Position numbers and translations under genes: made by a program
From: Odoribacter sp.
GTDB lineage: Bacteria > Bacteroidota > Bacteroidia > Bacteroidales > Prolixibacteraceae
Direction: 5' to 3'
Length of the DNA: 64,000 nucleotides
Assembly (NCBI GenBank): GCA_013824715.1
Contig: PNOH01000015.1
Location: 1-64,000 of the forward strand
Notes under the pieces: generated by a model
What the model was told of the DNA's origin: nothing
Seen by the model: the letters and a program-made list of their open reading frames with translations, nothing else
Database searches by the model: none
In this document: positions 1-64,000 of the stretch, piece by piece
Layout of the letters: each line of letters opens with the position of its first letter
Numbering within the stretch: position 1 is the stretch's first letter

Positions 1-521
1 TAATTTTTAGTCTTATTTTAATTTCATCTATTGCTTTCAGTCAGAAATCGTTTTACGACTTTAAAGTAAAAGATATTGAAGGTGGCGATTTCAGTCTTTC
101 GAACCTGAAAGGGAAAAAAGTATTGGTTGTTAACACCGCTTCAAAGTGTGGGAATACGCCGCAGTATGCAGATCTTGAGAAACTATATAAAGAATTCGGA
201 AATCAGAAATTCGTAATTATAGGATTTCCGGCCAACAATTTTGGGAAGCAGGAACCCGGAACAGACAGCGAAATTGCCGAGTTCTGTGAAAAAAATTACG
301 GCGTTACTTTCCTGATGATGTCTAAAATTTCAGTGAAAGGCGATGATATTCATCCTTTATATAAATGGTTGACCACAAAAAGTGAAAATGGAGTTCTTGA
401 TTCGGAAGTCACATGGAATTTCCAGAAGTACCTGATTGACGAAAATGGCAAACTGGTTGATATGGTTGCCCCCAAAGTAAAGCCAGATGACGAAAAGATA
501 TTAAGCTGGATTAAAAAATAG
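1..521 (+). CDS. Glutathione peroxidase, exported, 5'-truncated by window edge
   Basis: The frame is open from base 3, so the start lies outside the window. The first visible residues (ILISSIAFSQ) look like the end of a signal peptide, which suggests periplasmic location. The thiol peroxidase fold follows: NTASKCG holds the probable peroxidatic Cys (codon 147-149), FGKQEPG the conserved Gln and WNF the Trp-Asn pair. The EFCEKNYGVTF segment has the Cys used as resolving Cys in thioredoxin-dependent homologues. It is a Cys enzyme, not a selenoenzyme, since the codon is TGT. The usual FPCNQF motif reads FPANNF. By family it reduces H2O2 and lipid hydroperoxides with thioredoxin or glutathione. 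A terminator follows directly. Confidence 0.88.
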   Translation, partial: IFSLILISSIAFSQKSFYDFKVKDIEGGDFSLSNLKGKKVLVVNTASKCGNTPQYADLEKLYKEFGNQKFVIIGFPANNFGKQEPGTDSEIAEFCEKNYGVTFLMMSKISVKGDDIHPLYKWLTTKSENGVLDSEVTWNFQKYLIDENGKLVDMVAPKVKPDDEKILSWIKK

Positions 522-540
522 TTGTGGTGGATTGGTATTG

Positions 541-572
541 AAAGCGGTTTTCGAAAGAGGGCCGCTTTTTTA
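541..572 (+). terminator. Rho-independent terminator after glutathione peroxidase
   Basis: AAAGCGG (541-547) pairs with CCGCTTT (562-568) and is followed by a run of T. It starts 19 bases after the stop codon. Confidence 0.7.
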
Positions 573-582
573 TTTGTGTTTT

Positions 583-840
583 TCAGATGCGGTGTCGAAA
601 TGCCTGTTGTGATTTGGCTACTCGTAATATTCCATTAATAGATAAGTCTTCATCTAATAACCGCCAATGTATTCCATAGCCAGAAGGTGAAACCTTATAA
701 TCATTTTTCTCCTGGTCAGTCGCTTTTGCCAATTTGGTTGAAATGTCTGATAATTTCAATTTAAATAATTGATCATCAATGTTTATAATCAAATAATCAT
801 TTTCCAAATTTATCCCTTTTATGTTATATGCCTTTTCCAT
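583..840 (-). CDS. DUF2442 domain-containing protein
   Basis: Small 85-residue protein starting MEKAYNIKG; an upstream in-frame alternative start would add ten unlikely residues. The pattern of a short beta-rich N-terminus, then a segment with GYGIHW and LLDEDLSI, matches DUF2442, a family of unknown function often found beside DUF4160. It starts only 5 bases after the DUF4160 stop, so the two are almost certainly co-transcribed. Such pairs are often suspected to be toxin-antitoxin-like, but that is inference. The C-terminal AFRHRI is not informative. Confidence 0.75.
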   Translation of the reverse strand: MEKAYNIKGINLENDYLIINIDDQLFKLKLSDISTKLAKATDQEKNDYKVSPSGYGIHWRLLDEDLSINGILRVAKSQQAFRHRI

Positions 841-845
841 AATTA

Positions 846-1094
846 TTACTTTTTGAAGAATTTGTCCCATTCAGTAACTATATAATCAAAATGTTCATAC
901 ACAATTTTTTTGATCTCACGTCTGGCTTGAGGCGTCAAATTAAACTCCAAAGCAGTTGTTATCTCAAAATTATCGATGTCAAGCCAAAACTTACATTCCA
1001 TATCACCTTTCTCAGCATGGATATGAATGGGTTCATTGTTTTCGTTTGCCCAAAAATATAGCCTCCAACCTGCTATGAGTAAAATTGTTGGCAT
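846..1094 (-). CDS. DUF4160 domain-containing protein
   Basis: 82 residues starting MPTILLIAGWRLYFWANEN. The conserved DUF4160 core is visible: GWRLYFWANE followed by EPIHIHAEKG, then an acidic and aromatic C-terminal half. The longer open frame upstream lacks similarity, so the internal ATG at 1094 was chosen. The gene lies upstream of the DUF2442 gene in one transcription unit and is divergent from a small antitoxin-like gene 33 bases away. The function of the family is unknown; a role as toxin or antitoxin partner is only suspected. Confidence 0.78.
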   Translation of the reverse strand: MPTILLIAGWRLYFWANENNEPIHIHAEKGDMECKFWLDIDNFEITTALEFNLTPQARREIKKIVYEHFDYIVTEWDKFFKK

Positions 1095-1127
1095 TTTTAT
1101 CTCAAAGTTACAAAAAGATAATCTAAT

Positions 1128-1334
1128 ATGGCAACTGTAACAGTCAATATAAACGCACGTACGCGGAAAATCCAGTATTTGCTGGGACTTATCAGCGAAA
1201 TTGCAAAAAACGATAAAAACGTCGAAATTATCGGTCTGGAAGAAAGCCCTTATAATCCCGAATTTGTACAAGAACTACTAAAATCGCGGGCAAGTAAAGG
1301 AAAGTTAATCAAAACCGAAGATCTATGGAAGTAG
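1128..1334 (+). CDS. Small antitoxin-like protein (DUF2683-like)
   Basis: 68 residues. It has an N-terminal ribbon-like segment (ATVTVNINARTRK), a short helix, and a C-terminus containing YNPEFVQELLKSRASKG and ending EDLWK. That tail is typical of small Bacteroidota antitoxins that precede RelE-type toxins, and of DUF2683 proteins. No toxin follows on this strand: the next bases run into the 3' end of the RlmI-like gene. It is therefore an orphan, or it works with the divergent DUF4160/DUF2442 pair. The family assignment is from memory of the motif only. Confidence 0.6.
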   Translation: MATVTVNINARTRKIQYLLGLISEIAKNDKNVEIIGLEESPYNPEFVQELLKSRASKGKLIKTEDLWK

Positions 1335-1414
1335 TCCAACGGAATCTCCATCTGGCTTTTTTTACATTCACGATTTTCAATACTTCAATCCTTCAATTGT
1401 TTCCTGTCGAAGCC

Positions 1415-2605
1415 CTACTCCACATACAGAACCAATCCCTTCAGATATTCTCCTTCAGGATGGTAGATGTCAACCGGATGGTCGGCCGGCTGGACGAGTT
1501 GACCCAAAATGCGGACTTTACGGCCTGAAATGGCTGCTGCAGAAAATACAGCTTCGCGAAATTTATCTTTCGTAACCACCTGAGAACAACTGAATGTAAA
1601 CAGGATTCCGCCGGGGGCAATCTGCTGAAAGGCTTTTAGGTTAAGGCGTTTATAACCTTTCAAGGCCTGGGGCAAAGCTTCGCGGTGTTTGGCAAATGCC
1701 GGAGGATCAAGGATAATCAAATCATATTTGTCTTTATTCTGATCCATGTAATCGAAACAATCGGCCACAAAAGCTTCGTGGCGAATATCTTCCGGGAAAT
1801 TCAGTTTTACGTTTTTGTTGGTCAGCTCAATGGCTTTGGCCGACGAATCAACCGAATGAACCAGCTTGGCGCCGCCACGCATGGCATAAAACGAAAACCC
1901 ACCCGAATAGCAGAACATGTTCAGTACACTGCGCCCATTCGAATATTCCTGTACTAATCGGCGGTTTTCGCGCTGATCAACAAAAAATCCGGTTTTCTGG
2001 CCTTCCACCCAATCCACCTTAAATCGGTTTCCGTATTCCTGAACTTCAAAAACTTCCGATTTTCCAAGCAGGTATTCATCTTTGGCTTCCAGTCCAGCCT
2101 TGAAAGGAACGGTCTTTTCGCTTTTATCGTAAACGGCAACCAGGCGGTCGCCCATTACTTCTTTTAACGCTTTGGCAATCAATTCACGAATCAGGAACAT
2201 TCCGGCTGAATGAGCCTGCATCACGGCTGTTCCGTTGTAAAAATCAACAATCAGTCCGGGCAAACCATCGCCTTCGCCATGCACCAACCTATAAACATTG
2301 GTTTGATCGTTATCAACCAAACCAAGCTTTTTACGCACATCCAAAGCCCGGGCAAGTTTACCTTTCCAGAAATGATAATCGGGATCAACTTTTTCGAACG
2401 AAAAAATGCGTACAGCAATGGAGCCAATCTGAACATGGCCCATTGCCAGAAACTCATTTTTACTGGAAACAACCTCAACCACATCGCCTTCTTCCACGCG
2501 ACCAATAATTTCTTTGATTGCTCCGGAAAAAACCCAGGGATGAAAGCGCTCCAGCGATTGCTCTTTTCCGGATTTCAGTATTACCCGGCTGTACTTTTGG
2601 ACCAT
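1415..2605 (-). CDS. RlmI-like 23S rRNA m5C methyltransferase
   Basis: 396 residues from the ATG at 2605 (MVQKYSRVILKSG). An N-terminal PUA RNA-binding domain (about 1-80) includes RFHPWVFSGAI. A class I SAM-binding domain has NMFCYSGGF as motif I, DPPAFAKHR as the catalytic-loop motif and FSCSQVV with the probable catalytic Cys. The layout and length match RlmI (YccW), which methylates C5 of cytosine 1962 in 23S rRNA; the exact target base here is inferred. It sits 2 bases downstream of the exonuclease gene in an operon with that gene and DUF5063. Confidence 0.85.
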   Translation of the reverse strand: MVQKYSRVILKSGKEQSLERFHPWVFSGAIKEIIGRVEEGDVVEVVSSKNEFLAMGHVQIGSIAVRIFSFEKVDPDYHFWKGKLARALDVRKKLGLVDNDQTNVYRLVHGEGDGLPGLIVDFYNGTAVMQAHSAGMFLIRELIAKALKEVMGDRLVAVYDKSEKTVPFKAGLEAKDEYLLGKSEVFEVQEYGNRFKVDWVEGQKTGFFVDQRENRRLVQEYSNGRSVLNMFCYSGGFSFYAMRGGAKLVHSVDSSAKAIELTNKNVKLNFPEDIRHEAFVADCFDYMDQNKDKYDLIILDPPAFAKHREALPQALKGYKRLNLKAFQQIAPGGILFTFSCSQVVTKDKFREAVFSAAAISGRKVRILGQLVQPADHPVDIYHPEGEYLKGLVLYVE

Positions 2606-2607
2606 GT

Positions 2608-3180
2608 TTATTGCTGATTGAGAGATTCGAAAATGCGATGGGAAATCCAGGCATCGGTGGCGGCATAAACCTGTTGGGCTTCGGTCAGATCTGCAGCTTC
2701 CCAATTAGTAACCCGCTGCGATTTCGAAATGCGGCAACCCAATACAATGCCTGATATTTTTTTCAGGCTGAAATCCTGAATGCCGAAATCCTTTACGTGG
2801 TCCTGAAGTTCGATAAAACCACCAGGCTTAAAGTGATTCAGCTTTTGCAGGCTTTTGATATCGTCGCGGATGGCTACTCCAATTTTTTGAATTTCAGGAT
2901 TTTCAAGAATGTTTTTCAAGGCATTTCCGAAACCTATTTTATTGATCCTGAATAGAAAAGCATGATCTTTTGTTGCCAGTTGCAACAGAGCCACTTCGTT
3001 ATATTCACCTTTTTTGAATGCTGGTTTTGTTTCGGTATCGAACCCCAGCAACGCTTGTTTCGACAAGTACGAGACAGAAGCCAGGTAATCTTCTTTCGAT
3101 TCGACCAGGTTTATTTTTCCTTCAAACTGAATCAATGGCAATTCGGCCAATTCATCTTTATCAATACTTTCCCTATACAT
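2608..3180 (-). CDS. 3'-5' exonuclease domain protein (RNase D / DnaQ-like)
   Basis: 190 residues. LGFDTETKPAF is the ExoI motif with the DxE metal ligands, and the conserved VALLQLAT strand follows. The later block with ATDAWIS gives the ExoIII-type Asp. There is no HRDC domain, so this is the short single-domain form rather than full RNase D. It overlaps the end of the DUF5063 gene by 8 bases and is followed 2 bases later by the RlmI-like gene. That points to a shared role in RNA processing, which is inference. Confidence 0.82.
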   Translation of the reverse strand: MYRESIDKDELAELPLIQFEGKINLVESKEDYLASVSYLSKQALLGFDTETKPAFKKGEYNEVALLQLATKDHAFLFRINKIGFGNALKNILENPEIQKIGVAIRDDIKSLQKLNHFKPGGFIELQDHVKDFGIQDFSLKKISGIVLGCRISKSQRVTNWEAADLTEAQQVYAATDAWISHRIFESLNQQ

Positions 3181-3808
3181 CGTCTTGTTCTTCCTGATAA
3201 GAAAACCTGTCGTTTAGCCAATCGGGTTTCCGGTTTAAATTCTTTATTTCAATATTTTGATTTTTAGCCGATATGGCATCATCATCTGTCTCGCTGTATA
3301 TCAGATTATGAATTGCCCGTAAACAATTCACCAGTTTCTGGCCCCAAAGTTGCGAAAAATTATTCTGACATTCAGAAAGCGCCAGCTCCATAACTTCTTC
3401 GTCCAGGGTACGAAACGACATAACCAGGTCTTTCATATCCTGATAAATATCGGCAACGTTCTCAGAAATACTGGCCGTGAGGGCCGACTCGCTGAACTGC
3501 ATTCCTGAAAGAAATATTTCCTGGTAATCATCGCCTGCACCAGTATGGCGAAGAATTTTCTGTTGAATCAGATTGTAATCTACTTCAGTCACATATTTTT
3601 CGAGTTCATCATCGGCCTCCAGGCTGAACACAGGCAATAAACTGGCTTTCAGGTATAATAATGGCAATAATTTTTGCAGGCGGCTGAGGAAATCAGAAGA
3701 TTCCATTTCTTCCGAACGTTCCACAAAACTGCAAAACTCGTTGGCTACGGTAATTAATTCAATCACATTTTTTGAATAGACCAGACTGTTCAATCCTTCT
3801 TCCCTCAT
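3173..3808 (-). CDS. DUF5063 domain-containing protein
   Basis: 211 residues, acidic and helical, with no signal peptide. The N-terminal half (VYSKNVIELITVANEFC, then LQKLLPLLYLKASLLP) and the C-terminal block with SFRTLDEEVMELAL and LWGQKLVNCLRAIHNL match DUF5063, a family of unknown function typical of Bacteroidota. It is the first gene of the three-gene operon with the exonuclease and RlmI-like genes. It is divergent from the restriction-modification methyltransferase. Confidence 0.78.
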   Translation of the reverse strand: MREEGLNSLVYSKNVIELITVANEFCSFVERSEEMESSDFLSRLQKLLPLLYLKASLLPVFSLEADDELEKYVTEVDYNLIQQKILRHTGAGDDYQEIFLSGMQFSESALTASISENVADIYQDMKDLVMSFRTLDEEVMELALSECQNNFSQLWGQKLVNCLRAIHNLIYSETDDDAISAKNQNIEIKNLNRKPDWLNDRFSYQEEQDDV

Positions 3809-3866
3809 GAAAAGCGTACTAAAATATCTTGCAAAAGTATAAAGAATTTTTGTTCAGTCGAGAACA

Positions 3867-3895
3867 TTTGTTTTTCAATTCAATTTGTATATTTG
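3867..3895 (+). promoter_or_regulatory. Bacteroidota-type promoter of the modification methylase
   Basis: TTTG at 3867-3870 and TATATTTG at 3888-3895 match the -33/-7 elements (TTTG and TAnnTTTG) with a 17-base spacer. The methylase ATG is 38 bases downstream. Confidence 0.55.
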
Positions 3896-3932
3896 CTGTG
3901 TAAGCTTGTATAAGGTTTTAGATGTTTTGATC

Positions 3933-5006
3933 ATGGAAAAATATGTCAAAGTTGGTGAAGCAGCAAAGCTTTTAGGTGTTAGTAGCGAAACATTAAGACG
4001 TTGGGACAAATCGAAGAAATTTGAGAGTGTCCGCCACCCCATAAACAATTACAGAGTCTATCCTGAAAGCAATGTAATGTCGTTGGTAGAAGAATTGCAG
4101 CTCGAATTAAAATATTATAGCCCGAATTTATTGGAACTGGAAATAGAGCCTTTTTTTGAAACCAAATATGGAAAACTATATCAACACGATGCTATTGAAT
4201 TCTTAAAAACTTTAGAAAATGAGTCGGTTGATTTAATTTTTGCTGATCCTCCGTACAATATTAAAAAAGCCGAATGGGATACATTTGCCTCTCAGAAAGA
4301 GTACGTTGAGTGGAGCATGGAATGGATCAAAGAAGCACACCGGGTATTAAAAAAAACAGGGTCACTATATGTTTGCGGTTTTTCGGAAATCCTGGCAGAT
4401 TTAAAATGGAACGCATCAAGCTTATTTCAGGGATGTAAGTGGTTAGTTTGGTTTTACCGGAACAAAGGAAACCTGGGAAATGATTGGGGACGTTCTCATG
4501 AAAGTATTTTGCACCTCAGAAAAAGTAGGGAATTTATTTTCAATATTGATGAAGTTAGAATCCCCTACAATGAACATACACTTAAATATCCGGAGAGAGG
4601 CCAGGCCGAAACCTCTCAGTTTTCGAATGGGAAAAAGACCAATTATGAATGGACTCCTAATCCGCTGGGCGCGAAACCTAAAGATGTATTGGAAATTCCG
4701 ACTATTTCAAATGGGTCTTGGGAAAAAACTAGTCACCTCACACAAAAGCCTGTTGAGTTATTGCGAAAAATAATCCTTTCATCGTCCAATCAGGACAGTT
4801 TAATTCTTGATCCTTTTGGGGGTTCAGGCACCACTTATGCAGTGGCCGAAGCGTATAAAAGACTTTGGATAGGAACTGAATTAGAGGATCATTACTGCTC
4901 AGTTATCAAAAATAGATTGTCAGATAAAGGTCACATCAATAGGATATTAACTTGCAAGGATGAAGAAGATTCTCAAAAAAGAAGATCAAAATTAAGAGGA
5001 GAGTAA
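3933..5006 (+). CDS. Type II DNA methyltransferase with N-terminal MerR-like HTH
   Basis: 357 residues from the ATG at 3933. Residues 1-55 form a MerR/excisionase-like winged helix (GEAAKLLGVSSETLRRWD, then NNYRVY). The catalytic domain follows, with motif IV DPPYNI before motif I LDPFGGSGTT, the beta-class order of amino (N6-adenine or N4-cytosine) methyltransferases. DPPY favours N6-adenine. The recognition sequence cannot be read from the protein. The gene is convergent with the endonuclease gene and overlaps it by 15 bases, so it is taken as the modification half of a type II system. The fused HTH may give autoregulation, which is inference. Confidence 0.85.
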   Translation: MEKYVKVGEAAKLLGVSSETLRRWDKSKKFESVRHPINNYRVYPESNVMSLVEELQLELKYYSPNLLELEIEPFFETKYGKLYQHDAIEFLKTLENESVDLIFADPPYNIKKAEWDTFASQKEYVEWSMEWIKEAHRVLKKTGSLYVCGFSEILADLKWNASSLFQGCKWLVWFYRNKGNLGNDWGRSHESILHLRKSREFIFNIDEVRIPYNEHTLKYPERGQAETSQFSNGKKTNYEWTPNPLGAKPKDVLEIPTISNGSWEKTSHLTQKPVELLRKIILSSSNQDSLILDPFGGSGTTYAVAEAYKRLWIGTELEDHYCSVIKNRLSDKGHINRILTCKDEEDSQKRRSKLRGE

Positions 5007-5885
5007 ATTCCAAATATCCCTGGTTACCAATTCAGAGAATGGCTTCAAATACTTGTTATAAGGTTCTTTTGAAGCATTTGGCGGAGGATCAAGATAGTAA
5101 ATCCCTTCGAGTTCTGTTAGAAAATTGGAGTAAACCATAAATAATCCTGAAACCAAAGTAAAACTTATATTGTCATTCTCCTTTCGCTGAACATCATTCA
5201 GGAAAATTCCGATAACTTTTTGATCATGGTTTACAAATCGTTCAAGTAATATCTTATCAATAAACATCTTGCCCATTCTATCTTTGGATGTTGTTTTAAC
5301 CGAAACTACAATTTCGTGTTCATCAAGGTGTTTGCTGGTAGATCTTACCTTTGCATACGGAGAAAGAATCAGATCGTTTTCGCATTTATAGGTCTTTTCC
5401 CCTTCGTCAGTTTTATAAGGAATTTGAAGAACCGTCTTTTTATTGGCAATTCCAATTTCTGTAAAAAAGGCTTTAATTAATTCCTCAAACCGGTTTCCAA
5501 CATGTTTTCTTGCACTGTTCGGATTTGCCAATAAATCAAACCCGGCTCCTATAGATTGTTGGATGGTATATAAAACGCTATCAATTAATTCCTTTTCCCA
5601 ATCGGTCCAGTCTTCATGACTGGCTTTCATTTTCTCTGTTAACTTCCGAAAATTGATTAGCTTGTTTTTTAAATCTTCAGGTGAATAGATAAAAAGTCGT
5701 TGATTTATTGGTCTGATAAATTTTGTCGTTCCCGCACTTTGAGAAAAATGAATATTGTACCCATTCTTCTCCTTGAGTTCTTCGCTTAATACGTTTGGAA
5801 GATATTCCAAAACCCGAACTGCTATATTTTCAAACTCAGCCAATGAGTTCTTCTTTTCCTGAAGATCGTTGATTAATGAAAGCAT
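4992..5885 (-). CDS. Type II restriction endonuclease (PD-(D/E)xK-like)
   Basis: 297 residues, soluble. The C-terminal half has a candidate PD-(D/E)xK core: YKCENDLILSP with an acidic Glu-Asn-Asp, then EIVVSVKTTSKDRMGKMF, where SVK takes the place of the usual D/E-x-K. This KTTSKDR block is familiar from type II endonucleases. The gene overlaps the convergent methylase gene by 15 bases, which supports the pairing. It lacks a helicase or ATPase domain, so it is not type I or III. Specificity is unknown. Confidence 0.72.
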   Translation of the reverse strand: MLSLINDLQEKKNSLAEFENIAVRVLEYLPNVLSEELKEKNGYNIHFSQSAGTTKFIRPINQRLFIYSPEDLKNKLINFRKLTEKMKASHEDWTDWEKELIDSVLYTIQQSIGAGFDLLANPNSARKHVGNRFEELIKAFFTEIGIANKKTVLQIPYKTDEGEKTYKCENDLILSPYAKVRSTSKHLDEHEIVVSVKTTSKDRMGKMFIDKILLERFVNHDQKVIGIFLNDVQRKENDNISFTLVSGLFMVYSNFLTELEGIYYLDPPPNASKEPYNKYLKPFSELVTRDIWNLLSS

Positions 5886-5960
5886 TGTTTTTTTTGCTAA
5901 GTTAAGAAATGCAACAACAAATCATAATTTTGAGCCAGTTTTAAGTTCGGCTCACAGACT

Positions 5961-7865
5961 TTACCCTTTTCGCCACTCCATCCGGTTATCAACCCGGTAA
6001 ACAATCTTTTCGTTTTCGAGCAGCCAACGGACTATTTTAACCGTATTATCAGGTTTTCCTTCAATCCGGGCTATAAGTTCTTCATAAAAACACGGTTCCA
6101 GAAGCAATTTTTTAATCTGGTCGCTGATGGTGTCAAACTCGTATTTGCTAACATTCAACTCATTTCGCTCCATGCACACATCGCATTTTCCGCAACGGAC
6201 AGATTCGGTTTCGCCAAAATACTGAAGCAACAACTGGCTCCGGCATTTGTGGCCAGAGGAGGCATAATGTATCATGGAATCAATCCGCTGCATGTAATCC
6301 CGTTTACGGTCGGTATAATTTTCTTTGGTAATTTTAAGCCGGTCAAGGTCAATTCGCTCTTTGGTAAAAATGATAAAGGGAGTTTTTTTCTGAGGAATGT
6401 AGTCAATCACTTTCTGTGCCCGAAGCTTGCACAAAAACTGATAAACCAATTCAGGAGAAATATTTGCCCGCTGAGCCATTAATTGCTCATCAATGGCCAC
6501 ATAATTGGTAAACAATCCGGTGTACGATCGCAAAAGCAGTTTGATGAATCCGTCAAATCCGGCATTGGCCACCTGAAATTTGTAAAGATCATCGCGGCCA
6601 ACCTGAAAATAAACTTTCGAGGGATTATCCAATTCATCGGTTAATTCCAGATAACCTTCGCGCTGCAGAATTTTCAGACTGTTGAAAACGACAGTTATCT
6701 GGAACGAAAAACTGGATGCAAACGAAGCCATACTGAATTCGAACGACTGATCTTTACCGAAACCAACTGCTAACTGATAAAAATTGCAGATTGCTTCGTA
6801 AATCCGTTTGATCACATCCGGTTCGGGAAATGATTTATCCACATTCTTGTGCAGCCTGATTTTATCGCTGTTGTTGTACAGCAATACCGACCAGGCTGTT
6901 TTTCCGTCACGGCCAGCACGGCCAGCTTCCTGAAAATAAGCTTCCACAGAGTCAGGCGCTTCCAGATGGATCACAAACCGCACATCAGCTTTGTCAATGC
7001 CCATTCCAAATGCGTTGGTCGAAACAATGACCCGGCATTTGCCATTCATCCAGGCCTCCTGCCTGGACGACCTTATTTTCGTACTCAATCCGGCATGGTA
7101 ACAATCAGCCGAAATCTGGTTTTTACTCAGTAAATCGCTGATTTCCCGGGTCAGTTTCCGGCTTTTAACATACACAATCCCTGTTCCTTTTGCCTTTTGA
7201 ACGGCCTTCACCAAATAATTAACCTTATCCTCTTCATTTCGGACCAGATAAATCAGATTGCTTCGGTAATAACTGGTTCGAAGTACATTCTTCTTTTTGA
7301 ATTTCAACTGCTCCTGAATGTCGTCTATGACTTGAGCCGTGGCAGTTGCTGTAACAGCCAAAACCGGAATATTTGGCAATAAATCGCGCAATTCGGCAAT
7401 CCGAAGGTACGATGGCCTGAAATCGTATCCCCACTGCGAAATACAGTGCGCCTCGTCCACTGCAATAAGATTGACATCGAACTTACCGATGCGTTCCCTG
7501 AAACGCTCGGTGGCAATGCGTTCGGGCGACAGGTATAAAAACTTATAATTGCCCCAGGCCGCATGATCCATGGCAACCTTTATTTCCTGATTGCTCATCC
7601 CGGAGTAAATTGCCAATGCTTTTATTCCGCGCTGGTTAAGGTTCTCCACCTGATCTTTCATCAGGGCGATGAGTGGTGTAATAACCAGACAAATACCGGG
7701 TTTCGAAAGCGAATACACCTGATAAGTTACCGATTTGCCTCCGCCGGTAGGCATCAAACCAAGCGTATCTTTTCCCTGATCAACCAACTGGATGATCTCT
7801 TCCTGCAGGGGTCGGAATGCAGCAAAGCCCCAGTATTTGGTCAATATTTGTTTGAATTCGCTCAA
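5961..7865 (-). CDS. recQ: ATP-dependent DNA helicase RecQ, short form
   Basis: 634 residues. Helicase motifs are intact: Walker A MPTGGGKS, Walker B DEAHCISQWGYDFRP and motif VI GRAGRDG. The RQC zinc site follows, with Cys residues in HKCRSQ and RCGKCDVC, then a winged helix. The protein ends after the RQC/wing region with no recognisable HRDC domain, which is common in one of the two RecQ paralogues of Bacteroidota. It unwinds DNA 3'-5' during recombination and fork repair. It is divergent from guaB, with a shared intergenic region of 126 bases. Confidence 0.92.
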   Translation of the reverse strand: MSEFKQILTKYWGFAAFRPLQEEIIQLVDQGKDTLGLMPTGGGKSVTYQVYSLSKPGICLVITPLIALMKDQVENLNQRGIKALAIYSGMSNQEIKVAMDHAAWGNYKFLYLSPERIATERFRERIGKFDVNLIAVDEAHCISQWGYDFRPSYLRIAELRDLLPNIPVLAVTATATAQVIDDIQEQLKFKKKNVLRTSYYRSNLIYLVRNEEDKVNYLVKAVQKAKGTGIVYVKSRKLTREISDLLSKNQISADCYHAGLSTKIRSSRQEAWMNGKCRVIVSTNAFGMGIDKADVRFVIHLEAPDSVEAYFQEAGRAGRDGKTAWSVLLYNNSDKIRLHKNVDKSFPEPDVIKRIYEAICNFYQLAVGFGKDQSFEFSMASFASSFSFQITVVFNSLKILQREGYLELTDELDNPSKVYFQVGRDDLYKFQVANAGFDGFIKLLLRSYTGLFTNYVAIDEQLMAQRANISPELVYQFLCKLRAQKVIDYIPQKKTPFIIFTKERIDLDRLKITKENYTDRKRDYMQRIDSMIHYASSGHKCRSQLLLQYFGETESVRCGKCDVCMERNELNVSKYEFDTISDQIKKLLLEPCFYEELIARIEGKPDNTVKIVRWLLENEKIVYRVDNRMEWRKG

Positions 7866-7951
7866 TTCTGCTTAACAACTTTTAATAAACATTAAACTTT
7901 ATAGGGTTGACTGCCCCGAAAATAACGGGACATTTGTACTTATTTTTTTTG

Positions 7952-7959
7952 TAGTTTTG
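7952..7959 (+). promoter_or_regulatory. Probable -7 element of the guaB promoter
   Basis: TAGTTTTG fits TAnnTTTG and lies 32 bases before the guaB ATG. A TTTG at 7933-7936 is only 15 bases upstream, shorter than the usual spacing, so the -33 assignment is weak. Confidence 0.4.
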
Positions 7960-7991
7960 TTTTTCACAACCGAATATAAAAATACACATAA

Positions 7992-9464
7992 ATGTCGTTT
8001 TTCGCCGATAAAATTGTATCCGAAGGTTTAACTTTTGACGATGTATTGTTAATACCCTCTTATTCAGAAGTTTTACCGCGCGAGGTTGACCTGTCGTCCT
8101 GGTTTACCCGGAACATCAGGCTGAATACACCCATAGTTACTGCCGCCATGGATACGGTGACCGACTCACACATGGCCATTGCCATTGCCCGTGAAGGCGG
8201 AATTGGCGTGATCCACAAAAATATGAGTATTTCCGAACAGGCCCGACAGGTAACCTTTGTAAAACGGGCCGAAAATGGGATGATTTACGATCCGGTCACC
8301 ATTTCGAAAGAAAAGACGGTCCGTGATGCTATCGGGCTGATGAAAACTTTCAAAATTGGTGGTATTCCGGTTATTGACGATCAGGGTTGCCTGGTGGGTA
8401 TAGTCACCAACCGCGATCTTCGTTTTGAGACCGACATGAACAAACTGGTTTCGGAAGTGATGACCAAAGAAAATCTGATTACCACCAATATATCAACTTC
8501 ACTCGAATTAGCATCTGATATCCTGCAGAAATACAAAATAGAAAAGCTACCTGTTATTGATAAGAATAATAAATTAATAGCTTTAATCACCTACAAGGAC
8601 ATTACCAAGGTAAAAGACAAACCGCTGGCATCGAAAGACGAAAAAGGGCGGCTGCGGGTCGCCGCGGCTGTTGGAATAACACGCGACACCATTGACCGGG
8701 TTGATGAACTGGTTCGAGCCCAGGTTGATGCTATCGTTATTGACACCGCTCATGGTCATTCGAAGTATGTATTGGAAATGCTCAAAAAAGCAAAATATAA
8801 ATATCCTGAAATTGATTTTGTGGCGGGAAACATAGCTACACCCGAAGCTGCTTCTGATCTGGTGCTGGCCGGCGCCGATGCCGTGAAAGTCGGAATTGGT
8901 CCGGGTTCTATTTGCACGACCCGAATTATTGCCGGAGTTGGCATACCTCAACTTTCGGCAATCTACAATGTGAGCAAAGCCATTAAAAAAAGCGGGGTTC
9001 CGGTTATTGCCGATGGCGGAATCCGTTATTCGGGCGACATAGTGAAAGCGCTGGCTGCCGGTGCTCATTCCATCATGGCCGGATCGCTGTTTGCCGGCGT
9101 TGAAGAATCTCCGGGCGATACCATCTTGTTTCAGGGCCGCAAATTTAAATCTTACCGGGGAATGGGCTCGGTCGAAGCTATGCAATCGGGATCCAAAGAC
9201 CGTTATTTTCAGGATGTGGAAGACGATACTAAAAAACTGGTTCCGGAAGGAATTGTCGGTCGTGTTCCATTCAAAGGATCACTCGATGAAGTTCTTCACC
9301 AGTTGACCGGAGGAATCAGATCGGGAATGGGTTATTGTGGCGCCAAAAACATTGAAATTCTTCAACATGCCAAATTTATACGCATTACAAACTCCGGTAT
9401 TCAGGAAAGTCATCCGCACGATGTTAGCATTACCAGTGAATCACCCAATTACAGTTCCCGATAA
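7992..9464 (+). CDS. guaB: IMP dehydrogenase
   Basis: 490 residues, the usual length. The TIM barrel is interrupted by a CBS pair at about residues 95-205 (motifs GGIPVIDD and EKLPVIDK). The active-site loop [11 protein letters not shown] holds the catalytic Cys, followed by the phosphate-binding region [11 protein letters not shown] and the flap with GYCGAKN. It oxidises IMP to XMP, the committed step to GMP. purH, which makes IMP, is also in the window at 57.9 kb. The parvulin operon follows after about 70 bases. Confidence 0.96.
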
Positions 9465-9534
9465 ATTTAATCATTAACCTGTTGTACCTCAATTTTTCAT
9501 GAAATTATATTCCAGCGCCAGCTTTTATCAGACT

Positions 9535-11475
9535 ATGAAACAAGCCACTACCCGATTATCAGGTATATTTTTATTTATCCTGATCACACTAAACTTAACA
9601 GCCCAAAAAAAGAACGAATTCATCGTTAAAATTGGTGACCAAAAAGTTAGCAAAGAAGAATTTGTAGCCAATTATCAGAAAAACAACACTAATATTCTGG
9701 ACGAAAAAGACCGGAAAACACCTGCCGAATACCTCGAACTGTACCTAAACTTTAAACTGAAGGTACTCGAAGCCCAAAAATTAGGTTACGACACGGTAAA
9801 TTCCTTCATTCAGGAGTTAAAAGGCTACCGGCAGGAATTGGCGAAACCCTATCTGACTGATGTTTCTTTTAACGAAGAAATGGTTCAGACTGCCTATTAC
9901 AGAACCCGGCACGAGCGAAAAGCAAGTCATCTGCTGATTCTCGTTACTCCGGAAGCCTCACCAACCGACACCTTGATAGCATGGAACAAAATCAACGACC
10001 TGCGCAAACAGATAATTGCAGGAACCGATTTTAACGAAATGGCCTCCAAATATTCTGAAGACCCGTCGGCTGCACAAAACAAAGGGTTATTGGGTTACTT
10101 TAGCGCCTTCCAGATGGTTTTCCCGTTTGAGGACATGACATACCGCACGCCTGTCGGACAGGTTTCCGGAATTGTCCGCACACGTTTTGGCTACCACCTG
10201 ATCAAAGTGCACGACGAGCGGATTACTCCCGGGGAAATAAAAGTAGCTCATATCATGAAAATGTTCCCACAGCAAGCCAGCGATGAAACTATTGCCAGCC
10301 TGAAACTTTCGGCTGACAGTATCTGGCAGAAAGCAACTTCAGGAACCGATTTTGCTGAACTTGCCAAAGCGTATTCCGACGACAAACAATCGGCCGTTGA
10401 AGGCGGCGTCCTGAATTGGTTCACCCCAACCAACATGGTTCCGGAGTTTGCCGAAGCAGCTTTTGCACTAAAAAATGATGGTGATATTTCGCCTGTAATC
10501 CGTACATCTTTTGGCTGGCACATCATCAAACGCCTCGAATTCCACACTACTCCACCATTCGAAAAAATACGGTCTGAACTGGAAACCAAAATCAAACAAA
10601 ATCCGGCAATCAGCAAGTACAGCGACGAAGCATTCGATCGGAAACTGAGGGCAGAATATCAGTTAAAAGTTGATGAAACCAATCTGGCAGAACTTAATGC
10701 TTCGGTTTCGGATACCATGAAAAGAAAAGAAAATAAAGACAAATTACTGGTAAGTTTTGCCAATCAAACAATTACGGTTGGTCAATTTACAGATTTCCTT
10801 CAAAAAGAGAATTATTCACCCGTTCAGGATAAGCCGGAAGCTGAAGTAGTTGTTTTGCTCAACAAGTTCATCAGCCAAAAATTATTCGAATACGAAAATA
10901 CCCAACTGGTGAAAAAGCATCCTGATTTTGCCAGGGTCTATCAGGAATATCACGATGGCATCCTGCTTTTCAATATCTCGAAGGATAAAATCTGGGATGT
11001 GGCCTCAACCGATTCAGCAAGGCTTCAGAAATATTACGAACAAACCGATAAAAAGTACTTCTGGAACGATCGGTTTAAAGGCTGGGTGATAGAATCAGCA
11101 AATATTGAAATCCGGTCCAGACTTGAAAGAATGCTGGATGAAAAGGAATGTTCCCAGCAGGAACTGGAAGATGTTTTCAATACCAAAACCGAAAATAATG
11201 TTCAGTTCAGAACAGTCGCTTCTGAGAAAGGAGATGACCCGATTGTAGATTATTACATTTGGAGTGGAGCAAAACCCACAGGGTTTGATGAAACTACTAC
11301 CTTTGTGCACGGAAAAATCGTTCAACACGAACAAAAAGAGTTGAAGGATGCCTGGGGATTATATTCCTCTGACCTTCAGGAACAAATTGAAAAAGAATGG
11401 ATTGACTCGTTAAGAAAAAAATATCCGATCGAAATAAATAAAAAAGCGCTCAAAAAAATACCCGCGGTTGAATGA
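9535..11475 (+). CDS. Periplasmic parvulin-type peptidyl-prolyl isomerase, two PpiC domains
   Basis: The ATG at 9535 gives a classic signal peptide (KQATTRLSGIFLFILITLNLTAQ region). An earlier in-frame ATG at 9499 would add 12 residues before it and is less likely. After a SurA/PrsA-like N-terminal helical region come two parvulin domains, with landmarks KASHLLILV to FGYHLIKVHD and VAHIMKMF to FGWHIIKR. A long C-terminal region lacks clear motifs. It likely acts as a chaperone/isomerase for outer membrane proteins. It overlaps the next gene by 4 bases (ATGA), so the two are translationally coupled. Confidence 0.88.
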   Translation: MKQATTRLSGIFLFILITLNLTAQKKNEFIVKIGDQKVSKEEFVANYQKNNTNILDEKDRKTPAEYLELYLNFKLKVLEAQKLGYDTVNSFIQELKGYRQELAKPYLTDVSFNEEMVQTAYYRTRHERKASHLLILVTPEASPTDTLIAWNKINDLRKQIIAGTDFNEMASKYSEDPSAAQNKGLLGYFSAFQMVFPFEDMTYRTPVGQVSGIVRTRFGYHLIKVHDERITPGEIKVAHIMKMFPQQASDETIASLKLSADSIWQKATSGTDFAELAKAYSDDKQSAVEGGVLNWFTPTNMVPEFAEAAFALKNDGDISPVIRTSFGWHIIKRLEFHTTPPFEKIRSELETKIKQNPAISKYSDEAFDRKLRAEYQLKVDETNLAELNASVSDTMKRKENKDKLLVSFANQTITVGQFTDFLQKENYSPVQDKPEAEVVVLLNKFISQKLFEYENTQLVKKHPDFARVYQEYHDGILLFNISKDKIWDVASTDSARLQKYYEQTDKKYFWNDRFKGWVIESANIEIRSRLERMLDEKECSQQELEDVFNTKTENNVQFRTVASEKGDDPIVDYYIWSGAKPTGFDETTTFVHGKIVQHEQKELKDAWGLYSSDLQEQIEKEWIDSLRKKYPIEINKKALKKIPAVE

Positions 11476-12335
11476 GAAAATCTGGTTTCTATATCGTTTT
11501 TATAGCCTCACTGCTTTCCGCGTGCAGCTTGCTTCTTGATACCGGCGAGCCAATTGCGAAGGTAGGCGCCAGGGTTTTAACAGTGGAAGAACTTTCGAAA
11601 AATGTTCCTGATTATCTGGATGCAACCGATAGTGCGCTTTGGGCCGACGATTACATCAAAAAATGGGTGCAGCGGGAACTTCTTTTGCTTAAAGCCGAAG
11701 AAAATCTGAAGGGCAACGAGAAAGACGTGAGCCAGGAACTGCAAGAGTACCGTAATTCGCTCATCGTGTTCAGGTATAAAAATGAGTTGATCAGGCAAAA
11801 AATGGATACCATTGTGAAGAATTCGGATATTCAAAAGTATTATAGCGAACACCACGAGAGTTTTATCCTTAACCGGAACATCGTCAAAGCCATTTACATC
11901 AAGGTTCCGGTTGCTGTGTCGAGTCCTGAAAATCTGAAGGATCTTTGTTCAAGTAATGATCCGGAAAAACAGGCCAGGCTAAATGAATTTTGCCTGAGTT
12001 ATGCCAAAGCGTACGACAGGTTTAACGATCAGTGGATAGCAGCCGATCTGGTATTGAAATATACCCCGGCCACGATTCCTGATCTGGAACTTTTTTTGAA
12101 AAGAAACCGATTTATCGAAAGCAGCGACATGGATTTTTACTATCTGGTATGTATCCGTGACTACCGGCTGACAGGTCAGGGTGCGCCTGTTGAGTATGTT
12201 CAGAACGACATAAAAAACCTGATTTTAAGCAAACAAAAACTCGATTTCCTGAAACAGATTGAAAAAGATATTTATAAAGAAGGTATTGATAACAACAAGG
12301 TTAAACTATATAAAACAAAAAATAATCGTTTATGA
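11472..12335 (+). CDS. SurA-like lipoprotein without visible parvulin domain
   Basis: 287 residues with a lipobox LLSAC, so the mature protein is probably lipid-anchored. The N-terminal helical part (AKVGARVLTVEELSKNVPDY, then WVQRELLLLKAEE) resembles the chaperone region of SurA/PpiC proteins. No parvulin catalytic domain is recognisable in the remainder. It sits between two parvulin genes, coupled to both by ATGA overlaps (11472-11475 and 12332-12335), so all three probably work as one chaperone set. Function is inferred from context. Confidence 0.75.
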   Translation: MRKSGFYIVFIASLLSACSLLLDTGEPIAKVGARVLTVEELSKNVPDYLDATDSALWADDYIKKWVQRELLLLKAEENLKGNEKDVSQELQEYRNSLIVFRYKNELIRQKMDTIVKNSDIQKYYSEHHESFILNRNIVKAIYIKVPVAVSSPENLKDLCSSNDPEKQARLNEFCLSYAKAYDRFNDQWIAADLVLKYTPATIPDLELFLKRNRFIESSDMDFYYLVCIRDYRLTGQGAPVEYVQNDIKNLILSKQKLDFLKQIEKDIYKEGIDNNKVKLYKTKNNRL

Positions 12336-13684
12336 TCAGAAAACTAATTGGTTTATTTATCCTGTTGGTAAGTATTGTTTTTAGCAATCAAATCGAGGCA
12401 CAAGATAAGACTGTTGACCAGATTGTGGCAGTTGTCGGGAAAAATATCATCCTGAAATCGGACATCGAAGAAATGTTTAAACAACAACAGGCTCAGGGTA
12501 TTACTACCGAGGGAGACATGAAATGTGAAATACTGGAAAATTTTCTGGTTGAAAAACTGCTCCTTGCCGAAGCCGAACTCGATACCACTATTATTGTGAG
12601 CGACAGTCAACTGAACCAGAGCCTGGAACAGCGGATTCAATATTTCACTTCACATTTAGGTTCCGAGAAAGAGGTTGAAGCCTATTTCAAAAAATCTATT
12701 GTTGAACTGAAAGCTGATTTGGAGGAAGTAATTAAAAATCAGCAGATGACACAGCAGATGCAGGGTAAGATTATTGACAAAGTTACTGCCACCCCTGCTG
12801 AAGTTCGTTACCATTTCAAAAATTTACCTGAAGCTGAAATTCCGCAGATTGATGCACAGGTTGAATATGCCCAAATCACCATTTTGCCGGTTATAAGCCT
12901 GGAAGAAGAGGACCGCATCAAAGCTACCCTTCGCGAACTCAAACGCCGTATTGAAAGTGGCGAAAGTTCATTTGCTCCTCTGGCGGTTTTATATTCGGAA
13001 GATGGCGGCGCCCGAAACGGCGGAGAACTCGATTACATGGGGCGCGGAAACCTTGACCCTGCTTATGCTGCGGCTGCCTTCAACCTCAAAGGCGACAAAA
13101 TTTCGAATGTCGTAAAAAGTGATTTTGGATACCACATCATTCAGGTTATGGATCGCAAAGGCGAACAAATAAAAACACGGCACATCATTATGAAGCCTAA
13201 AGTTTCGCCTGAAGCCATGAAAATAGCTTTTGCGCAAATAGACAGTATTGCTGATTTCATCCGTAAAGGAACTTTTAAATTTGAAGAGGCTGCCTTGCGT
13301 TGGTCGTTCGATAAAAACTCGCGGAACAATGGTGGAGTGGCTATCAATCCTGAATCGGGTGAATCGAAATGGAAAATGAGTGAACTCGATCCTGACGTAA
13401 GCAAGCAAATTGCCAAAATGAATATCAACGAGATTTCGAAACCATTCCAAACACTCGACGACAAACAACGTCCCGTTTATAAAATTATCAAACTAGTAAA
13501 CAGAACGAATGCCCACAAAGCCAACATGCGTGAAGATTACGTGGAGCTTAGCAATATTTACCTGAATTCGAAAAAGGAGAAAACAATGGACAAATGGATC
13601 CGCGATAAACAAACCGGGACTTATGTTCGAATTGATCCTACCTATATGAATTGCAATTTCAAATATCAGGGTTGGGTAAAGTAA
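12332..13684 (+). CDS. SurA-like peptidyl-prolyl isomerase
   Basis: 450 residues with a signal peptide (FILLVSIVFSNQIEAQ). The SurA N-terminal domain starts VDQIVAVVGKNIILKSD, close to the canonical start of SurA. Two parvulin domains follow (YAQITILP to FGYHIIQVMDR, then KTRHIIMKP to the C-terminal part). The length is near that of E. coli SurA (428). It escorts unfolded outer membrane proteins through the periplasm. It is the third gene of the coupled operon. The next gene starts 236 bases later, after a repeat-containing intergenic region. Confidence 0.9.
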   Translation: MIRKLIGLFILLVSIVFSNQIEAQDKTVDQIVAVVGKNIILKSDIEEMFKQQQAQGITTEGDMKCEILENFLVEKLLLAEAELDTTIIVSDSQLNQSLEQRIQYFTSHLGSEKEVEAYFKKSIVELKADLEEVIKNQQMTQQMQGKIIDKVTATPAEVRYHFKNLPEAEIPQIDAQVEYAQITILPVISLEEEDRIKATLRELKRRIESGESSFAPLAVLYSEDGGARNGGELDYMGRGNLDPAYAAAAFNLKGDKISNVVKSDFGYHIIQVMDRKGEQIKTRHIIMKPKVSPEAMKIAFAQIDSIADFIRKGTFKFEEAALRWSFDKNSRNNGGVAINPESGESKWKMSELDPDVSKQIAKMNINEISKPFQTLDDKQRPVYKIIKLVNRTNAHKANMREDYVELSNIYLNSKKEKTMDKWIRDKQTGTYVRIDPTYMNCNFKYQGWVK

Positions 13685-13716
13685 AAAGTTCGGAGTGCCT
13701 AAAGTTCGGAGTGCCT
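13685..13716. repeat. Two perfect tandem copies of a 16-base repeat
   Basis: AAAGTTCGGAGTGCCT occurs at 13685-13700 and again at 13701-13716, starting at the last base of the surA-like stop codon's neighbourhood. A near-identical pair lies at 37524-37555. The rest of the intergenic region to 13920 has short hairpins (CTCC-GTTA-GGAG near 13741; CCTTTCG-GA-CGAAAAGG near 13826) but no gene. Confidence 0.85.
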
Positions 13717-13920
13717 GAAGTTTATGATAATGCCGATTTAACTCCGTTAGGAGCATGATATTTGTAGAACAGCGAAGTAATCGAAAAAATCGTCCGCGGT
13801 AAATGGTAATAAAAGTGGGTTCATCCTTTCGGACGAAAAGGTATTCTCACTAAGTAGTGCGGAAATTTTAAGAATTACACAAACGATTAGCTGATTAATA
13901 ACAGAATAAGGAAGACAACA

Positions 13921-14886
13921 ATGACATATAAGAACGAAGTTGAAGCTGTAAATGCGCTGAGCAACAAGTTTGGCGAGTTGCGTTCCGAAATAAAAAAACG
14001 TATTTACGGGCAGGATGAAATCATTGATCAGGTTTTGGTTTCGATGTTCAGCAGGGGGCACTGCCTGCTTATTGGTGTTCCAGGACTGGCGAAAACACTG
14101 CTTGTCAATACTATTTCCGAAGTTCTTGGACTTCAGTACAAACGCATCCAGTTTACTCCCGACCTGATGCCATCCGACATTATCGGAACTGAAATCCTGG
14201 ATAAAGACCGGGAATTTAAATTCATTCGCGGGCCTATTTTTGCCAACATCATCCTGGCCGACGAAATCAACCGCACCCCGCCGAAAACCCAGGCCGCCCT
14301 GCTCGAAGCCATGCAGGAACGATCGGTTACTGCTGCCGGAATTAAGCATATTTTAGACAAGCCGTTCTTTGTGCTGGCTACCCAAAACCCAATTGAACAA
14401 GAAGGTACTTATCCCCTTCCCGAAGCACAGCTCGACCGTTTCATGTTTTCCATCTGGCTCGACTATCCCAAATTCGAGGATGAATTAACCATTGTTAAAA
14501 ACACCACTTCCGACTATTCAGCCCAGTTGACGGAAATCATCAGCAAGGAAGAAATCCGCTATTTTCAGGATCTGATACTGAAGGTTCCGGTGAACGAAAA
14601 TGTATTGAAATACGCAGTTAACTTATCGGCCAAAACACGGCCTAATACCGAACTTGCAGCGCCTATCTCCAATAAATACCTGAAGTGGGGGGCTGGGCCG
14701 CGAGCCTCCCAATATCTGGTTTTAGGTGCAAAAACACTGGCCGCCCTACAGGGAAAATATTCGCCCGACATTGACGACATCAGGAAAGTTGCCGTTAGCA
14801 TTCTCCGTCACAGGATTATTAAAAACTACAAAGCTGAAGCCGAAAACCTTTCGGTTGAAGACATTATTTCAGAATTGATGAAGTGA
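13921..14886 (+). CDS. MoxR family AAA+ ATPase
   Basis: 321 residues. Walker A is GVPGLAKTLL. Walker B with the MoxR signature is DEINRTPPKTQAALLEAMQE, the sensor 1 region is ATQNPIEQEGTYPLPEAQLD, and the C-terminal AAA lid follows. MoxR proteins act as chaperone-like ATPases, usually with a von Willebrand A-domain partner. None is next to it here; instead the OstA-like gene begins at its stop codon. The two may be co-transcribed, but a functional link is not established. Confidence 0.92.
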   Translation: MTYKNEVEAVNALSNKFGELRSEIKKRIYGQDEIIDQVLVSMFSRGHCLLIGVPGLAKTLLVNTISEVLGLQYKRIQFTPDLMPSDIIGTEILDKDREFKFIRGPIFANIILADEINRTPPKTQAALLEAMQERSVTAAGIKHILDKPFFVLATQNPIEQEGTYPLPEAQLDRFMFSIWLDYPKFEDELTIVKNTTSDYSAQLTEIISKEEIRYFQDLILKVPVNENVLKYAVNLSAKTRPNTELAAPISNKYLKWGAGPRASQYLVLGAKTLAALQGKYSPDIDDIRKVAVSILRHRIIKNYKAEAENLSVEDIISELMK

Positions 14887-14888
14887 AG

Positions 14889-16664
14889 ATGACAAAATCA
14901 GGTTTAATCAAACAAACGGGCAGTCGCCTGGTCCTTATCACTTTTATTTGTTTTTTGGCGTTTTCAGGAAGAAGTCAGGCTCAGGGCAGAAAAAAGGTCG
15001 AAATTTTGCATTGCGATCTGCTTGATGTCAACCAGCATATTGTTGCCAATGCCCAGCGCCTTCTGGGAAATATTAACATTAGGGTTGACGGTGCACTCAT
15101 GTGGTGCGATAGCTTGTATTCGTATGCAAACAACACGGTGGATGCTTTTGGAAATGTACACATTGTTCGTGGCGACACGCTCAACATGTATGCCGATTTC
15201 TTAAATTACAATGGCAGTACCAAACTGGCCAAAGCCCGCCGGAATGTCAGATTAATAGACAAACAGGTTACCCTGACTACCGATTCGCTCGATTATTCCA
15301 TGGTCAACGATCTGGCTTCGTACAACAATTCGGGCACTGTGAAGGACTCAACCAATGTTCTGACTTCTGTGATTGGACAATACTATGTGAATGAAAAAAA
15401 AGCCTATTTCAAGACAAAGGTTGAAGTAGTGACTAAAGACTACCAAATAAAATCGGATACCCTTATTTACTTTACCAACAGTAAAAAGGTAATGATGGAA
15501 GGGCCCACCCATATTTTCAATGAAACAGACACCCTTTATGCCGAATATGGTTGGTACGACAGTATGAAAGGTATTTCCAGACTGACTAAAAAACCCAGAA
15601 TCTGGAATGCGAAACAAAAGCTGAAAGCCGATTCAATTTTTTATGACAAGGAAAAGGGAGAAGGACTCGCATTGGGTCATGCGCGTATTCAGGATATAGA
15701 AAACAGCATTGTGGTGATTGGGAACCGGGTTCAGTACAACGACATCACCAAAATGGCTTATGCAACCGACTCAGCCGCACTCATTCAGTATTCTGAAACC
15801 GATTCATTGTACCTTCATGCCGACCGTTTGCGAACAATGCCCGATACCACCAAAGCCAAAAAAGCAATTCCACTGAAAAATGAGAAGAAAACAGCTTTGT
15901 TAAAAGCCCCCGCTAAAATTCAGAAAACAGAGCAACAGGATACCGATTCAATGAAAGTAGTCCAAATGGAACCAGATATTCTTCCCATGCAGAAACCTGC
16001 GGCCGACTCACTCGCAGTAAAACCACCCAAAGATGCCCGTCTTGTGCTCGCTTATAATCAGGTACGTTTTTTCCGCGACGATATTCAGGGCAAATGCGAT
16101 TCGCTGGCTTACTGGTCGAAAGATTCGACAATTCAATTATTCACTGATCCGGTAATCTGGTCGGGAAAAAACCAAATGTCGGCCAATTATATCGAAATGA
16201 TTAACCGAAGCAAGGATCCTGATGAGGTTTTGATGAAGGAGGATGCCTTTATTATTTCGATGGAAGACGACAGCATCCGTTTCAACCAGATCAAAGGAAA
16301 AAACATGATTGGCTATGTCCGTAAAAATGCGCTTTATAGAATTGATGTAAACGGGAACGGCCAATCGAACTACTTTGCACATGACGACAAAGGTGGCATT
16401 ATCGGGCTTAACAAAGCCGAAAGCAGTAATATCATCATTTACCTGAATGATGGGAAAGTTAAAAAAATAGCCTTTATTAAATCGCCTGAAGGAGAACTCA
16501 AACCAATGGCTGACATTGAAGAGGGTGAAAAACTGTTGCCCGGATTCAGATGGCTCTCCGAAATACGTCCGATCAATAAGGATGATATTTTCCGGACACC
16601 AGCGGCTGAAACTTTAATTACTATTCCAAAAACTAAGGAACTTTCTGCACCTGAAGAAAAATAA
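14889..16664 (+). CDS. OstA/LptD N-terminal-domain protein
   Basis: 591 residues from the ATG (a GTG six bases earlier is possible). A signal peptide (LVLITFICFLAFSGRSQAQG) is followed by OstA/LptA-type beta-jellyroll repeats: DALMWCDSLYSY-like and GNVHIVRGDTLNMYAD motifs recur through about residue 330. A Lys/Ala/Pro-rich linker (about 325-375) leads to a second block of the same repeats. There is no LptD barrel, so this is a periplasmic bridge-like protein, plausibly for LPS transport. It overlaps or abuts the MoxR stop codon. Confidence 0.82.
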   Translation: MTKSGLIKQTGSRLVLITFICFLAFSGRSQAQGRKKVEILHCDLLDVNQHIVANAQRLLGNINIRVDGALMWCDSLYSYANNTVDAFGNVHIVRGDTLNMYADFLNYNGSTKLAKARRNVRLIDKQVTLTTDSLDYSMVNDLASYNNSGTVKDSTNVLTSVIGQYYVNEKKAYFKTKVEVVTKDYQIKSDTLIYFTNSKKVMMEGPTHIFNETDTLYAEYGWYDSMKGISRLTKKPRIWNAKQKLKADSIFYDKEKGEGLALGHARIQDIENSIVVIGNRVQYNDITKMAYATDSAALIQYSETDSLYLHADRLRTMPDTTKAKKAIPLKNEKKTALLKAPAKIQKTEQQDTDSMKVVQMEPDILPMQKPAADSLAVKPPKDARLVLAYNQVRFFRDDIQGKCDSLAYWSKDSTIQLFTDPVIWSGKNQMSANYIEMINRSKDPDEVLMKEDAFIISMEDDSIRFNQIKGKNMIGYVRKNALYRIDVNGNGQSNYFAHDDKGGIIGLNKAESSNIIIYLNDGKVKKIAFIKSPEGELKPMADIEEGEKLLPGFRWLSEIRPINKDDIFRTPAAETLITIPKTKELSAPEEK

Positions 16665-16687
16665 TCTTTAAGATTTTTCATGCGAAA

Positions 16688-16720
16688 TTTGATGCGGAAA
16701 TAAAAAATCGCTTAACTTTG
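16688..16720 (+). promoter_or_regulatory. Promoter of the organoarsenical arsR
   Basis: TTTG (16688-16691), a 21-base spacer and TAACTTTG (16713-16720) match the Bacteroidota -33/-7 consensus. The -7 element overlaps the palindromic operator that starts at 16718. Confidence 0.6.
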
Positions 16721-16739
16721 TTCGGTATATTACGAACAA
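16718..16739. promoter_or_regulatory. ArsR operator 1 (upstream of arsR)
   Basis: TTGTTCG and CGAACAA form a perfect 7-base inverted repeat around 8 bases. The 20-base core aligns with operators at 17058 and 18471: TGTTCG(N7)ACGAACA. It ends 3 bases before the arsR start. Confidence 0.75.
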
Positions 16740-16742
16740 GGA

Positions 16743-17042
16743 ATGATCAAAAAAGAAACAATTACCGAAAAACAGGAAAAGACAGCCCGATATGCCAAAG
16801 CGATGGGTCATCCGATCAGGATGTATGTGCTTGAATTATTGTCGAAGCAATCCTGTTGTTACAGTGGCGATTTAACTGAAGAACTACCGATTGTCAAATC
16901 AACCCTTTCGCAACACCTGAAAGAATTGAAAGATGTCGGGCTGATTCAGGGAGAGATTGAAGCTCCGCGAATCAAGTATTGCATTAACAAAGAGAATTGG
17001 AAAGAGGCCCAATTACTTTTCACGGAATTATTCGAATCCTAA
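16743..17042 (+). CDS. arsR: ArsR/SmtB family repressor of the arsEFG-arsP module
   Basis: 99 residues, a single winged-helix domain. HPIRMYVLELL starts the HTH; VKSTLSQHLKELKDVGLI is the recognition helix region. A Cys pair in SKQSCCYSGDL sits where As(III)/Sb(III)-sensing ArsR proteins carry thiolate ligands, and a further Cys lies in IKYCIN. It is preceded by a palindrome that reappears upstream of arsE and arsP, so it most likely represses itself and both downstream units and releases DNA on binding trivalent arsenicals. The inducer is inferred from the neighbours. Confidence 0.88.
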   Translation: MIKKETITEKQEKTARYAKAMGHPIRMYVLELLSKQSCCYSGDLTEELPIVKSTLSQHLKELKDVGLIQGEIEAPRIKYCINKENWKEAQLLFTELFES

Positions 17043-17057
17043 AAAATTTAATCTCTA

Positions 17058-17077
17058 TGTTCGTTATTTTACGAACA
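17058..17077. promoter_or_regulatory. ArsR operator 2 (upstream of arsE)
   Basis: TGTTCGT and ACGAACA form a perfect 7-base inverted repeat around TATTTT. It overlaps TATGTTCG (17056-17063), a one-mismatch -7 element, 21 bases before the arsE start. Confidence 0.75.
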
Positions 17078-17098
17078 CGAAACAAAAATAATATCAAA

Positions 17099-17338
17099 AT
17101 GGAAATAAAAGTATTAGGCACCGGTTGTGTCAAATGCAAAACACTGGAAAAACATACCAGGGAAGCAGTTGCCGAAACTGGTATTTCTGCCGAAATTGAA
17201 AAAGTAGAGGATATTTATAAAATTATGGCCTTGGGAGTAATGCAAACTCCGGCCTTAGTCATTAACCAAAAGGTAGTTCTGAGCGGACGTTTACCCTCGG
17301 TCGCTGAAATCAAAGAGATGCTGATTAAAAACCAATAA
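17099..17338 (+). CDS. arsE: ArsE-like thioredoxin-family redox protein
   Basis: 79 residues from the ATG at 17099; the longer open frame starts inside arsR. It has the TM0996/redox-active disulfide protein 2 fold: MEIKVLGTGCVKCKTLE carries the CxxC, and VMQTPALVINQKVV carries the cis-Pro. In Shewanella arsEFG, ArsE and ArsF are needed to reduce nitro groups of trivalent aromatic arsenicals before ArsG exports them. The same gene order follows here. It is cytosolic with no signal peptide. A generic small thioredoxin is the alternative. Confidence 0.8.
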   Translation: MEIKVLGTGCVKCKTLEKHTREAVAETGISAEIEKVEDIYKIMALGVMQTPALVINQKVVLSGRLPSVAEIKEMLIKNQ

Positions 17339-17348
17339 ATTACAACTC

Positions 17349-17750
17349 ATGAAAACATTCCGGTTCATCCTGATGCTCGCTTTGTTTATCCCAATTATTG
17401 GCATGTCACAAACCAATAAAAATGAAGTAAAAGCAGCCAGCTCAAATCAAATTGAGGCTTATTATTTTCATAACACATCCAGATGCGTCAACTGTAAAAC
17501 GGTTGAAGCAGAGGCCAAAGCTGATTTGCAAAGTTTGTATGGAAGTCAGGTTACCTTTAAGGCATTAAACCTTGAAGATGAAGCAACTAAAGCTATTGCC
17601 AAAAAATTAGAAGTTTCGGGGCAGACGCTGTTATTGGTTAAAGGTGATCAGAAAATTAACATCACCAACGAAGGATTTTTGTACGCCCGCACTAATCCGG
17701 TTAAGTTTAAAAAGATAATCAAGGAAAAAGTTGATCAACTTCTCGAGTAA
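17349..17750 (+). CDS. arsF: ArsF-like nitroreductase subunit, exported thioredoxin-like
   Basis: 133 residues with an N-terminal signal or anchor (FRFILMLALFIPIIGMSQ). TSRCVNCKTVEAEA gives a CxxC, and the rest fits a thioredoxin-like alpha/beta domain with VSGQTLLLVKGDQ near the cis-Pro position. The pattern matches the nitrophenyl-compound nitroreductase subunit ArsF. It is 10 bases downstream of arsE and 6 bases before the arsG ATG, a tight operon. How the exported CxxC protein receives electrons is not visible here; ArsG or a DsbD-like partner is possible. Confidence 0.8.
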   Translation: MKTFRFILMLALFIPIIGMSQTNKNEVKAASSNQIEAYYFHNTSRCVNCKTVEAEAKADLQSLYGSQVTFKALNLEDEATKAIAKKLEVSGQTLLLVKGDQKINITNEGFLYARTNPVKFKKIIKEKVDQLLE

Positions 17751-17756
17751 CAATTG

Positions 17757-18455
17757 ATGGATTTCCTGACCAACCTTTTGGAAAACAGTACAATGCCCTG
17801 GCTAACTGCCCTGATACTTGGTTTTATGACAGCCATTAGCCCCTGCCCTCTGGCAACCAATATCACTGCAGTGGGATTTATCAGCAAAGACCTGGAAAAC
17901 CGCAACCGGGTATTCATCAATGGTTTGCTTTACACACTTGGTCGTGCAATTTCATATACGGCTATTGCCCTTATCATCTATTTCGGAGCCGATCAATTTA
18001 AATTTTCAGGCTTTTTCCAGCTTTACGGCGAAAAACTGTTAGGCCCTCTACTTATTTTTATTGGTTTGTTTATGCTCGATGTAATCAAGATCAAATTTCC
18101 CGGTGTAAGTGGGTTGACGTCGAAAATGGAAACCAAATCCAGGTGGAGTTATTTTGATGCTATTTTACTGGGTATGATTTTCGCGGTGGCATTCTGTCCA
18201 TACAGTGGTGTCCTTTATTTTGGAATGCTTGTTCCAATGACAGTTTCAAGCGCATCGGGGCTTTATTTGCCTATGGTTTTTGCTCTTGCAACCGGTATTC
18301 CTGTCATCATTTTTGCATGGATACTGGCCTTTTCTGTTGGTTCAATTGGGAACGTTTACAACAAAATGAAGAATTTCGAAATTTGGTTCCGCCGTGTGGT
18401 TGCCGTCTTGTTTATTCTGGTTGGTGTCTATTATATTTTCAGGGTATTCTTTTAA
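17757..18455 (+). CDS. arsG: ArsG-like aromatic arsenical efflux permease (CcdA/DsbD-like)
   Basis: 232 residues from the ATG; a TTG three bases earlier is possible. About six membrane helices. AISPCPLATNI near the first helix and VAFCPYSGVLYFGM in the fourth give the paired Cys-Pro motifs of the CcdA/DsbD superfamily. This combination, directly after arsE and arsF, matches ArsG, described as exporting reduced (amino) aromatic arsenicals. A thiol-electron transporter feeding ArsF is a reasonable alternative reading of the same motifs. Confidence 0.8.
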   Translation: MDFLTNLLENSTMPWLTALILGFMTAISPCPLATNITAVGFISKDLENRNRVFINGLLYTLGRAISYTAIALIIYFGADQFKFSGFFQLYGEKLLGPLLIFIGLFMLDVIKIKFPGVSGLTSKMETKSRWSYFDAILLGMIFAVAFCPYSGVLYFGMLVPMTVSSASGLYLPMVFALATGIPVIIFAWILAFSVGSIGNVYNKMKNFEIWFRRVVAVLFILVGVYYIFRVFF

Positions 18456-18468
18456 AAAATTTACATTA

Positions 18469-18492
18469 GTAGTTCGTTGATTTACGAACTAC
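18469..18492. promoter_or_regulatory. ArsR operator 3 (upstream of arsP)
   Basis: GTAGTTCGT and ACGAACTAC form a perfect 9-base inverted repeat around TGATTT. It lies 12 bases before the permease ATG and is the most symmetric of the three sites. Confidence 0.75.
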
Positions 18493-18504
18493 TTGATTCA
18501 AAAT

Positions 18505-19527
18505 ATGAAAAGCATAAAAAATACGATCTGGGTACCAGTTGTTTTCCTACCCATCTGGTTTCTGATTTACAAAAATCTTACACCAATGACCGATTGGTTC
18601 ATCAACATGGTTTTGGGAATGGAAAAAGGAGCCCACTTAACTGAAGCTTTTCGGTTTTTCATTTTCGAGTTTCCAAAAGTGATGCTTCTGCTTATACTAA
18701 TCATCTTCTTTGTCGGAATTATCCGAACCTACTTTACACCCGAACGAACCCGCAAAGCATTGGAAGGTAAAAAAACGTTTACCGGAAACGTGATGGCTGC
18801 AACACTGGGAATTGTTACTCCGTTTTGCTCGTGCTCAGCTATCCCGCTGTTTTTAGGTTTTGTTGAATCAGGTGTTCCGCTTGGTGTCACATTTTCGTTT
18901 TTGATTGCTGCTCCAATGATCAACGAAGTGGCTGTTATCCTTCTGTATGGCATGTTTGGCTGGAAGGTTACCGCCATTTATGTAGGCACCGGACTGGCGA
19001 TTGCAATCCTTGCCGGTTGGATCATAGGATTATTGAAGCTCGAAAAATGGGTGGAACCTTGGGTATATCAAGTCCAGATTGGAAACAGTGGACTTGAAGA
19101 AGAAAAACTGAGTTTTGAGAAACGGATTAATCTGGGATTCGCTGCGGTAAAAGAAATTGTTGGTAAAGTCTGGATTTATGTGGGGTTGGGAATTCTGGTT
19201 GGCGCTGCAGCACATGGCTATGTCCCGGAAGATTTTATGGTGGCATTAATGGGTAAATCAGCCTGGTATTCCGTCCCCCTTTCCGTTCTCATTGGCGTTC
19301 CCCTGTATTCGAACGCTGCCGGAATTGTACCGGTTGTTTCAGTTCTTATTGAAAAAGGGGCTTCGCTTGGAACTGCTCTGGCCTTTATGATGTCGGTGAT
19401 TGGCCTTTCACTGCCCGAAATGATTATACTGCGAAAAGTATTAAAAATCCAGTTGATTGCAGTGTTTGTTGGGGTTGTAAGTTTGGGTATAATATGTGTT
19501 GGATATCTTTTCAATTCTGTAATGTAA
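18505..19527 (+). CDS. arsP: ArsP-like permease (DUF318 family)
   Basis: 340 residues from the ATG at 18505; an upstream TTG is inside the operator. About eight membrane helices in two repeats. TPFCSCSAIPLFLGF carries the Cys pair expected for ArsP, and APMINEVAV and GVPLYSNAAGIVPV mark the two homologous halves. ArsP exports trivalent organoarsenicals such as methylarsenite and trivalent roxarsone. A related branch moves divalent metals, so the substrate is inferred from the arsEFG context and the shared operator. Confidence 0.82.
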   Translation: MKSIKNTIWVPVVFLPIWFLIYKNLTPMTDWFINMVLGMEKGAHLTEAFRFFIFEFPKVMLLLILIIFFVGIIRTYFTPERTRKALEGKKTFTGNVMAATLGIVTPFCSCSAIPLFLGFVESGVPLGVTFSFLIAAPMINEVAVILLYGMFGWKVTAIYVGTGLAIAILAGWIIGLLKLEKWVEPWVYQVQIGNSGLEEEKLSFEKRINLGFAAVKEIVGKVWIYVGLGILVGAAAHGYVPEDFMVALMGKSAWYSVPLSVLIGVPLYSNAAGIVPVVSVLIEKGASLGTALAFMMSVIGLSLPEMIILRKVLKIQLIAVFVGVVSLGIICVGYLFNSVM

Positions 19528-19560
19528 TTCTTATATTTAGATATCTTAAAGCTGGACATC

Positions 19561-20334
19561 ATGAAAACAAAATCACTCGGTTTTATCGGTGGCGGTAGAA
19601 TTACCGGCATTTTTCTGCAGGCCTTTGTCAATAAAAAAGCAATTTTCGAATCCATCTCTGTTTTCGACACCAATCAGGAAACACTTCAAGCCCTGAAATT
19701 AAAATTCCCCTTCATCCAAATCCTCACATCTGCATCGGAAGCGGCTAAAAAAGACGTGGTTTTTTTGGCGCTGCATCCGCCTGTTATCATGGAGACATTG
19801 GCAAAAATCAAGAATGATGTTAACGAACAAACGATTTTCATTTCGCTTGCCCCGAAAATTACCATCATTAAAATGGCGGCAGTATTGCCAATCAATCAAA
19901 TTATCAGGTTGATACCAAGCGCAACTTCGGTCATTAACCACGGCTATAATCCGGCAAGTTTTTCTTCCGGGATGTCAGAAATTCAGAAATGGTATATTCT
20001 GGAAATGCTGAACCTACTGGGTCACACCTTCGAAACCGCTGAAGAAAAACTGGAAGGATATGCCCTGCTTTCGGCTATGCTCCCAACTTATTTCTGGTTT
20101 CAGTGGAATGAACTGGAAAACATCGGGGCTGAGTTTGGACTGAGCAACGCCGAATGTCGTGAAAGCATTTACGAAACCCTGAATGCAGCCTTGAATACCA
20201 TGTACCGTTCTGGAATGCGTCCTGACGAAGTAATGAACCTGATTCCTGTAAAACCCATTGGTGAAAATGAAGCGCAGATTAAAGGAATTTATCAGGAAAA
20301 ATTGATGGGATTGTGGGAAAAGATAAAGCCGTAA
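19561..20334 (+). CDS. Pyrroline-5-carboxylate reductase-like NAD(P)-binding protein
   Basis: 257 residues. LGFIGGGRITGIF is a Rossmann dinucleotide motif, VVFLALHPP follows the second strand pair, and IIRLIPSATSVINHG resembles the ProC signature around the active site. The helical C-terminal half (GYALLSAMLPTYFWFQ) would form the dimer domain. It could be a true ProC or a paralogue acting on another imine. It follows arsP by 33 bases and may be read through, but nothing ties it to arsenic. Confidence 0.75.
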   Translation: MKTKSLGFIGGGRITGIFLQAFVNKKAIFESISVFDTNQETLQALKLKFPFIQILTSASEAAKKDVVFLALHPPVIMETLAKIKNDVNEQTIFISLAPKITIIKMAAVLPINQIIRLIPSATSVINHGYNPASFSSGMSEIQKWYILEMLNLLGHTFETAEEKLEGYALLSAMLPTYFWFQWNELENIGAEFGLSNAECRESIYETLNAALNTMYRSGMRPDEVMNLIPVKPIGENEAQIKGIYQEKLMGLWEKIKP

Positions 20335-20475
20335 AACAGATCCCTGAATGAAACAAACCATAATTTTCGATTAAAAAAATCGGATTTCAGTTTCTGATAT
20401 CCGGTAATCATTGTATCTTTATTGAATTCAGAAACGTAATCAAATCGTTTATTTGTAAATTAAAAACTAACCGAT

Positions 20476-22776
20476 ATGAAAAGCAGTTTAACCTTTCTTC
20501 TGGTTCTTTTTTCCCTTTCCTGTTTATTTGCGCAAACCGAATGCACAGTCAAAATTGTGTATGCCATGAATAAAAGCCTGCCTCCATCATACACATTTAA
20601 AACAGATCCGATAAACGAAAGCGCCAAATACTACTGGTCGTTTGGCGATAAAACCAATTCGGATTCGCCATCGCCGACACATACCTTCAAAACAAGCGAC
20701 ACTTATCTGGTTCAGGTAAAAGTTACTACTCCTGAAGGAAAAAGTTGTTATGGCGAAGTTAAAACCCGTTTCGAAGGAGGAACGACCACCATTTCAAACA
20801 TTTTATCAGGTAAAGGCAAGGTTAAAAAAGTGGCTTCAACCGATGGTTGCGGTCTGCTGATTACGCTCGAAAACGGCACGATTATAGTTCCGGTTGAGAT
20901 GATACCTACATTTGAGTTTAAAGACGGGCAGTATGTAGAACTTGCTTATGAACTGCTGAAGGACAAACCTTCGGGATGTAACTTGGGTATTTCGGCAAAA
21001 ATCCATAAGATCGCTGAAATTATTGTACCAACTGTTTGCAAAATCCCAATCACTTTTGAGAAGAAAAATACCACACCCGTAAGCTATAAATTTAGAACAG
21101 ATATACAGCCTTCTGATTCAAAATTCTATTGGTATTTTGGCGATGGCGGATCATCTTCATTAGTTGATCCAACCTATACCTTCAAAAAGGCAGGAAGCTG
21201 GGTAATAAACCTGAAAGTCGTTGATAAAGCTGGAAAAGTATGTTACGGCGAAGCAAAAGCAACATTCGAGGGCGAAACTAATCCCCCTATGGCAGCTCGC
21301 GGAAAAGTTAAGAAACTAACAGTTGCCGGATGTGATTTAGTCATTGTCCTTGAAAACGCCACACTGGTTCCTTTTAAAATGGCGACTGACTTTCTTCTAA
21401 AGGAAGGCCAATACGTTGAATTTACCTACGAGAAATTTGCAGAAAAAGTGAGTACCTGCAAAGAAGGAACAGACGTAAAAATACTTACCATTAAAGAAAT
21501 TCAGACCACTCCTGAATGCAAAGCTTATTTTACAGCGACCAATAAAATCTGGTCCGACCCGGCTATGATGAAAAAAGTGTCATTTTCAAATTTATCCGTA
21601 GGTGAAATTCAGGAACTCACCTGGAATTTTGGCGACAATACGGCCTTAAGTAAAGAAGCAAAACCCATACATGAATATAAAGAATTTGGAAGCTATAAAG
21701 TTTGCCTTTCCATTCTTACCAAAGAAGGTTGTAAAAGTGAATATTGCGCAGAAGTTAAGGTTGAAAACCTGCCGGTAGTCGCCACATGTAAATTTGATAT
21801 CGTTGTAAAACCTAAAGAAGCAACTCCAAATACGTTTTTATTCTATGCTGTTTCATCAGCCGAAATTAAAACATGGAAATGGAACTTTGGCGATGGAAAA
21901 ACCGGCGATCGGAAAAATCCGGAGCATGCGTATGAAAAAACCGGAACCTACGAAGTGTCGTGTACAGTTACAACGGCAGCCGGATGCACTGAAACCCGTA
22001 CCATCAAACACACCGTTTTAGCTGCACCTCTTGCAAATTGCACCGGCGCCATTAGCATTCTGCTATTCGATCCAACCGACAATAAATGCAATGGTAAAGC
22101 AACAGTTATCCTGAAGGATGCAAGCGGGAATGATATTACAGGTGTAAAATACCTATGGAACAACAACCGCACAGGCTCCATAGTTGATGGCCTCTGTCCG
22201 GATAAAACCTATTCGGTTCAGGCCTCTGTTGAAGGCGTTTGCCAGAAAAGCTATTCATTCACATTCTTATCAAAGCCCATTTGGAGGGCCTCGACCATTA
22301 ACGGACAGAATAATTTCATTGTTATTTCGCCCAAAGAAGGCGTTGAATATGAATGGAGTTTTGGCGACGGGTTTAAGCTGAAAGGCGCTGAAGTAAGCTA
22401 CAGTTTCGAGAACGACGGGGTTTATAATGTTACCCTGAAAGCTGTTAGTGGCAGCGATTTTTCAGAGTTCTCGCAGCAGGTTGTTGTCATGAAAAGCATT
22501 ACAGGCACCGATATCATCAATAAATCAGAACTCGAAGTTTTTCCTAACCCGGTAAAAGAAATGCTGATAATTAACTTCGGAAACCCGGTTCAGGGTGTTA
22601 TGCAAATTGATATCATGAACATAGCCGGGCAACGCACGTTTTCGCAGCAACTAAAAACTGAAGGATTTAATCAGACGGCTGTAAATATTAAACACCTGAA
22701 ATCAGGAATCTACTTTCTCCGGATAACGAATGGGAAGTATCTGATTGCCGACCGGAAATTCATAAAGGCAGAATAA
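20476..22776 (+). CDS. Secreted multi-PKD protein with T9SS sorting domain
   Basis: 766 residues. A signal peptide (FLLVLFSLSCLFAQ) is followed by five PKD-like domains, each with a WxFGD motif: YYWSFGDK, YWYFGDGG, LTWNFGDN, WKWNFGDGK and YEWSFGDG. Two spacer modules between the early PKD domains share GKVKK and a central ENxT(I/L)VP motif. The end (LEVFPNPVKEMLIINF to KSGIYFLRI) is a type A T9SS sorting domain. It should be exported through the type IX system and attached to the surface. No enzymatic domain is seen; adhesion is a guess. Confidence 0.9.
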   Translation: MKSSLTFLLVLFSLSCLFAQTECTVKIVYAMNKSLPPSYTFKTDPINESAKYYWSFGDKTNSDSPSPTHTFKTSDTYLVQVKVTTPEGKSCYGEVKTRFEGGTTTISNILSGKGKVKKVASTDGCGLLITLENGTIIVPVEMIPTFEFKDGQYVELAYELLKDKPSGCNLGISAKIHKIAEIIVPTVCKIPITFEKKNTTPVSYKFRTDIQPSDSKFYWYFGDGGSSSLVDPTYTFKKAGSWVINLKVVDKAGKVCYGEAKATFEGETNPPMAARGKVKKLTVAGCDLVIVLENATLVPFKMATDFLLKEGQYVEFTYEKFAEKVSTCKEGTDVKILTIKEIQTTPECKAYFTATNKIWSDPAMMKKVSFSNLSVGEIQELTWNFGDNTALSKEAKPIHEYKEFGSYKVCLSILTKEGCKSEYCAEVKVENLPVVATCKFDIVVKPKEATPNTFLFYAVSSAEIKTWKWNFGDGKTGDRKNPEHAYEKTGTYEVSCTVTTAAGCTETRTIKHTVLAAPLANCTGAISILLFDPTDNKCNGKATVILKDASGNDITGVKYLWNNNRTGSIVDGLCPDKTYSVQASVEGVCQKSYSFTFLSKPIWRASTINGQNNFIVISPKEGVEYEWSFGDGFKLKGAEVSYSFENDGVYNVTLKAVSGSDFSEFSQQVVVMKSITGTDIINKSELEVFPNPVKEMLIINFGNPVQGVMQIDIMNIAGQRTFSQQLKTEGFNQTAVNIKHLKSGIYFLRITNGKYLIADRKFIKAE

Positions 22777-22823
22777 CAGCAGGTCTTCGAAGCGTTTTTT
22801 CGCTTTATTCAGGAAGTTGTATT

Positions 22824-22866
22824 AAAAGCTCGATTCATAATTCAGATGGATTGAGCTTTTAATTTT
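22824..22866. terminator. Terminator between PKD gene and AbiEii remnant
   Basis: AAAAGCTC (22824-22831) pairs with GAGCTTTT (22853-22860), followed by AATTTT. With A-runs on one side and T-runs on the other it could serve both strands. Confidence 0.5.
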
Positions 22867-22883
22867 CCTGAAAGCCGGATCGT

Positions 22884-23209
22884 TTATCGCAGATAGTCGC
22901 TTACCGCCCGCCTGATGCCCTTTTTAACACCTTCCCAGGTTTGCTTTTTAAAACTCACCGGCGTTTCGCTTTCGTCAGCATCAACAAAATAAGTAATTGC
23001 ATTTGGAATGCTAATAGCCAGCATTTGACTGGGATATTTTTGCTTGTGCCAGTCGATAATTTGCTGGAAGGAATAATGTGCTGAAGCAATTCATATAAAT
23101 CCCAAAAGTCTTTTTTCTTTCCCCTACCAAGTATGGCTTGGATTTTCATTGCAGCAAACTCACTTAGTAAGGAAAGAGTTCGGGGTTCAACTGTCTTAGT
23201 ATGTAACAT
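22884..23209 (-). pseudogene. AbiEii-type nucleotidyltransferase remnant
   Basis: The N-terminus MLHTKTVEPRTLSLL matches the start of AbiEii/AbiGii proteins, but it runs straight into SEFAAMKIQAILGRGKKKDF, which belongs to the middle of the family. The nucleotidyltransferase core with the GG(T/S) motif has been deleted in frame. Near 23075 a further frameshift occurs: the correct C-terminus (IIDWHKQKYPSQM to VKKGIRRAVSDYLR, stop at 22884) is in another frame. The toxin is therefore dead. Its partner gene lies just upstream and overlaps it by 46 bases. Confidence 0.78.
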
Positions 23210-23466
23210 CTGAATTCATTAAGTGGTTTGTCAATTACAGCGCTGGCAAGATGTATGCGGTGTTCAGGCAAATATTTGGCTTTCAGCAAGGCTTCGGTCA
23301 CCTTTTCGTCACCGTAATATCTCCGGCACTGACGGATATCCTCTACATCTCCACGCTCGAAAACCCGCTCAATAACAAAGTAGGCTTTGAAATCATAGTC
23401 AAGCTGCTCAAAGTTCACATCCCAGAAAATGCGCTTTGAGAATATGGGTTTCGGTTTTACATTCAT
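23164..23466 (-). CDS. DUF6922-type partner of the broken AbiEii gene
   Basis: 100 residues. KPIFSKRIFWDVNFEQLDYD, then VIERVFERGDVEDIRQCRRYYG, matches the small DUF6922 proteins that precede AbiEii-like nucleotidyltransferases in Bacteroidota and are thought to be their antitoxins. The frame looks intact. Because the toxin downstream is destroyed, this is probably a relic left without selection. Function as an antitoxin is inferred from gene order. Confidence 0.7.
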   Translation of the reverse strand: MNVKPKPIFSKRIFWDVNFEQLDYDFKAYFVIERVFERGDVEDIRQCRRYYGDEKVTEALLKAKYLPEHRIHLASAVIDKPLNEFRCYILRQLNPELFPY

Positions 23467-23596
23467 ACAGCGAAGATAATAAAATGGTAGGTATGGTTTT
23501 GATATACGAACAGAATTCGTTTAAAGGACATTTCTTCATAAAGTTTGTTAACGGAATCAAACTCTTACCGATATAAACAAACATTGCATTAAAATC

Positions 23597-23614
23597 TGAT
23601 GTATGTTTACATCA
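23597..23614. promoter_or_regulatory. ArsR operator of the inorganic arsenic module
   Basis: TGATGTA and TACATCA form a perfect 7-base inverted repeat around TGTT. TATGTTTA (23602-23609), a -7-like element, lies inside it. The arsR start is 19 bases downstream. Confidence 0.7.
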
Positions 23615-23632
23615 AAATTTAATTTTTAACAA

Positions 23633-23989
23633 ATGGTAGTTTCAAAAACCGAACTTTTCAACAAAGAACTTCAGGAAAGGGCAAATCTGTTCAAAGCGCT
23701 TGCACACCCTGCAAGGTTGCAAATTCTGCAATTTCTGGCACAAACAAAAACATGTATAACCGGCGACATTTCGGAACGATTCCCGTTGACCCGTGCAACG
23801 GTTAATCAGCACATGAAGGAATTACGGGATGCCGGACTAATCTGCGGACACACTGAAGGCAGCAAAATTGTCTATTGTCTTGATATTGAGAATGTAAAAG
23901 CTATGGAAAAAATCCTGATAGGGCTTCGGAATGAAATGCATCTCCCGGCTGATTTCTGCTGTGCTTTAGAAACCTTACCGAATAATTAA
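23633..23989 (+). CDS. arsR: ArsR family repressor with C-terminal Cys pair
   Basis: 118 residues. AHPARLQILQFL begins the winged helix, and RATVNQHMKELRDAGLI is the recognition helix. Candidate As(III) ligands are the Cys in KTCITGD and the adjacent Cys pair in LPADFCCAL near the C-terminus, a different placement from the repressor at 16743. It precedes the aquaporin and GTPase genes and has its own palindrome. It shares most of its sequence with the repressor at 26140, so the two arose by duplication. Confidence 0.88.
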   Translation: MVVSKTELFNKELQERANLFKALAHPARLQILQFLAQTKTCITGDISERFPLTRATVNQHMKELRDAGLICGHTEGSKIVYCLDIENVKAMEKILIGLRNEMHLPADFCCALETLPNN

Positions 23990-24004
23990 AATCAATCAAA
24001 CACA

Positions 24005-24838
24005 ATGCGACATTCCAAAGAATTTATCGGCGAAGCTCTTGGTACTTTTTTACTGGTTCTATTCGGATGTGGATCGGTCGCGGTATCCATACTATTCAAT
24101 GCTTATCAGGGAATCATGCAGATTGCACTTGCCTGGGGAATTGGTGTTACCCTTGCCATTTACCTGACACGGCATTTGTCTTGCGCACACCTTAATCCGG
24201 CAGTTAGTCTGGCCATGTTTGTTAGCAAGCGGATGTCGGCCCGAAAATTACCAGTATACCTGTTCGCTCAATTCGCCGGGGCATTTCTGGCAGGATTAGC
24301 TATCTATATCTTGTTCTCACCGTCAATCTTGGCTTTCGAAAGTACACACAACATCATTCGGGGCACAGCGGAATCGGTACAAACAGCCAAAATGTTTGGC
24401 GAATATTATGCGGCTACCGGAAGCATAGCAGTGGTTTCATTACCACTTGCCATTGGAGCTGAAGCCTTTGGTACTTTTCTGTTGCTTCTGATGATTTTTG
24501 CCCTTACCGAAGGTTGTAATGTGGGCCGTCCACACGATGCAATGGCTCCGTTGTTCATCGGGTTGACTGTAAGCTCAATTATTTGTCTCATTGCACCATT
24601 GACTCAAGCAGGACTAAATCCTGCACGCGATTTTGGTCCAAGGATGGTTGCATGGATAACTGGATGGGGAGCTGCTGCATTTCCAGATCAGAATGGAGGA
24701 TTTTTCTTCGTTTACATTTTAGGCCCAATGATAGGCGGAATACTCGCAGCACTGTTTTTTGTTTATGTGCTCGAACCAGCCATGAAACGTTCATCGGTTC
24801 GATGCGATTGTGAAAATGACAAATCAATAAAGAAATAA
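24005..24838 (+). CDS. Aquaporin / glycerol facilitator-like channel (AqpS-like)
   Basis: 277 residues, six membrane helices. Both pore motifs are present: HLNPAVSLAMF and GLNPARDFGPRM. GEALGTFLLVLFGCG is the MIP signature at the N-terminus. A long loop (about 105-150) between helices 3 and 4 is typical of glycerol facilitators. Such channels in ars operons, as in Sinorhizobium AqpS, let As(III) leave the cell down its gradient after arsenate reduction. It starts 15 bases after arsR. General solute transport is the alternative. Confidence 0.85.
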   Translation: MRHSKEFIGEALGTFLLVLFGCGSVAVSILFNAYQGIMQIALAWGIGVTLAIYLTRHLSCAHLNPAVSLAMFVSKRMSARKLPVYLFAQFAGAFLAGLAIYILFSPSILAFESTHNIIRGTAESVQTAKMFGEYYAATGSIAVVSLPLAIGAEAFGTFLLLLMIFALTEGCNVGRPHDAMAPLFIGLTVSSIICLIAPLTQAGLNPARDFGPRMVAWITGWGAAAFPDQNGGFFFVYILGPMIGGILAALFFVYVLEPAMKRSSVRCDCENDKSIKK

Positions 24839-24851
24839 TACTATAAAAACG

Positions 24852-25952
24852 ATGAAAACAACACGACTTATTCTGGTAGGAGGATTCCTCGGAGCCGGAA
24901 AAACAACCATGTTATGGGAAGCTGCCAGTCGGATTATGAACGATGGGAAACGGGCAGGACTGATTACAAACGATCAGGCTTCTGAACTGGTTGATACGGC
25001 TATTCTTTTGCGCAACGAAGTGAAAGTTGCTGAAGTAAGTGGTAGTTGTTTTTGCTGTAATTTCAACGGGCTGATTAGTGCCATGAAACAAGTACGCGAA
25101 GAAGCCAATGCCGATGTAATTATTGCCGAACCGGTTGGAAGCTGTACCGATTTATCGGCCACCATTGTGCAACCACTCAAAGAAAACAAAGGTATCGAGC
25201 TTTTGGTCAGTCCCCTTTCGGTGATGGCCGATCCTGCTCACCTTACCGATATTCTGAATGGAGGAAACGCCGGGTTACATCCAAGTGCCGCTTATATTTT
25301 CAGGAAACAGTTGGAAGAAAGCGATATTATTCTGATTAGCAAAGCTGACCTGATAAATGCAAGTGAATTAATTTTATTGAAAGAAAAAGTAAAACTGAAT
25401 TTTCCTGATGCCGATGTAATGACAGTAAGTGCCGTCACCGGCGAAGGAATTGATGAGTGGATAAAAGAGGTTATGCATCGCACCGATGCTGGTCAGCGAC
25501 TGGGAGAAGTCGATTACGATATCTATGCCGAAGGCGAAGCCGTTCTTGGCTGGCTAAACAGTAACATCGAACTAAGCGGCGAACAGACAGATTGGGATGC
25601 TTTTGCCCGTAATCTTTTGCAAGACCTGAGTCACCAGTTCGACAGCCGAAATGCATCAGTCGGTCATGTCAAGATTATTCTTGAAGCTGGCGAAAACTAT
25701 TTGACAGGCAACCTTACTGGTAATGCCAATACCCTGAATTTTCGTGGATCGGCAGGAACAAGCTCAAAAGCCCGATTGACCTTAAACGCCCGCGTGGAAA
25801 TGAGTCCGGAAGCTTTGGAACAGATAGTTCGCCAAACACTCAGCACCAACACAAAGGGAAATCTTGAGTTTAAAATTTTTGCATTACACAGTCTGAGTCC
25901 TGGACGACCTAATCCTACTTATCGTTTCGACCGCATTGTCTCAATCGGCTAA
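24852..25952 (+). CDS. CobW/G3E-family P-loop GTPase
   Basis: 366 residues. Walker A is GGFLGAGKTT. The G3E metal-site motif is GSCFCCNF (CxCC), the switch region has IIAEPVGSC, and SKADLINASE is the guanine-specificity motif (SKAD in place of NKxD). The C-terminal 150 residues do not resemble the usual CobW C domain and end with SLSPGRPNPTYRFD. G3E proteins insert or deliver metals or cofactors. Here it is the last gene after arsR and aqpS and ahead of a strong terminator, so an arsenic-related role is possible but unproven. Confidence 0.82.
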   Translation: MKTTRLILVGGFLGAGKTTMLWEAASRIMNDGKRAGLITNDQASELVDTAILLRNEVKVAEVSGSCFCCNFNGLISAMKQVREEANADVIIAEPVGSCTDLSATIVQPLKENKGIELLVSPLSVMADPAHLTDILNGGNAGLHPSAAYIFRKQLEESDIILISKADLINASELILLKEKVKLNFPDADVMTVSAVTGEGIDEWIKEVMHRTDAGQRLGEVDYDIYAEGEAVLGWLNSNIELSGEQTDWDAFARNLLQDLSHQFDSRNASVGHVKIILEAGENYLTGNLTGNANTLNFRGSAGTSSKARLTLNARVEMSPEALEQIVRQTLSTNTKGNLEFKIFALHSLSPGRPNPTYRFDRIVSIG

Positions 25953-25983
25953 TAATTTTTGATTTAAATGCGCTGTAAATTTT

Positions 25984-26020
25984 AAAGGGTCAATTCCGAA
26001 AATTCGGATTTGACCCTTTT
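25984..26020. terminator. Strong terminator after the G3E GTPase
   Basis: AAAGGGTCAA-T-TCCGAA pairs with TTCGGA-T-TTGACCCTTT, a 17-base stem with one internal mismatch and a 2-base loop, followed by T residues. It separates the two halves of the arsenic cluster. Confidence 0.85.
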
Positions 26021-26071
26021 ATTAGATTTCTCAAAATAGGCTGTTCACAAATTCCAAAAAAAATTTCAGAA

Positions 26072-26127
26072 AATATAACGTATATATGCGTCATGTTTAA
26101 ATATAACGTATATTTACGTCATATTTA
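26072..26127. promoter_or_regulatory. Tandem 28-base operator repeats before the second arsR
   Basis: Two abutting 28-base repeats (26072-26099 and 26100-26127) differ at three positions. Each contains an imperfect palindrome. In the second, ACGTA and TACGT flank a 4-base spacer, the same spacing as the operator at 23597. TATATTTA (26109-26116), a -7-like element, lies inside it. Two repressor sites in series are likely. Confidence 0.7.
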
Positions 26128-26139
26128 AAACTGTCAACT

Positions 26140-26475
26140 ATGGTCACATCAAAACATGAATTGTTCGACGAAAACCTTCAGGAAAAGGCCAACCTGTTTA
26201 AAGCCCTCTCCCACCCGGCACGTCTGCAAATCCTGCAATTTCTGGCTGAAGCAAAAACCTGTATTTCAGGAGATATTTCTGACGAATTGCCTCTTAGCCG
26301 CACCACGGTAAACCAACACCTGAAGGAACTGAAAGAAATTGGACTGATTCAGGGTCATATCGAAGGCTCCAAAACCAACTATTGTCTGGATTACAACAAA
26401 ATAGCTGAAATGAAAGAACTACTCGGCGGGTTTTTAAATGAATTTCAACTGCCCGATGGCTTTTGCTGCAAATAA
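26140..26475 (+). CDS. arsR: ArsR family repressor of the arsC-acr3 operon
   Basis: 111 residues, strongly similar to the repressor at 23633 over its whole length (both have KANLFKALSHPARLQ-like and PLSRTTVNQHLKELKEIGLI-like stretches). Candidate ligands are the Cys in KTCISGD and the C-terminal pair in GFCCK. It ends exactly at that Cys pair plus Lys. It should respond to As(III) and control itself, arsC and acr3 through the tandem operators just upstream. Confidence 0.88.
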   Translation: MVTSKHELFDENLQEKANLFKALSHPARLQILQFLAEAKTCISGDISDELPLSRTTVNQHLKELKEIGLIQGHIEGSKTNYCLDYNKIAEMKELLGGFLNEFQLPDGFCCK

Positions 26476-26477
26476 GA

Positions 26478-26507
26478 ACAATTCGACAATTTGACGATAT
26501 GGCAATT
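26478..26507. repeat. 30-base dispersed repeat, first copy beside arsC
   Basis: This AT-rich segment matches 27064-27093 at 24 of 30 positions. A third, weaker copy lies near 26526-26553. The second copy contributes the last codons of ArsC. Confidence 0.6.
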
Positions 26508-26596
26508 AGACAATTAAAAAAATGAGTTAATTAGACGATTTGCCAATTGAACATTGCATATTAAAGAAAATACAAACACCCATAAAACAAAACAAG

Positions 26597-26662
26597 ATGA
26601 ATGATGAATTTAAAGAAAATGTGATTATCAATCTAACCTTCGAGTTTGCTAAAAAAATATGA
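26597..26662 (+). CDS. Short ORF, N-terminal remnant of a four-helix-bundle (S23-like) protein, coupled to arsC
   Basis: 21 codons (MNDEFKENVIINLTFEFAKKI) that match the usual beginning of Bacteroidota four-helix-bundle / 23S-intervening-sequence proteins, which then stop. The stop TGA overlaps the arsC ATG (ATGA). It may be a remnant left by the event that placed arsC here, and it may now couple translation of arsC. Whether it is translated is unknown. Confidence 0.5.
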   Translation: MNDEFKENVIINLTFEFAKKI

Positions 26663-27090
26663 AAGTCTTAATCCTTTGCACCGGAAACAGTTGCCGCAGC
26701 CAGATGGCTCACGGTTTTTTACAATCGTTCGACCCGAAGCTGACGGTTTGCTCAGCCGGAACACAAGCTTCAGGCAAACTCAATTCCAAAGCCGTTTTAG
26801 TCATGAAAGACATCGGGATCGACATCAGTCACCATACTTCTGACCCAGTTGAAAAATATCTGAATGATGAATGGGACTACGTGATTACCGTTTGTGGCGG
26901 CGCCAACGAAAGCTGCCCAACCTTTTTAGGAAAAGTAAAACACAGGCTGCACATAGGGTTCGATGATCCATCACACGCCACTGGAACCGATGAATTCATC
27001 TGGAGTGAATATATCAGGGTGAGGGAGGAGATTAAAGAAGGGTTCCGGAAATTTTACAATGAGTCAATTCGACAATGTAACGATTTGTGA
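26659..27090 (+). CDS. arsC: Arsenate reductase, low-MW phosphatase type, thioredoxin-linked
   Basis: 143 residues. The P-loop CTGNSCRS holds the nucleophilic Cys7 and Cys12. Cys79 and Cys86 (VCGGANESC) form the relay pair seen in thioredoxin-coupled ArsC of the pI258 type, and FDDPSHA supplies the general acid Asp. It reduces arsenate to arsenite for export by the Acr3 pump encoded next. The last eight codons (SIRQCNDL) and the stop come from a dispersed repeat, so the C-terminal tail is probably not functional. Confidence 0.93.
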   Translation: MKVLILCTGNSCRSQMAHGFLQSFDPKLTVCSAGTQASGKLNSKAVLVMKDIGIDISHHTSDPVEKYLNDEWDYVITVCGGANESCPTFLGKVKHRLHIGFDDPSHATGTDEFIWSEYIRVREEIKEGFRKFYNESIRQCNDL

Positions 27091-27093
27091 ATT
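27064..27093. repeat. 30-base dispersed repeat, copy overlapping the 3' end of arsC
   Basis: Second copy of the repeat at 26478-26507 (24 of 30 identical). It encodes the ArsC C-terminus and its TGA. Confidence 0.6.
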
Positions 27094-27161
27094 GAAAATA
27101 ATCAATACTTCCAGGTTACAATAAATCATTTTCAAATTGAATATTCTTCAAATCAATACCT

Positions 27162-28205
27162 ATGAGTACTTCAAAACAACTTTCATTTTTCGACCGGTAC
27201 CTTACGCTTTGGATTTTCCTGATCATGTTTGGAGGAGTCATGGTAGGTTATTTTATACCTGAAATTTCAGGTTTCTGGAATTCTTTAAGCTCAGGAACCA
27301 CCAATATTCCTATTGCGATTGGCTTAGTTTTAATGATGTATCCGCCACTGGCCAAAGTGAAATACGAAAAATTGCCAGTGGTTTTTAAAAATCTGAAGCT
27401 GCTCAGTTTATCGCTTATACAAAACTGGATTGTCGGCCCACTGGTCATGTTTTTTCTGGCTATCGTATTCCTTCACAACTATCCGGATTTGATGGTTGGT
27501 GTAATTCTGGTGGGATTGGCCCGTTGTATTGCGATGGTGCTTGTTTGGAACGACCTGGCTAAAGGCGACCCTGAACTGGCTGCCGGACTGGTTGCCTTCA
27601 ACGCCATTTTTCAGGTATTTCTGTATTCGGTTTATGCCTACGTGTTTATCACTATTTTGCCACCGCTGTTTGGGATAAAAGGCGCTATTGTTGAAGTTTC
27701 AATTTCCGAAATTGCGATAACTGTCTTGATTTATCTGGGAATACCTTTTGCTGCAGGTTTAATTTCAAATCTCATACTTCGCTCATGGAAAAGCAGTGAG
27801 TGGTACTTCTCTACATTTATCCCGAAAGTTTCTTTGCTGACGCCTGTAGCACTGCTGTTTACCATATTTGTGATGTTTTCGCTCAAAGGCGAAAAAATTA
27901 TCGAATTGCCTGTTGATGTTATTCGGGTTGCTATACCTTATACCATTTACTTTGGGTTCATGTTTTTCACCACCTTTTTTGCCGCAAAATGGATGGGCGA
28001 ACGTTACGAAAAATCAACGACCCTGGCTTTTACTGCCGGAAGTAACGACTTTGAACTGGCCATTGCTGTAGCTATCGCCGTTTTCGGAATAAACTCTCAG
28101 GCTGCGTTTGCAACGGTAATCGGTCCGTTGGTTGAAGTTCCGGTGATGGTTGGTCTGGTGAATGTGGCATTCTGGTTTAAGAAGAAGCTTTATAAAGCGA
28201 ATTAG
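27162..28205 (+). CDS. acr3: Acr3 family arsenite efflux transporter
   Basis: 347 residues with about ten membrane helices. [13 protein letters not shown] contains the conserved Cys of helix 4 needed for As(III) transport, and [13 protein letters not shown] contains the conserved Glu of helix 9. [14 protein letters not shown] is the Acr3 signature near the C-terminus. It exports As(OH)3 using the proton gradient. It follows arsC after 71 bases in the same direction and ends 8 bases from the convergent HxlR gene. Confidence 0.93.
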
Positions 28206-28213
28206 TGGTTCCC

Positions 28214-28549
28214 TTATTTGGTAACCACTTCGAAATTGACTTGAGCCCATTCAATCATCATCTGCAATACAGGCATGAGTTCTTTCCCTGTTTCGGTCAA
28301 CGAATATTCAACCCGGGGCGGTATCTCAGCATAGGCTTCGCGTGTTATTAAGTGATCATTTTCCAGGTGCTTTAACGTAGTAGAAAGCATTTTCTGAGAG
28401 ATGTCGGGAATGGCATTTAAAAGTTCCTTATAGCGCATTTTCTCTTTCGACCTCAATTTTAATAAAATCAATAGCGACCATTTATCACTAAATCTGCTCA
28501 GGACATTCCGTATCGGACAGGACGGATAATGTAAATTCAGTTCTCTCAT
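28214..28549 (-). CDS. HxlR family transcriptional regulator
   Basis: 111 residues, one winged helix. CPIRNVLSRFSDKWSLLIL is the HxlR signature with a Cys near the N-terminus that in some members senses electrophiles or oxidants. PRVEYSLTETGKEL is the wing. It is divergent from a cupin gene across a 218-base intergenic region with two palindromes, so it probably controls that gene and itself. The stop is 8 bases from the end of acr3; the two are convergent. Confidence 0.9.
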   Translation of the reverse strand: MRELNLHYPSCPIRNVLSRFSDKWSLLILLKLRSKEKMRYKELLNAIPDISQKMLSTTLKHLENDHLITREAYAEIPPRVEYSLTETGKELMPVLQMMIEWAQVNFEVVTK

Positions 28550-28596
28550 CGGCTTGTTATTTTATTCCTTCAAAATTACGAAAATCTCTAAAAGAA

Positions 28597-28621
28597 AGTA
28601 ACACCCTATTCATTTGTTACT
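28597..28621. promoter_or_regulatory. Candidate HxlR operator 1
   Basis: AGTAACA and TGTTACT form a perfect 7-base inverted repeat with an 11-base spacer, upstream of the HxlR gene. TGTTACT recurs within operator 2. Confidence 0.5.
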
Positions 28622-28683
28622 GTCTGAAAAAATATTAAATAAAATACATCAATTAACTTATTGAAAATTAATAATTCTAACCA

Positions 28684-28701
28684 GTTAGGTGTGTTACTAA
28701 C
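28684..28701. promoter_or_regulatory. Candidate HxlR operator 2 and cupin promoter region
   Basis: GTTAG and CTAAC flank 8 bases that include TGTTA. Just downstream, TTG (28706-28708), 20 bases and TACCTTTA (28729-28736) resemble a promoter for the cupin gene at 28768. Confidence 0.45.
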
Positions 28702-28767
28702 CCGATTGCATAGCGTTTTTATTCACTTTACCTTTACTTCAGAATAATTAAAAATGGAGGACAAAAA

Positions 28768-29205
28768 ATGAAAGAGCTTTTAGTCAAAAATTACAATTCA
28801 ATTGAAGGTCAGAAATTGGGTCAGGATGGAAATGAGTTTACCGTAAAACCAGTTATTCCACGCGAAGACAGTAATAAATGCAGGGTCAATTTTGTAGAGG
28901 TGGAGCCTGGAAATTATGCATTCGGCTACCATTATCATGAAATGAACGAAGAAGTATTTTACATCATCAGTGGAACAGGCATTGTTCGCACTCCGAAAGG
29001 CGAAATCACCGTTAAAGCCGGTGATGCAATTACTTTTCCAACCGGTCCTGAAGGTGCACATGTCATTCGAAACGGTTCTGATACAGAAAATTTGGTTTAC
29101 ATCGATTTTGACGCTGTCAATGTTCCCGAAATCGTTCACTTCCCGGATACCAATAAGGTTATGGTTACCGGCCCGTATTCACATGGAATTTATGATAAGA
29201 ACTAA
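28768..29205 (+). CDS. Cytosolic cupin-domain protein
   Basis: 145 residues, no signal peptide. Motif 1 is GYHYHEMNEEVFYIISGTG with the His-x-His and Glu metal ligands. Motif 2 has GPEGAHVIRN with the third His. The closest general type is the small metal-binding cupin used in sugar or quinone chemistry; the substrate cannot be deduced. A Shine-Dalgarno-like GGAGG precedes the ATG. It is probably regulated by the divergent HxlR gene. Confidence 0.85.
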   Translation: MKELLVKNYNSIEGQKLGQDGNEFTVKPVIPREDSNKCRVNFVEVEPGNYAFGYHYHEMNEEVFYIISGTGIVRTPKGEITVKAGDAITFPTGPEGAHVIRNGSDTENLVYIDFDAVNVPEIVHFPDTNKVMVTGPYSHGIYDKN

Positions 29206-29223
29206 GTTATTTATAACTAAAGT

Positions 29224-29544
29224 ATGAAAAGAGTAATGGTAATACTTATCGTGTTCCTGAGTTCAATTTTCAGTTCTCATGCACAAACCATAAAATGGGA
29301 AGGAAAAGAATTTGAAATTTCGAAAGTGAAAGCTTCTGTTGTCCAATTCAATGGTGAAGATGTATTAAAAGTTGAGCGGGATTTGGAAGCATTACCTTTT
29401 CAGGTGGAAAATTTAGCAGCTACTGTTGATGAACCTACCTATGTCAAATTAAAGAATCTTGACTTTGAAAATGGAATTATTGAAGTAAAAATGCTGAGTC
29501 AGATTCAAAACCCTTCACCTTTTCCAGGCGCTCAGGGACAATGA
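29224..29544 (+). pseudogene. N-terminal piece of a split LamG/concanavalin-like secreted protein
   Basis: A signal peptide (VMVILIVFLSSIFSSHAQ) and about 85 residues of a beta-sandwich domain (IIEVKMLSQIQ) end abruptly after FPGAQGQ. The rest of the same domain (AFHINEDNTKFESIYIRPTN onward) is found at 31343-31720, 1.8 kb away in the same orientation. Sequence between GAQG and AFHIN has been replaced by unrelated genes. The assignment of both pieces to one original gene rests on domain logic, not on an alignment. Confidence 0.6.
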
Positions 29545-29717
29545 TCATCATGGGTGGTAAAAGCCATTTCGCATCACAACTGCTTTGGAATTGGTTACAT
29601 AACAACATTCAGGGGTCGCGGCTTGAGATTATGGAAGATGCCGGTCATGGCTTTTACGATTCTCATCCGGATGTTTTTAACAAGCTGGCAATCGATTTTC
29701 TTAAGAATGAACAATAG
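29541..29717 (+). pseudogene. C-terminal fragment of an alpha/beta hydrolase
   Basis: 58 residues (from TMIIMGGKSHF) encode the last strand and helix of an alpha/beta hydrolase, with the catalytic His in EDAGHGFYDSHPDVFNKLA and the terminal LAIDFLKNEQ. Nothing hydrolase-like lies upstream: the frame is joined directly to the split-gene fragment near 29535. The Ser nucleophile and Asp are missing, so it cannot be active. Confidence 0.7.
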
Positions 29718-29742
29718 TTACATAATCAATACACTATCTGCG

Positions 29743-30162
29743 ATGAATAAGTATTTCCTAACACTGATTTTATTGGCATTTCTCAGTCTGACTGCCAGGT
29801 CGCAATACAGCGGCTTAATTATTAAAGAACTGTTACGTACTGATACAACTTCCATTGGGCAGAAAATGACTTATCCGAAATTCTCTGATCCGGAAGTTAC
29901 TATGCTGAAAATAACAATCCCCCCTGGAAAATCAACTGGTTGGCACAAGCATAACTTTCCTGTTTTTGCGTATGTAATAAAAGGTACATTGACTGTAGAA
30001 CTCGAAGATCATCGGGTAATTAAATTCAAAGAAGATTCAACCTTTGCTGAAATGATGAATACGTATCACAATGGGAAAAATATGGAAGATTCTGATTTGG
30101 AAGTGATAGCAATTTATCTAGGAGGAAAGGGACAAAAACTGTCAATCATGAAGGAAAAATAA
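29743..30162 (+). CDS. Exported cupin-domain protein
   Basis: 139 residues from the ATG at 29743, which gives a clean signal peptide (FLTLILLAFLSLTARSQ). The cupin core has STGWHKHNFPVFAYVIKGTL with paired His residues and a second motif around FAEMMNTYHNGKN. It is periplasmic and of unknown substrate. It lies inside the segment that separates the two halves of the split gene. The longer open frame upstream belongs to another frame of the hydrolase fragment and is not used. Confidence 0.8.
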   Translation: MNKYFLTLILLAFLSLTARSQYSGLIIKELLRTDTTSIGQKMTYPKFSDPEVTMLKITIPPGKSTGWHKHNFPVFAYVIKGTLTVELEDHRVIKFKEDSTFAEMMNTYHNGKNMEDSDLEVIAIYLGGKGQKLSIMKEK

Positions 30163-30237
30163 ACGTAATAAGTCGGTGAGATTTGGTGTACTTCTTCAGC
30201 AATTTCTCGTATAAAAACCAATAAATCAATAACAAAA

Positions 30238-31341
30238 ATGACAAAAATGAGAACAAATAATATGCTTGTATTAAAAATGTTTGTGTTATTCATGTTAATA
30301 CAAACAGTTGTCTTCGCTCAAGGTGCGAAAGAAATATTCATTAACGCTAATTCCGGAAATGACCAAAATTCAGGATCAAAAGATAATCCTTTAAAAACGC
30401 TGAATGAAGTGGCTGGAAGAGTCAATCAAGCCAATGGAAAAGGAGCAATTACTATTTATATTTCTGAAGGTATTTATGGTTTGGACGTTACTGCTACCTT
30501 TCATCCTGTAAACTGGCATTTTACCAAAGAGCAGCGACTGACCATCAGGGCAGAAGTTTTACCGGATGATTCCGATTGGGATCCCGGGAAAATGCCTGTA
30601 ATCGTATCAACAATGCCTCTTAATTTTAAACCTTATGGGAACCAGGATCCACTTGGCGGAGCATCATATGGAATTCAAATTGAAACCGAACATGTTACAA
30701 TTCAAGGCTTAAGGGTTTTAGGCACACCTGTTCATGAAAGGCCTAAAGACGGATTAGTTAGAAGAAATTACCCAATTGTACGCGAAGGTCGAAATCTTGA
30801 CGATTTGCGCATTACCCAGTGTCTGTTTATCGGCGACAAGCAAGCCATTCCAAACCATCTGGCGATACTGGCCAGTGGACAAGGTGTGGTCGTTGATCAC
30901 TGTATTTTCTATCATTGTAAAGATGCTATTGTCTTTTGGTTTTCTGACGAACCTGCCAGGAATTGTGAAGTTCATCACAATCTTTTTATTGGCAATTATG
31001 GCGCAAATGTTTGGTCATGGTCTGCCGCCGAAGATTTAAAATTTTACAATAATGTTGTAACTGACACCAATGTTTTTTGGATTTTAAAAAGAGATGAAAA
31101 AGCATCGTTTTCCCTCTCAAACTCTCTAATTGCAGGCTATAACGAACTGGTTAACAAAGGCGGTGGACCTGCAGGTTTTGGAGAAAAAGCTGACCCGGGT
31201 AAATTGAAATTTGGCAAAGATGTTATCCTAAAAAAAGAAGGTAATTTACAAGTAGTAGAAGATCCCACCAACCGCAACTATCTGCATATAGTGCCGGGCA
31301 CATTGGGAGCCGATTTAGGAGCAGGACTATTTACCAAATAG
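30238..31341 (+). CDS. Exported right-handed beta-helix protein (DUF1565-type)
   Basis: 367 residues with a signal peptide (LKMFVLFMLIQTVVFAQG). The DUF1565 opening, NANSGNDQNSGSKDNPLKTL, leads into a parallel beta-helix with coils such as VTIQGLRVLG, LRITQCLFIG, VVVDHCIFYH and CEVHHNLFIG. This fold is shared by pectate lyases and related polysaccharide-active proteins; catalytic residues cannot be assigned. It ends DLGAGLFTK at the right border of the inserted segment. Confidence 0.82.
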   Translation: MTKMRTNNMLVLKMFVLFMLIQTVVFAQGAKEIFINANSGNDQNSGSKDNPLKTLNEVAGRVNQANGKGAITIYISEGIYGLDVTATFHPVNWHFTKEQRLTIRAEVLPDDSDWDPGKMPVIVSTMPLNFKPYGNQDPLGGASYGIQIETEHVTIQGLRVLGTPVHERPKDGLVRRNYPIVREGRNLDDLRITQCLFIGDKQAIPNHLAILASGQGVVVDHCIFYHCKDAIVFWFSDEPARNCEVHHNLFIGNYGANVWSWSAAEDLKFYNNVVTDTNVFWILKRDEKASFSLSNSLIAGYNELVNKGGGPAGFGEKADPGKLKFGKDVILKKEGNLQVVEDPTNRNYLHIVPGTLGADLGAGLFTK

Positions 31342-31342
31342 T

Positions 31343-31720
31343 GTGAATGCCTTCCATATAAATGAGGATAATACCAAATTCGAAAGCATTTACATCCGTC
31401 CGACAAATGCACGGGCCGACGACCAAATAAGAAGAAACCACACCCTTCAGTATTTTTCTTTTCCTGATTTTCCTTTTTCCAGATTAAGAAGAGAGTCGCC
31501 CGAGAAATACGAGTCATATACTGATATGGCGCTTAATGAATGGATTAAAATAAAAATTACCGTTAAAGATTCAAAGGCCCTACTATTTATAAACGACGGC
31601 ATTCAGCCGTGTTTAATTGTCAACGATTTAAAACATGGAGATGATTCCTTCGGAGCTATCGGTTTATGGGTTGATGTAGGTACTGAAGGATATTTCTCTG
31701 ATTTAAAAGTTTATGAATAG
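31343..31720 (+). pseudogene. C-terminal piece of the split LamG/concanavalin-like protein
   Basis: The frame opens just after the beta-helix stop and reads AFHINEDNTKFESIYIRPTN, then LQYFSFPDFPF and a C-terminus with VNDLKHGDDSFGAIGLWVDVG. This is the second half of a beta-sandwich domain without start or signal peptide. It completes the fragment at 29224-29544. A GTG at 31343 might allow some translation, but the product would be unfolded and cytosolic. Confidence 0.6.
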
Positions 31721-31741
31721 AAATAATAACCTCTTTGCTAT

Positions 31742-34027
31742 TTAATACCCCAACGCATCCATCAACTTCTCATTAAGTTTCCGGTTTTTGCCCTGAAACG
31801 GATGGCAATGAATATGAATAGCCGGATTAAAATTCAGTTCAATAATGGCATAATTGTCAGTTGTAGCTTCCTGCATGGTATCCGGAATAATCATATCCAG
31901 ACCGGTAATCACCACATTCAGGGCTTTGGCCGCCTGAACTGCAATTTGCTTGTACGAATCCGGAATATCGTCGGTAAAATCAATGCTGTCGCCACCCGTA
32001 CTGATGTTTGAGTTTTCGCGCAAAAAAACCACTTCGCCTGAAACAGGAATGGTTTCAAAATCCTTGTTTTGCTGCTTCAGGAACATGGCTTCTGCTTCGC
32101 CCAACTGAATTTTTTCCAAAGGTGTGAGATAACCTTTCCCACGAAGCGTATCCTGATTTTTTAGTTCGATAAGCTCACTAACCGATCTGGAACCATCGCC
32201 TGTCACATTGGCCGGAACACGGTGCAAAATGCCCACCACTTCATCGCCAATCACGAAAAAGCGAAACTCTTTTCCTGAAATAAACTCCTCGATCAGGATG
32301 GTTGTGTCATGTTCGAAAGCAATATCAACTGCTCTCTGATAAGTATGTTCATCCTTGTTTTCCTTTAGAATGGTGATTCCAAGTCCAAAATTGGTTTGGT
32401 TCGGTTTGATTACCACCGGTTTGTCCTGATGAAAGTTAAAATCAGCCTTTGCTGCTTTTACACTGGTATATTCCAGGCCTTTCGGAACCCTGATCCCGTG
32501 TTCTGTCAGAATTTTCTTGGTAACCAGTTTATTTTCCATAGCCAGAATACTCGCATAATTATCGAGCGATGTTTTAGTGGCCTGTTTGACGTACTGAATA
32601 TTTCCGTCCTTTTGGAACCGGATAAAATTCTCTTTCCGGTCCAGTATTTCAAACGAAACTCCCCGTTTCACAGCTTCATGCAAAAGGATTTGAGTAGAAA
32701 GTTCCATGTCTTCCAATCCATGGAAATTATAGCTATTAGCTCTGCTATCATTCAAATATTGCCGGGCCTTTTCGACATGGAACTGAATGTATCCCATTTT
32801 CACAATGCCATTCAGCACTTCATAAACCTTGCGCTCTTTCGGGTTTTCAATCAGATTCACAGCCTGCATTAACGAATCAAGGTATTCTGCATTTTTGATG
32901 TCAAGTTTTCCAAATAAATCAGTTATTTCCCGGATAATCGTTTGTGCTTTCTGCCAGATATTGTATCGCACTCCATCAATGTCCACCCAAAATGGCGCTG
33001 TATTCAAACCATACAAGGCAACACCCTGGTGATATTTGTTTGCTTCCGCCTGTGCAGCAGAACTAAAATCATCAGGCTCACCGGTTAGCAATCCATACAA
33101 TGCGAGGGCATGCAAAAACCGCAGCGCTTCCACAGAAATGCCTGCCTTTGCGAGCGGATCGATATCAATGAAGCGAAATTCAAGGTATGAAATATGATGT
33201 TGATTCCGGATAAACTTGAGACGTACCGGTGAATACAATTCTTTGGCAGCAGCTATTTTCTGATCTTGAATCATTCTGGCGATGCTGTCCTTATAATTGG
33301 TGACCGAACTGTAGTCCGGGAATAAATCGTCGAAATTCTGATATCCGAAACAGCTATTCCGGATTGACAATGCAATCACATTGCGATCGATTGGATAAGG
33401 GGCCATTTTACACTGAAGTTCAAACGACGGGTCAACCACAGGACTGTCGCCGTACAGTAAAATGTAAAGCCACCTCAATCTTAGCATCTGCCTGGAGGTT
33501 TTCAGGTATGCTTCATCTTTGAATTCATCGAACGAAACCGATGCATTGGCTTTAAGGTAAAGCAATTCAAGCAACTTTTCGCTGTACGAAAAATTGAAAT
33601 GGATACCCGAAAACAACTGGTTTTTCGGACCATATTTTTCGGCCAAAAATTCACGGTATTCCCGGGCATCATTTCCATCCTCACCATATTGAGCAATGGG
33701 AATCTGCTGATCGGCAGGCAGAATTGGCGGAATACTCTGCGGCCAGAGGTACTCTTCCTTCAGTTCAAGACTGACAATATCGTGAATGGTTTCCAGAAAA
33801 CCGGTTGCCTGCCTGATATCCGGAAGAGGCGGGGTAATCATTTCGATCTGACTTTCAGAAAAATCGGTGGTAATAAACGGATGTTTCAGCTTATTGCCGA
33901 ATACTTTTGGATGCGGCGTCTGAGCCAGATTGCCTGAATGATCAACCCTAATATTTTCCTTCTCGAGGCCAAACAAACCATCGAGCCAGATATTTCCTTT
34001 TAATGAATTAAATGCCGATTGTTTCAT
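31742..34027 (-). CDS. gshAB: Bifunctional glutamate-cysteine ligase / glutathione synthetase
   Basis: 761 residues from the ATG at 34027. The N-terminal two-thirds is a gamma-glutamylcysteine ligase (LFGLEKENIRVD near the start; HISYLEFRFIDIDP later). The C-terminal third is an ATP-grasp synthetase (PVVIKPNQTNFGLGITI and IIELNFNPAIHIHCHPF). This fused GshF-type enzyme makes glutathione from Glu, Cys and Gly in one protein. It may serve the glutathione peroxidase and arsenic genes in the window, which is inference. It lies 65 bases downstream of the MATE gene, across a long inverted repeat. Confidence 0.93.
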   Translation of the reverse strand: MKQSAFNSLKGNIWLDGLFGLEKENIRVDHSGNLAQTPHPKVFGNKLKHPFITTDFSESQIEMITPPLPDIRQATGFLETIHDIVSLELKEEYLWPQSIPPILPADQQIPIAQYGEDGNDAREYREFLAEKYGPKNQLFSGIHFNFSYSEKLLELLYLKANASVSFDEFKDEAYLKTSRQMLRLRWLYILLYGDSPVVDPSFELQCKMAPYPIDRNVIALSIRNSCFGYQNFDDLFPDYSSVTNYKDSIARMIQDQKIAAAKELYSPVRLKFIRNQHHISYLEFRFIDIDPLAKAGISVEALRFLHALALYGLLTGEPDDFSSAAQAEANKYHQGVALYGLNTAPFWVDIDGVRYNIWQKAQTIIREITDLFGKLDIKNAEYLDSLMQAVNLIENPKERKVYEVLNGIVKMGYIQFHVEKARQYLNDSRANSYNFHGLEDMELSTQILLHEAVKRGVSFEILDRKENFIRFQKDGNIQYVKQATKTSLDNYASILAMENKLVTKKILTEHGIRVPKGLEYTSVKAAKADFNFHQDKPVVIKPNQTNFGLGITILKENKDEHTYQRAVDIAFEHDTTILIEEFISGKEFRFFVIGDEVVGILHRVPANVTGDGSRSVSELIELKNQDTLRGKGYLTPLEKIQLGEAEAMFLKQQNKDFETIPVSGEVVFLRENSNISTGGDSIDFTDDIPDSYKQIAVQAAKALNVVITGLDMIIPDTMQEATTDNYAIIELNFNPAIHIHCHPFQGKNRKLNEKLMDALGY

Positions 34028-34039
34028 ATATTTTGTTTT

Positions 34040-34110
34040 AACCACATAGGCACATAGGCCACATAGTTTTTTCTATTTTATTTCTATGTGCACTATGTGT
34101 CTATGTGGTT
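34040..34110. repeat. 27-base CACATAG-type inverted repeat pair between MATE and gshAB
   Basis: Arms 34040-34066 and 34084-34110 match at 24 of 27 positions and enclose a 17-base T-rich loop. Each arm is three units of (C)CACATAG. The right arm supplies the last codons (His-Ile-Asp-Thr) and the stop of the MATE gene. Related arms lie at 39350-39376 and 39588-39614. Confidence 0.8.
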
Positions 34111-35472
34111 TTCATATTTTTGTTTTCGGATAAACGACTTAAAAAGAACGATAAATAGTATAACCAGCAAAGTTCCCTTGGCCATGCTGCTGATGCTGAT
34201 GCTCCACCACACTGACGAAAGGTCATTTTGCCAAAGACTGATGAATGCCAGAGCCATCGGAATCCTTAAAACGGTCAGTGCAATTCCCGTAATCGCCGGT
34301 ATATTGGTCTTTCCCCAGCCAAAAAAAGCGCCGGTAGCCATTAACTCCATGATCATAAACAGTTGAGAAAAACCCAGTATGACCAGATATTCACCTCCCA
34401 TTTTCACACTTTCCGGATCGCTCAGAAAAATTGAGAAGAGCGGTTCGGCAAAGATGATCAGAACTGCTGAAGTCAGGATTCCGAGAACAAAAGCAAGAAG
34501 CATACCTGAGCGAAAAGCCTGCCATTGTTTCCGGTAGTCAGCCGCGCCAAATGCCTGTCCTGAAATGGTGGATAAAGCTGCCAGAAATCCTCCGGCTGTC
34601 ATGTACGAAATAGCCTCAACCTGCACTCCGATTTTTTGCACAGCGATAGCGGTGGCTCCCCAGTTGCTGATAATCCGGGCCATGAAAATGGCCACTATGG
34701 TGAACGAAACACGCTGGATACTCGGACTTAAGCCCAGCTTCAAAACATTTTTCAGAAGAGAACTATTGTAAGCCGTACCAATTGGTTTTAGGTTTTCTGA
34801 ACCGTTCAGTTTGATGTAAAACAGGATTGTCCCGGTAGCCTGCGAAATGATAGTTCCTAATGCAGCGCCGTTAATTCCCATTCCCGCCTGAAAAATGAGT
34901 AGGTAATCGAGCAGAATATTAATAGTCAGAGCTGTCGCATTGATCCGGAACGGCGATTTGCTGTCGCCAGAGCCGATAAAAATACTGGTGAAAAAGAGAT
35001 TCTGAAAGGAAAAGGGAATGCAAAGTCCAATCAAAAGTAAATAACCGGATGCCGCATGTTCAATTTCAGCATTGTTGAGACGAATCAGTCCGATGAGTTC
35101 ATTTCTGGCAAAAAACAAAAAAACATAATAGATCAATGCTAATCCGATAACAGCCAGAATACCGCTCCGTACATAGCTTTTTGCGAGTTGCGCATCCCGG
35201 CTTCCGATAGCATGCGATACTTTTATGCCCGCACCAACTGTTAACAAAGAAGACAAACCCCAGCCAAAGTGCATAAAAAACCCGGCTGAACCCACTGCCG
35301 CAACAGCATCGCTGCCCAGCCTTCCTACAAATATCATATTGATGAAATTGTAGGCCATCGTCATAAACGATGAGCCGATTACCGGCAAAGCGAGCAGAAT
35401 CATTCTTTTCAGCATTGATTCTGAACTTACCGGTGAAACGTACTTTAAGCTGTTATTTTTAAGCCAGGTCAT
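34093..35472 (-). CDS. MATE family efflux transporter
   Basis: 459 residues from the ATG at 35472 (MTWLKNNSLKY). An upstream ATG would add 11 residues with no support. Twelve membrane helices in two homologous halves; ILLALPVIGSSFMTMAYNFI and IFVGRLGSDAVAAVG are the N-terminal MATE motifs. It exports cationic drugs or metabolites with Na+ or H+. The C-terminal four residues and stop codon are encoded by an intergenic repeat arm, so the native tail was probably longer or different. Confidence 0.9.
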   Translation of the reverse strand: MTWLKNNSLKYVSPVSSESMLKRMILLALPVIGSSFMTMAYNFINMIFVGRLGSDAVAAVGSAGFFMHFGWGLSSLLTVGAGIKVSHAIGSRDAQLAKSYVRSGILAVIGLALIYYVFLFFARNELIGLIRLNNAEIEHAASGYLLLIGLCIPFSFQNLFFTSIFIGSGDSKSPFRINATALTINILLDYLLIFQAGMGINGAALGTIISQATGTILFYIKLNGSENLKPIGTAYNSSLLKNVLKLGLSPSIQRVSFTIVAIFMARIISNWGATAIAVQKIGVQVEAISYMTAGGFLAALSTISGQAFGAADYRKQWQAFRSGMLLAFVLGILTSAVLIIFAEPLFSIFLSDPESVKMGGEYLVILGFSQLFMIMELMATGAFFGWGKTNIPAITGIALTVLRIPMALAFISLWQNDLSSVWWSISISSMAKGTLLVILFIVLFKSFIRKQKYENHIDT

Positions 35473-35529
35473 CCGTATAATTTGAATTGCGATTAATAGA
35501 CGCAAAGTTGAACAAACGGACGCAACTTT

Positions 35530-36831
35530 TCAGCTTTTCAGCGCTTTTTTATATGTTTCAGTTGCCCTGAGTCTGGCAAAAACATGATCTACCATGGGTT
35601 TAGGATAGCTTGAAGTTTCAATTTCTGGAACCCATTTGCGAATGTACTTTAATTCCGGATCAAACTTTTTAGCCTGAAAATCAGGACTGAAAACACGTAA
35701 ATACGGTGCGGCATCGCAACCCGAACCACTCGCCCACTGCCAGCCGCCGTTGTTCGATGCCAGTTCGTAATCGAGCAGTCTGGACGCAAACCAGGCTTCG
35801 CCCCATCGCCAGTCAATGAGCAGGTGTTTGGTAAGGAAACTGGCAACCACTATACGAACCCGGTTGTGCATGTATCCGGTTTCATTTAGTTCCCGCATTC
35901 CGGCATCAACCAATGGATAACCGGTTTGTCCGGTACACCAGCTTTCGAACTCAGTTTCGTCGTTTCGCCAGGAAATCAAATCATAGACAGGTTTAAACGA
36001 TTGTTTGGCAACATGTGGAAAATGCCACAAAATATCCATGTAAAAATTGCGCCAGATCAGTTCGTTTAAAAATACTTCAGAATGAATTTGGGCAAATTGG
36101 GTCAGTTTCCGGATTGAAATTGTACCGAAACGCAGGTGAATTCCAAGTTTGCTGGTTCCGTTTTCGGCTGGGAAATCGCGTGTCTTTGCATATTTTTCGA
36201 TCAGAAACTGGCTGAATGTTTTTTCAGGAAACTGTATGTTTTGAACCTGATATCCGATCTCCTGTAATTCCGGGAAATAATCGGACGACAAATGTTTCAG
36301 GTTTGCCAGATGTTGTTCACTTTTATAATCCGGAATGCCTTGTATGGCCAGTATTTCTTTCCATTTTTTGCAATACGAGATAAAAATGGTATAAGGTTTT
36401 CCATTTGATTTTGTGACTTCATCCTGATGAAAAATGACCTGATCCTTAAAACTCAGGAATTCAATTCCTTTTTCCTGAAGGGTTTTGGCAACTTTTTGGT
36501 CACGGGTTATGGAAGCTGGTTCGTAATCGGTATTAGTGAACACAGAATGAATTAAATATTTGGCTGCCAATCGTCCGAAAACCACTTCCGGCGATGAAAA
36601 ATATACCTGAAGACTGCTGTTGTATTTCCTGAATTCACGGTCGAGTCCGCAAAGTGACTGATGTATAAAAGTGATCCGGGCATCATTTGGATTAGGGAAC
36701 TGAGCCAGAATGGCCGGATCAAAAATAAATACGGGTACGACCGGTAGTCCGGCATTCAGTGCCTGAAAAAAGCCATGATTGTCGTCAACCCGCAAATCAC
36801 GCCGAAACCAGAAGATGTTAACGTTTTCCAT
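35530..36831 (-). CDS. phrB: Deoxyribodipyrimidine photolyase / cryptochrome family
   Basis: 433 residues. The N-terminal antenna domain begins NIFWFRRDLRVDDNHGF. The FAD domain has RIVVASFLTKHLLIDWRWGE and the signature NNGGWQWASGSGCDAAPYLR, with the Trp chain typical of class I photolyases. It repairs cyclobutane pyrimidine dimers with blue light. A cryptochrome role cannot be excluded. It starts 3 bases from the stop of the GOLPH3-like gene in the same direction, so the two are co-transcribed. Confidence 0.93.
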   Translation of the reverse strand: MENVNIFWFRRDLRVDDNHGFFQALNAGLPVVPVFIFDPAILAQFPNPNDARITFIHQSLCGLDREFRKYNSSLQVYFSSPEVVFGRLAAKYLIHSVFTNTDYEPASITRDQKVAKTLQEKGIEFLSFKDQVIFHQDEVTKSNGKPYTIFISYCKKWKEILAIQGIPDYKSEQHLANLKHLSSDYFPELQEIGYQVQNIQFPEKTFSQFLIEKYAKTRDFPAENGTSKLGIHLRFGTISIRKLTQFAQIHSEVFLNELIWRNFYMDILWHFPHVAKQSFKPVYDLISWRNDETEFESWCTGQTGYPLVDAGMRELNETGYMHNRVRIVVASFLTKHLLIDWRWGEAWFASRLLDYELASNNGGWQWASGSGCDAAPYLRVFSPDFQAKKFDPELKYIRKWVPEIETSSYPKPMVDHVFARLRATETYKKALKS

Positions 36832-36834
36832 GTT

Positions 36835-37482
36835 TTATGAAATAGAAGCATAAACAGCGGCATGCATCATATCAATAGCTTCCTGCACCGCTTTTGAAAT
36901 ATCTGTATCAGGAAGTTTTTTCAGGTTTCTGGTGGCTTCCTTTCGTCTTTCCCTGTCAGGAAAAATCCGTGACAACAAATTGGTTTTGGCAATCATTACC
37001 GACAAAATAATAGAATCGTCTGACGAACCTGCCAAATCCAACAGGGTGATTTCAATATCTTTCCGGATATTCTCAACCAACTCGCGATCCATCAAATAGA
37101 CTTTTTCGTAAGGAATGAAAAGTATCCTTTTTTCCTCGGTACGAAGCACATTTTTACGCACCAAACTGCGAATGAACAACTTCTGTATTTTTCGGCCCCT
37201 GACATTGAAATACGATATCCAGTTCCTTAATTTCCGGTCCTTTCCCCTTAAACGAACACGGTTCAGGAAAAATTCATGAATTTCGTCGTTCTGAATCGTG
37301 GAGTTTTCTAAATGAACGATGCCCTTTTCAATCGAAATCAGTTCCTTTTTCAACAATTCAACAATCACAGAACCGGTCAGAGTCATGCTTATTGCCGATG
37401 AAGCGCTCATTAAAATACCGCCATTCTTTGGGTTGACAGCCAGACAAAACAACTTCTCGCTCAATTTTAATGACTTATCCAT
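36835..37482 (-). CDS. GPP34 (GOLPH3/Vps74-like) protein
   Basis: 215 residues from the ATG at 37482 (MDKSLKLSEKLFCLAV). The pattern of an N-terminal helix, a GGIL-containing strand, ISIEKGIVHL, and a helical C-terminal half with LLSRIFPDRERRKEATRNL matches the GPP34 family. In eukaryotes these bind phosphatidylinositol-4-phosphate in the Golgi; the bacterial role is unknown. The upstream frame includes a repeat and is not coding. It pairs with photolyase in one transcription unit. Confidence 0.8.
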   Translation of the reverse strand: MDKSLKLSEKLFCLAVNPKNGGILMSASSAISMTLTGSVIVELLKKELISIEKGIVHLENSTIQNDEIHEFFLNRVRLRGKDRKLRNWISYFNVRGRKIQKLFIRSLVRKNVLRTEEKRILFIPYEKVYLMDRELVENIRKDIEITLLDLAGSSDDSIILSVMIAKTNLLSRIFPDRERRKEATRNLKKLPDTDISKAVQEAIDMMHAAVYASIS

Positions 37483-37523
37483 TTTGTTAGATTTGATTTT
37501 TTTGAGTTCATTTATACCGTAAG

Positions 37524-37555
37524 AAAGTTTGGAGTGCCTAAAGTTCGGAGTGCCT
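37524..37555. repeat. Two tandem copies of the 16-base repeat
   Basis: 37524-37539 (one mismatch) and 37540-37555 (perfect) repeat the unit found at 13685-13716. The pair sits between divergent genes here and in a co-directional gap there. Confidence 0.85.
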
Positions 37556-37622
37556 GAAAAATTAATCATCGAACCTTTGCCTCCTGATTTCAAAACACCA
37601 GTTAAAATTACAATTTTAAACG

Positions 37623-38645
37623 ATGAAACGAGGTTTTGCAAGCGATAATAATTCGGGAATTCATCCTGAAATTTTGAATGCCCTTTCAACAGCAAATGAT
37701 GGACACGTTGTGGGTTACGGAGGTGACAAACTCACCGGAATGGCCATCGAACGTTTTAAACAGGAATTCGGCGAACAGACCGATGTTTACTTTGTGTTTA
37801 ACGGTACGGGAGCCAACGTACTGAGCCTTTCTACGCTGACACGTTCGTTTCATTCAGTAATTTGTGCCGAAACAGCTCACATTCAAATGGACGAATGTGG
37901 CGCTCCCGAAAAATTTACCGGATCGAAATTGCTTCCGGTAATAACCATTAAAGGCAAAATTACACCGGAAGGGATTGCCAAATATTTGCACGGATTCGAC
38001 TTCGAACATCATTCGCAACCGGGTATCATCTCCATTTCACAGGTTACCGAACTTGGCACCGTCTATACCGTTGAAGAAATTAAAGCGATCACCTCGCTTG
38101 CTCACAAACACGGCCTTTTCGTGCACATGGACGGCGCCCGGATCGCCAATGCAGCGGTGGCGCTCGATCTGCCGTTCCGCACTTTTACTGTTGATGCCGG
38201 CATTGACGTTCTTTCGTTCGGGGGTACCAAAAACGGGATGATGATGGGCGAAGCGGTATTGTTCTTCAATCCCGGATTGTCGATAAATTCCAAATACATT
38301 CGCAAACAAAGCATGCAACTGTTCTCGAAAATGCGGTTTGTGAGCGCTCAGTTTCTGGCTTATTTCGACAACGACCTCTGGAAAAAAAATGCCTCACATT
38401 CCAATCAGATGGCAAAGCTGCTCGAAAAACATGTTCGTGAGATCCCGGCTATTCAACTGACCCAGGAAGTGGAAGCCAACGGTGTATTTGCTATTGTTCC
38501 ACGCAAAATTATTCCCCAACTTCAGGATAAATATTTCTTTTACATGTGGGACGAACACCGCTCAGAAGTTCGCTGGATGACTTCTTTCGACACTCAGGAA
38601 GAAGACATCCTGAATTTTGTTGCCCTGATTAAATCACTCGTATAA
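37623..38645 (+). CDS. Threonine aldolase family, PLP enzyme
   Basis: 340 residues, fold type I. FASDNNSGIHPEI opens the protein as in low-specificity threonine aldolases. HMDGARIANAAVAL contains the PLP-contacting Asp and Arg, and FGGTKNGMMMGEAV carries the Schiff-base Lys. It cleaves L-threonine or L-allo-threonine to glycine and acetaldehyde. Its last base is shared with the first base of the rhomboid gene, so the two are coupled. No functional link between them is evident. Confidence 0.9.
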   Translation: MKRGFASDNNSGIHPEILNALSTANDGHVVGYGGDKLTGMAIERFKQEFGEQTDVYFVFNGTGANVLSLSTLTRSFHSVICAETAHIQMDECGAPEKFTGSKLLPVITIKGKITPEGIAKYLHGFDFEHHSQPGIISISQVTELGTVYTVEEIKAITSLAHKHGLFVHMDGARIANAAVALDLPFRTFTVDAGIDVLSFGGTKNGMMMGEAVLFFNPGLSINSKYIRKQSMQLFSKMRFVSAQFLAYFDNDLWKKNASHSNQMAKLLEKHVREIPAIQLTQEVEANGVFAIVPRKIIPQLQDKYFFYMWDEHRSEVRWMTSFDTQEEDILNFVALIKSLV

Positions 38646-39358
38646 TGCCAATTTTCAAATATTATCCCAGAAATACAGAACTAATTGACAAGGACACGGA
38701 AAAAAAGATATTTAAGTACAGCCTTTTAATCCCGCTGGCAATTGTTATTGTTTTCTGGCTGGTAAAACTGATCGAAAATTTTTATCATCTTGACTTTTCC
38801 ACTTCCGGGATATTGCCCCTGCAAATCGAAGGTTTGCCTGGCATTTTACTTTCTCCTTTTATCCACAGCAGTTACAGCCATCTGTTATCCAATACAATAC
38901 CTTTTTTGATCCTGACATTTGCCTTATTGTACTTTTACCGCAACCTGGCCTACCGCATTTTTTTCCTGATCTACATTCTTTCCGGAATTTGTGTCTGGCT
39001 TGGAGGACGCGAATCGTGGCACATCGGGGCCAGTGGCATTGTTTATGGGCTGGCATCGTTCCTGTTTTTCAGCGGGGTTTTCCGTAAAGATGCCAACCTC
39101 CTTACCATTGGCATCATTGTGGTTTTTCTCTACGGAAGTATGTTCTGGGGAATTTTCCCCATTAAGCCCGAAATCTCGTGGGAAAGCCATTTATGGGGCT
39201 CTGCAAGCGGACTTTTACTGGCATTCTACTACCGTCATCAGGGACCTGTCCGTCCGGTAGCAAGCTGGGAAAATGAGCCTGAGGAGGAGGATGAGGAGGA
39301 AGAATTTAATGAAGAAATATCTCCTGAAGATGAGCCGGGAAATTCTAAAAACACATAG
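38645..39358 (+). CDS. Rhomboid family intramembrane serine protease
   Basis: 237 residues, six membrane helices. The catalytic Ser lies in HIGASGIVYGLASFLFF and the partner His in SWESHLWGSASGL. An acidic tail (PEEEDEEEEFNEEI) follows the last helix. The final residues (Lys-Asn-Thr) and the stop codon are encoded by the CACATAG repeat arm starting at 39350. It cleaves membrane-embedded substrates; these are unknown here. Confidence 0.9.
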   Translation: MPIFKYYPRNTELIDKDTEKKIFKYSLLIPLAIVIVFWLVKLIENFYHLDFSTSGILPLQIEGLPGILLSPFIHSSYSHLLSNTIPFLILTFALLYFYRNLAYRIFFLIYILSGICVWLGGRESWHIGASGIVYGLASFLFFSGVFRKDANLLTIGIIVVFLYGSMFWGIFPIKPEISWESHLWGSASGLLLAFYYRHQGPVRPVASWENEPEEEDEEEEFNEEISPEDEPGNSKNT

Positions 39359-39614
39359 GTACATAGAACACAATAGGAAAAGAAAAAATAGGTTCTATAA
39401 CTTTTAGTATTGGTAGGAATTTACTCATGTATCTCAATTCTACTAAGGTCTCTTTGACAAATAAGGTTTTAAAAATTGAATATTCCCGTACCACTATTCC
39501 CAAACAGGTTGCTCCAAACAAAATTAAAATACCACAGAACCTGTTTCCAATATCGAATAACCAATATTAAATAACCAAACAAAAAATCTATGTGTTCTAT
39601 GTGTCTATGTGGTT
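39350..39614. repeat. Intergenic segment bounded by CACATAG-type inverted repeats
   Basis: Arm 39350-39376 matches the reverse complement of 39588-39614 with two one-base gaps. The enclosed 211 bases are AT-rich, hold no open frame of note and contain two copies of a GGTTCT/AGAACC-type motif (39391 and 39538). The arms are the same family as those at 34040-34110. This could be a small non-autonomous element, but no target duplication was found. The rest of the 344-base gap to 39702 shows nothing else. Confidence 0.6.
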
Positions 39615-39702
39615 AAGGAACCTATTAATTTGTCTTTGGGGCAAAATGATCTGAGAAAAAATCCTAACTTTGCCCTCCCATATATAAACAGGTTCTAAGA
39701 CA

Positions 39703-40662
39703 ATGATTAGCAGAAGAATAATCCGAATCAAGGTATTGCAAATATTGTACGCGTTCTTTACTTCGCCTGAAACCTCGGTCAACAACACTGAAAAAGAACT
39801 GATTTTCAGTTTGCAGAAAACTTACGACCTGTACCATTACCTGATGGCCCTGATTATTGAGATTGAAAAGTTCGCAGAAGACCGGATCGGCCTGGGCTTA
39901 AAAAAACACCGGCCAACAAGCGCCGAGCTTGACCCAAATACCCGTTTTGTGAACAACCTTTTGATCGGCCAGATAAAATCCAATATTTCACTGAATAAAT
40001 ACCTCGAATCGTCGAAATTAAGCTGGAACAACGACAATGAACTAATCCGCAAACTCTATCTTTCGTTAATTGATCAGGAATTCTATAAGGAGTACATGGA
40101 TGCACCTGAAAATTCGTATAGTGTTGATCGGAAACTGGTTGAGGACATTTTCAAATACCTGATCCTGGACAACGACGACATCGAATCGTTGCTCGAGGAA
40201 CAAAGCATTTACTGGAACGACGACCTTGATTTTGTGGTGAGCATGATCCTGAAAACCTTTAAAAAATTCAAGGAATTCAGCGACGAACGCCAGGAATTGC
40301 TACCTATGTACAAAGATGACGAAGACCGTCAGTTTGCGAAAGATTTATACCGGAAAGTGATATTTAACCACAGCGACAATGTGGCATTGATTAAACAACA
40401 TACGGTGAATTGGGACATCGAGCGGATTGCCTTTATAGACAACCTGATCCTTGAACTTGCATTGAGTGAATTTCTGTATTTTCCATCAATCCCAACGAAA
40501 GTGACCATGAATGAATACATCGAACTTTCGAAGTATTACAGCACTGACAAAAGCCGGAATTTCATTAACGGAATACTCGACAAAGCCCTGAAAGATTTGA
40601 AGAAGGCCAACAAAATACTCAAGGCCGGACGTGGTTTAATTGGCGAAGAAGAAAACGAATGA
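39703..40662 (+). CDS. nusB: Transcription antitermination factor NusB, long form
   Basis: 319 residues, about twice the E. coli length, as is usual in Bacteroidota. The N-terminal half (RIKVLQILYAFFTSPE) resembles the NusB start. The C-terminal half (DRQFAKDLYRKVIFNH, IAFIDNLILELALSEFL, TVTMNEYIELSKYYS-like and RNFINGILDKALKDL) is the canonical NusB domain. It binds boxA RNA with NusE to support rRNA transcription. It overlaps the DUF1573 gene by 4 bases (ATGA). Confidence 0.9.
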   Translation: MISRRIIRIKVLQILYAFFTSPETSVNNTEKELIFSLQKTYDLYHYLMALIIEIEKFAEDRIGLGLKKHRPTSAELDPNTRFVNNLLIGQIKSNISLNKYLESSKLSWNNDNELIRKLYLSLIDQEFYKEYMDAPENSYSVDRKLVEDIFKYLILDNDDIESLLEEQSIYWNDDLDFVVSMILKTFKKFKEFSDERQELLPMYKDDEDRQFAKDLYRKVIFNHSDNVALIKQHTVNWDIERIAFIDNLILELALSEFLYFPSIPTKVTMNEYIELSKYYSTDKSRNFINGILDKALKDLKKANKILKAGRGLIGEEENE

Positions 40663-41129
40663 AAGCAAGTTCCAAATTCAAGGTTCCAAATTCCAAATTG
40701 CGCCTCTCAGCAATGGTTTTCTTTCTATTGTTGCTTGCTTCATGTAACTCCGGAACAAAAAAAACTGCACCAGCCAACAATTCGGATGAACCGGGCGAAG
40801 CGAAATTTGTCTTTACCGAAGAAATCCATAATTTTGGTTCGCTAAAAGCTGGAGAAATCGTATCTTTCACCTTTATTTTCAGGAACGATGGAACCAAAAC
40901 TTTAACGATCACCGGGGTTGATTCGGGATGTGGATGTTCAGAAGTTGTTATCCCGGATAACACCATCGCACCCGGTCAGGAAGGAAGAATTGAAGTAATT
41001 TATAACTCAGCCGGAGAAGTTGGGAATCAGTTGAAAACAATCACGATTTCCTCAAATGCAGAACAAACGAAAAAACAGCTCTTTATAAAAGCAAAAGTTA
41101 CCAGCGAGATCATTGAAATATACAGTTAA
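40659..41129 (+). CDS. DUF1573 lipoprotein
   Basis: 156 residues. A lipobox (LLLLASC) is followed by a DUF1573 immunoglobulin-like domain with FGSLKAGEIVSFTF and the Cys-rich DSGCGCSEVVIP. The first 18 residues are encoded by a direct repeat of TTCCAAATT units, and an internal ATG at 40713 starts right before the hydrophobic segment. The ATGA overlap with nusB supports the upstream start. Function of the family is unknown; it is probably periplasmic and lipid-anchored. Confidence 0.82.
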   Translation: MKASSKFKVPNSKLRLSAMVFFLLLLASCNSGTKKTAPANNSDEPGEAKFVFTEEIHNFGSLKAGEIVSFTFIFRNDGTKTLTITGVDSGCGCSEVVIPDNTIAPGQEGRIEVIYNSAGEVGNQLKTITISSNAEQTKKQLFIKAKVTSEIIEIYS

Positions 41130-41147
41130 ACTTAATACAAATAAAAA

Positions 41148-41465
41148 ATGAATTATTTATTAATGGGACAACCGGCACCAGGTACCGAAGCAAATCCAAT
41201 CATGACTTTTCTTCCTTTAGTTCTGATTATCGTAGTATTTTACTTCTTCATGATCAGGCCACAGATGAAGAAGCAAAAAGAAGTTACTGCTTTCCGCAAC
41301 AGCCTTGCCAAAGGCGATAAAGTTGTAACCACTGGCGGTATTTACGGAAAAATCCTCGAACTGAAGGATAATTATGTGCTTCTTCAGATTGATGACAACG
41401 TAAAAATAAGGGTTGACAAAGCGGCCCTGGTGAGAGACATGACTGACGTACAGGCACAAAAGTAA
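41148..41465 (+). CDS. yajC: Preprotein translocase subunit YajC
   Basis: 105 residues. One N-terminal membrane helix (IMTFLPLVLIIVVFYFFMIRP) is followed by a small basic cytosolic domain with GDKVVTTGGIYGKI, the YajC signature. It associates with SecDF to assist protein export. It is 18 bases after DUF1573 and is followed by a terminator at 41489-41520. Confidence 0.93.
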   Translation: MNYLLMGQPAPGTEANPIMTFLPLVLIIVVFYFFMIRPQMKKQKEVTAFRNSLAKGDKVVTTGGIYGKILELKDNYVLLQIDDNVKIRVDKAALVRDMTDVQAQK

Positions 41466-41488
41466 TTGACACATCGAACTGAAAATAG

Positions 41489-41520
41489 AAAAGGGCGGCA
41501 ACATGTCGGCCCTTTTTTTT
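41489..41520 (+). terminator. Terminator after yajC
   Basis: AAAGGGC (41490-41496) pairs with GCCCTTT (41509-41515), followed by a run of eight T. The first ATG of the next frame (41503) lies in the loop. Confidence 0.75.
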
Positions 41521-42537
41521 ATATTTGAAGTTGTGAAGACAAACTGGGCATATAAAGTGGTAAAGTACCTGAAAAAGGTATATTTCAGAAACGACAAACG
41601 CGTTGTGGCCTATCTCGTCTGCGTGGTCATTGCAACTTTTTTCTGGTTCCTGAATGCACTGAGCAAAACCTACACGGTTGACATGGTAGTCCCGGTCAGC
41701 TACAGCAACTTTCCTGATAACAAAACCTTATCGAACAAACCTCCCGATCAGTTCGACCTGAAAGTGAAAGCACACGGATTTACCATTCTGCGGCACCGCT
41801 TAAGTTTATTCTTCATACCACTGGAATTTAATGTGAACGACATGACCAACAACCGGATGAAGGAAAGCCACAAAAGCAGTTATGCCTTTCCTGCAAGGCA
41901 ATTCCTGACCGAAATATCCTACCTGTTATCAAACGACATGGAGCTTCTGAGCATGAGCCCCGATACCCTGTTCTTTAAATTCGACCAAATGGGGCAAAAA
42001 CGCTTAAAGGTAAAGCCACAATTAAAAGTTAATTTGAAAAAACAGTACCAGATTTCAGGAGATATCCGAAGCGCTCCTGATTCGGTTACCGTATTTGGGC
42101 CACAATCGGCTATTGATACACTTCAATTCGCTTATACCGAAATCCTGCGGTTTAATGATGCCGACCAGCCTGTACAGACAAAGTCCGGAATAAGCGCCTT
42201 GAAAGATATTTTTTTTGAACCTCAACAGATTGAACTGAGTTTTCCGGTTGAAGAATACACCGAAGCCCGGCAATTGGTCCCGGTTGTGCTTACCGGTAAG
42301 CCTGCCAATTTGACTGTCAAATTATTTCCACCTAAAGTAAAAGTCACATTTCAGGTAAGCTTAAGCCGTTTTTCTGAAATAAAGCCTGAAGATTTTAAAC
42401 TAACCGTTTCGTATAACGATATTATTGAAGGTAAACTTCGCCTGAAAATAGAAGCAGAAACAACGCCTGCCTTTATCTATTCCCTGAAAATTACCCCTGA
42501 AGAACTCGAATACCTCATCGAAGAACTAAAGCCATGA
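41503..42537 (+). CDS. YbbR-like (CdaR-type) membrane-anchored protein
   Basis: 344 residues as listed, but the ATG at 41503 lies in the loop of the yajC terminator. An in-frame GTG at 41533 (before KTNWAYKVVKYLKK) is a plausible true start. One N-terminal membrane helix (VAYLVCVVIATFFWFLNAL) precedes YbbR-type beta repeats, including VKAHGFTILRHRL and PDSVTVFGPQSAID. In Firmicutes such proteins regulate the diadenylate cyclase CdaA; no cyclase is adjacent here. It overlaps coaE by 4 bases. Confidence 0.8.
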   Translation: MSALFFIFEVVKTNWAYKVVKYLKKVYFRNDKRVVAYLVCVVIATFFWFLNALSKTYTVDMVVPVSYSNFPDNKTLSNKPPDQFDLKVKAHGFTILRHRLSLFFIPLEFNVNDMTNNRMKESHKSSYAFPARQFLTEISYLLSNDMELLSMSPDTLFFKFDQMGQKRLKVKPQLKVNLKKQYQISGDIRSAPDSVTVFGPQSAIDTLQFAYTEILRFNDADQPVQTKSGISALKDIFFEPQQIELSFPVEEYTEARQLVPVVLTGKPANLTVKLFPPKVKVTFQVSLSRFSEIKPEDFKLTVSYNDIIEGKLRLKIEAETTPAFIYSLKITPEELEYLIEELKP

Positions 42538-43121
42538 TCAAAGTCGGAATTACCGGAGGAATTGGAAGCGGCAAAAGTACAGTTTGCAAAGTCTTCAGGG
42601 TTTTAGGCATTCCGGTTTTTGAAGCCGACAGTACCGCCAAACAATTGATGAACACCGATCCTTCGCTCCGGGAACAATTGATTCAATTGTTCGGCACAGC
42701 AGTTTACCTGCCCAATCTGACTATTGACCGAAAATACCTGGCCGGAATTGTGTTCAGCAACGCATCTTTACTCAGAAAACTGAATGAAATTGTTCATCCT
42801 GCTGTGCGGAAATCGTTCAACGAATGGTGCCTTATTCAGCATTCGCCTTATGTGATTCACGAAGCCGCTATCTTGTTTGAGAGCGGTTTTTATAAATTGA
42901 TGGATAAAACCATTGCTGTGGTTACTGATGAAACTGAGCGAATTGATCGCGTTGTGAAACGTGATTACATTACTGTTGAGATGGTCCGGCAAAGAATCAA
43001 AAACCAGTGGAACGACGAACAACGAATAAAACTGGCTGATTTTGTAATAGGAAACAACAACAATGAACTAATTATTCCACAAATTATTGAAATAGATAAA
43101 AAAATCAGGACAAATGGCTAA
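42534..43121 (+). CDS. coaE: Dephospho-CoA kinase
   Basis: 195 residues. The P-loop is GGIGSGKST. FEADSTAKQLM is the CoA-substrate motif and VIHEAAILFESG is the conserved strand-helix. It phosphorylates dephospho-CoA, the last step of CoA synthesis. The gene is sandwiched by short overlaps with YbbR (4 bases) and the DnaJ-like gene (8 bases). Confidence 0.94.
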   Translation: MIKVGITGGIGSGKSTVCKVFRVLGIPVFEADSTAKQLMNTDPSLREQLIQLFGTAVYLPNLTIDRKYLAGIVFSNASLLRKLNEIVHPAVRKSFNEWCLIQHSPYVIHEAAILFESGFYKLMDKTIAVVTDETERIDRVVKRDYITVEMVRQRIKNQWNDEQRIKLADFVIGNNNNELIIPQIIEIDKKIRTNG

Positions 43122-43845
43122 AATAGGAAAATGGATTACCGGTGGTTTGGGTTGGGCTTTCTTTGGACCAATCGGAGGAATTTTGGGATTTGTAGTCGGA
43201 TCGATGTTCGACAATACTCAGGTAATAACCGGGCGTCAGGAGTATCAACCCGGGCAACCCACTACGCAAGGTGGTTATATCATGAGTTTACTGGTTCTGG
43301 TAGCAGCGGTGATGAAAGCCGACAGTAAAGTCTTGAAGTCGGAACTCGATTATACCAAAGATTTTTTTGTTCGTACATTTGGAATTGCCGCTGCAGGCGA
43401 GGCGGTTAAAATTCTTCGCGACCTGTTGAATCAAAATATCCCGATTGCCGAAGTGTGCCAGCAGATTCGTAAAAACATGGATCATCCCTCGCGCCTGCAA
43501 TTGGTGCATTTTCTATTCGGAATTGCCGATGCCGACGGGCACGTTCATGAAACCGAGCACAAACTGATCAAACACATTGCCCAGCAAATGGGCATTAGTC
43601 AGAAAGACTACGAATCATTAGAATCGATGTTTGTAGCCAATACCGATGCGGCCTATAAAATTCTGGAGATTGAAACCACGGCCACTGACGACGAAATGAA
43701 AAAAGCCTACCGAAAAATGGCAGTCAAATACCACCCCGATAAAGTTCATTACCTGGGCGGAGACATACAGAAAGCTGCACACGAAAAATTCCAGAAGGTG
43801 AATGAAGCTTGGGAGACCATCAAGAAACAAAGGAGGATTGTGTAA
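43114..43845 (+). CDS. TerB-like plus DnaJ-domain protein (DjlA-like)
   Basis: 243 residues. The N-terminal Gly-rich hydrophobic segment (FFGPIGGILGFVVGSMFD) may anchor it in the membrane. A TerB-like helical domain follows (about 45-160, with FLFGIADADGHVHETE). A C-terminal J domain has KAYRKMAVKYHPDKV with the HPD tripeptide. This is the DjlA layout, a membrane-anchored DnaK co-chaperone. It is followed by a convergent terminator shared with recG. Confidence 0.87.
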   Translation: MAKIGKWITGGLGWAFFGPIGGILGFVVGSMFDNTQVITGRQEYQPGQPTTQGGYIMSLLVLVAAVMKADSKVLKSELDYTKDFFVRTFGIAAAGEAVKILRDLLNQNIPIAEVCQQIRKNMDHPSRLQLVHFLFGIADADGHVHETEHKLIKHIAQQMGISQKDYESLESMFVANTDAAYKILEIETTATDDEMKKAYRKMAVKYHPDKVHYLGGDIQKAAHEKFQKVNEAWETIKKQRRIV

Positions 43846-43878
43846 AAAGCCCGGAGTCGGAAGACCGAAGTCAGAAGT

Positions 43879-43916
43879 AAAAAAAGCTTGCCGAGAGGAA
43901 TCTACAAGCTTTTTTT
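43879..43916. terminator. Bidirectional terminator between djlA-like gene and recG
   Basis: AAAAAAAGCTTG (43879-43890) and CAAGCTTTTTTT (43905-43916) form a 12-base stem with a 14-base loop. A and T tracts on both sides suit both converging genes. Confidence 0.75.
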
Positions 43917-43928
43917 ATTTAATTACAT

Positions 43929-44016
43929 GTCCGTTGCCTGAAGGCCAACGGCAAAGAATAGCGTTATTCTCGTTCAATGCTCTGTTATCCTTTGCCGTCT
44001 GCTTTAGCTGACGGAC
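43929..44016. repeat. Inverted pair of REP-like hairpin repeats
   Basis: 43929-43960 and the reverse complement of 43986-44016 are similar 31-32-base units beginning GTCCGT and ending ACGGCAAAG plus RATA. Each unit can fold on itself (for example CCGTTG with CAACGG at 43931-43951), and the two units can also pair with each other. This resembles bacterial REP/BIME pairs. It ends 13 bases from the recG stop. Confidence 0.65.
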
Positions 44017-44028
44017 TTGGACAATGCA

Positions 44029-46128
44029 TCAACTAATCGAGCTCCAGTTAAATTCGGTGTTTTTCATTTTCAGGAGATTATAAACCAGAATCTGGTTTTC
44101 CTGCTTTTCCAGTCGCGGATCATTGTCGAGCAAGTCGGAGGCCTGGTTGCGGGCATGTTGAAGTATCTCCCCATCGCGGCCCAGATTGGCAATTTTCAGT
44201 GTAAACCCAATGCCGCTTTGCTGAGTTCCTTCCAAATCTCCAGGTCCACGCAACTGCATATCCACCTCAGCAATTTCAAATCCATCGTTGGTACGAACCA
44301 TGGTTTCGAGCCGTTTGCGGCTTTCGTTGCTTATTTTATACGACGACATCAGCAAACAATAAGACTGTTCGGCGCCCCGGCCAACCCTGCCCCGCAACTG
44401 GTGCAATTGTGACAGGCCAAAACGTTCGGCGCTTTCGATAATCATGACCGAGGCATTCGGCACATCAACACCCACTTCAATGACGGTAGTGGCTACCATG
44501 ATCTGCGTTTTCCCTTCCTTGAACAAATTCATTTCGGCTTCCTTGTCGGATGACTTCATTTTGCCGTGCACCATACTAATCGAGTACCGTGCAAAAACCT
44601 GTTTAAGAAGCTCAAAACCATTTTCCACATTCTTCAGATCGAGCTTTTCCGATTCTTTAATCAACGGATAAACCACGTAAACCTGCCGGCCTGCTTCAAC
44701 CTGATCGCGCATAAAATCGTAAACCTGTTTCCGGCGGTTTTCGTGATAATGCATGGTTTGTATTGGTTTACGCCCGGGTGGAAGTTCGTCTATGACCGAA
44801 ACATCCAGATCGCCATAAACGGTCATGGCCAGCGTTCGTGGTATTGGAGTGGCAGTCATGACCAACACATGTGGCGGGGTAAATTCATTCTTTTTCCAGA
44901 GTTTGGCGCGTTGGGCAACGCCGAAGCGATGCTGCTCGTCAACAATCACCAATCCAAGTTTCCGGAAGTTAACCTTATCTTCAATCAACGCATGCGTTCC
45001 GATCAGCAATTGCAGGCTACCATCTTCCAGGTGTTTATGAATTTCGGTTCGTTTGGCAATCCTGGTAGAACCTGTCAGCAAGGCAATTTTGATTCCCAGG
45101 CCATCGGTCATTTTTTTGATCGAATTGTAATGCTGAATGGCCAGAATTTCAGTCGGCGCCATCAGGCTCACCTGAAAACCATTGTCGAAGGCAATCAGTG
45201 CGGTCATTAATGCTACCAGTGTTTTTCCGCTTCCTACATCGCCCTGAAGCAGGCGGTTCATTTGTTTGCCCGAGCCCATATCCTTACGGATTTCCTTAAT
45301 CACCTTTTTCTGGGCATTTGTCAGCTCAAACGGAAGGTAATTATTGAAAAAAGTATTCAGGTTGTATCCAACCTGCGAAAACACAAAACCTTTAAACGAG
45401 CTTTCACGTTTGTGTTTCAGGCTTAATATTTTTAACTGAATGAAAAAGAGTTCTTCAAATTTTAGCCTGAACAGGGCGTTTTTCAGCAGATTTGGGTTTT
45501 CAGGAAAATGAACCTGCCGTAACGCCATAGGCAACGACATAAGTTTTAACTTTGAAATTAATGTTGGGGGAAGCGATTCATAAATCTTGCCCTCTATCAG
45601 CGCCGACAAATTGAATTGAAATTTATTTAAAGCCTTGCTCGTCATAAACTTCTGCTTCATTTTTTCGGTCGTATTATAAAATGCCTGAAAAATGCCCGTA
45701 CTCACAGGTTTGTTTTCAGCCGGTTCGAGTTCAGGATGAACCATATTCAATTTTCCGCCAAAAACGGATGGTTTTCCAAAGACAATATATTCAACATGGG
45801 TACGGATATTTTCTTTCGCCCATTTGATTCCCTGAAACCACAGCAGTTCCATCACTCCTGAATTGTCGCTAAAATGAGCTATCAAACGTTGTTTTAAGCC
45901 TTCTCCTGAAGTTTCGAACCGGAGAATTGTGCCTTTCAACTGAATGTAGGACATGGTACTGGTGACTTCCGATATCTTGTAAAATTTAGTCCGGTCAATA
46001 TATTTGTAGGGAAAATAGTACAGGAGGTCGTTGAAGGTGAATATCTTCAATTCCTTTTTAAGCAGCTCGGCCCGTTGAGGCCCGACACCCGGTAAAAATT
46101 TAATATCCTGTTCCAGAAATTCTGACAT
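44029..46128 (-). CDS. recG: ATP-dependent DNA helicase RecG
   Basis: 699 residues from the ATG at 46128 (MSEFLEQDIKFLPGVGP); the open frame further upstream lies in repeat sequence. The N-terminal wedge domain is followed by helicase motifs: Walker A GDVGSGKT, DEQHRFGVAQR and the motif VI region QLRGRVGRG. The length is normal for RecG. It remodels stalled forks and Holliday junctions. Its promoter must lie next to or inside the region bounded by the MITE at 46177. Confidence 0.94.
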   Translation of the reverse strand: MSEFLEQDIKFLPGVGPQRAELLKKELKIFTFNDLLYYFPYKYIDRTKFYKISEVTSTMSYIQLKGTILRFETSGEGLKQRLIAHFSDNSGVMELLWFQGIKWAKENIRTHVEYIVFGKPSVFGGKLNMVHPELEPAENKPVSTGIFQAFYNTTEKMKQKFMTSKALNKFQFNLSALIEGKIYESLPPTLISKLKLMSLPMALRQVHFPENPNLLKNALFRLKFEELFFIQLKILSLKHKRESSFKGFVFSQVGYNLNTFFNNYLPFELTNAQKKVIKEIRKDMGSGKQMNRLLQGDVGSGKTLVALMTALIAFDNGFQVSLMAPTEILAIQHYNSIKKMTDGLGIKIALLTGSTRIAKRTEIHKHLEDGSLQLLIGTHALIEDKVNFRKLGLVIVDEQHRFGVAQRAKLWKKNEFTPPHVLVMTATPIPRTLAMTVYGDLDVSVIDELPPGRKPIQTMHYHENRRKQVYDFMRDQVEAGRQVYVVYPLIKESEKLDLKNVENGFELLKQVFARYSISMVHGKMKSSDKEAEMNLFKEGKTQIMVATTVIEVGVDVPNASVMIIESAERFGLSQLHQLRGRVGRGAEQSYCLLMSSYKISNESRKRLETMVRTNDGFEIAEVDMQLRGPGDLEGTQQSGIGFTLKIANLGRDGEILQHARNQASDLLDNDPRLEKQENQILVYNLLKMKNTEFNWSSIS

Positions 46129-46176
46129 AAGGCAAAGATAAAAAATTGGTGAACTTATCGGTTTGTATTCGGGGTC

Positions 46177-46446
46177 GGGTGTACGACAAAAATCCATTTT
46201 TGAAGAAATTAACCACGAAGTGGTTGAATGTGAATAGGGGGTAAGGTAAAGATAGTTTTTGCAACCCTGCAAGGGGTTGAATTTGTTCTTTTTTGATATT
46301 CAACCCTTTGCAGGGTTGTTGTCCATTGTCGCTATTTTACCCCGGATTCCATCCGGGGCTATTGATATTAAATCCCTTCAGGATTTCAAAAAACATTTGA
46401 TCACCGAAAAATGAAATTATCCATTTAGGAATTTTGTCGTACACCC
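46177..46446. mobile_element. 270-bp MITE-like element with 19-base TIRs and 8-base target duplications
   Basis: The left end (GGGTGTACGACAAAAATCC, 46177-46195) and the reverse complement of the right end (46428-46446) match at 18 of 19 positions. Directly outside both ends is TCGGGGTC (46169-46176 and 46447-46454), a perfect 8-base direct repeat. No transposase is encoded. Inside are nested hairpins: CAACCCTGCAAGG with CCTTTGCAGGGTTG (46261-46319), CCCCGGAT with ATCCGGGG (near 46341) and AAATCC with GGATTT (near 46371). The remaining bases of the gap (46129-46168 and 46455-46574) show nothing clear apart from the promoter space for the ABC gene. Confidence 0.85.
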
Positions 46447-46574
46447 TCGGGGTCTCCGTTAAAAAACTTCAGGAATGTACTAATATCGGTTCAAAAAGCT
46501 AAATTCGCCGTGACAAAAATGTAATGATCGGAAACTAATCGGAACTAATCAACACATATCAATAAGCCAACAAG

Positions 46575-47273
46575 ATGGATGCTGTTATCAAACTTCAAAA
46601 AATTGTCAAAAACTACAAGGTAGGAACTCAAATAGTCAGGGCTTTGCGCTCAGTAACCCTAAACATTAATAAAGGCGAATACGTGGCCATAATGGGCGCT
46701 TCAGGCTCCGGCAAATCAACCCTGATGAACGTGATTGGATGCCTGGATACCCCGACCAGTGGTTTCTACGAACTGAATAATCAGGATGTAAGCCATTTAT
46801 CAGACGATGAACTGGCCGAAATCCGCAACAAGGAAATTGGATTCGTTTTTCAGACCTTCAATTTGTTGCCACGGAGTACTGCCCTCGAAAACGTGATGTT
46901 ACCTTTGGTTTATGCCGGAATGAAGAAGCAACAACGAATAACACAGGCGGAAAAAATCCTGACTGAAGTTGGTTTGGCTGACCGTATCGAACACAAGCCC
47001 AATGAATTATCCGGAGGACAGCGCCAGCGTGTGGCAGTAGCCCGCGCCCTGGTCAATAATCCGTGTATTTTGTTGGCCGATGAGCCTACCGGTAACCTGG
47101 ATTCTCAAATTTCAGAAGAAATTATGCAATTATTTGCCGAAATCCATCGCAAGGGAAATACGCTGATTGTGGTGACTCATGAAGAATCAATAGCTAAACA
47201 TGCGCACCGCATTATCCGCCTGAAGGACGGTGAAGTTGAAGCTGATTTCATGAATCCTGATCCGGTGTATTAA
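46575..47273 (+). CDS. ABC transporter ATP-binding protein (MacB/LolD type)
   Basis: 232 residues. Walker A is GASGSGKST, the Q-loop is [10 protein letters not shown], the signature is [15 protein letters not shown] and Walker B is [13 protein letters not shown]. The sequence belongs to the MacB/LolD/FtsE-type group that powers MacB-fold permeases for lipoprotein release or efflux. No permease is adjacent; a MacB-type permease without ATPase lies at 56482-57735 on the other strand and is a possible partner, which is inference. Confidence 0.92.
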
Positions 47274-47280
47274 CAAATTT

Positions 47281-47350
47281 GTTGCGAGTTACGGGTTACG
47301 AGTTTCGAAAAACACGCAACCCGAATCCCGCAACCCGAATCCCGTAACCC
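47281..47350. repeat. GC-rich intergenic repeat with hairpin potential
   Basis: Units of the form CGCAACCCGAATCC recur twice on the right (about 47315-47340), and related GGGTTACGAG units on the left can pair with them. A related stretch lies at 56450-56476. Confidence 0.6.
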
Positions 47351-47364
47351 TAATCAATTTAACA

Positions 47365-47922
47365 ATGAAAATCTACACCCGCACAGGCGATGACGGAACC
47401 ACCGGGTTAATTGGTGGTTCACGCGTCAAAAAACACGACATCCGGCTCGAAGCTTATGGAACGGTTGACGAACTGAACTCTTTTATTGGGGTGGTGCGCT
47501 CGCTGCAAACCGATGCACATGCCGATTCGGTACTTGAAAAAATTCAGCATAAACTGTTTATCATCGGGGCCAACCTGGCAAGCGACAATTCCATTTCGTT
47601 AATTAAAAAACAAATGCCTGTCGGCAAAACAGATATTGAATTGCTCGAAAAGGAGATGGACCTGATGAACGAAGTGCTTCCGGAGCTCCGGAATTTCATT
47701 TTACCAGGAGGATGTCAGGCTTCTGCGTTTTGCCATGTAGCCCGCACTGTATGCCGCCGTGCCGAACGCCATATTGTGGAATTGTCGGAAAAAACGGAAG
47801 TTGATCCGAACCTGGTCAGGTACATTAACCGCCTGTCTGACTACCTGTTCGTACTGTCAAGAAAGGTGTCGATGGATCAGAAAGCGCCGGAAATACTGTG
47901 GTCTCAGGAGCTTGGTGAATAA
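47365..47922 (+). CDS. Cob(I)alamin adenosyltransferase, PduO type
   Basis: 185 residues. KIYTRTGDDGTTGLIGGSRV is the N-terminal ATP-binding signature of PduO/MMAB-type enzymes. LRNFILPGGCQASAFCHVARTVCRRAER contains the helix with the conserved Arg and Glu residues of the active site. It transfers the adenosyl group of ATP to cob(I)alamin to make coenzyme B12. No B12-dependent enzyme is next to it. Confidence 0.94.
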   Translation: MKIYTRTGDDGTTGLIGGSRVKKHDIRLEAYGTVDELNSFIGVVRSLQTDAHADSVLEKIQHKLFIIGANLASDNSISLIKKQMPVGKTDIELLEKEMDLMNEVLPELRNFILPGGCQASAFCHVARTVCRRAERHIVELSEKTEVDPNLVRYINRLSDYLFVLSRKVSMDQKAPEILWSQELGE

Positions 47923-47934
47923 ATTTTTGAATTG

Positions 47935-47964
47935 TTTGCAGAAACCGATTTTTTGTTATATTCG
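47935..47964 (+). promoter_or_regulatory. Promoter of the DUF2795 gene
   Basis: TTTG (47935-47938), an 18-base spacer and TATATTCG (47957-47964, one mismatch to TAnnTTTG) lie 48 bases before the ATG. Confidence 0.5.
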
Positions 47965-48012
47965 CAGAAGTTTTAAAAAAAAACAAGTAATAACCTCATA
48001 ACATTTATTAAT

Positions 48013-48234
48013 ATGTACTGGACGCTCGAATTAGCCTCTAAATTAGAGGATGCCCCATGGCCGGCAAGCAAAGACGAATTAATTGACTTTGCTATACGTA
48101 GTGGCGCTCCGCTTGAAGTAATTGAAAATTTGCAGGAGATTGAAGACGAAGGAGAGATTTATGAGAGTATTGAAGACATCTGGCCCGATTACCCCAGCAA
48201 AGATGATTTCTTTTTTAATGAAGACGAATACTAA
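48013..48234 (+). CDS. DUF2795 domain-containing small acidic protein
   Basis: 73 residues. WPASKDELIDFAIRSGAPLE matches the DUF2795 fold, a small helical domain of unknown function, followed by an acidic tail. In Bacteroidota it is a common single-domain protein. It has its own promoter and terminator, so it is monocistronic and probably well expressed. Confidence 0.85.
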   Translation: MYWTLELASKLEDAPWPASKDELIDFAIRSGAPLEVIENLQEIEDEGEIYESIEDIWPDYPSKDDFFFNEDEY

Positions 48235-48251
48235 TTTTCGTTCACATACAG

Positions 48252-48282
48252 AAACGCAAGGTCGAAAGCCTTGCGTTTTTGT
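48252..48282 (+). terminator. Terminator after the DUF2795 gene
   Basis: AAACGCAAGG (48252-48261) pairs perfectly with CCTTGCGTTT (48269-48278), followed by T residues. Confidence 0.85.
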
Positions 48283-48307
48283 TTGATGGTGGTTTGTAAT
48301 AGGCACA

Positions 48308-48338
48308 CTGATCCAATGACTTGGGGTCATCGGATCAG
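48308..48338. repeat. Imperfect palindrome in the intergenic region
   Basis: CTGATCCAATGAC and GTCATCGGATCAG pair at 12 of 13 positions around a 5-base loop. No T tract follows and the function is unknown. Confidence 0.5.
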
Positions 48339-48463
48339 TTGTTCGGATAACGATCATCCACAACCAACGGATGACAAAGTATTGATATACAAATAATAAT
48401 TGTGAATTATCGCATATTGCGATATGAGAATCAGGCTGAAAATGCAAACCTCTGCCTTAATTT

Positions 48464-48495
48464 ACTGACGGGGTGACTCGAGTCACCACGTCAGT
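48464..48495. repeat. 32-base near-perfect palindrome
   Basis: ACTGACG-G-GGTGACTC is followed directly by GAGTCACC-A-CGTCAGT: 15 of 16 positions pair with no loop. It lies between two copies of a CTGAAAATGCAAACC motif (48436-48450 and 48517-48531). It has no T tract, so a terminator role is unlikely. Confidence 0.6.
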
Positions 48496-48498
48496 AGT

Positions 48499-48732
48499 TC
48501 AGGAAAGGTTTATTCCTGAAAATGCAAACCTGCTCCGGTGTTGGGCTAATTTCTCAGGTGAAGGATAAAACCGCGAATTGGGTGGAAGATGGAGTTCATA
48601 ACCGCTGAATTGCCGGATACCAACATCCGGAAAATGATCGGTGAGGCGGGGATGCACCAGAATGCGGTAATTGTCGGAAACCGAAACCAAATCCCGGTCG
48701 AAGGCACGGTGAAGGGTTGGAGAAAGGGTTAA
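48499..48732 (-). pseudogene. C-terminal remnant of an HNH endonuclease
   Basis: The open stretch reads SPTLHRAFDRDLVSVSDNY, then RILVHPRL and GYELHLPPNSRFYP. This resembles the end of HNH_2-type endonucleases, where a His precedes AFDR. The HNH core upstream is missing and there is no ATG; a stop codon lies at 48733-48735. The last residues (FAFSGINLS) come from a local repeat. It is a dead fragment downstream of the intact HNH operon. Confidence 0.6.
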
Positions 48733-48775
48733 TCAAAAGAGAAGTTAGATAACTTTATTAGAACAGACCTCAGTT

Positions 48776-49636
48776 TTAATAGCTTCTTTTATCCGGTATT
48801 AATCCACGAATTCCACCTCTTGGTTCTTTAACATCACCTCTATATCGCGGTACCAAATGTATATGAACATGAGGAATCGTTTGCCCTGCTGACTCATTGA
48901 TGTTGATTCCAACATTGAACCCGTCAGGATTAAATTCCGTCTTTATAATCTCTCTTACTTTGTTCAACATAAACCAACAAGCAGATTGTTCTTTGAAAGT
49001 GAGTTCGAAATAATCAGGACAATGTTTTTTAGAAATTATTAAAGCATGTCCTTTGCTGACAGGGAACTTATCAAACATTGCATAAGCAGTAGCAGATTCT
49101 AAAATCAATTTTCTTTCTGGCTCAGGATTGCAAAACGGACAATCAATATTTTCTGCTCTGTAGTGTTGGTTATAGTGTTTATATACATATATTTCACAAC
49201 TTGCATTTTCGAAAATTGATTTATAACCCAACTTAACATTGCATTGATAAGTTGGTTTCTGATGAATCTTATGAGTTCTGAAACCTTCATAAAGTAAATC
49301 TCTTCTAACGGCAAAGTATGCTTTACCTGTTGGCTTCAACAACTGAGAAATCATCATTAACACATTCGCTTGTTCTTCCTGCATCAAAACATTTAGCACA
49401 TAAAAGCAAATAATGGTATCAAATGTTTTAGTTGGATAATTTGGGAAGTAGTGTTTGTCGTAACCCTCAATACAAATGCCTTTCGATTTCAATAATTCAA
49501 CATCTTTTCCAAATCCACAACCAAAATCTAAAACATCACCTATCAATAAACTTTTGCTCAACAGAAGTTTTGCAGGAAATGAAAGCGTTTCTCTTTCTTT
49601 CGCAGTAAGGTGGCTGTATTGGTTATGTTTTGTCAT
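48776..49636 (-). CDS. Fusion of class I SAM methyltransferase and HIT domain
   Basis: 286 residues from the ATG at 49636. Residues 1-150 are a class I methyltransferase: GDVLDFGCGFGKDVELL is the SAM-binding motif and DTIICFYVLNVL follows the third strand. From about 170 a HIT domain begins with CPFCNPEPE, continues with FPVSKGHALIISKKH and ends with IPHVHIHLVPR, the His triad of nucleotide hydrolases or transferases. The start overlaps the end of the upstream HNH gene by 14 bases, so they form one operon. Substrates are unknown. RNA or nucleotide modification in a conflict system is a reasonable guess. Confidence 0.85.
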   Translation of the reverse strand: MTKHNQYSHLTAKERETLSFPAKLLLSKSLLIGDVLDFGCGFGKDVELLKSKGICIEGYDKHYFPNYPTKTFDTIICFYVLNVLMQEEQANVLMMISQLLKPTGKAYFAVRRDLLYEGFRTHKIHQKPTYQCNVKLGYKSIFENASCEIYVYKHYNQHYRAENIDCPFCNPEPERKLILESATAYAMFDKFPVSKGHALIISKKHCPDYFELTFKEQSACWFMLNKVREIIKTEFNPDGFNVGININESAGQTIPHVHIHLVPRYRGDVKEPRGGIRGLIPDKRSY

Positions 49637-50708
49637 GTAAAAATTCAAAACCATTATTTGAGGCAATCGTGATTAGTGGTTGAATTCTCTCCATGTATTT
49701 TACTTTGGTTACATATTCAGGCAAACTTTTCACTTCATCTAAATCAGAAAATATTGTCAGATAATCCTCAAGGAATTTATTCTTCGGGGATTTCTCCCTC
49801 ACAATTTCAATGGCTGTCTTTTGAAGGTGGAAGAACTTATTAAAATATCTTTCAAGAGGTGGGAGTTTATCATTCTTTGAACTGTTGAATGCTTTGTCAG
49901 CAGGGATTAAATTCCAAATTAAATCATGTGAAACGAAATTGTAAGGAATGAAATGTTCAACGGCATAGTTTCCAACAGTGAGATTCTCGTCGGTGTAAAT
50001 ACATTTTACTGAACCAAGTTCGTTAATAACTATATCCCAAAAATCCTTTCGTTGGCTTTTCAAATCTCCTCTTACAGCAGGTTTAATCAACTTGTTTGGA
50101 ATACCAGGTACATTTGGATTCTTTGCTTGTAAAAACAAAGCAAGATTCCAGTAACAAAAATCCTTCAGTACTCTTGCGTTAGCAATCAGATAATTTTTCC
50201 ATTCAGGATTGATTTCAATTTCATCATCATAAAGAGCATACAAACATTTTTCGCTGAAACTTTTTGATTGCGAATATATTCTTTTCACTTGTTGTGAATC
50301 TGGTTCATTTTTATTCTTTGGAAACCAAGGACTTAAAAACCAGTGCGGTACATTTTTATTAAAATGCCATAGCGTTCTTTCTGTAATTCTGTTTGTTGTT
50401 GAAGTAAGTTTTTGAAAAACATCTTGTTGCTTTTCATCAATTGCTATTCTCTCATTTTCATTTATAACTTGAATTGCTTCTTGAATTAAGTCTTGTTTCC
50501 CAAAAGAAACATGAAAATAATTAACGGTGTACCAGGCATTAGACATCATTTTTGCAAAAATATCCCTCTTTAGAATTCTTGTTTTTTCAGATTCAATGGA
50601 TTGAATGATAGAAAGAAACCAGTAAAACTTATAGGTAGCTGAAGTACTATTGAAACATGCGGCTAATAGATTGACAGGTAATCCATTTTTACTTGGGAGT
50701 TGGATCAT
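49623..50708 (-). CDS. HNH endonuclease-domain protein
   Basis: 361 residues. A large helical N-terminal region (about 1-230) without known motifs is followed by an HNH core: AVEHFIPYNFVSHDLIWNLI has the first His, and ADKAFNSSKNDKLP has the Asn and Lys-Asp positions of the beta-beta-alpha metal finger. No CxxC zinc pairs are present. The gene is coupled to the methyltransferase-HIT fusion. As a potential DNA or RNA nuclease it would be the effector of the pair, which is inference. Confidence 0.8.
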   Translation of the reverse strand: MIQLPSKNGLPVNLLAACFNSTSATYKFYWFLSIIQSIESEKTRILKRDIFAKMMSNAWYTVNYFHVSFGKQDLIQEAIQVINENERIAIDEKQQDVFQKLTSTTNRITERTLWHFNKNVPHWFLSPWFPKNKNEPDSQQVKRIYSQSKSFSEKCLYALYDDEIEINPEWKNYLIANARVLKDFCYWNLALFLQAKNPNVPGIPNKLIKPAVRGDLKSQRKDFWDIVINELGSVKCIYTDENLTVGNYAVEHFIPYNFVSHDLIWNLIPADKAFNSSKNDKLPPLERYFNKFFHLQKTAIEIVREKSPKNKFLEDYLTIFSDLDEVKSLPEYVTKVKYMERIQPLITIASNNGFEFLHDKT

Positions 50709-50747
50709 AGATTAATAGTAAGTTTTTTGGTTAAGCAACCTTATCGA

Positions 50748-50799
50748 TATAAAGTTACGAAGCTTTGCTATATAAAAATCAGTGAAAATCAATTATTCT
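50748..50799. repeat. 52-base repeat upstream of the HNH gene
   Basis: Matches 51779-51830; the first 21 bases of both copies are identical. It lies 40 bases upstream of the HNH start, as the other copy lies 37 bases upstream of the KilA-N start, so it may carry the promoter. The rest of the gap 50800-50911 shows nothing clear. Confidence 0.7.
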
Positions 50800-50911
50800 T
50801 TCTCAATCTTGATAATAGCAACATCTCAAAAATCGGCAGAACTCCGCTTTTAATCCTTCCTTCAACCGCATTTGGAGGTTGCTTTTTCAGTGTTACCCAA
50901 GGATGGTTTGA

Positions 50912-51742
50912 TCATTTCAACTTCTTCAGGCTTTTGTATGCAAGTAATGATCGCATTTGGGTAATGGCAATTTGGTTCAATTGAAACAATCGTTCGTTTT
51001 GTTGCAAACCTTGATGGATGAGAACGGCATTGATGCTTTCCAAATTAGAAAGCACTACCAGTTGTTCGATGGTTGCCTGATCGCGGATATTGCCTTCGGC
51101 ATCCGGGTTTTCTGTGCGCCATTCCTGCGCGGTTTTACCAAAAAGCGCTACGTTCAGCATATCGGCTTCATTCGCATATACAAAGCTGATTTGAAGCTTG
51201 GTTAATTCTGCAGGAATGAGGTTTTCTTTAATGGCATCGGTATGAATGTGATAGTTGACTTTAGCCAGTGTGCGTTGAAAGTTCCATTCCAGCTTTAGCC
51301 GGTCGTTTTCATCTTCTTTGAGGCGTTGGAATTCTTTGATCAGAAACAACTTGAAAACCGGACTAACTGCTGAACAAAATTCAAACGCAATATCTTTATG
51401 TGCATACGTTCCACCATACTTTCCTAATTTCACATAAATTCCTTTTGCATTGGTCTTTTCAACCCATTGTCCGGGACTTAATACAAAACTTGGCAATCCT
51501 GCCTGCATTTTAAAGTGGTCGAATTCGACCACTTTAAAATCGGGATTATACATTTGTTCCCATGTCCCCAAAAATTCAAGAGTAGATCGGTTTCTAATCC
51601 AGTTTTTAATTATATCGGCTGCTCTTGATTCGCCAATTTTTGATTTAGCAATATCAGTAATGCATATAAAGTCATTCTCCTTTGAGGTTACAATTGAAAT
51701 TTCAATTTCTTGAACCTTAATTACTTTAATTTTTTGATTCAT
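50912..51742 (-). CDS. KilA-N domain-containing protein
   Basis: 276 residues. The KilA-N DNA-binding domain spans about 1-115 (FICITDIAKSKIGESRAADI, then WEQMYNPDFKVVEFD and SPGQWVEKTNAKGIYVKLG). A helical C-terminal region holds NPDAEGNIRDQATIEQLVVL and QNERLFQLNQIAITQMRSLL. The family is common in phages and mobile elements and next to toxins. Its C-terminal tail is repeated twice more in the neighbourhood. It lies upstream of the HNH operon on the same strand. Confidence 0.85.
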   Translation of the reverse strand: MNQKIKVIKVQEIEISIVTSKENDFICITDIAKSKIGESRAADIIKNWIRNRSTLEFLGTWEQMYNPDFKVVEFDHFKMQAGLPSFVLSPGQWVEKTNAKGIYVKLGKYGGTYAHKDIAFEFCSAVSPVFKLFLIKEFQRLKEDENDRLKLEWNFQRTLAKVNYHIHTDAIKENLIPAELTKLQISFVYANEADMLNVALFGKTAQEWRTENPDAEGNIRDQATIEQLVVLSNLESINAVLIHQGLQQNERLFQLNQIAITQMRSLLAYKSLKKLK

Positions 51743-51778
51743 AAATTTAAGGTGAATGGTTTTTTATTTGTTTATTGT

Positions 51779-51830
51779 TATAAAGTTACGAAGCTTTGCC
51801 ATAAAAATATCGGCGAAAACCAATTATTCT
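51779..51830. repeat. 52-base repeat upstream of the KilA-N gene
   Basis: Second copy of the repeat at 50748-50799. No gene is seen in the remainder of 51831-51923. Confidence 0.7.
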
Positions 51831-51923
51831 CAACATAAAACGAATTGCCAACAAAACAAACAGCCTGAATTCCGGATTTTCATCTTTTGTTTAACCGCTT
51901 ATAATCGTTAATGAGTTTTCAGC

Positions 51924-52016
51924 TTATTGCAATTTCTTCAGGCTTTTGTATCCAAGTAACGATCGCAGTAGGGTAATAGCAATTTGGTTCAATTGCATTA
52001 ATCGTTCGAGTTTCAT
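51924..52016 (-). CDS. 30-codon ORF encoding a lone KilA-N C-terminal tail
   Basis: Reads MKLERLMQLNQIAITLLRSL, then LGYKSLKKLQ, almost the end of the intact KilA-N protein. Its ATG overlaps the ORF6N stop (ATGA). It may be a remnant of a deleted KilA-N gene fused at its end, or it may still be translated by coupling. Confidence 0.5.
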   Translation of the reverse strand: MKLERLMQLNQIAITLLRSLLGYKSLKKLQ

Positions 52017-52966
52017 CGGATGGTGGTCTTTTCATTTAGCTTATTCAACACATTGATCGTTTCGGCGTCCATTTTGGAGAAGGCAAACCATTTTTTACCT
52101 AAATCTTTTAAGGAGGCACCAATATGGTAGAGTTCTGTTTCGTCAATAATCAAAAATCGGTCGTGGGCTTGTGTAAGTTCTTTTATAGTAAGAGGATCGT
52201 ATTGTGAATTGTGCTTTTCAATATCCACCGCTAATTGCTTGCTAATTATTTTGGTATAGATGGTTACGGTTACACCTTTATTGCGTTTCGTAAACAGGCT
52301 AAGTACCGTATCATCAACAAAATTATCAATTAGGACAATTGACGTTCTGGCTTTACGAATCAGGTCGGATACTAATTGCCAGGCATCAAACAATTGTCCA
52401 TCAAAGAAAAGGCCTTTGTCTGGAATCTTTTCCTTGCTTTCCAAGGCTCTAAAAATTTGTTCAAACTTTTGGTCCGCCTCCAGTTGCTTGTGTTCCACTT
52501 TTTCGACGCGTTGAAAAAGGGCAGAATTACCCAATATCAGTTTTCTCATTTCCACAAAAGCATTCATAATCTGCAAACTTACTTTTACTGCTGTTTCGCT
52601 TCGCAATACTGCCGAAAGCATTGCCACACCTTGTTCGGTGAAAACAAAAGGAAGATAACGCCTACCTCCATGTTTTGAACTTGAGGTGCCAATTTGGAAC
52701 CTCAAATTGTTTAAGGTCACATTTTGTGTCCTTAAAGATTCATCATTATTTAAAGTGCCAATTTGGAACCTTAAATTGTCCCACTCAGTATCGGTCAGTT
52801 GAAACATAAATTCTTTTGGGAAGCGATCCAAATTTCTTTTAACCGCCCGATTTAATATTTTAGTTTCTAAACCGTACATTTCTGCTAAGTGACTATCCAG
52901 CATCACCTGTGTACCACGAATGGTTAAAATGCGGTTTTCGATTTCCTGTTGTTTGATCAAATTCAT
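52013..52966 (-). CDS. ORF6N domain-containing protein
   Basis: 317 residues. An N-terminal ORF6N domain (VMLDSHLAEMYGLETKILNR, FPKEFMFQLTDTEW, then YLPFVFTEQGVAMLSAVL) contains an internal near-duplication of NLRFQIGT. The C-terminal half (SIVLIDNFVDDTVLSLF and HDRFLIIDETELYHIGASL) resembles a PLD-like or DUF-type domain found in other ORF6N proteins. These are phage- and plasmid-associated DNA-binding proteins. It is flanked on both sides by KilA-N tail sequences joined through ATGA overlaps. Confidence 0.85.
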   Translation of the reverse strand: MNLIKQQEIENRILTIRGTQVMLDSHLAEMYGLETKILNRAVKRNLDRFPKEFMFQLTDTEWDNLRFQIGTLNNDESLRTQNVTLNNLRFQIGTSSSKHGGRRYLPFVFTEQGVAMLSAVLRSETAVKVSLQIMNAFVEMRKLILGNSALFQRVEKVEHKQLEADQKFEQIFRALESKEKIPDKGLFFDGQLFDAWQLVSDLIRKARTSIVLIDNFVDDTVLSLFTKRNKGVTVTIYTKIISKQLAVDIEKHNSQYDPLTIKELTQAHDRFLIIDETELYHIGASLKDLGKKWFAFSKMDAETINVLNKLNEKTTIR

Positions 52967-53166
52967 TTCTTCATGTTTTTATACCCCAGTAACGATCGCA
53001 TTTGGGTAATGACGATTTGGGTCAATTGAACAATCGTTCGTTTTGAGGCAAACTCTGGTTAATTAGCACTGCATTGATGCTTTCCAGATTTGAAATCACT
53101 ACCAGTTGTTCGATGGTTGACGGTCACGGATATTGCTTTCGGCATCCGGGTTTTCGGTGCGCCATT
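52963..53166 (-). pseudogene. KilA-N C-terminal remnant upstream of the ORF6N gene
   Basis: Sequence similar to the end of the intact KilA-N gene (RTENPDAESNIRD, VVISNLESINAVLINQ, TQIVITQMRSLLGYK) but interrupted by two one-base deletions. Its terminal TGA overlaps the ORF6N ATG. The similarity starts right after the stop of the DUF6557 remnant, so the upstream part was replaced. Confidence 0.75.
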
Positions 53167-53543
53167 ATTCTTCGTTCTCATCATCCATATTTAATTCCTT
53201 TTTTAAATCGTCCCAGGATTTTAATTTAGTCTTCTTTTCCTCTTCGGTCATATTCTTTATTTCGTCAACCTCTTTTTCGATCTCGTCCATCTCTTTCTGA
53301 ATTTTTTCCTGATCAAATCCAAAAAAAGTCATCTCGTACAGGCAATGAGAAATCAGTTCCAATTCGGTAAAGTCTTTTATTCTCAACGATCGAAATATCA
53401 GTTTCCGTTGGAGACAATAACTTCAAATCGTTGAAAACTGCCTCATATCCTGAAATGTTCTTCTTCTCTTTCGGATAAAGTTGTAAAAACACTTGTTCAA
53501 CGCTAAGCCAGGAATTTCGTTTTATGATTTCGGTAAATTTCAT
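53165..53543 (-). pseudogene. DUF6557-like gene with internal deletion and frameshift
   Basis: Frame 1 starts MKFTEIIKRNSWLSVEQVF at 53543 and reads to ETDISIV near 53390. Frame 2 then continues LRIKDFTELELISHCLYEMT and a helical tail with DEIKNMTEEEKKTKLKSWDD. Together they look like the two ends of a DUF6557 protein with roughly 40-50 residues missing from the middle. The family name is from memory of its C-terminal motif. It is inactive as it stands. Confidence 0.65.
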
Positions 53544-53590
53544 AGGTATCTGGTATGTTTGATCTGCCAACTGCGACTGACCACTGAACA

Positions 53591-53950
53591 CTATTTCGGC
53601 CCAATCAGTTCGATAAAGTTTCCGTCGGGGTCCTGAATGGCAACAAACTGACGCGTTTCATCGAGCATCGTTGGTGTTTTACCAAGAGTTTTAACTCCGT
53701 GTTTTTGAATCCGTTCGAGTACCGGTTTCATTGATTTTACAAAAATGGTGATGTACTGCATACCGGTATCGTCGGGCACATAAGTTTGTTTTGGATGGGC
53801 AGCTTTTTTGCCAAAGGTCATTAATTTCCATTCGGGGGCATTCTCGCTGTTTTCGAGTTTCAGCACTTTCACATCAAAGCTGTTGCCGTTGCTAAGTCCC
53901 AGTTCTTTGGCTTTAGCGGCATCAACGCTGAATTCGCCTGTTTTCACCAT
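53591..53950 (-). CDS. VOC family protein (glyoxalase-like), probably 5'-truncated
   Basis: 119 residues. FIELIGPK with the metal-ligand Glu, QDPDGNF before it and GMQYITIFVKSMKPVLERI mark a VOC domain. Reading upstream of the ATG in frame gives NVIGM, the usual continuation of the first half of the fold, but the preceding residues are unrelated. About 40-50 N-terminal residues seem lost. It may be non-functional like its neighbours. Confidence 0.65.
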   Translation of the reverse strand: MVKTGEFSVDAAKAKELGLSNGNSFDVKVLKLENSENAPEWKLMTFGKKAAHPKQTYVPDDTGMQYITIFVKSMKPVLERIQKHGVKTLGKTPTMLDETRQFVAIQDPDGNFIELIGPK

Positions 53951-54109
53951 GCCGATTACATTCAGAAACAGAACGTGGTTTGTGGTGGATGAAGATAAGT
54001 AAAATTGAATCAGGTAAAATGGAAAAAAGATTTTTCAACCAGACTATCCGGTCTTCCGATAAATCGCATAATTTTATATCCTGATTGTTGAACTTTAAAA
54101 CATTGCCAC

Positions 54110-55225
54110 ATGAACATTTCCGAACAACCTTTTTATTTTCAGGCGACCATTAAACTTTTACTGTTTGGGTTGGTAATCGCTTTCCTGATATTAGCCAAAA
54201 ACATTCTGCTTCCGTTTACTTTGGCGGTTTTCTTTACCTTTTTGTTGATGCCGGTTTCACGGAAATTAGAACATTGGCGTTTTCCTAAAATTTTAGCCAT
54301 ACTAATCAGTATTGTATTTGCACTGACAGTTTTTGTGGCCTTACTTTATTTTTTCTATTCGCAGATTTTAAGCTTCGTCAACGATTTGCCATTGCTCGAA
54401 AAGACCTTAACATCCAAAATAGATAGTATTCAGCAGTTTATCAGTGAAACATTCCATGTTAGCCGTATCGAACAAAAAGCCTGGATTAATACGAAAATAG
54501 AGGAAAATGCAAGTACCGGTGGAGTTATTGTTCTTGGGTTATTCTCGGCCACAACTTCATTTCTGGCCAGCTTTGCTTTAATTCCGATATACATTTTCTT
54601 TTTGACTTTGTATCAGGATAAATTCAAAGAGTTTGTTAAGTTAATTACCGAAGATGATAAAAACGAACATACATTAATGGTAGTGAAAAAAGTTTCACGG
54701 GTTTCGCAAAAATACCTCGTGGGTATTTTTCTGGACGTCGTAATTCTTTCAATTTTGAACTCAACAGGTTTTCTTATTTTAGGGTTGCCTCATGCGATTC
54801 TGTTTGGTGTGCTTACCTCATTGCTCAACATCATACCTTATATTGGAGTTCTGATAGGCAGCACTTTACCTATTTTGATGGCTTTTCTGACCAAGGACTC
54901 TATGGGTTACACCCTTGGTGTTGCCGCTGTTTGTTTCGTCGTGCAGTTTCTCGACAACAATTTTATTACTCCGTATGTTGTTGGCAGTAGTGTCAGCATA
55001 AATCCATTAACAGCCACACTGGTTTTAGTGGGAAGTTCGCTCATTTGGGGTATTCCCGGAATGGTGCTTTGTATGCCCCTTACCGGCATGGCCAAAGTAG
55101 TTTGCGACAATGTTGAGTCGCTTAAACCTTACGGATATCTGCTGGGTGAGGAAGTAAACTTCAAAGAACAGGAGCATGTTCAGGATATAATTTTGAAACG
55201 GTTCAGGAAGAAAAAAAATTCATAA
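54110..55225 (+). CDS. AI-2E family transporter
   Basis: 371 residues, about eight membrane helices. LLPFTLAVFFTFLLMPVSRKLE in the first third and the block NTGF-like/GLPHAILFGVLTSLLNIIPYIG in the second half are typical of the AI-2E (TqsA/YdiK/PerM) family. FLDNNFITPYVVGSSVSINP is the conserved C-terminal motif. Members export autoinducer-2 or Na+/H+-linked solutes; the substrate is not known. It marks the return to ordinary chromosome after the remnant island. Confidence 0.9.
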   Translation: MNISEQPFYFQATIKLLLFGLVIAFLILAKNILLPFTLAVFFTFLLMPVSRKLEHWRFPKILAILISIVFALTVFVALLYFFYSQILSFVNDLPLLEKTLTSKIDSIQQFISETFHVSRIEQKAWINTKIEENASTGGVIVLGLFSATTSFLASFALIPIYIFFLTLYQDKFKEFVKLITEDDKNEHTLMVVKKVSRVSQKYLVGIFLDVVILSILNSTGFLILGLPHAILFGVLTSLLNIIPYIGVLIGSTLPILMAFLTKDSMGYTLGVAAVCFVVQFLDNNFITPYVVGSSVSINPLTATLVLVGSSLIWGIPGMVLCMPLTGMAKVVCDNVESLKPYGYLLGEEVNFKEQEHVQDIILKRFRKKKNS

Positions 55226-55360
55226 GCTATTGGCTATATTTTACTAAAATCAGTGGATAGTTTTCTTGCTTTTGATGGCAATATTTGTTATATTGCATTA
55301 CTGCGACCAATGTAAACTTAAGGTTACAGCAATAGTCATAAACAATTAATACTTAGTATC

Positions 55361-55627
55361 ATGAGTTCAGGAAAATTGTTATTGGGTGTGCTGGCAGGCG
55401 TTGCCGCCGGTGCATTGATCGGAATTTTGTTCGCTCCTGACAAAGGAACAGAAACAAGGAAAAAAATTATTGAAAAAGGCGAAGATTACGTTGATGGATT
55501 GAAAGAAAAAATCAACGGCCTGATTGACGAAGTGACTAAAAAAGTGAATGCCACGAAAACCAAAGTTGAAGAAGTAATTGGTGATGCCAAACAGAAAGTT
55601 GAGGAAACGAAAGCTACTACCAATTAA
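55361..55627 (+). CDS. YtxH domain-containing protein
   Basis: 88 residues. A Gly-rich membrane helix (LLLGVLAGVAAGALIGILFA) followed by PDKGTETRKKI is the YtxH signature. A long amphipathic, Lys/Glu-rich helix follows. Members are general stress or envelope-associated proteins. It starts a run of three small co-directional genes. Confidence 0.88.
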   Translation: MSSGKLLLGVLAGVAAGALIGILFAPDKGTETRKKIIEKGEDYVDGLKEKINGLIDEVTKKVNATKTKVEEVIGDAKQKVEETKATTN

Positions 55628-55662
55628 GTCAGGAATTCTCATCTTTTACCAAAATTCTTAAC

Positions 55663-56004
55663 ATGGACGAAAAATCAGGCTTAATTGAAGAACTAATTGA
55701 AAAAGGAGAACAATACGGTAAAACAACCATCGAACTGCTGAAATTAAAGACACTGGACAAATCGGCCGATGTGGCTTCCAATCTGGTTTCGTGGTTGATC
55801 GTTGTAATTTTTGCCATATTGTTCTTCCTTATTCTGAACATTGGAGTAGCCTTGTGGATAGGCGAACTGTTGGGCAAATCCTACTTAGGTTTTTTTGCAG
55901 TTTCCGGATTTTATGCGTTGTTGGCCCTTATTTTTGGGATTTTCAGGAAGCAACTGATAAAGAAACCGGTCAATGAATCTATTATCACACAAGTACTCGA
56001 ATAA
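55663..56004 (+). CDS. Holin-like (PF07332-type) membrane protein
   Basis: 113 residues. An amphipathic N-terminus, then two membrane helices (WLIVVIFAILFFLILNIGVAL and FFAVSGFYALLALIFGIF) with SADVASN before the first. This matches the 'phage holin family' (Actinobacterial holin-X) annotation, which in Bacteroidota is usually a chromosomal envelope gene next to YtxH and not part of a prophage. No other phage gene is near. Confidence 0.8.
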   Translation: MDEKSGLIEELIEKGEQYGKTTIELLKLKTLDKSADVASNLVSWLIVVIFAILFFLILNIGVALWIGELLGKSYLGFFAVSGFYALLALIFGIFRKQLIKKPVNESIITQVLE

Positions 56005-56009
56005 TCATC

Positions 56010-56411
56010 ATGGCAAAACAAAGTGCAAGCGATTCGCTTAAAGAATCCATCCGTTTACTTGAAATCAGGCAGGAAGAAGAAGGCAGGGAATTGAAGGAAC
56101 AATTTAGGGCAACCTATGAAAGCCTGAAACCAATCAATCTGCTCAAAATTTCGTTGAAAGAACTTGCCGGTTCAGCCGAAATTAAAAACACCCTGTTTGA
56201 AACCGTAGTTTCCATACTTACCGGATACCTCACCAAGAAGATGATGGTCGGCTCAAAAAGCAACCCACTGTTGAAAATACTGGGAGCTTTGCTTCAATTT
56301 GGAGTAACCAGTTTAGTGGCCAAAAATGCCGAATCCATCCGTAATTTTATTTCTGATCTGATTGATAGATTGTTCCATCCTGAAGCAGAAGAGGTTCCTG
56401 AAACCAAATAA
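56010..56411 (+). CDS. Hypothetical protein, third gene of the YtxH-holin cluster
   Basis: 133 residues, unrecognised. It has an N-terminal acidic-basic coiled-coil-like helix (about 8-40), a weakly hydrophobic segment with VSILTGYLTKKMMVGSK, and a second one (LLKILGALLQFGVTSLVAK) that may touch the membrane. The start is 5 bases after the holin-like stop, so translation is probably coupled. A shared envelope role with its two neighbours is inferred. Confidence 0.7.
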   Translation: MAKQSASDSLKESIRLLEIRQEEEGRELKEQFRATYESLKPINLLKISLKELAGSAEIKNTLFETVVSILTGYLTKKMMVGSKSNPLLKILGALLQFGVTSLVAKNAESIRNFISDLIDRLFHPEAEEVPETK

Positions 56412-56481
56412 AAGTTTCCATCATTAGAAATATCCAATTACTGACGTCACGCAACCCAAAACTCGTATCCCGCAACTTTTC

Positions 56482-57735
56482 CTATACACTATTCATCGCC
56501 TCCACCGGATCGAGCCGGGAGGCTGAAAGTGCGGGAATGAACCCAGCCAAAACACCAATCACACCCGAAATGGTCAGGCCTAAAATGATGTTGGCCATAG
56601 TCAGCGCGATGGTCATATCGGCCATATAGCTAAAAATGAGGGTTCCGATAAAAATGAGCATCAAACCAATGATGCCGCCCAGCAATGAAAGCACTACCGC
56701 TTCGAAAATAAATTGAAGCAGAATGAAATATTTTTTGGCTCCAATGGCTTTTTGTATTCCGATAATCTTGGTGCGTTCTTTCACCGAAACGAACATGATG
56801 TTGGCAATTCCGAACCCGCCTACCAGAATACTGAACCCGCCAATGATCCATCCGGCAAAATTGAACACCTTGAAAAACGCATCGAACCGGTTCGAAATCA
56901 GGCTCACTTCGTTAATGGCAAAATCGTTTTCTTCCAGCGGTTTCAGCCGGTGCAGCGAACGCATAATCCCTTCCAGTTCAGCCACAAATTCATCGCGGTC
57001 GGCATCAGCTCTAGCTTTCACGTTGATAGTCTGCCCCTGATCACGGTCGCGCACGTCCACCATATTCATGGCATAAACTACCGGAATATGTACGCGCTTG
57101 TCCATGCTAGTTCCAAACATATCTGTTCCCTTTTTGGTGTATATTCCAATCACCTGAAACCGGTGTCCCTGCATTTTAATCATTTTACCAACAGGATTTA
57201 CCTGATCAAAGAGTTTCTGGGCAAGCTCACTCCCCAAAACCGCCAGACCCGCTCCTGAATTCGATTCAGATTCAGTAAAATAACGTCCTTTTTCAATATC
57301 AAGGCTCCAGGTATCAATTAAATCGTGAGTTGTAGCCAATACTTCGGTATTTTCAGCTTTGCTGTTTTCGAACTGCACGGTACGGTTAAAACCAAAAAAA
57401 TAAACGGCATCTTCAATATTTTTCGACCTGCGCATCAGTTCTTCAGCATCTTCCATGTTTGGAACCGGACGGTTCATGTACTTCCACCACGGATATTCCG
57501 ATTCACCTTCAGGAGGCGCCCAGGGCCATTTCTGAATGTAAACCATATTGCTTCCCAATGAGTTAAGGCTGTTTCGGATATAATTCTCAAGCGAATCGAT
57601 GACGGTGAAAACCGAGATAATGGCAAAAATACCAATGGTGATCCCCAACAGGGAAAGAAACGTCCGAAGCTTATTTCCCCGCAGGGAACCAAAGGCGAAA
57701 GAGAAACTCTCCAATATTAATCTGGTTACTAGCAT
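56482..57735 (-). CDS. ABC transporter permease, MacB type without ATPase
   Basis: 417 residues. RGNKLRTFLSLLGITIGIFAI is the N-terminal MacB helix. A large periplasmic domain (about 45-280, with ENTEVLATT and RYFTESE) follows, then three C-terminal helices ending PALSASRLDPVEAM. It is of the FtsX/MacB fold that exports or shuttles substrates mechanically. Its ATPase is not adjacent; the orphan ATPase at 46575-47273 is a candidate. Confidence 0.9.
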   Translation of the reverse strand: MLVTRLILESFSFAFGSLRGNKLRTFLSLLGITIGIFAIISVFTVIDSLENYIRNSLNSLGSNMVYIQKWPWAPPEGESEYPWWKYMNRPVPNMEDAEELMRRSKNIEDAVYFFGFNRTVQFENSKAENTEVLATTHDLIDTWSLDIEKGRYFTESESNSGAGLAVLGSELAQKLFDQVNPVGKMIKMQGHRFQVIGIYTKKGTDMFGTSMDKRVHIPVVYAMNMVDVRDRDQGQTINVKARADADRDEFVAELEGIMRSLHRLKPLEENDFAINEVSLISNRFDAFFKVFNFAGWIIGGFSILVGGFGIANIMFVSVKERTKIIGIQKAIGAKKYFILLQFIFEAVVLSLLGGIIGLMLIFIGTLIFSYMADMTIALTMANIILGLTISGVIGVLAGFIPALSASRLDPVEAMNSV

Positions 57736-57903
57736 ATCCGTTTTGAAAAGTAAATTGATGACAATCCTGAACTTTAAAAATTAGTTGCGAAATTTTGAAA
57801 TGATTACAGAATTTGATAAAAACTCTAAAATTATTTATGAATATCAATGTTACAATTAGCTTAATTAGTCGGATACTCAGGAGAAGAAATCAAGGTGTTT
57901 TAT

Positions 57904-57911
57904 TATATTTG
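57904..57911 (+). promoter_or_regulatory. Probable -7 element of purH
   Basis: TATATTTG matches TAnnTTTG and lies 28 bases before the purH ATG. A clear -33 was not found. The rest of the 204-base gap is AT-rich with nothing else evident. Confidence 0.4.
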
Positions 57912-57939
57912 AGCCCAAATTACAATTGGAGTATTGATA

Positions 57940-59526
57940 ATGGACATAAAAAAAATCAAATCAGCCTTAATTTCAGTATATCACAAAGATAAGTTAGAAC
58001 AGATCGTTAAAAAATTAGATCAGTTAAACGTTACCATCTATTCAACCGGGGGGACACAATCGTTCATCGAAGAATTGGGAACTACGGTTATTCCCGTTGA
58101 AGAATTGACCAGTTATCCTTCCATTTTAGGTGGCCGGGTAAAAACCCTGCATCCGAAAATTTTTGGGGGCATTCTCAACCGCCGCCACCATACCGGCGAC
58201 CAGCAACAGATCGCCAAATTTGAAATTCCTGAAATAGACCTGGTTATTGTTGATCTCTATCCGTTTGAAGAAACAGTTGCCTCGGGTGCACCAGATGAAG
58301 ATATCATCGAAAAAATAGATATTGGCGGCATTTCGCTCATCCGGGCGGCAGCAAAAAATTTCAACGATGTAGTTATCGTGTCTTCGCGTAATCAGTATCA
58401 GACTTTGTTCGATTTATTGGTTGAAAAAGAAGGAGCCACTTCGCTCAACGACCGCAAAGAATTTGCACGGTTGGCATTTGCCACCTCATCGCATTACGAC
58501 AGCGCCATTTTCAATTATTTCAATGCAGATCAATCACAAGAAGTCCGAATCAGCGTAAACGATGGACAGGTTCTGCGTTACGGCGAAAATCCTCATCAAT
58601 CGGCGTCATTTTTCAAATTCAATAACAGCAATTCAAACATCACCCTGTCGAATGCAAAGGTTTTGCAAGGCAAAGCTCTTTCGTACAATAACATGCTCGA
58701 CGCCGATGCAGCCTGGAAATCGGCCAGCGATGCTTATCATGCTGTAGCACATATCGAAAACAAAGTAGCAGTTTCAGTAGTTAAACACTTGAATCCCTGC
58801 GGGCTGGCCGTAACTGATCACATCATGAAGTCGCTCGAACTGGCATGGGCCGGCGATCCGGTGAGCGCTTTCGGAGGCATCATTTGTTTTACCGGCGAGG
58901 TGGATGAAACCATTGCCGAATGGTTCGACAAACGATTTATCGAAATTATTATTGCAACCGGATACACTTCTGAAGCTTTAGACGTTTTAGGTAAAAAGAA
59001 GAACCTTCGCGTTTTGGCAACTCCTGTAAAACCGGAAATTACCGGCGAGAAACTTTTCCGCTCCATCAGTGGGGGGTTACTCATTCAGGATGAAGACGAA
59101 GGATTGGAAACAGAATATAAGAATGTGACTAAGATACAATTCGACAGCTCTAAAATAAACCTGTCGAAATTCGGTATTACAGCCTGCAAGCATCTGAAAA
59201 GCAATGCCATTGCATTGGTGACCCAAAATCAGGACGGATCGTTCTGGCTGACCGGCACAGGAATGGGACAACCTAACCGGCTCGATAGTTTGCGCCAGTT
59301 AACTATTCCGCGATTTAACCTGAAAGAAGGGATAAAAATTGAAGATTCAGTATTAATTTCAGATGCTTTCTTCCCATTCCGCGACAGCATTGAAGCTGCC
59401 AACGAATTCGGAATCAAATACATTGTAGAACCCGGAGGCAGTATCCGCGACGAAGAAGTGATCGCTGCCTGTGATGATTTCGGTATTGCAATGGTTTTCA
59501 CAGGAGTCAGACATTTCAAACATTGA
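57940..59526 (+). CDS. purH: Bifunctional AICAR transformylase / IMP cyclohydrolase
   Basis: 528 residues from the ATG at 57940. The N-terminal MGS-like cyclohydrolase has STGGTQSFIEELG and GGRVKTLHPKIFGG. The C-terminal transformylase has LRYGENPHQSASFF, VKHLNPCG and the end VFTGVRHFKH. It performs the last two steps of IMP synthesis, feeding guaB at 8 kb. It is 57 bases upstream of mreB but functionally unrelated. Confidence 0.96.
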   Translation: MDIKKIKSALISVYHKDKLEQIVKKLDQLNVTIYSTGGTQSFIEELGTTVIPVEELTSYPSILGGRVKTLHPKIFGGILNRRHHTGDQQQIAKFEIPEIDLVIVDLYPFEETVASGAPDEDIIEKIDIGGISLIRAAAKNFNDVVIVSSRNQYQTLFDLLVEKEGATSLNDRKEFARLAFATSSHYDSAIFNYFNADQSQEVRISVNDGQVLRYGENPHQSASFFKFNNSNSNITLSNAKVLQGKALSYNNMLDADAAWKSASDAYHAVAHIENKVAVSVVKHLNPCGLAVTDHIMKSLELAWAGDPVSAFGGIICFTGEVDETIAEWFDKRFIEIIIATGYTSEALDVLGKKKNLRVLATPVKPEITGEKLFRSISGGLLIQDEDEGLETEYKNVTKIQFDSSKINLSKFGITACKHLKSNAIALVTQNQDGSFWLTGTGMGQPNRLDSLRQLTIPRFNLKEGIKIEDSVLISDAFFPFRDSIEAANEFGIKYIVEPGGSIRDEEVIAACDDFGIAMVFTGVRHFKH

Positions 59527-59583
59527 TTTGAATTTGTTTGACCAATCAGTTTAATTCAGTAAAAATTAAGAAAAAAAATAGAC

Positions 59584-60606
59584 ATGGGATTATTTTCATT
59601 TTTAACCCAGGAAATAGCTATCGACCTTGGAACGGCAAATACAATCATTATCTACAATGATAAGATTGTTGTTGACGAACCATCCATCGTTACTATCGAC
59701 CTGAAAACCGAAAAGCTTGTTGCCATTGGCGAAAAAGCGCGCCAGATGCAGGGGAAAACGCATGCGAACCTGAAAACTATCCGCCCTTTGCGCGACGGCG
59801 TAATTGCCGACTTTAACGCTGCTGAACAGATGATCAGGGGAATGATTAAAATGATGAATCCCAAATCGAGGTTTTTTTCACCTTCACTCCGGATGGTGGT
59901 TTGTATCCCATCAGGATCAACCGAAGTCGAAATCCGTGCCGTACGCGACTCCTCGGAACACGCCGGAGGCCGCGATGTCTATATGATTTATGAACCTATG
60001 GCGGCTGCCCTCGGAATTGGCCTCGATGTAGAAGCTCCCGAAGGCAACATGGTGGTGGACATTGGTGGCGGAACAACCGAGATTGCGGTTATTTCGCTGG
60101 GTGGATTGGTTACCAACAAATCGATACGTATTGCGGGCGATGATCTGACTGCCGACATCATGGAATACATGCGGCATCAGCATAACATCAAAATTGGTGA
60201 ACGCACCGCCGAAGAAATTAAAATCAATGTCGGATCGGCATTATCGCAACTCGACAATCCACCACCCGATTACGTGATACAAGGCCCGAACCAGATGACT
60301 GCACTCCCGATAGAAGTACCGGTTTCGTATCAGGAGATATCACATTGCCTGGAGAAATCGATTAATAAGATTGAAACAGCGATCCTCAGCGCACTGGAGC
60401 AAACCCCTCCTGAATTGTATTCCGACATTGTGACCCGTGGAATCTGGCTCGCAGGCGGTGGCGCATTGCTTCGCGGATTGGCCAAACGATTTACGGATAA
60501 AATCAATATTCAATTCCATGTTGCTGAAGATCCGTTGCGTGCTGTGGCCCGCGGAACAGGTATCGCGCTTAAGAATGTAAATAAATTCTCTTTCCTGATC
60601 AGATAA
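59584..60606 (+). CDS. mreB: Rod shape-determining protein MreB
   Basis: 340 residues. IAIDLGTANTIIIYND is phosphate motif 1, VDIGGGTTEIAVISLGG is phosphate motif 2 and WLAGGGALLRGL is the adenosine motif of the actin fold. It forms membrane-associated filaments that guide the elongasome. It heads the mreB-mreC-mreD-mrdA-rodA cluster. Confidence 0.96.
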   Translation: MGLFSFLTQEIAIDLGTANTIIIYNDKIVVDEPSIVTIDLKTEKLVAIGEKARQMQGKTHANLKTIRPLRDGVIADFNAAEQMIRGMIKMMNPKSRFFSPSLRMVVCIPSGSTEVEIRAVRDSSEHAGGRDVYMIYEPMAAALGIGLDVEAPEGNMVVDIGGGTTEIAVISLGGLVTNKSIRIAGDDLTADIMEYMRHQHNIKIGERTAEEIKINVGSALSQLDNPPPDYVIQGPNQMTALPIEVPVSYQEISHCLEKSINKIETAILSALEQTPPELYSDIVTRGIWLAGGGALLRGLAKRFTDKINIQFHVAEDPLRAVARGTGIALKNVNKFSFLIR

Positions 60607-60637
60607 ACCTGAAAAGAAGGAGTAAACCTCACGGCTA

Positions 60638-61468
60638 ATGAGAAGTTTATTTCGTTTCTTGCTGCGAAATCATTTTTTGATGCTGTTTCTGGCACTCGAA
60701 GCCATCTCCCTGGCCCTGATGGTCAGTTTTAATGATTATCAGCGGGTAACATTCTTCAATTCAAGCAATAACCTTGCTGGTTCTGTATATCAACGGTTCA
60801 GTACCATGGACGACTACTTCAGCCTTGGTCGCATCAATGCACGCCTGGCTGCCGAAAATGCTTCGTTGCGAAGGCAATTGCAAAATCGGATCATGAATCA
60901 GGAAAAATATCCGGTAAACCGGCCCGACACTGTTGACGCACCGGCTTATATTTTTACTTCGGCCAAAGTAATCAGTAACACGGTAAACAAGCAATTCAAC
61001 TACATTACGCTGAACAAAGGATCGAGGCACGGTATAAAACCCGATATGGGAATTATATGTTCCGATGGCGTTGTCGGTGTCATTACCAATGTTTCACAAA
61101 ACTACTCAACTGGCTTGTCGTTGTTAAACAAGCGGTTACTTATTCCAGCCAAGATTACGAAGAATAATTATTTTGGCTCGCTGGTTTGGGATGGCGAACA
61201 TTACAACACCGCCGACCTCAACGAGATTCCATTCCATGTGATTGTAAATGTTGGCGACACTGTTGTTACCAGCGGATTCTCAAATATTTTCCCTGAAGGA
61301 ATCATGGTTGGAATCATAAAAAAGTTTGATGTAGTTAGCGGAACCAATTTTTACAACATTAAAGTAGAACTCTCGACCAATTTCAAGACCATGAAATACG
61401 TGGAAGTTGTGCAAAACACCAAACGTACCGAACTAATCAAGCTCGAATCAAACAACATCAAGGAATGA
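60638..61468 (+). CDS. mreC: Rod shape-determining protein MreC
   Basis: 276 residues. One N-terminal membrane helix (LMLFLALEAISLALMVSF), a short coiled coil (RINARLAAENASLRRQLQNR) and the beta-domain with GIKPDMGIICSDGVVGVITN and TSGFSNIFPEGIMVG. It links MreB to PBP2. It overlaps mreD by 4 bases (ATGA). Confidence 0.94.
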   Translation: MRSLFRFLLRNHFLMLFLALEAISLALMVSFNDYQRVTFFNSSNNLAGSVYQRFSTMDDYFSLGRINARLAAENASLRRQLQNRIMNQEKYPVNRPDTVDAPAYIFTSAKVISNTVNKQFNYITLNKGSRHGIKPDMGIICSDGVVGVITNVSQNYSTGLSLLNKRLLIPAKITKNNYFGSLVWDGEHYNTADLNEIPFHVIVNVGDTVVTSGFSNIFPEGIMVGIIKKFDVVSGTNFYNIKVELSTNFKTMKYVEVVQNTKRTELIKLESNNIKE

Positions 61469-61971
61469 TGAAAGTCTTCGGTAAATATCTGATCATGTTT
61501 GTGGTACTTGTTTTGGTACAGGTCCTTATTCTGAATAACATTCAGGTAAGCGGGCTGATCAATCCGTATGTCTATATTTTATTCATTCTTTTACTTCCTT
61601 TTACTATCCCGGGATATTTTCTGCTCGGTATATCATTTATACTCGGATTATCGATCGACATCTTTAGCAATACACCAGGAATTCATGCCGGGGCATCTGT
61701 TTTGCTTGGTTTTTTAAGACCAGGTATTGCTCAGCTTATTTCATCGCGCGAGATTATCGAGAAAGGGAACATGCCCAACATGACCCTGTTAGGTTTTGCC
61801 AGTTTCCTGAAATACATTGTGATTTCAGTTTTAGTCCATCATCTGTTTCTCTTTTTTGCTGAGACTTTTTCATTTGGGGATATTTTAGAAACTCTAGTCC
61901 GCTGGATTCTCAGTAGTGTTTTTTCGATTATTATTATATTGGCCAGTCAATTCATCATCTTTAAAAACTGA
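61465..61971 (+). CDS. mreD: Rod shape-determining protein MreD
   Basis: 168 residues, about five membrane helices, with INPYVYILFILLLPF and SIDIFSNTPGIHAGASVLLGF. These fit the MreD family as found in Bacteroidota, and the position between mreC and mrdA confirms it. It is an integral inner membrane component of the elongasome. Confidence 0.9.
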   Translation: MMKVFGKYLIMFVVLVLVQVLILNNIQVSGLINPYVYILFILLLPFTIPGYFLLGISFILGLSIDIFSNTPGIHAGASVLLGFLRPGIAQLISSREIIEKGNMPNMTLLGFASFLKYIVISVLVHHLFLFFAETFSFGDILETLVRWILSSVFSIIIILASQFIIFKN

Positions 61972-61977
61972 TAACGG

Positions 61978-63813
61978 GTGGATACTTTCTCGAAACGCAA
62001 GTTCATTATTGCCGGCATTATGCTTTTGATCGGGGCCATATTTATCATCCGGCTTTTCACCATTCAAATAACAAATAAAACCTACAAGCAATTTGCAACC
62101 CGGAATGTGCTTCGGAAAATTATCACCTTTCCTGCACGTGGGCTCATTTACGACCGCAACAACGAATTGATGGTTTACAACAAAGCGGCTTACGACTTAA
62201 TGCTAATCCCCCGGGAAGTGAAATCGTTTGACACCACCGAACTCTGCCGGATTGTGCAGCTCGACCGGATGGAATTAAGGGAATCGATTAAAAAAGCCAA
62301 ACAATACTCTTATTATAAACCTTCCATAGTTGCCGGGCAGATTTCACCCGACATTTACGCACCCCTTCAGGAAAAACTTTACAAGTACCCCGGATTTTTT
62401 GTACAGTCGCGGACCCTGCGCGAATACCCCAGCAAGAGCGCAGCCCAGGCGCTTGGTTTTGTGGGCGAAGTCAACCAAAGGATAATCGAAAGCGACAGTT
62501 ATTACAGGTCGGGCGACTATATTGGCGTTAGCGGACTCGAAAAGGCGTATGAAAAAGAGTTGCGTGGTATTAAAGGAATTACCAAATCAATGGTTGATGT
62601 CCACAACCGGATCAAAGGCAAATATAACGAAGGCCTGGAAGACACCACCGCTATTTTGGGACAAAACCTGATGACTGGCCTTGATGCAAGCCTCGAAGCT
62701 TACGCCGAATTACTGATGACCAATAAACGGGGTGCAATTGTGGCCATAGAACCAGCTACCGGCGAAATTATTCTCATGGTCAGCGCCCCATCCTACGATC
62801 CTAACGTATTGGTCGGACGCCAACGAAGTACTAATTACAGCATTCTCGACCGCGATTCGCTAAACAAACCGATGTGGAACAGAGCGATAATTGGCAGGTA
62901 TCCACCTGGCTCTACATTTAAATTGGCCAACGCGCTTATTGCTTTACAGGAACATGCCATTTCTCCTTTCGACCGGTTCTCCTGTTCAGGAAAAGGTTCG
63001 AAACCGATTTCATGCACCCACCCCCATGTCAGTCCGTTGGCTATACGAGAAGGGATTCGGGAATCGTGCAACTCATTTTTTTGGAATACCTTTCGGTCCA
63101 TCATAAATAACAAAAAAAATCCTGCTGATGGTTATCAGGCATGGCGCGATTACATTACCAGCTTTGGTTTTGGCACCAAGCTTAATCCTGAATTATCTTC
63201 CGAAGTTAAAGGGAATATACCTGAAGTGGCTCTTTACGATAAATGGTACACTCCCGGGCATTGGAACGCGATGACTATCCGGTCGCTGGCCATTGGTCAG
63301 GGCGAAATCGAAGCCACTCCGCTACAAATGGCGAATATGTGCGCATTAATTGCTAATCGCGGATATTACATTGAACCTCATATCGTAAAAGCCATTCAGG
63401 ATACGAACAGGGTTTACCGCGAACTGAAATTTGAAAAGAAAGTTGTGGACATCGCTCAGGAACATTTCAATACTGTAATTGGCGGAATGGAGGCTGTTAT
63501 TGCAGAAACCCGACTTCAATTCACCGTAAAACAGGACAGTTTTATCGTTTGCGGAAAAACCGGGACCGTCCAGAATCCGCATGGGGCCGACCATTCGGCA
63601 TTTGTCGGATTTGCCCCACGCGATAATCCAAAGATCGCGATCGTAGTGTTCATCGAGAATGCCGGTTTTGGGGCAACCTATGCTGCCCCGATCGCCGGGA
63701 TGCTCATCGAAAAATACATGAACGATTCGATTGCACCCAAACGAAAAGAATTGGAACAACGATTAATCGAAACCAACTTATTAAATGTGGTTGAAGTAAA
63801 AAAGAAACTTTAA
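61978..63813 (+). CDS. mrdA: Penicillin-binding protein 2, transpeptidase
   Basis: 611 residues starting at GTG. One N-terminal membrane helix (FIIAGIMLLIGAIFIIRLF), a dimerisation/pedestal domain and the transpeptidase domain. The active-site motifs are PGSTFKLANAL (SxxK), ESCNSFF (SxN) and CGKTGTVQNPHG (KTG). It cross-links peptidoglycan during cell elongation. rodA follows one base after its stop codon. Confidence 0.95.
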   Translation: MDTFSKRKFIIAGIMLLIGAIFIIRLFTIQITNKTYKQFATRNVLRKIITFPARGLIYDRNNELMVYNKAAYDLMLIPREVKSFDTTELCRIVQLDRMELRESIKKAKQYSYYKPSIVAGQISPDIYAPLQEKLYKYPGFFVQSRTLREYPSKSAAQALGFVGEVNQRIIESDSYYRSGDYIGVSGLEKAYEKELRGIKGITKSMVDVHNRIKGKYNEGLEDTTAILGQNLMTGLDASLEAYAELLMTNKRGAIVAIEPATGEIILMVSAPSYDPNVLVGRQRSTNYSILDRDSLNKPMWNRAIIGRYPPGSTFKLANALIALQEHAISPFDRFSCSGKGSKPISCTHPHVSPLAIREGIRESCNSFFWNTFRSIINNKKNPADGYQAWRDYITSFGFGTKLNPELSSEVKGNIPEVALYDKWYTPGHWNAMTIRSLAIGQGEIEATPLQMANMCALIANRGYYIEPHIVKAIQDTNRVYRELKFEKKVVDIAQEHFNTVIGGMEAVIAETRLQFTVKQDSFIVCGKTGTVQNPHGADHSAFVGFAPRDNPKIAIVVFIENAGFGATYAAPIAGMLIEKYMNDSIAPKRKELEQRLIETNLLNVVEVKKKL

Positions 63814-63814
63814 A

Positions 63815-64000
63815 GTGGAAAAGAGAAACAACGTATGGGCAAATGTTGACTGGATTACAATTTCCATATATCTGGCCATGATGATAATAGGCTGGATAAA
63901 TATTTATGCCGCGGTTTACAACGAGGAGCACAAAAGCATTTTTGACTTTACCCAACAATACGGGAAACAGTTGATGTGGATTGGTGCAGCTATTTTCATA
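63815..64000 (+). CDS. rodA: RodA glycosyltransferase, 3'-truncated by window edge
   Basis: 62 residues are visible from a GTG start one base after the mrdA stop. NVDWITISIYLAMMIIGWIN is the first membrane helix, and AAVYNEEHKSIFDFTQQYGKQ leads into the second, as in Bacteroidota RodA/SEDS proteins. It polymerises lipid II with PBP2. The rest lies outside the window. Confidence 0.85.
   Translation, partial: MEKRNNVWANVDWITISIYLAMMIIGWINIYAAVYNEEHKSIFDFTQQYGKQLMWIGAAIFI

Follow-up and report, generated by a model that had tools for sequence, protein, structure and literature searches.

An HNH endonuclease gene and a gene fusing a class I SAM methyltransferase to a HIT domain (MT-HIT) form a conserved yet uncharacterised pair in the window (the whole 64,000-nucleotide stretch of DNA analysed). 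Since the pair comes and goes among genomes, often adjoins anti-virus genes and repeatedly swaps its nuclease, it probably represents a defence system not yet described, and if this role is true, it adds a module lacking a specific PADLOC 2.0.0 model. The features of the locus are as follows.

48288..53583, no strand: variable hot spot with the pair, its borders conserved among relatives (synteny)
48499..48732, minus strand: remnant 3' end of a nuclease gene of class C (HNH_2, APHKP-type) (tblastn and synteny)
48776..49636, minus strand: MT-HIT fusion gene, P0001, 286 aa (ORF, Pfam, alignment, AlphaFold2)
48779..49144, minus strand: HIT domain and tail PRGGIRGLIPDKRSY, MT-HIT residues 165-286 (Pfam, Foldseek)
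48857..48871, minus strand: histidine triad HVHIH, MT-HIT residues 256-260 (sequence and conservation)
49172..49636, minus strand: class I SAM methyltransferase domain of MT-HIT (TIGR04096 N-terminal similarity, SAM loop)
49623..49636, minus strand: 14-base overlap of the HNH and MT-HIT genes, ATGACAAAACATAA (reading frames)
49623..50708, minus strand: HNH endonuclease gene, class A, P0002, 361 aa (ORF and Pfam; homologue directly upstream of MT-HIT elsewhere)
49860..50003, minus strand: HNH_4 core, residues 236-283 (Pfam and residue conservation)
50064..50708, minus strand: HNH N-terminal region, residues 1-215, mostly helical, matching no known family (Pfam, AlphaFold2, PDB comparison)
50912..51742, minus strand: KilA-N gene, PADLOC PDC-S22, island neighbour outside the module (Pfam, PADLOC)
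52013..52966, minus strand: ORF6N gene, PADLOC PDC-S05, island neighbour outside the module (Pfam, PADLOC)

Architecture of the two proteins

An earlier note on this DNA had described the two genes as overlapping by 14 bases, and both reading frames were recovered as it described them. For MT-HIT, the TTG start listed at 49666 was assigned mechanically, and the conserved ATG at 49636 gives a 286-aa protein and an overlap of exactly 14 bases, through which the two genes may be translationally coupled. In the HNH protein, residues 236-283 match HNH_4 (Pfam E 3.5e-7, 30.5 bits against a cut-off of 22) with a core that contains the catalytic His and Asn, and C236, H252, N266, N275 and K278 are invariant in 78/78 sequences. 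The N-terminal region had been called unrecognised, and indeed a Pfam scan returned no match for residues 1-235 at E<=1. Structure prediction of this region, which the earlier note had suggested, gave a mean pLDDT of 89.5 with AlphaFold2 (residues 1-215); a PDB structure search with it found nothing at E<=0.001, with Cas9 structures ranking top, and Foldseek against PDB and viral libraries gave no match. This region is probably the recognition part.

The closest sequence and fold matches of the HNH core are to the Cas9 HNH domain. The core is laid out like the Cas9 catalytic core, and its H252-N266-N275 spacing is the same as that of H840-N854-N863 in SpCas9. However, the protein matches no further Cas9 domain, its N-terminal region differs, and Glu251 precedes its catalytic His. 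A relation of the pair to CRISPR was rejected because the likeness is limited to the HNH core.

The reported fusion of a methyltransferase to a HIT domain was borne out, as Pfam places HIT (2.5e-20, residues 172-266) and Methyltransf_23 (3.2e-9) in one protein, for which AlphaFold2 yielded a pLDDT of 86.9 and a pTM of 0.84. The HIT part has the HIT protein 3imi as its top Foldseek match (E 7.3e-10) and carries the H-x-H-x-H triad of the superfamily, with H256, H258 and H260 kept in 80/81, 78/81 and 80/81 sequences, respectively. His258, the nucleophile in the HIT family, is missing in 3/81, namely two copies from cyanobacteria that have no HNH gene beside them and the broken locus L136. G190 also lacks it and retains its HNH partner. 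The fold and triad are shared with stand-alone HIT proteins (Ap4A-hydrolase, Fhit or Hint-like), from which MT-HIT differs in its fused methyltransferase and coupled HNH gene. The SAM loop (D37, G39, C40, G41, G43, D45) is kept in 81/81 sequences. The methyltransferase domain is a relative of TIGR04096, named as a phosphorothioation-associated putative methyltransferase, over the N-terminal part of that model (hhalign 98.1%, E 1.2e-13), but it falls short of the curated cut-off, residues 9-90 matching only model positions 5-89 of 478 (1.2e-14, 54 bits against a cut-off of 150).

Pairing across genomes

A scan of 84,980 species genomes for MT-HIT yielded at least 524 confirmed relatives, and the best 80 loci were used, a choice that favours sequences closely related to the window's protein; 53/80 of these have at least 5 kb on each side and 27/80 less than 5 kb on one side or both. 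In 77 of these 80 best loci an HNH homologue immediately precedes MT-HIT, and an HNH_2 nuclease occupies this upstream position in one more. Counted from the first possible start, the frames overlap in 74/77 HNH / MT-HIT loci, by 4, 8 or 13 bases in 50 of the 74. The fusion was found over almost its full length in 17/395 Bacteroidota genomes, each with an HNH-superfamily match just upstream (17/17): 15 are clear HNH_4 (class A or B), G195 matches HNH_4 weakly within a longer frame, and G282 has HNH_2. Pairing was likewise complete in the genus of G111 (14/14 among 72 genomes, two of the 14 also being among the 17) and among further relatives of the window's genome (5/5). The co-occurrence elsewhere on which the earlier note had staked its reading is thus far above chance (77/80 best loci, 17/17 fusions), and the histidines it had singled out are conserved (H252 in 78/78, the HIT histidines in 78-80/81).

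Distances of HNH and MT-HIT correlate within class A (r 0.70) and within class B (r 0.88), which shared descent would also produce, so that the correlation cannot separate interaction from descent. Such co-variation would fit a toxin-antitoxin-like or abortive infection system, in which the HNH protein would be a DNase acting on the cell's own DNA once triggered and MT-HIT would neutralise it, by binding or by adding or removing a nucleotide or methyl group. Two small overlapping genes that share a hot spot with a KilA-N and an ORF6N gene are consistent with this, as is the loss of the central HIT histidine from the two MT-HIT copies that lack an HNH gene. However, HNH genes without MT-HIT exist, and HNH genes of about 25% identity have been exchanged with MT-HIT little changed, which is unusual for a binding antitoxin; this account is considered unlikely.

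Exchange of the nuclease

MT-HIT partners fall into three interchangeable HNH classes, of which class C is of the HNH_2 type. The existence of these classes went beyond anything the earlier note had anticipated. Homology of class C to class A was rejected, the hhalign probability being 4.5% with no detectable relation. A tree of 93 MT-HIT proteins, built by a quick method, shows 22 class changes, at least eight of them (class A) forced by starred branches; 43/88 inner branches of this tree are open, and it was built without four of the 17 fusion sequences (L032, L036, L038 and L047), the first three of which come from the same genomes as L084, L130 and L129, respectively. Algoriphagus genomes carry the pair at one fixed site, where HNH has been replaced by a gene of about 25% identity while MT-HIT is 75-94% identical. 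Between Algoriphagus kandeliae (L130) and A. limi (L107), the HNH proteins share 26% and the MT-HIT proteins 93.7% of amino acids, with flanks of 94% identity over 8.9 kb upstream and 91% over 10.8 kb covering MT-HIT and downstream. These sister species constitute a clean natural experiment in which only the nuclease was exchanged at one chromosomal site, so that the variable recognition part and the constant MT-HIT are separable genetically. The 27 flank-sharing pairs of different class all depend on just three class B loci from a single genus, where the pair occupies one orthologous site among ordinary genes (ATP synthase gamma at L114, by eye), a setting less typical of mobile islands.

The exchange of HNH without MT-HIT speaks against a sequence-matched restriction-modification pair. 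In a conventional system of this kind, MT-HIT would methylate the HNH recognition site in host DNA, as the presence of an HNH nuclease and a methyltransferase in one operon might suggest; another DNA methylase was found in the flanks of only 2/80 loci by a crude motif search, which missed at least one type IIG enzyme among the matches listed. DNA methylases acting on base amino groups carry a (D/N/S)PPY motif, and other DNA base methylases carry PCQ and ENV. The methyltransferase domain (P0001) contains neither (D/N/S)PPY nor PCQ/ENV and does not classify as type II restriction-modification, the nuclease is exchanged without the methyltransferase, and G159 and G235 encode a distinct type II cytosine methylase after the pair. 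This explanation is regarded as extremely unlikely, and a base methylase role in simple restriction-modification was rejected on the absent motifs and the swapping of the nuclease alone. Given the absent motifs and the exchange, the logic of marking self, processing and cleaving that the earlier note had considered conceivable stays conjectural.

HNH-containing restriction enzymes include McrA-like enzymes and GmrSD. Those of the HNH_2 'APHKP' type resemble the pair in combining an HNH core with an N-terminal recognition region and in supplying its class C partners, and a HIT-only relative (L052) stands in an HNH_2-HIT-Vsr-5mC-methylase run, a placement that would also suit restriction-modification. 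In contrast, the pair has an HNH_4 core, an N-terminal region without a Pfam match and mostly no adjoining base methylase.

Distribution and the variable hot spot

The pair is accessory and comes and goes among genomes. It occurs in 2/23 genomes of the host's genus (some of the 23 incomplete), in both carriers at one hot spot (48288..53583), which is nearly empty in G485, holds other cargo in G473 and carries the same pair in G472. The left-over 3' end at 48499..48732 matches by tblastn a gene at the same spot in G473 (74% over 38 aa), which itself matches a PADLOC HNH model (5.1e-7), and L131 (33% over 67 aa). By these matches and by synteny, the pair occupies the place of a former class C (HNH_2) nuclease gene at this hot spot. 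Replacement of another HNH gene at this site was not foreseen in the earlier note.

The pair is found mainly in Bacteroidota, plus some neighbouring phyla. Among 50,697 phage records, one HNH match (24% identity) and no full MT-HIT were detected, and a phage-borne system was rejected on these counts; viral contigs held one HNH fragment at a contig edge and 14 loci matching the methyltransferase part only.

The patchy presence (17/395, and 2/23 in the genus) also bears on a housekeeping function without any role in defence, either in nucleotide metabolism or in the repair of DNA, where an aprataxin-like HIT activity might clean adenylated ends after HNH nicking. The HIT fold and the strong conservation of all three domains are compatible with it, but the hot-spot site, defence neighbours and nuclease swapping, together with this patchiness, render it hardly credible.

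Defence neighbourhood

The proximity to known defence genes that the earlier note had proposed to look for is evident. Dereplication reduced the best 80 loci (of at least 524 relatives) to 62 by removing 17 near-copies and one locus whose neighbours were unusable. Wadjet genes adjoin the pair in 5/62 of these, at spacings of -4 to 15 bases, and Ssp components adjoin it in 8/80 loci. The nearest genes, among the matches listed, include SspB, SspD, SspE, PbeA, DpdE, JetA, JetB, DrmA and restriction enzymes. In PADLOC scans, the 101 and 108 near proteins matched 208 and 108 models, respectively, and 100 far proteins matched 56, where model counts are not gene counts and the far control also contains defence genes. 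The near scans dropped 2/103 and 6/114 proteins (for length, or as one HNH fragment), the far scan covered 100/174 proteins, and a second far set (A8, with 13 nearer genes added) is outside these counts. The near set includes two type II HNH enzymes, one of them probably the partner gene of L131 itself. At the window's site, the KilA-N and ORF6N neighbours noted earlier match Pfam and the PADLOC candidate-defence models PDC-S22 (2.5e-132) and PDC-S05 (4.5e-127). A defence role of the pair is thus well supported by association, while its mechanism can only be suggested.

The earlier proposal of an undescribed system holds up so far: PADLOC 2.0.0 has no specific model for either gene, giving at E<=1 a match of ThsC to the generic HIT domain (6.4e-10) and some weak matches, among them Cas9 (6.1e-4), and the available portions of the literature contained nothing relevant on HIT with HNH or methyltransferase-HIT, no paper describing the pair and no description in print of the fusion. 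HIT enzymes act on nucleotide phosphate bonds, and together with the ThsC match this could point to a nucleotide-signal system, in which MT-HIT would make or destroy a signal switching the HNH nuclease on or off. ThsC, a HIT protein that is an extra component of Thoeris type II, is proposed as a possible off-switch (PMC8565338). However, the ThsC match is to a generic HIT domain, no signal synthase occurs in the pair or, by eye, among the families recurring in at least three of 62 loci, and the HNH N-terminal region shows no known ligand-binding family. Unlike Thoeris type II, the pair has HNH and KilA-N genes as neighbours and a HIT domain fused to a methyltransferase, and PADLOC Ths models matched none of the HNH, KilA-N and ORF6N genes on the one side of MT-HIT that was scanned. 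Such signalling is very unlikely.

Link to Ssp phosphorothioation genes

A link to Ssp genes lay outside the expectations of the earlier note. The Ssp components that adjoin the pair in 8 of the best 80 loci (of at least 524 relatives) are one or other of SspA, SspB and SspD; in G267 the neighbours of the pair are SspB-SspC, and in G472 an SspD-like gene stands beside it. HNH homologues without MT-HIT stand beside Ssp genes in 6/12 plasmid loci and in G249, class A HNH genes being located among Ssp genes in H. yonginensis, Synechocystis pSYSM, Cyanobacterium HL-69, Geminocystis, Leptolyngbya, Synechococcus NIES-970 and G249. No Ssp genes were found near such homologues in G021, G080 and the other six plasmid loci. 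Genome-wide, SspB is present in 3/17 fusion genomes (in G023 as a broken piece only) versus 24/395 overall, which is not compelling, and obligatory co-occurrence with Ssp was rejected; physical linkage is the stronger evidence for the association. 

No Ssp gene was found near the pair in 72/80 loci, 27/80 having less than 5 kb on at least one side. In the window's genome (G000), no SspB match was obtained at E<=1e-10 and SspABCD was not recovered, its three PAPS-reductase-domain matches resembling, by eye, CysD, CysH and a sugar amidotransferase rather than SspD. Since SspB is also absent from 14/17 fusion genomes, phosphorothioate cannot be a general requirement, and phosphorothioate-dependent cutting was rejected as a general mechanism. 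SspE-type effectors combine DUF262 with HNH, and neither protein of the pair matches SspE (PADLOC 2.0.0) or, in Pfam and PADLOC, SspE or DUF262 at E<=1. The pair thus resembles Ssp systems in its class A HNH homologues and in the relation of its methyltransferase part to TIGR04096; it differs from them in that most pairs stand alone, the window's genome lacks SspB, its genes do not match SspE and the MT-HIT fusion is no Ssp component.

Proposed function

The pair is probably, though by no means securely, a mobile two-gene restriction-type module against invaders that evolved from an Ssp-associated nuclease, with the HNH protein cutting and MT-HIT as its enzymatic partner. The HNH protein would recognise and cut invading DNA, its N-terminal region setting the target, and MT-HIT would be the enzymatic half that renders cutting safe or conditional. 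MT-HIT may act on a feature common to the targets of all HNH classes, and not on one recognition sequence; candidate substrates are DNA ends, marks on the backbone or on a nucleotide, and soluble nucleotides. The HNH protein would carry the variable specificity and MT-HIT would be constant, filling the role that may fall to Ssp modification where HNH homologues lack MT-HIT. A more specific version, considered quite unlikely, holds that MT-HIT stands in, as a single compact gene, for the four genes of the Ssp modification machinery, writing or erasing a new kind of nucleotidyl- or methyl-type mark on the DNA backbone or at DNA ends that the HNH protein reads to distinguish self from invader; if several HNH classes read this mark, very different nucleases would fit the same MT-HIT gene. 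The restriction-type module, in addition, offers a handle on TIGR04096, an unexplained methyltransferase family of phosphorothioation loci.

Architecture of the gene pair

The two genes are arranged as follows.

49623-50708, minus strand: HNH gene, 361 aa, with Pfam HNH_4 at residues 236-283
48776-49636, minus strand: MT-HIT gene, 286 aa, with a Pfam class I methyltransferase ahead of a HIT domain; conserved start at the ATG at 49636

In the window sequence, the end of the HNH gene overlaps the start of the MT-HIT gene by 14 bases, and the open reading frames and Pfam domains bear out both this overlap and the methyltransferase-HIT fusion described in the earlier note. The methyltransferase (MT) part matches the N-terminal part of TIGR04096, a phosphorothioation-associated putative methyltransferase, in a profile search (1.2e-14, under that model's cut-off), and aligns with a full-length TIGR04096 member on Synechocystis plasmid pSYSM (hhalign 98.1%, E 1.2e-13, 92 columns). 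AlphaFold2 models were confident for the HNH protein (pLDDT 89.5) and MT-HIT (pLDDT 86.9). Foldseek recovered the HIT fold for MT-HIT (best 3imi, E 7.3e-10). The HNH model had no match at E<=0.001 and its top PDB matches were Cas9 structures, so its N-terminal 215 residues are without a recognised fold. The spacing of H252-N266-N275 equals that of SpCas9 H840-N854-N863.

Pairing and conservation

The fusion is present in 17 of 395 Bacteroidota genomes, with an HNH-superfamily match just upstream in all 17 (weak in one, G195). Scanning 84,980 species genomes gave at least 524 relatives, the best 80 of which were taken for locus counts. An HNH homologue lies directly upstream in 77 of these 80, and the frames, read from the first possible start, overlap in 74 of the 77, 50 of them by 4, 8 or 13 bases; at locus L131 an HNH_2 gene takes the partner position upstream of MT-HIT, and neither of two cyanobacterial copies (L142, L144) is accompanied by an HNH gene. 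These counts uphold the coupling beyond the window, and the HNH/MT-HIT pair is real. The catalytic positions of HNH are invariant (78/78) and the SAM-loop and HIT residues of MT-HIT nearly so (78-81 of 81); the HNH and HIT histidines expected to matter are thus conserved in homologues. Within the 81-sequence set, the central HIT His258 is absent only from the partnerless L142 and L144 and from L136, where the HNH gene is broken too; outside that set, genome G190 lacks His258 yet has an HNH gene.

Accessory distribution and gene replacement

The pair occurs in 2 of the 23 genomes of the window's genus, several of them incomplete, and both copies occupy one shared hot spot, where conserved sequence ends at about 48284 and resumes at about 53583 of the window. 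This stretch is nearly empty in the relative G485 and filled with other genes in G473, whose flanks are 91-95% identical to the window. At the pair's position, G473 carries an 'APHKP'-type HNH gene, its 3' end out of frame there, which shares 34% identity over 255 aa with the HNH_2 partner of L131 and matches a PADLOC HNH model (5.1e-7), with no Pfam match at 0.001. A remnant of the same gene's 3' end lies at 48499-48732 of the window; therefore, the pair has displaced a different HNH nuclease gene. The genus of G111 has the pair in 14 of 72 genomes, with HNH upstream in 14/14; 10 of these partners belong to class A, the window's own class (one is truncated), and the other 4 to class B. Beside such a distribution, a housekeeping role for the pair is highly improbable.

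The hot spot also contains direct repeats of the KilA-N gene 3' end, three in series (50914-50996, 51926-52008 and 52959-53041; 71-88% identical to the first), and G473 has a similar series with Bro-N and other genes. They make up a set of regulator-type cassettes with a common C-terminal segment, which may act as recombination arms of the hot spot.

Exchange of the nuclease gene

In alignment, class B HNH proteins are 15-20% identical to the window's, with T25 Y26 K27, W59 and the HNH core in common; class C (HNH_2, 'APHKP' type) is a rare partner of MT-HIT, and hhalign detected no relation between it and class A. A quick tree of 93 MT-HIT proteins shows 22 changes of partner class, and at least 8 changes for class A are forced by starred branches alone. 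Among locus pairs with a common upstream flank, 27 of 72 differ in HNH class (HNH 22-26% identical, MT-HIT 75-94%), all 27 resting on three class B loci, L107, L116 and L118, all Algoriphagus. Between Algoriphagus kandeliae and A. limi, upstream DNA is 94% identical across 8.9 kb reaching the HNH gene, the HNH gene DNA is unalignable, and MT-HIT with its downstream sequence is 91% identical over 10.8 kb; L112/L118 repeat this pattern, and L109/L116 is a comparable case. Such a pattern would be expected if HNH specificity were under diversifying selection and MT-HIT were compatible with any HNH.

Neighbouring defence genes

The two nearest genes per side at 62 dereplicated loci (101 + 108 proteins, eight dropped) matched 208 and 108 PADLOC models, against 56 for a far control of 100 genes more than 5.5 kb from the pair; these are model counts rather than gene counts, and the contrast is nevertheless clear. 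Among the matches listed, near genes include SspB, PbeA, SspD, SspE, DpdE, JetA, JetB, DrmA and restriction enzymes; of two type II HNH matches, one is probably L131's own partner gene, and in L102 the other is a third nuclease gene next to the pair. In 5 of the 62 loci the pair directly borders Wadjet genes (-4 to 15 bases), with JetA downstream in L094, L101, L110 and L111 and JetD upstream in L104. Another set of five loci (L102, L124, L134, L131 and L133) has a helicase roughly 1,600 aa long near the pair, the L102 copy having DEAD and UvrD domains. The defence-island setting suggested in the earlier note accordingly holds, with Wadjet and Ssp genes as neighbours at other loci.

In L102, a class C (HNH_2-like) nuclease gene (10892-11662) directly follows the class A pair. 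At 3885-5885 of the window, far from the pair, a DPPY-containing DNA methylase of the adenine type adjoins a convergent gene resembling, by eye, a type II restriction enzyme.

Linkage to phosphorothioation genes

Eight of the best 80 loci have genes of the Ssp DNA phosphorothioation system next to the pair.

Ssp genes beside the pair
L074: SspD
L078: SspB fragment (8708-8878, tblastn only) upstream of HNH; SspD on the far side
L080: whole SspB
L083: SspB N-terminal piece just upstream of HNH (8256-8594)
L086: SspB N-terminal piece just upstream of HNH (2981-3403)
L090: SspB N-terminal piece just upstream of HNH (920-1054, tblastn only)
L096: SspB N-terminal piece just upstream of HNH (8615-8887)
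L140: SspA/DndA-type cysteine desulfurase

The SspB remnants in L078, L083, L086, L090 and L096 give the impression that the pair took the place of the remaining Ssp operon. G267 has a single run of SspB, shortened SspC, HNH and MT-HIT, and in G472 an SspD-like gene overlaps MT-HIT by 4 bases. The L086 piece continues into sequence that matches the PADLOC candidate PDC-M11B and looks chimeric.

HNH homologues without MT-HIT were found in 16 plasmid records, in 15 of which the match spans 80% or more of the query with 26-31% identity; leaving aside three further pSYSM copies and one partial match, 12 distinct loci were examined. Within the 6-9 kb examined, six have Ssp genes, HNH sitting between SspC and SspD in L236 and L241, and the other six have none, two of these ending at the record start. 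A separate TIGR04096 methyltransferase gene is present in two of the cyanobacterial loci. Likewise without MT-HIT, G249 has HNH, SspA, SspB and SspC together, and the homologues in G021 and G080 have no Ssp genes nearby. In the simplest history, an Ssp-associated nuclease and a HIT-fused relative of an Ssp-associated methyltransferase gave rise to the stand-alone pair. In the window's genome, no SspB was found and three PAPS-reductase-domain matches resemble, by eye, CysD, CysH and a sugar amidotransferase rather than SspD; the pair there must therefore work without Ssp-made phosphorothioate.

Proposed function and novelty

The pair is best read, with fair likelihood, as a restriction-type defence module. 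The HNH protein would cut, given its intact catalytic core, and its N-terminal region may set specificity, as its exchange and lack of a recognised fold suggest. MT-HIT probably acts enzymatically on a shared feature (a DNA end, a backbone or nucleotide mark, or a nucleotide), because it is catalytically intact in almost all HNH-partnered copies and tolerates very different HNHs. A toxin-antitoxin-like logic of the pair is unlikely.

Neither gene is matched by a specific PADLOC 2.0.0 model, and no description of the combination was found in the open-access literature searched. In the passages searched, reviews of Dnd and BREX neighbourhoods treat other HNH architectures, and a word search found no mention of the HIT domain (PMC10853773, PMC12839542). 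The parts are known; the module is probably a new form of nuclease-based defence, close to Ssp-associated nucleases.

HIT and methyltransferase domains outside the fusion

Genes of the same HIT subfamily without MT adjoin HNH genes in L051, L053, L056, L057, L066 and L067. In L052 (449-3305), the order HNH_2 nuclease, HIT, Vsr and 5mC methylase looks like a 5mC restriction-modification operon containing the HIT gene, and L049 appears similar by eye; for the pair itself, classical restriction-modification is very doubtful. Other HIT-only genes, such as those of L048, L050 and L055, have no HNH gene within 1.5 kb. HIT is thus a recurrent companion of HNH nucleases, and MT seems to be an added domain. 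The one precedent found for HIT in a defence system is ThsC of Thoeris (PMC8565338). A nucleotide-signal role of the pair is decidedly unlikely.

In Streptomyces phage phiSASD1 (L189, 4060-5387), a PAPS-reductase-like gp3 is followed by HIT gene gp4, enzyme types that recur around the pair. Viral contigs L148-L161 carry genes related to the MT domain, with matches that stop short of HIT.
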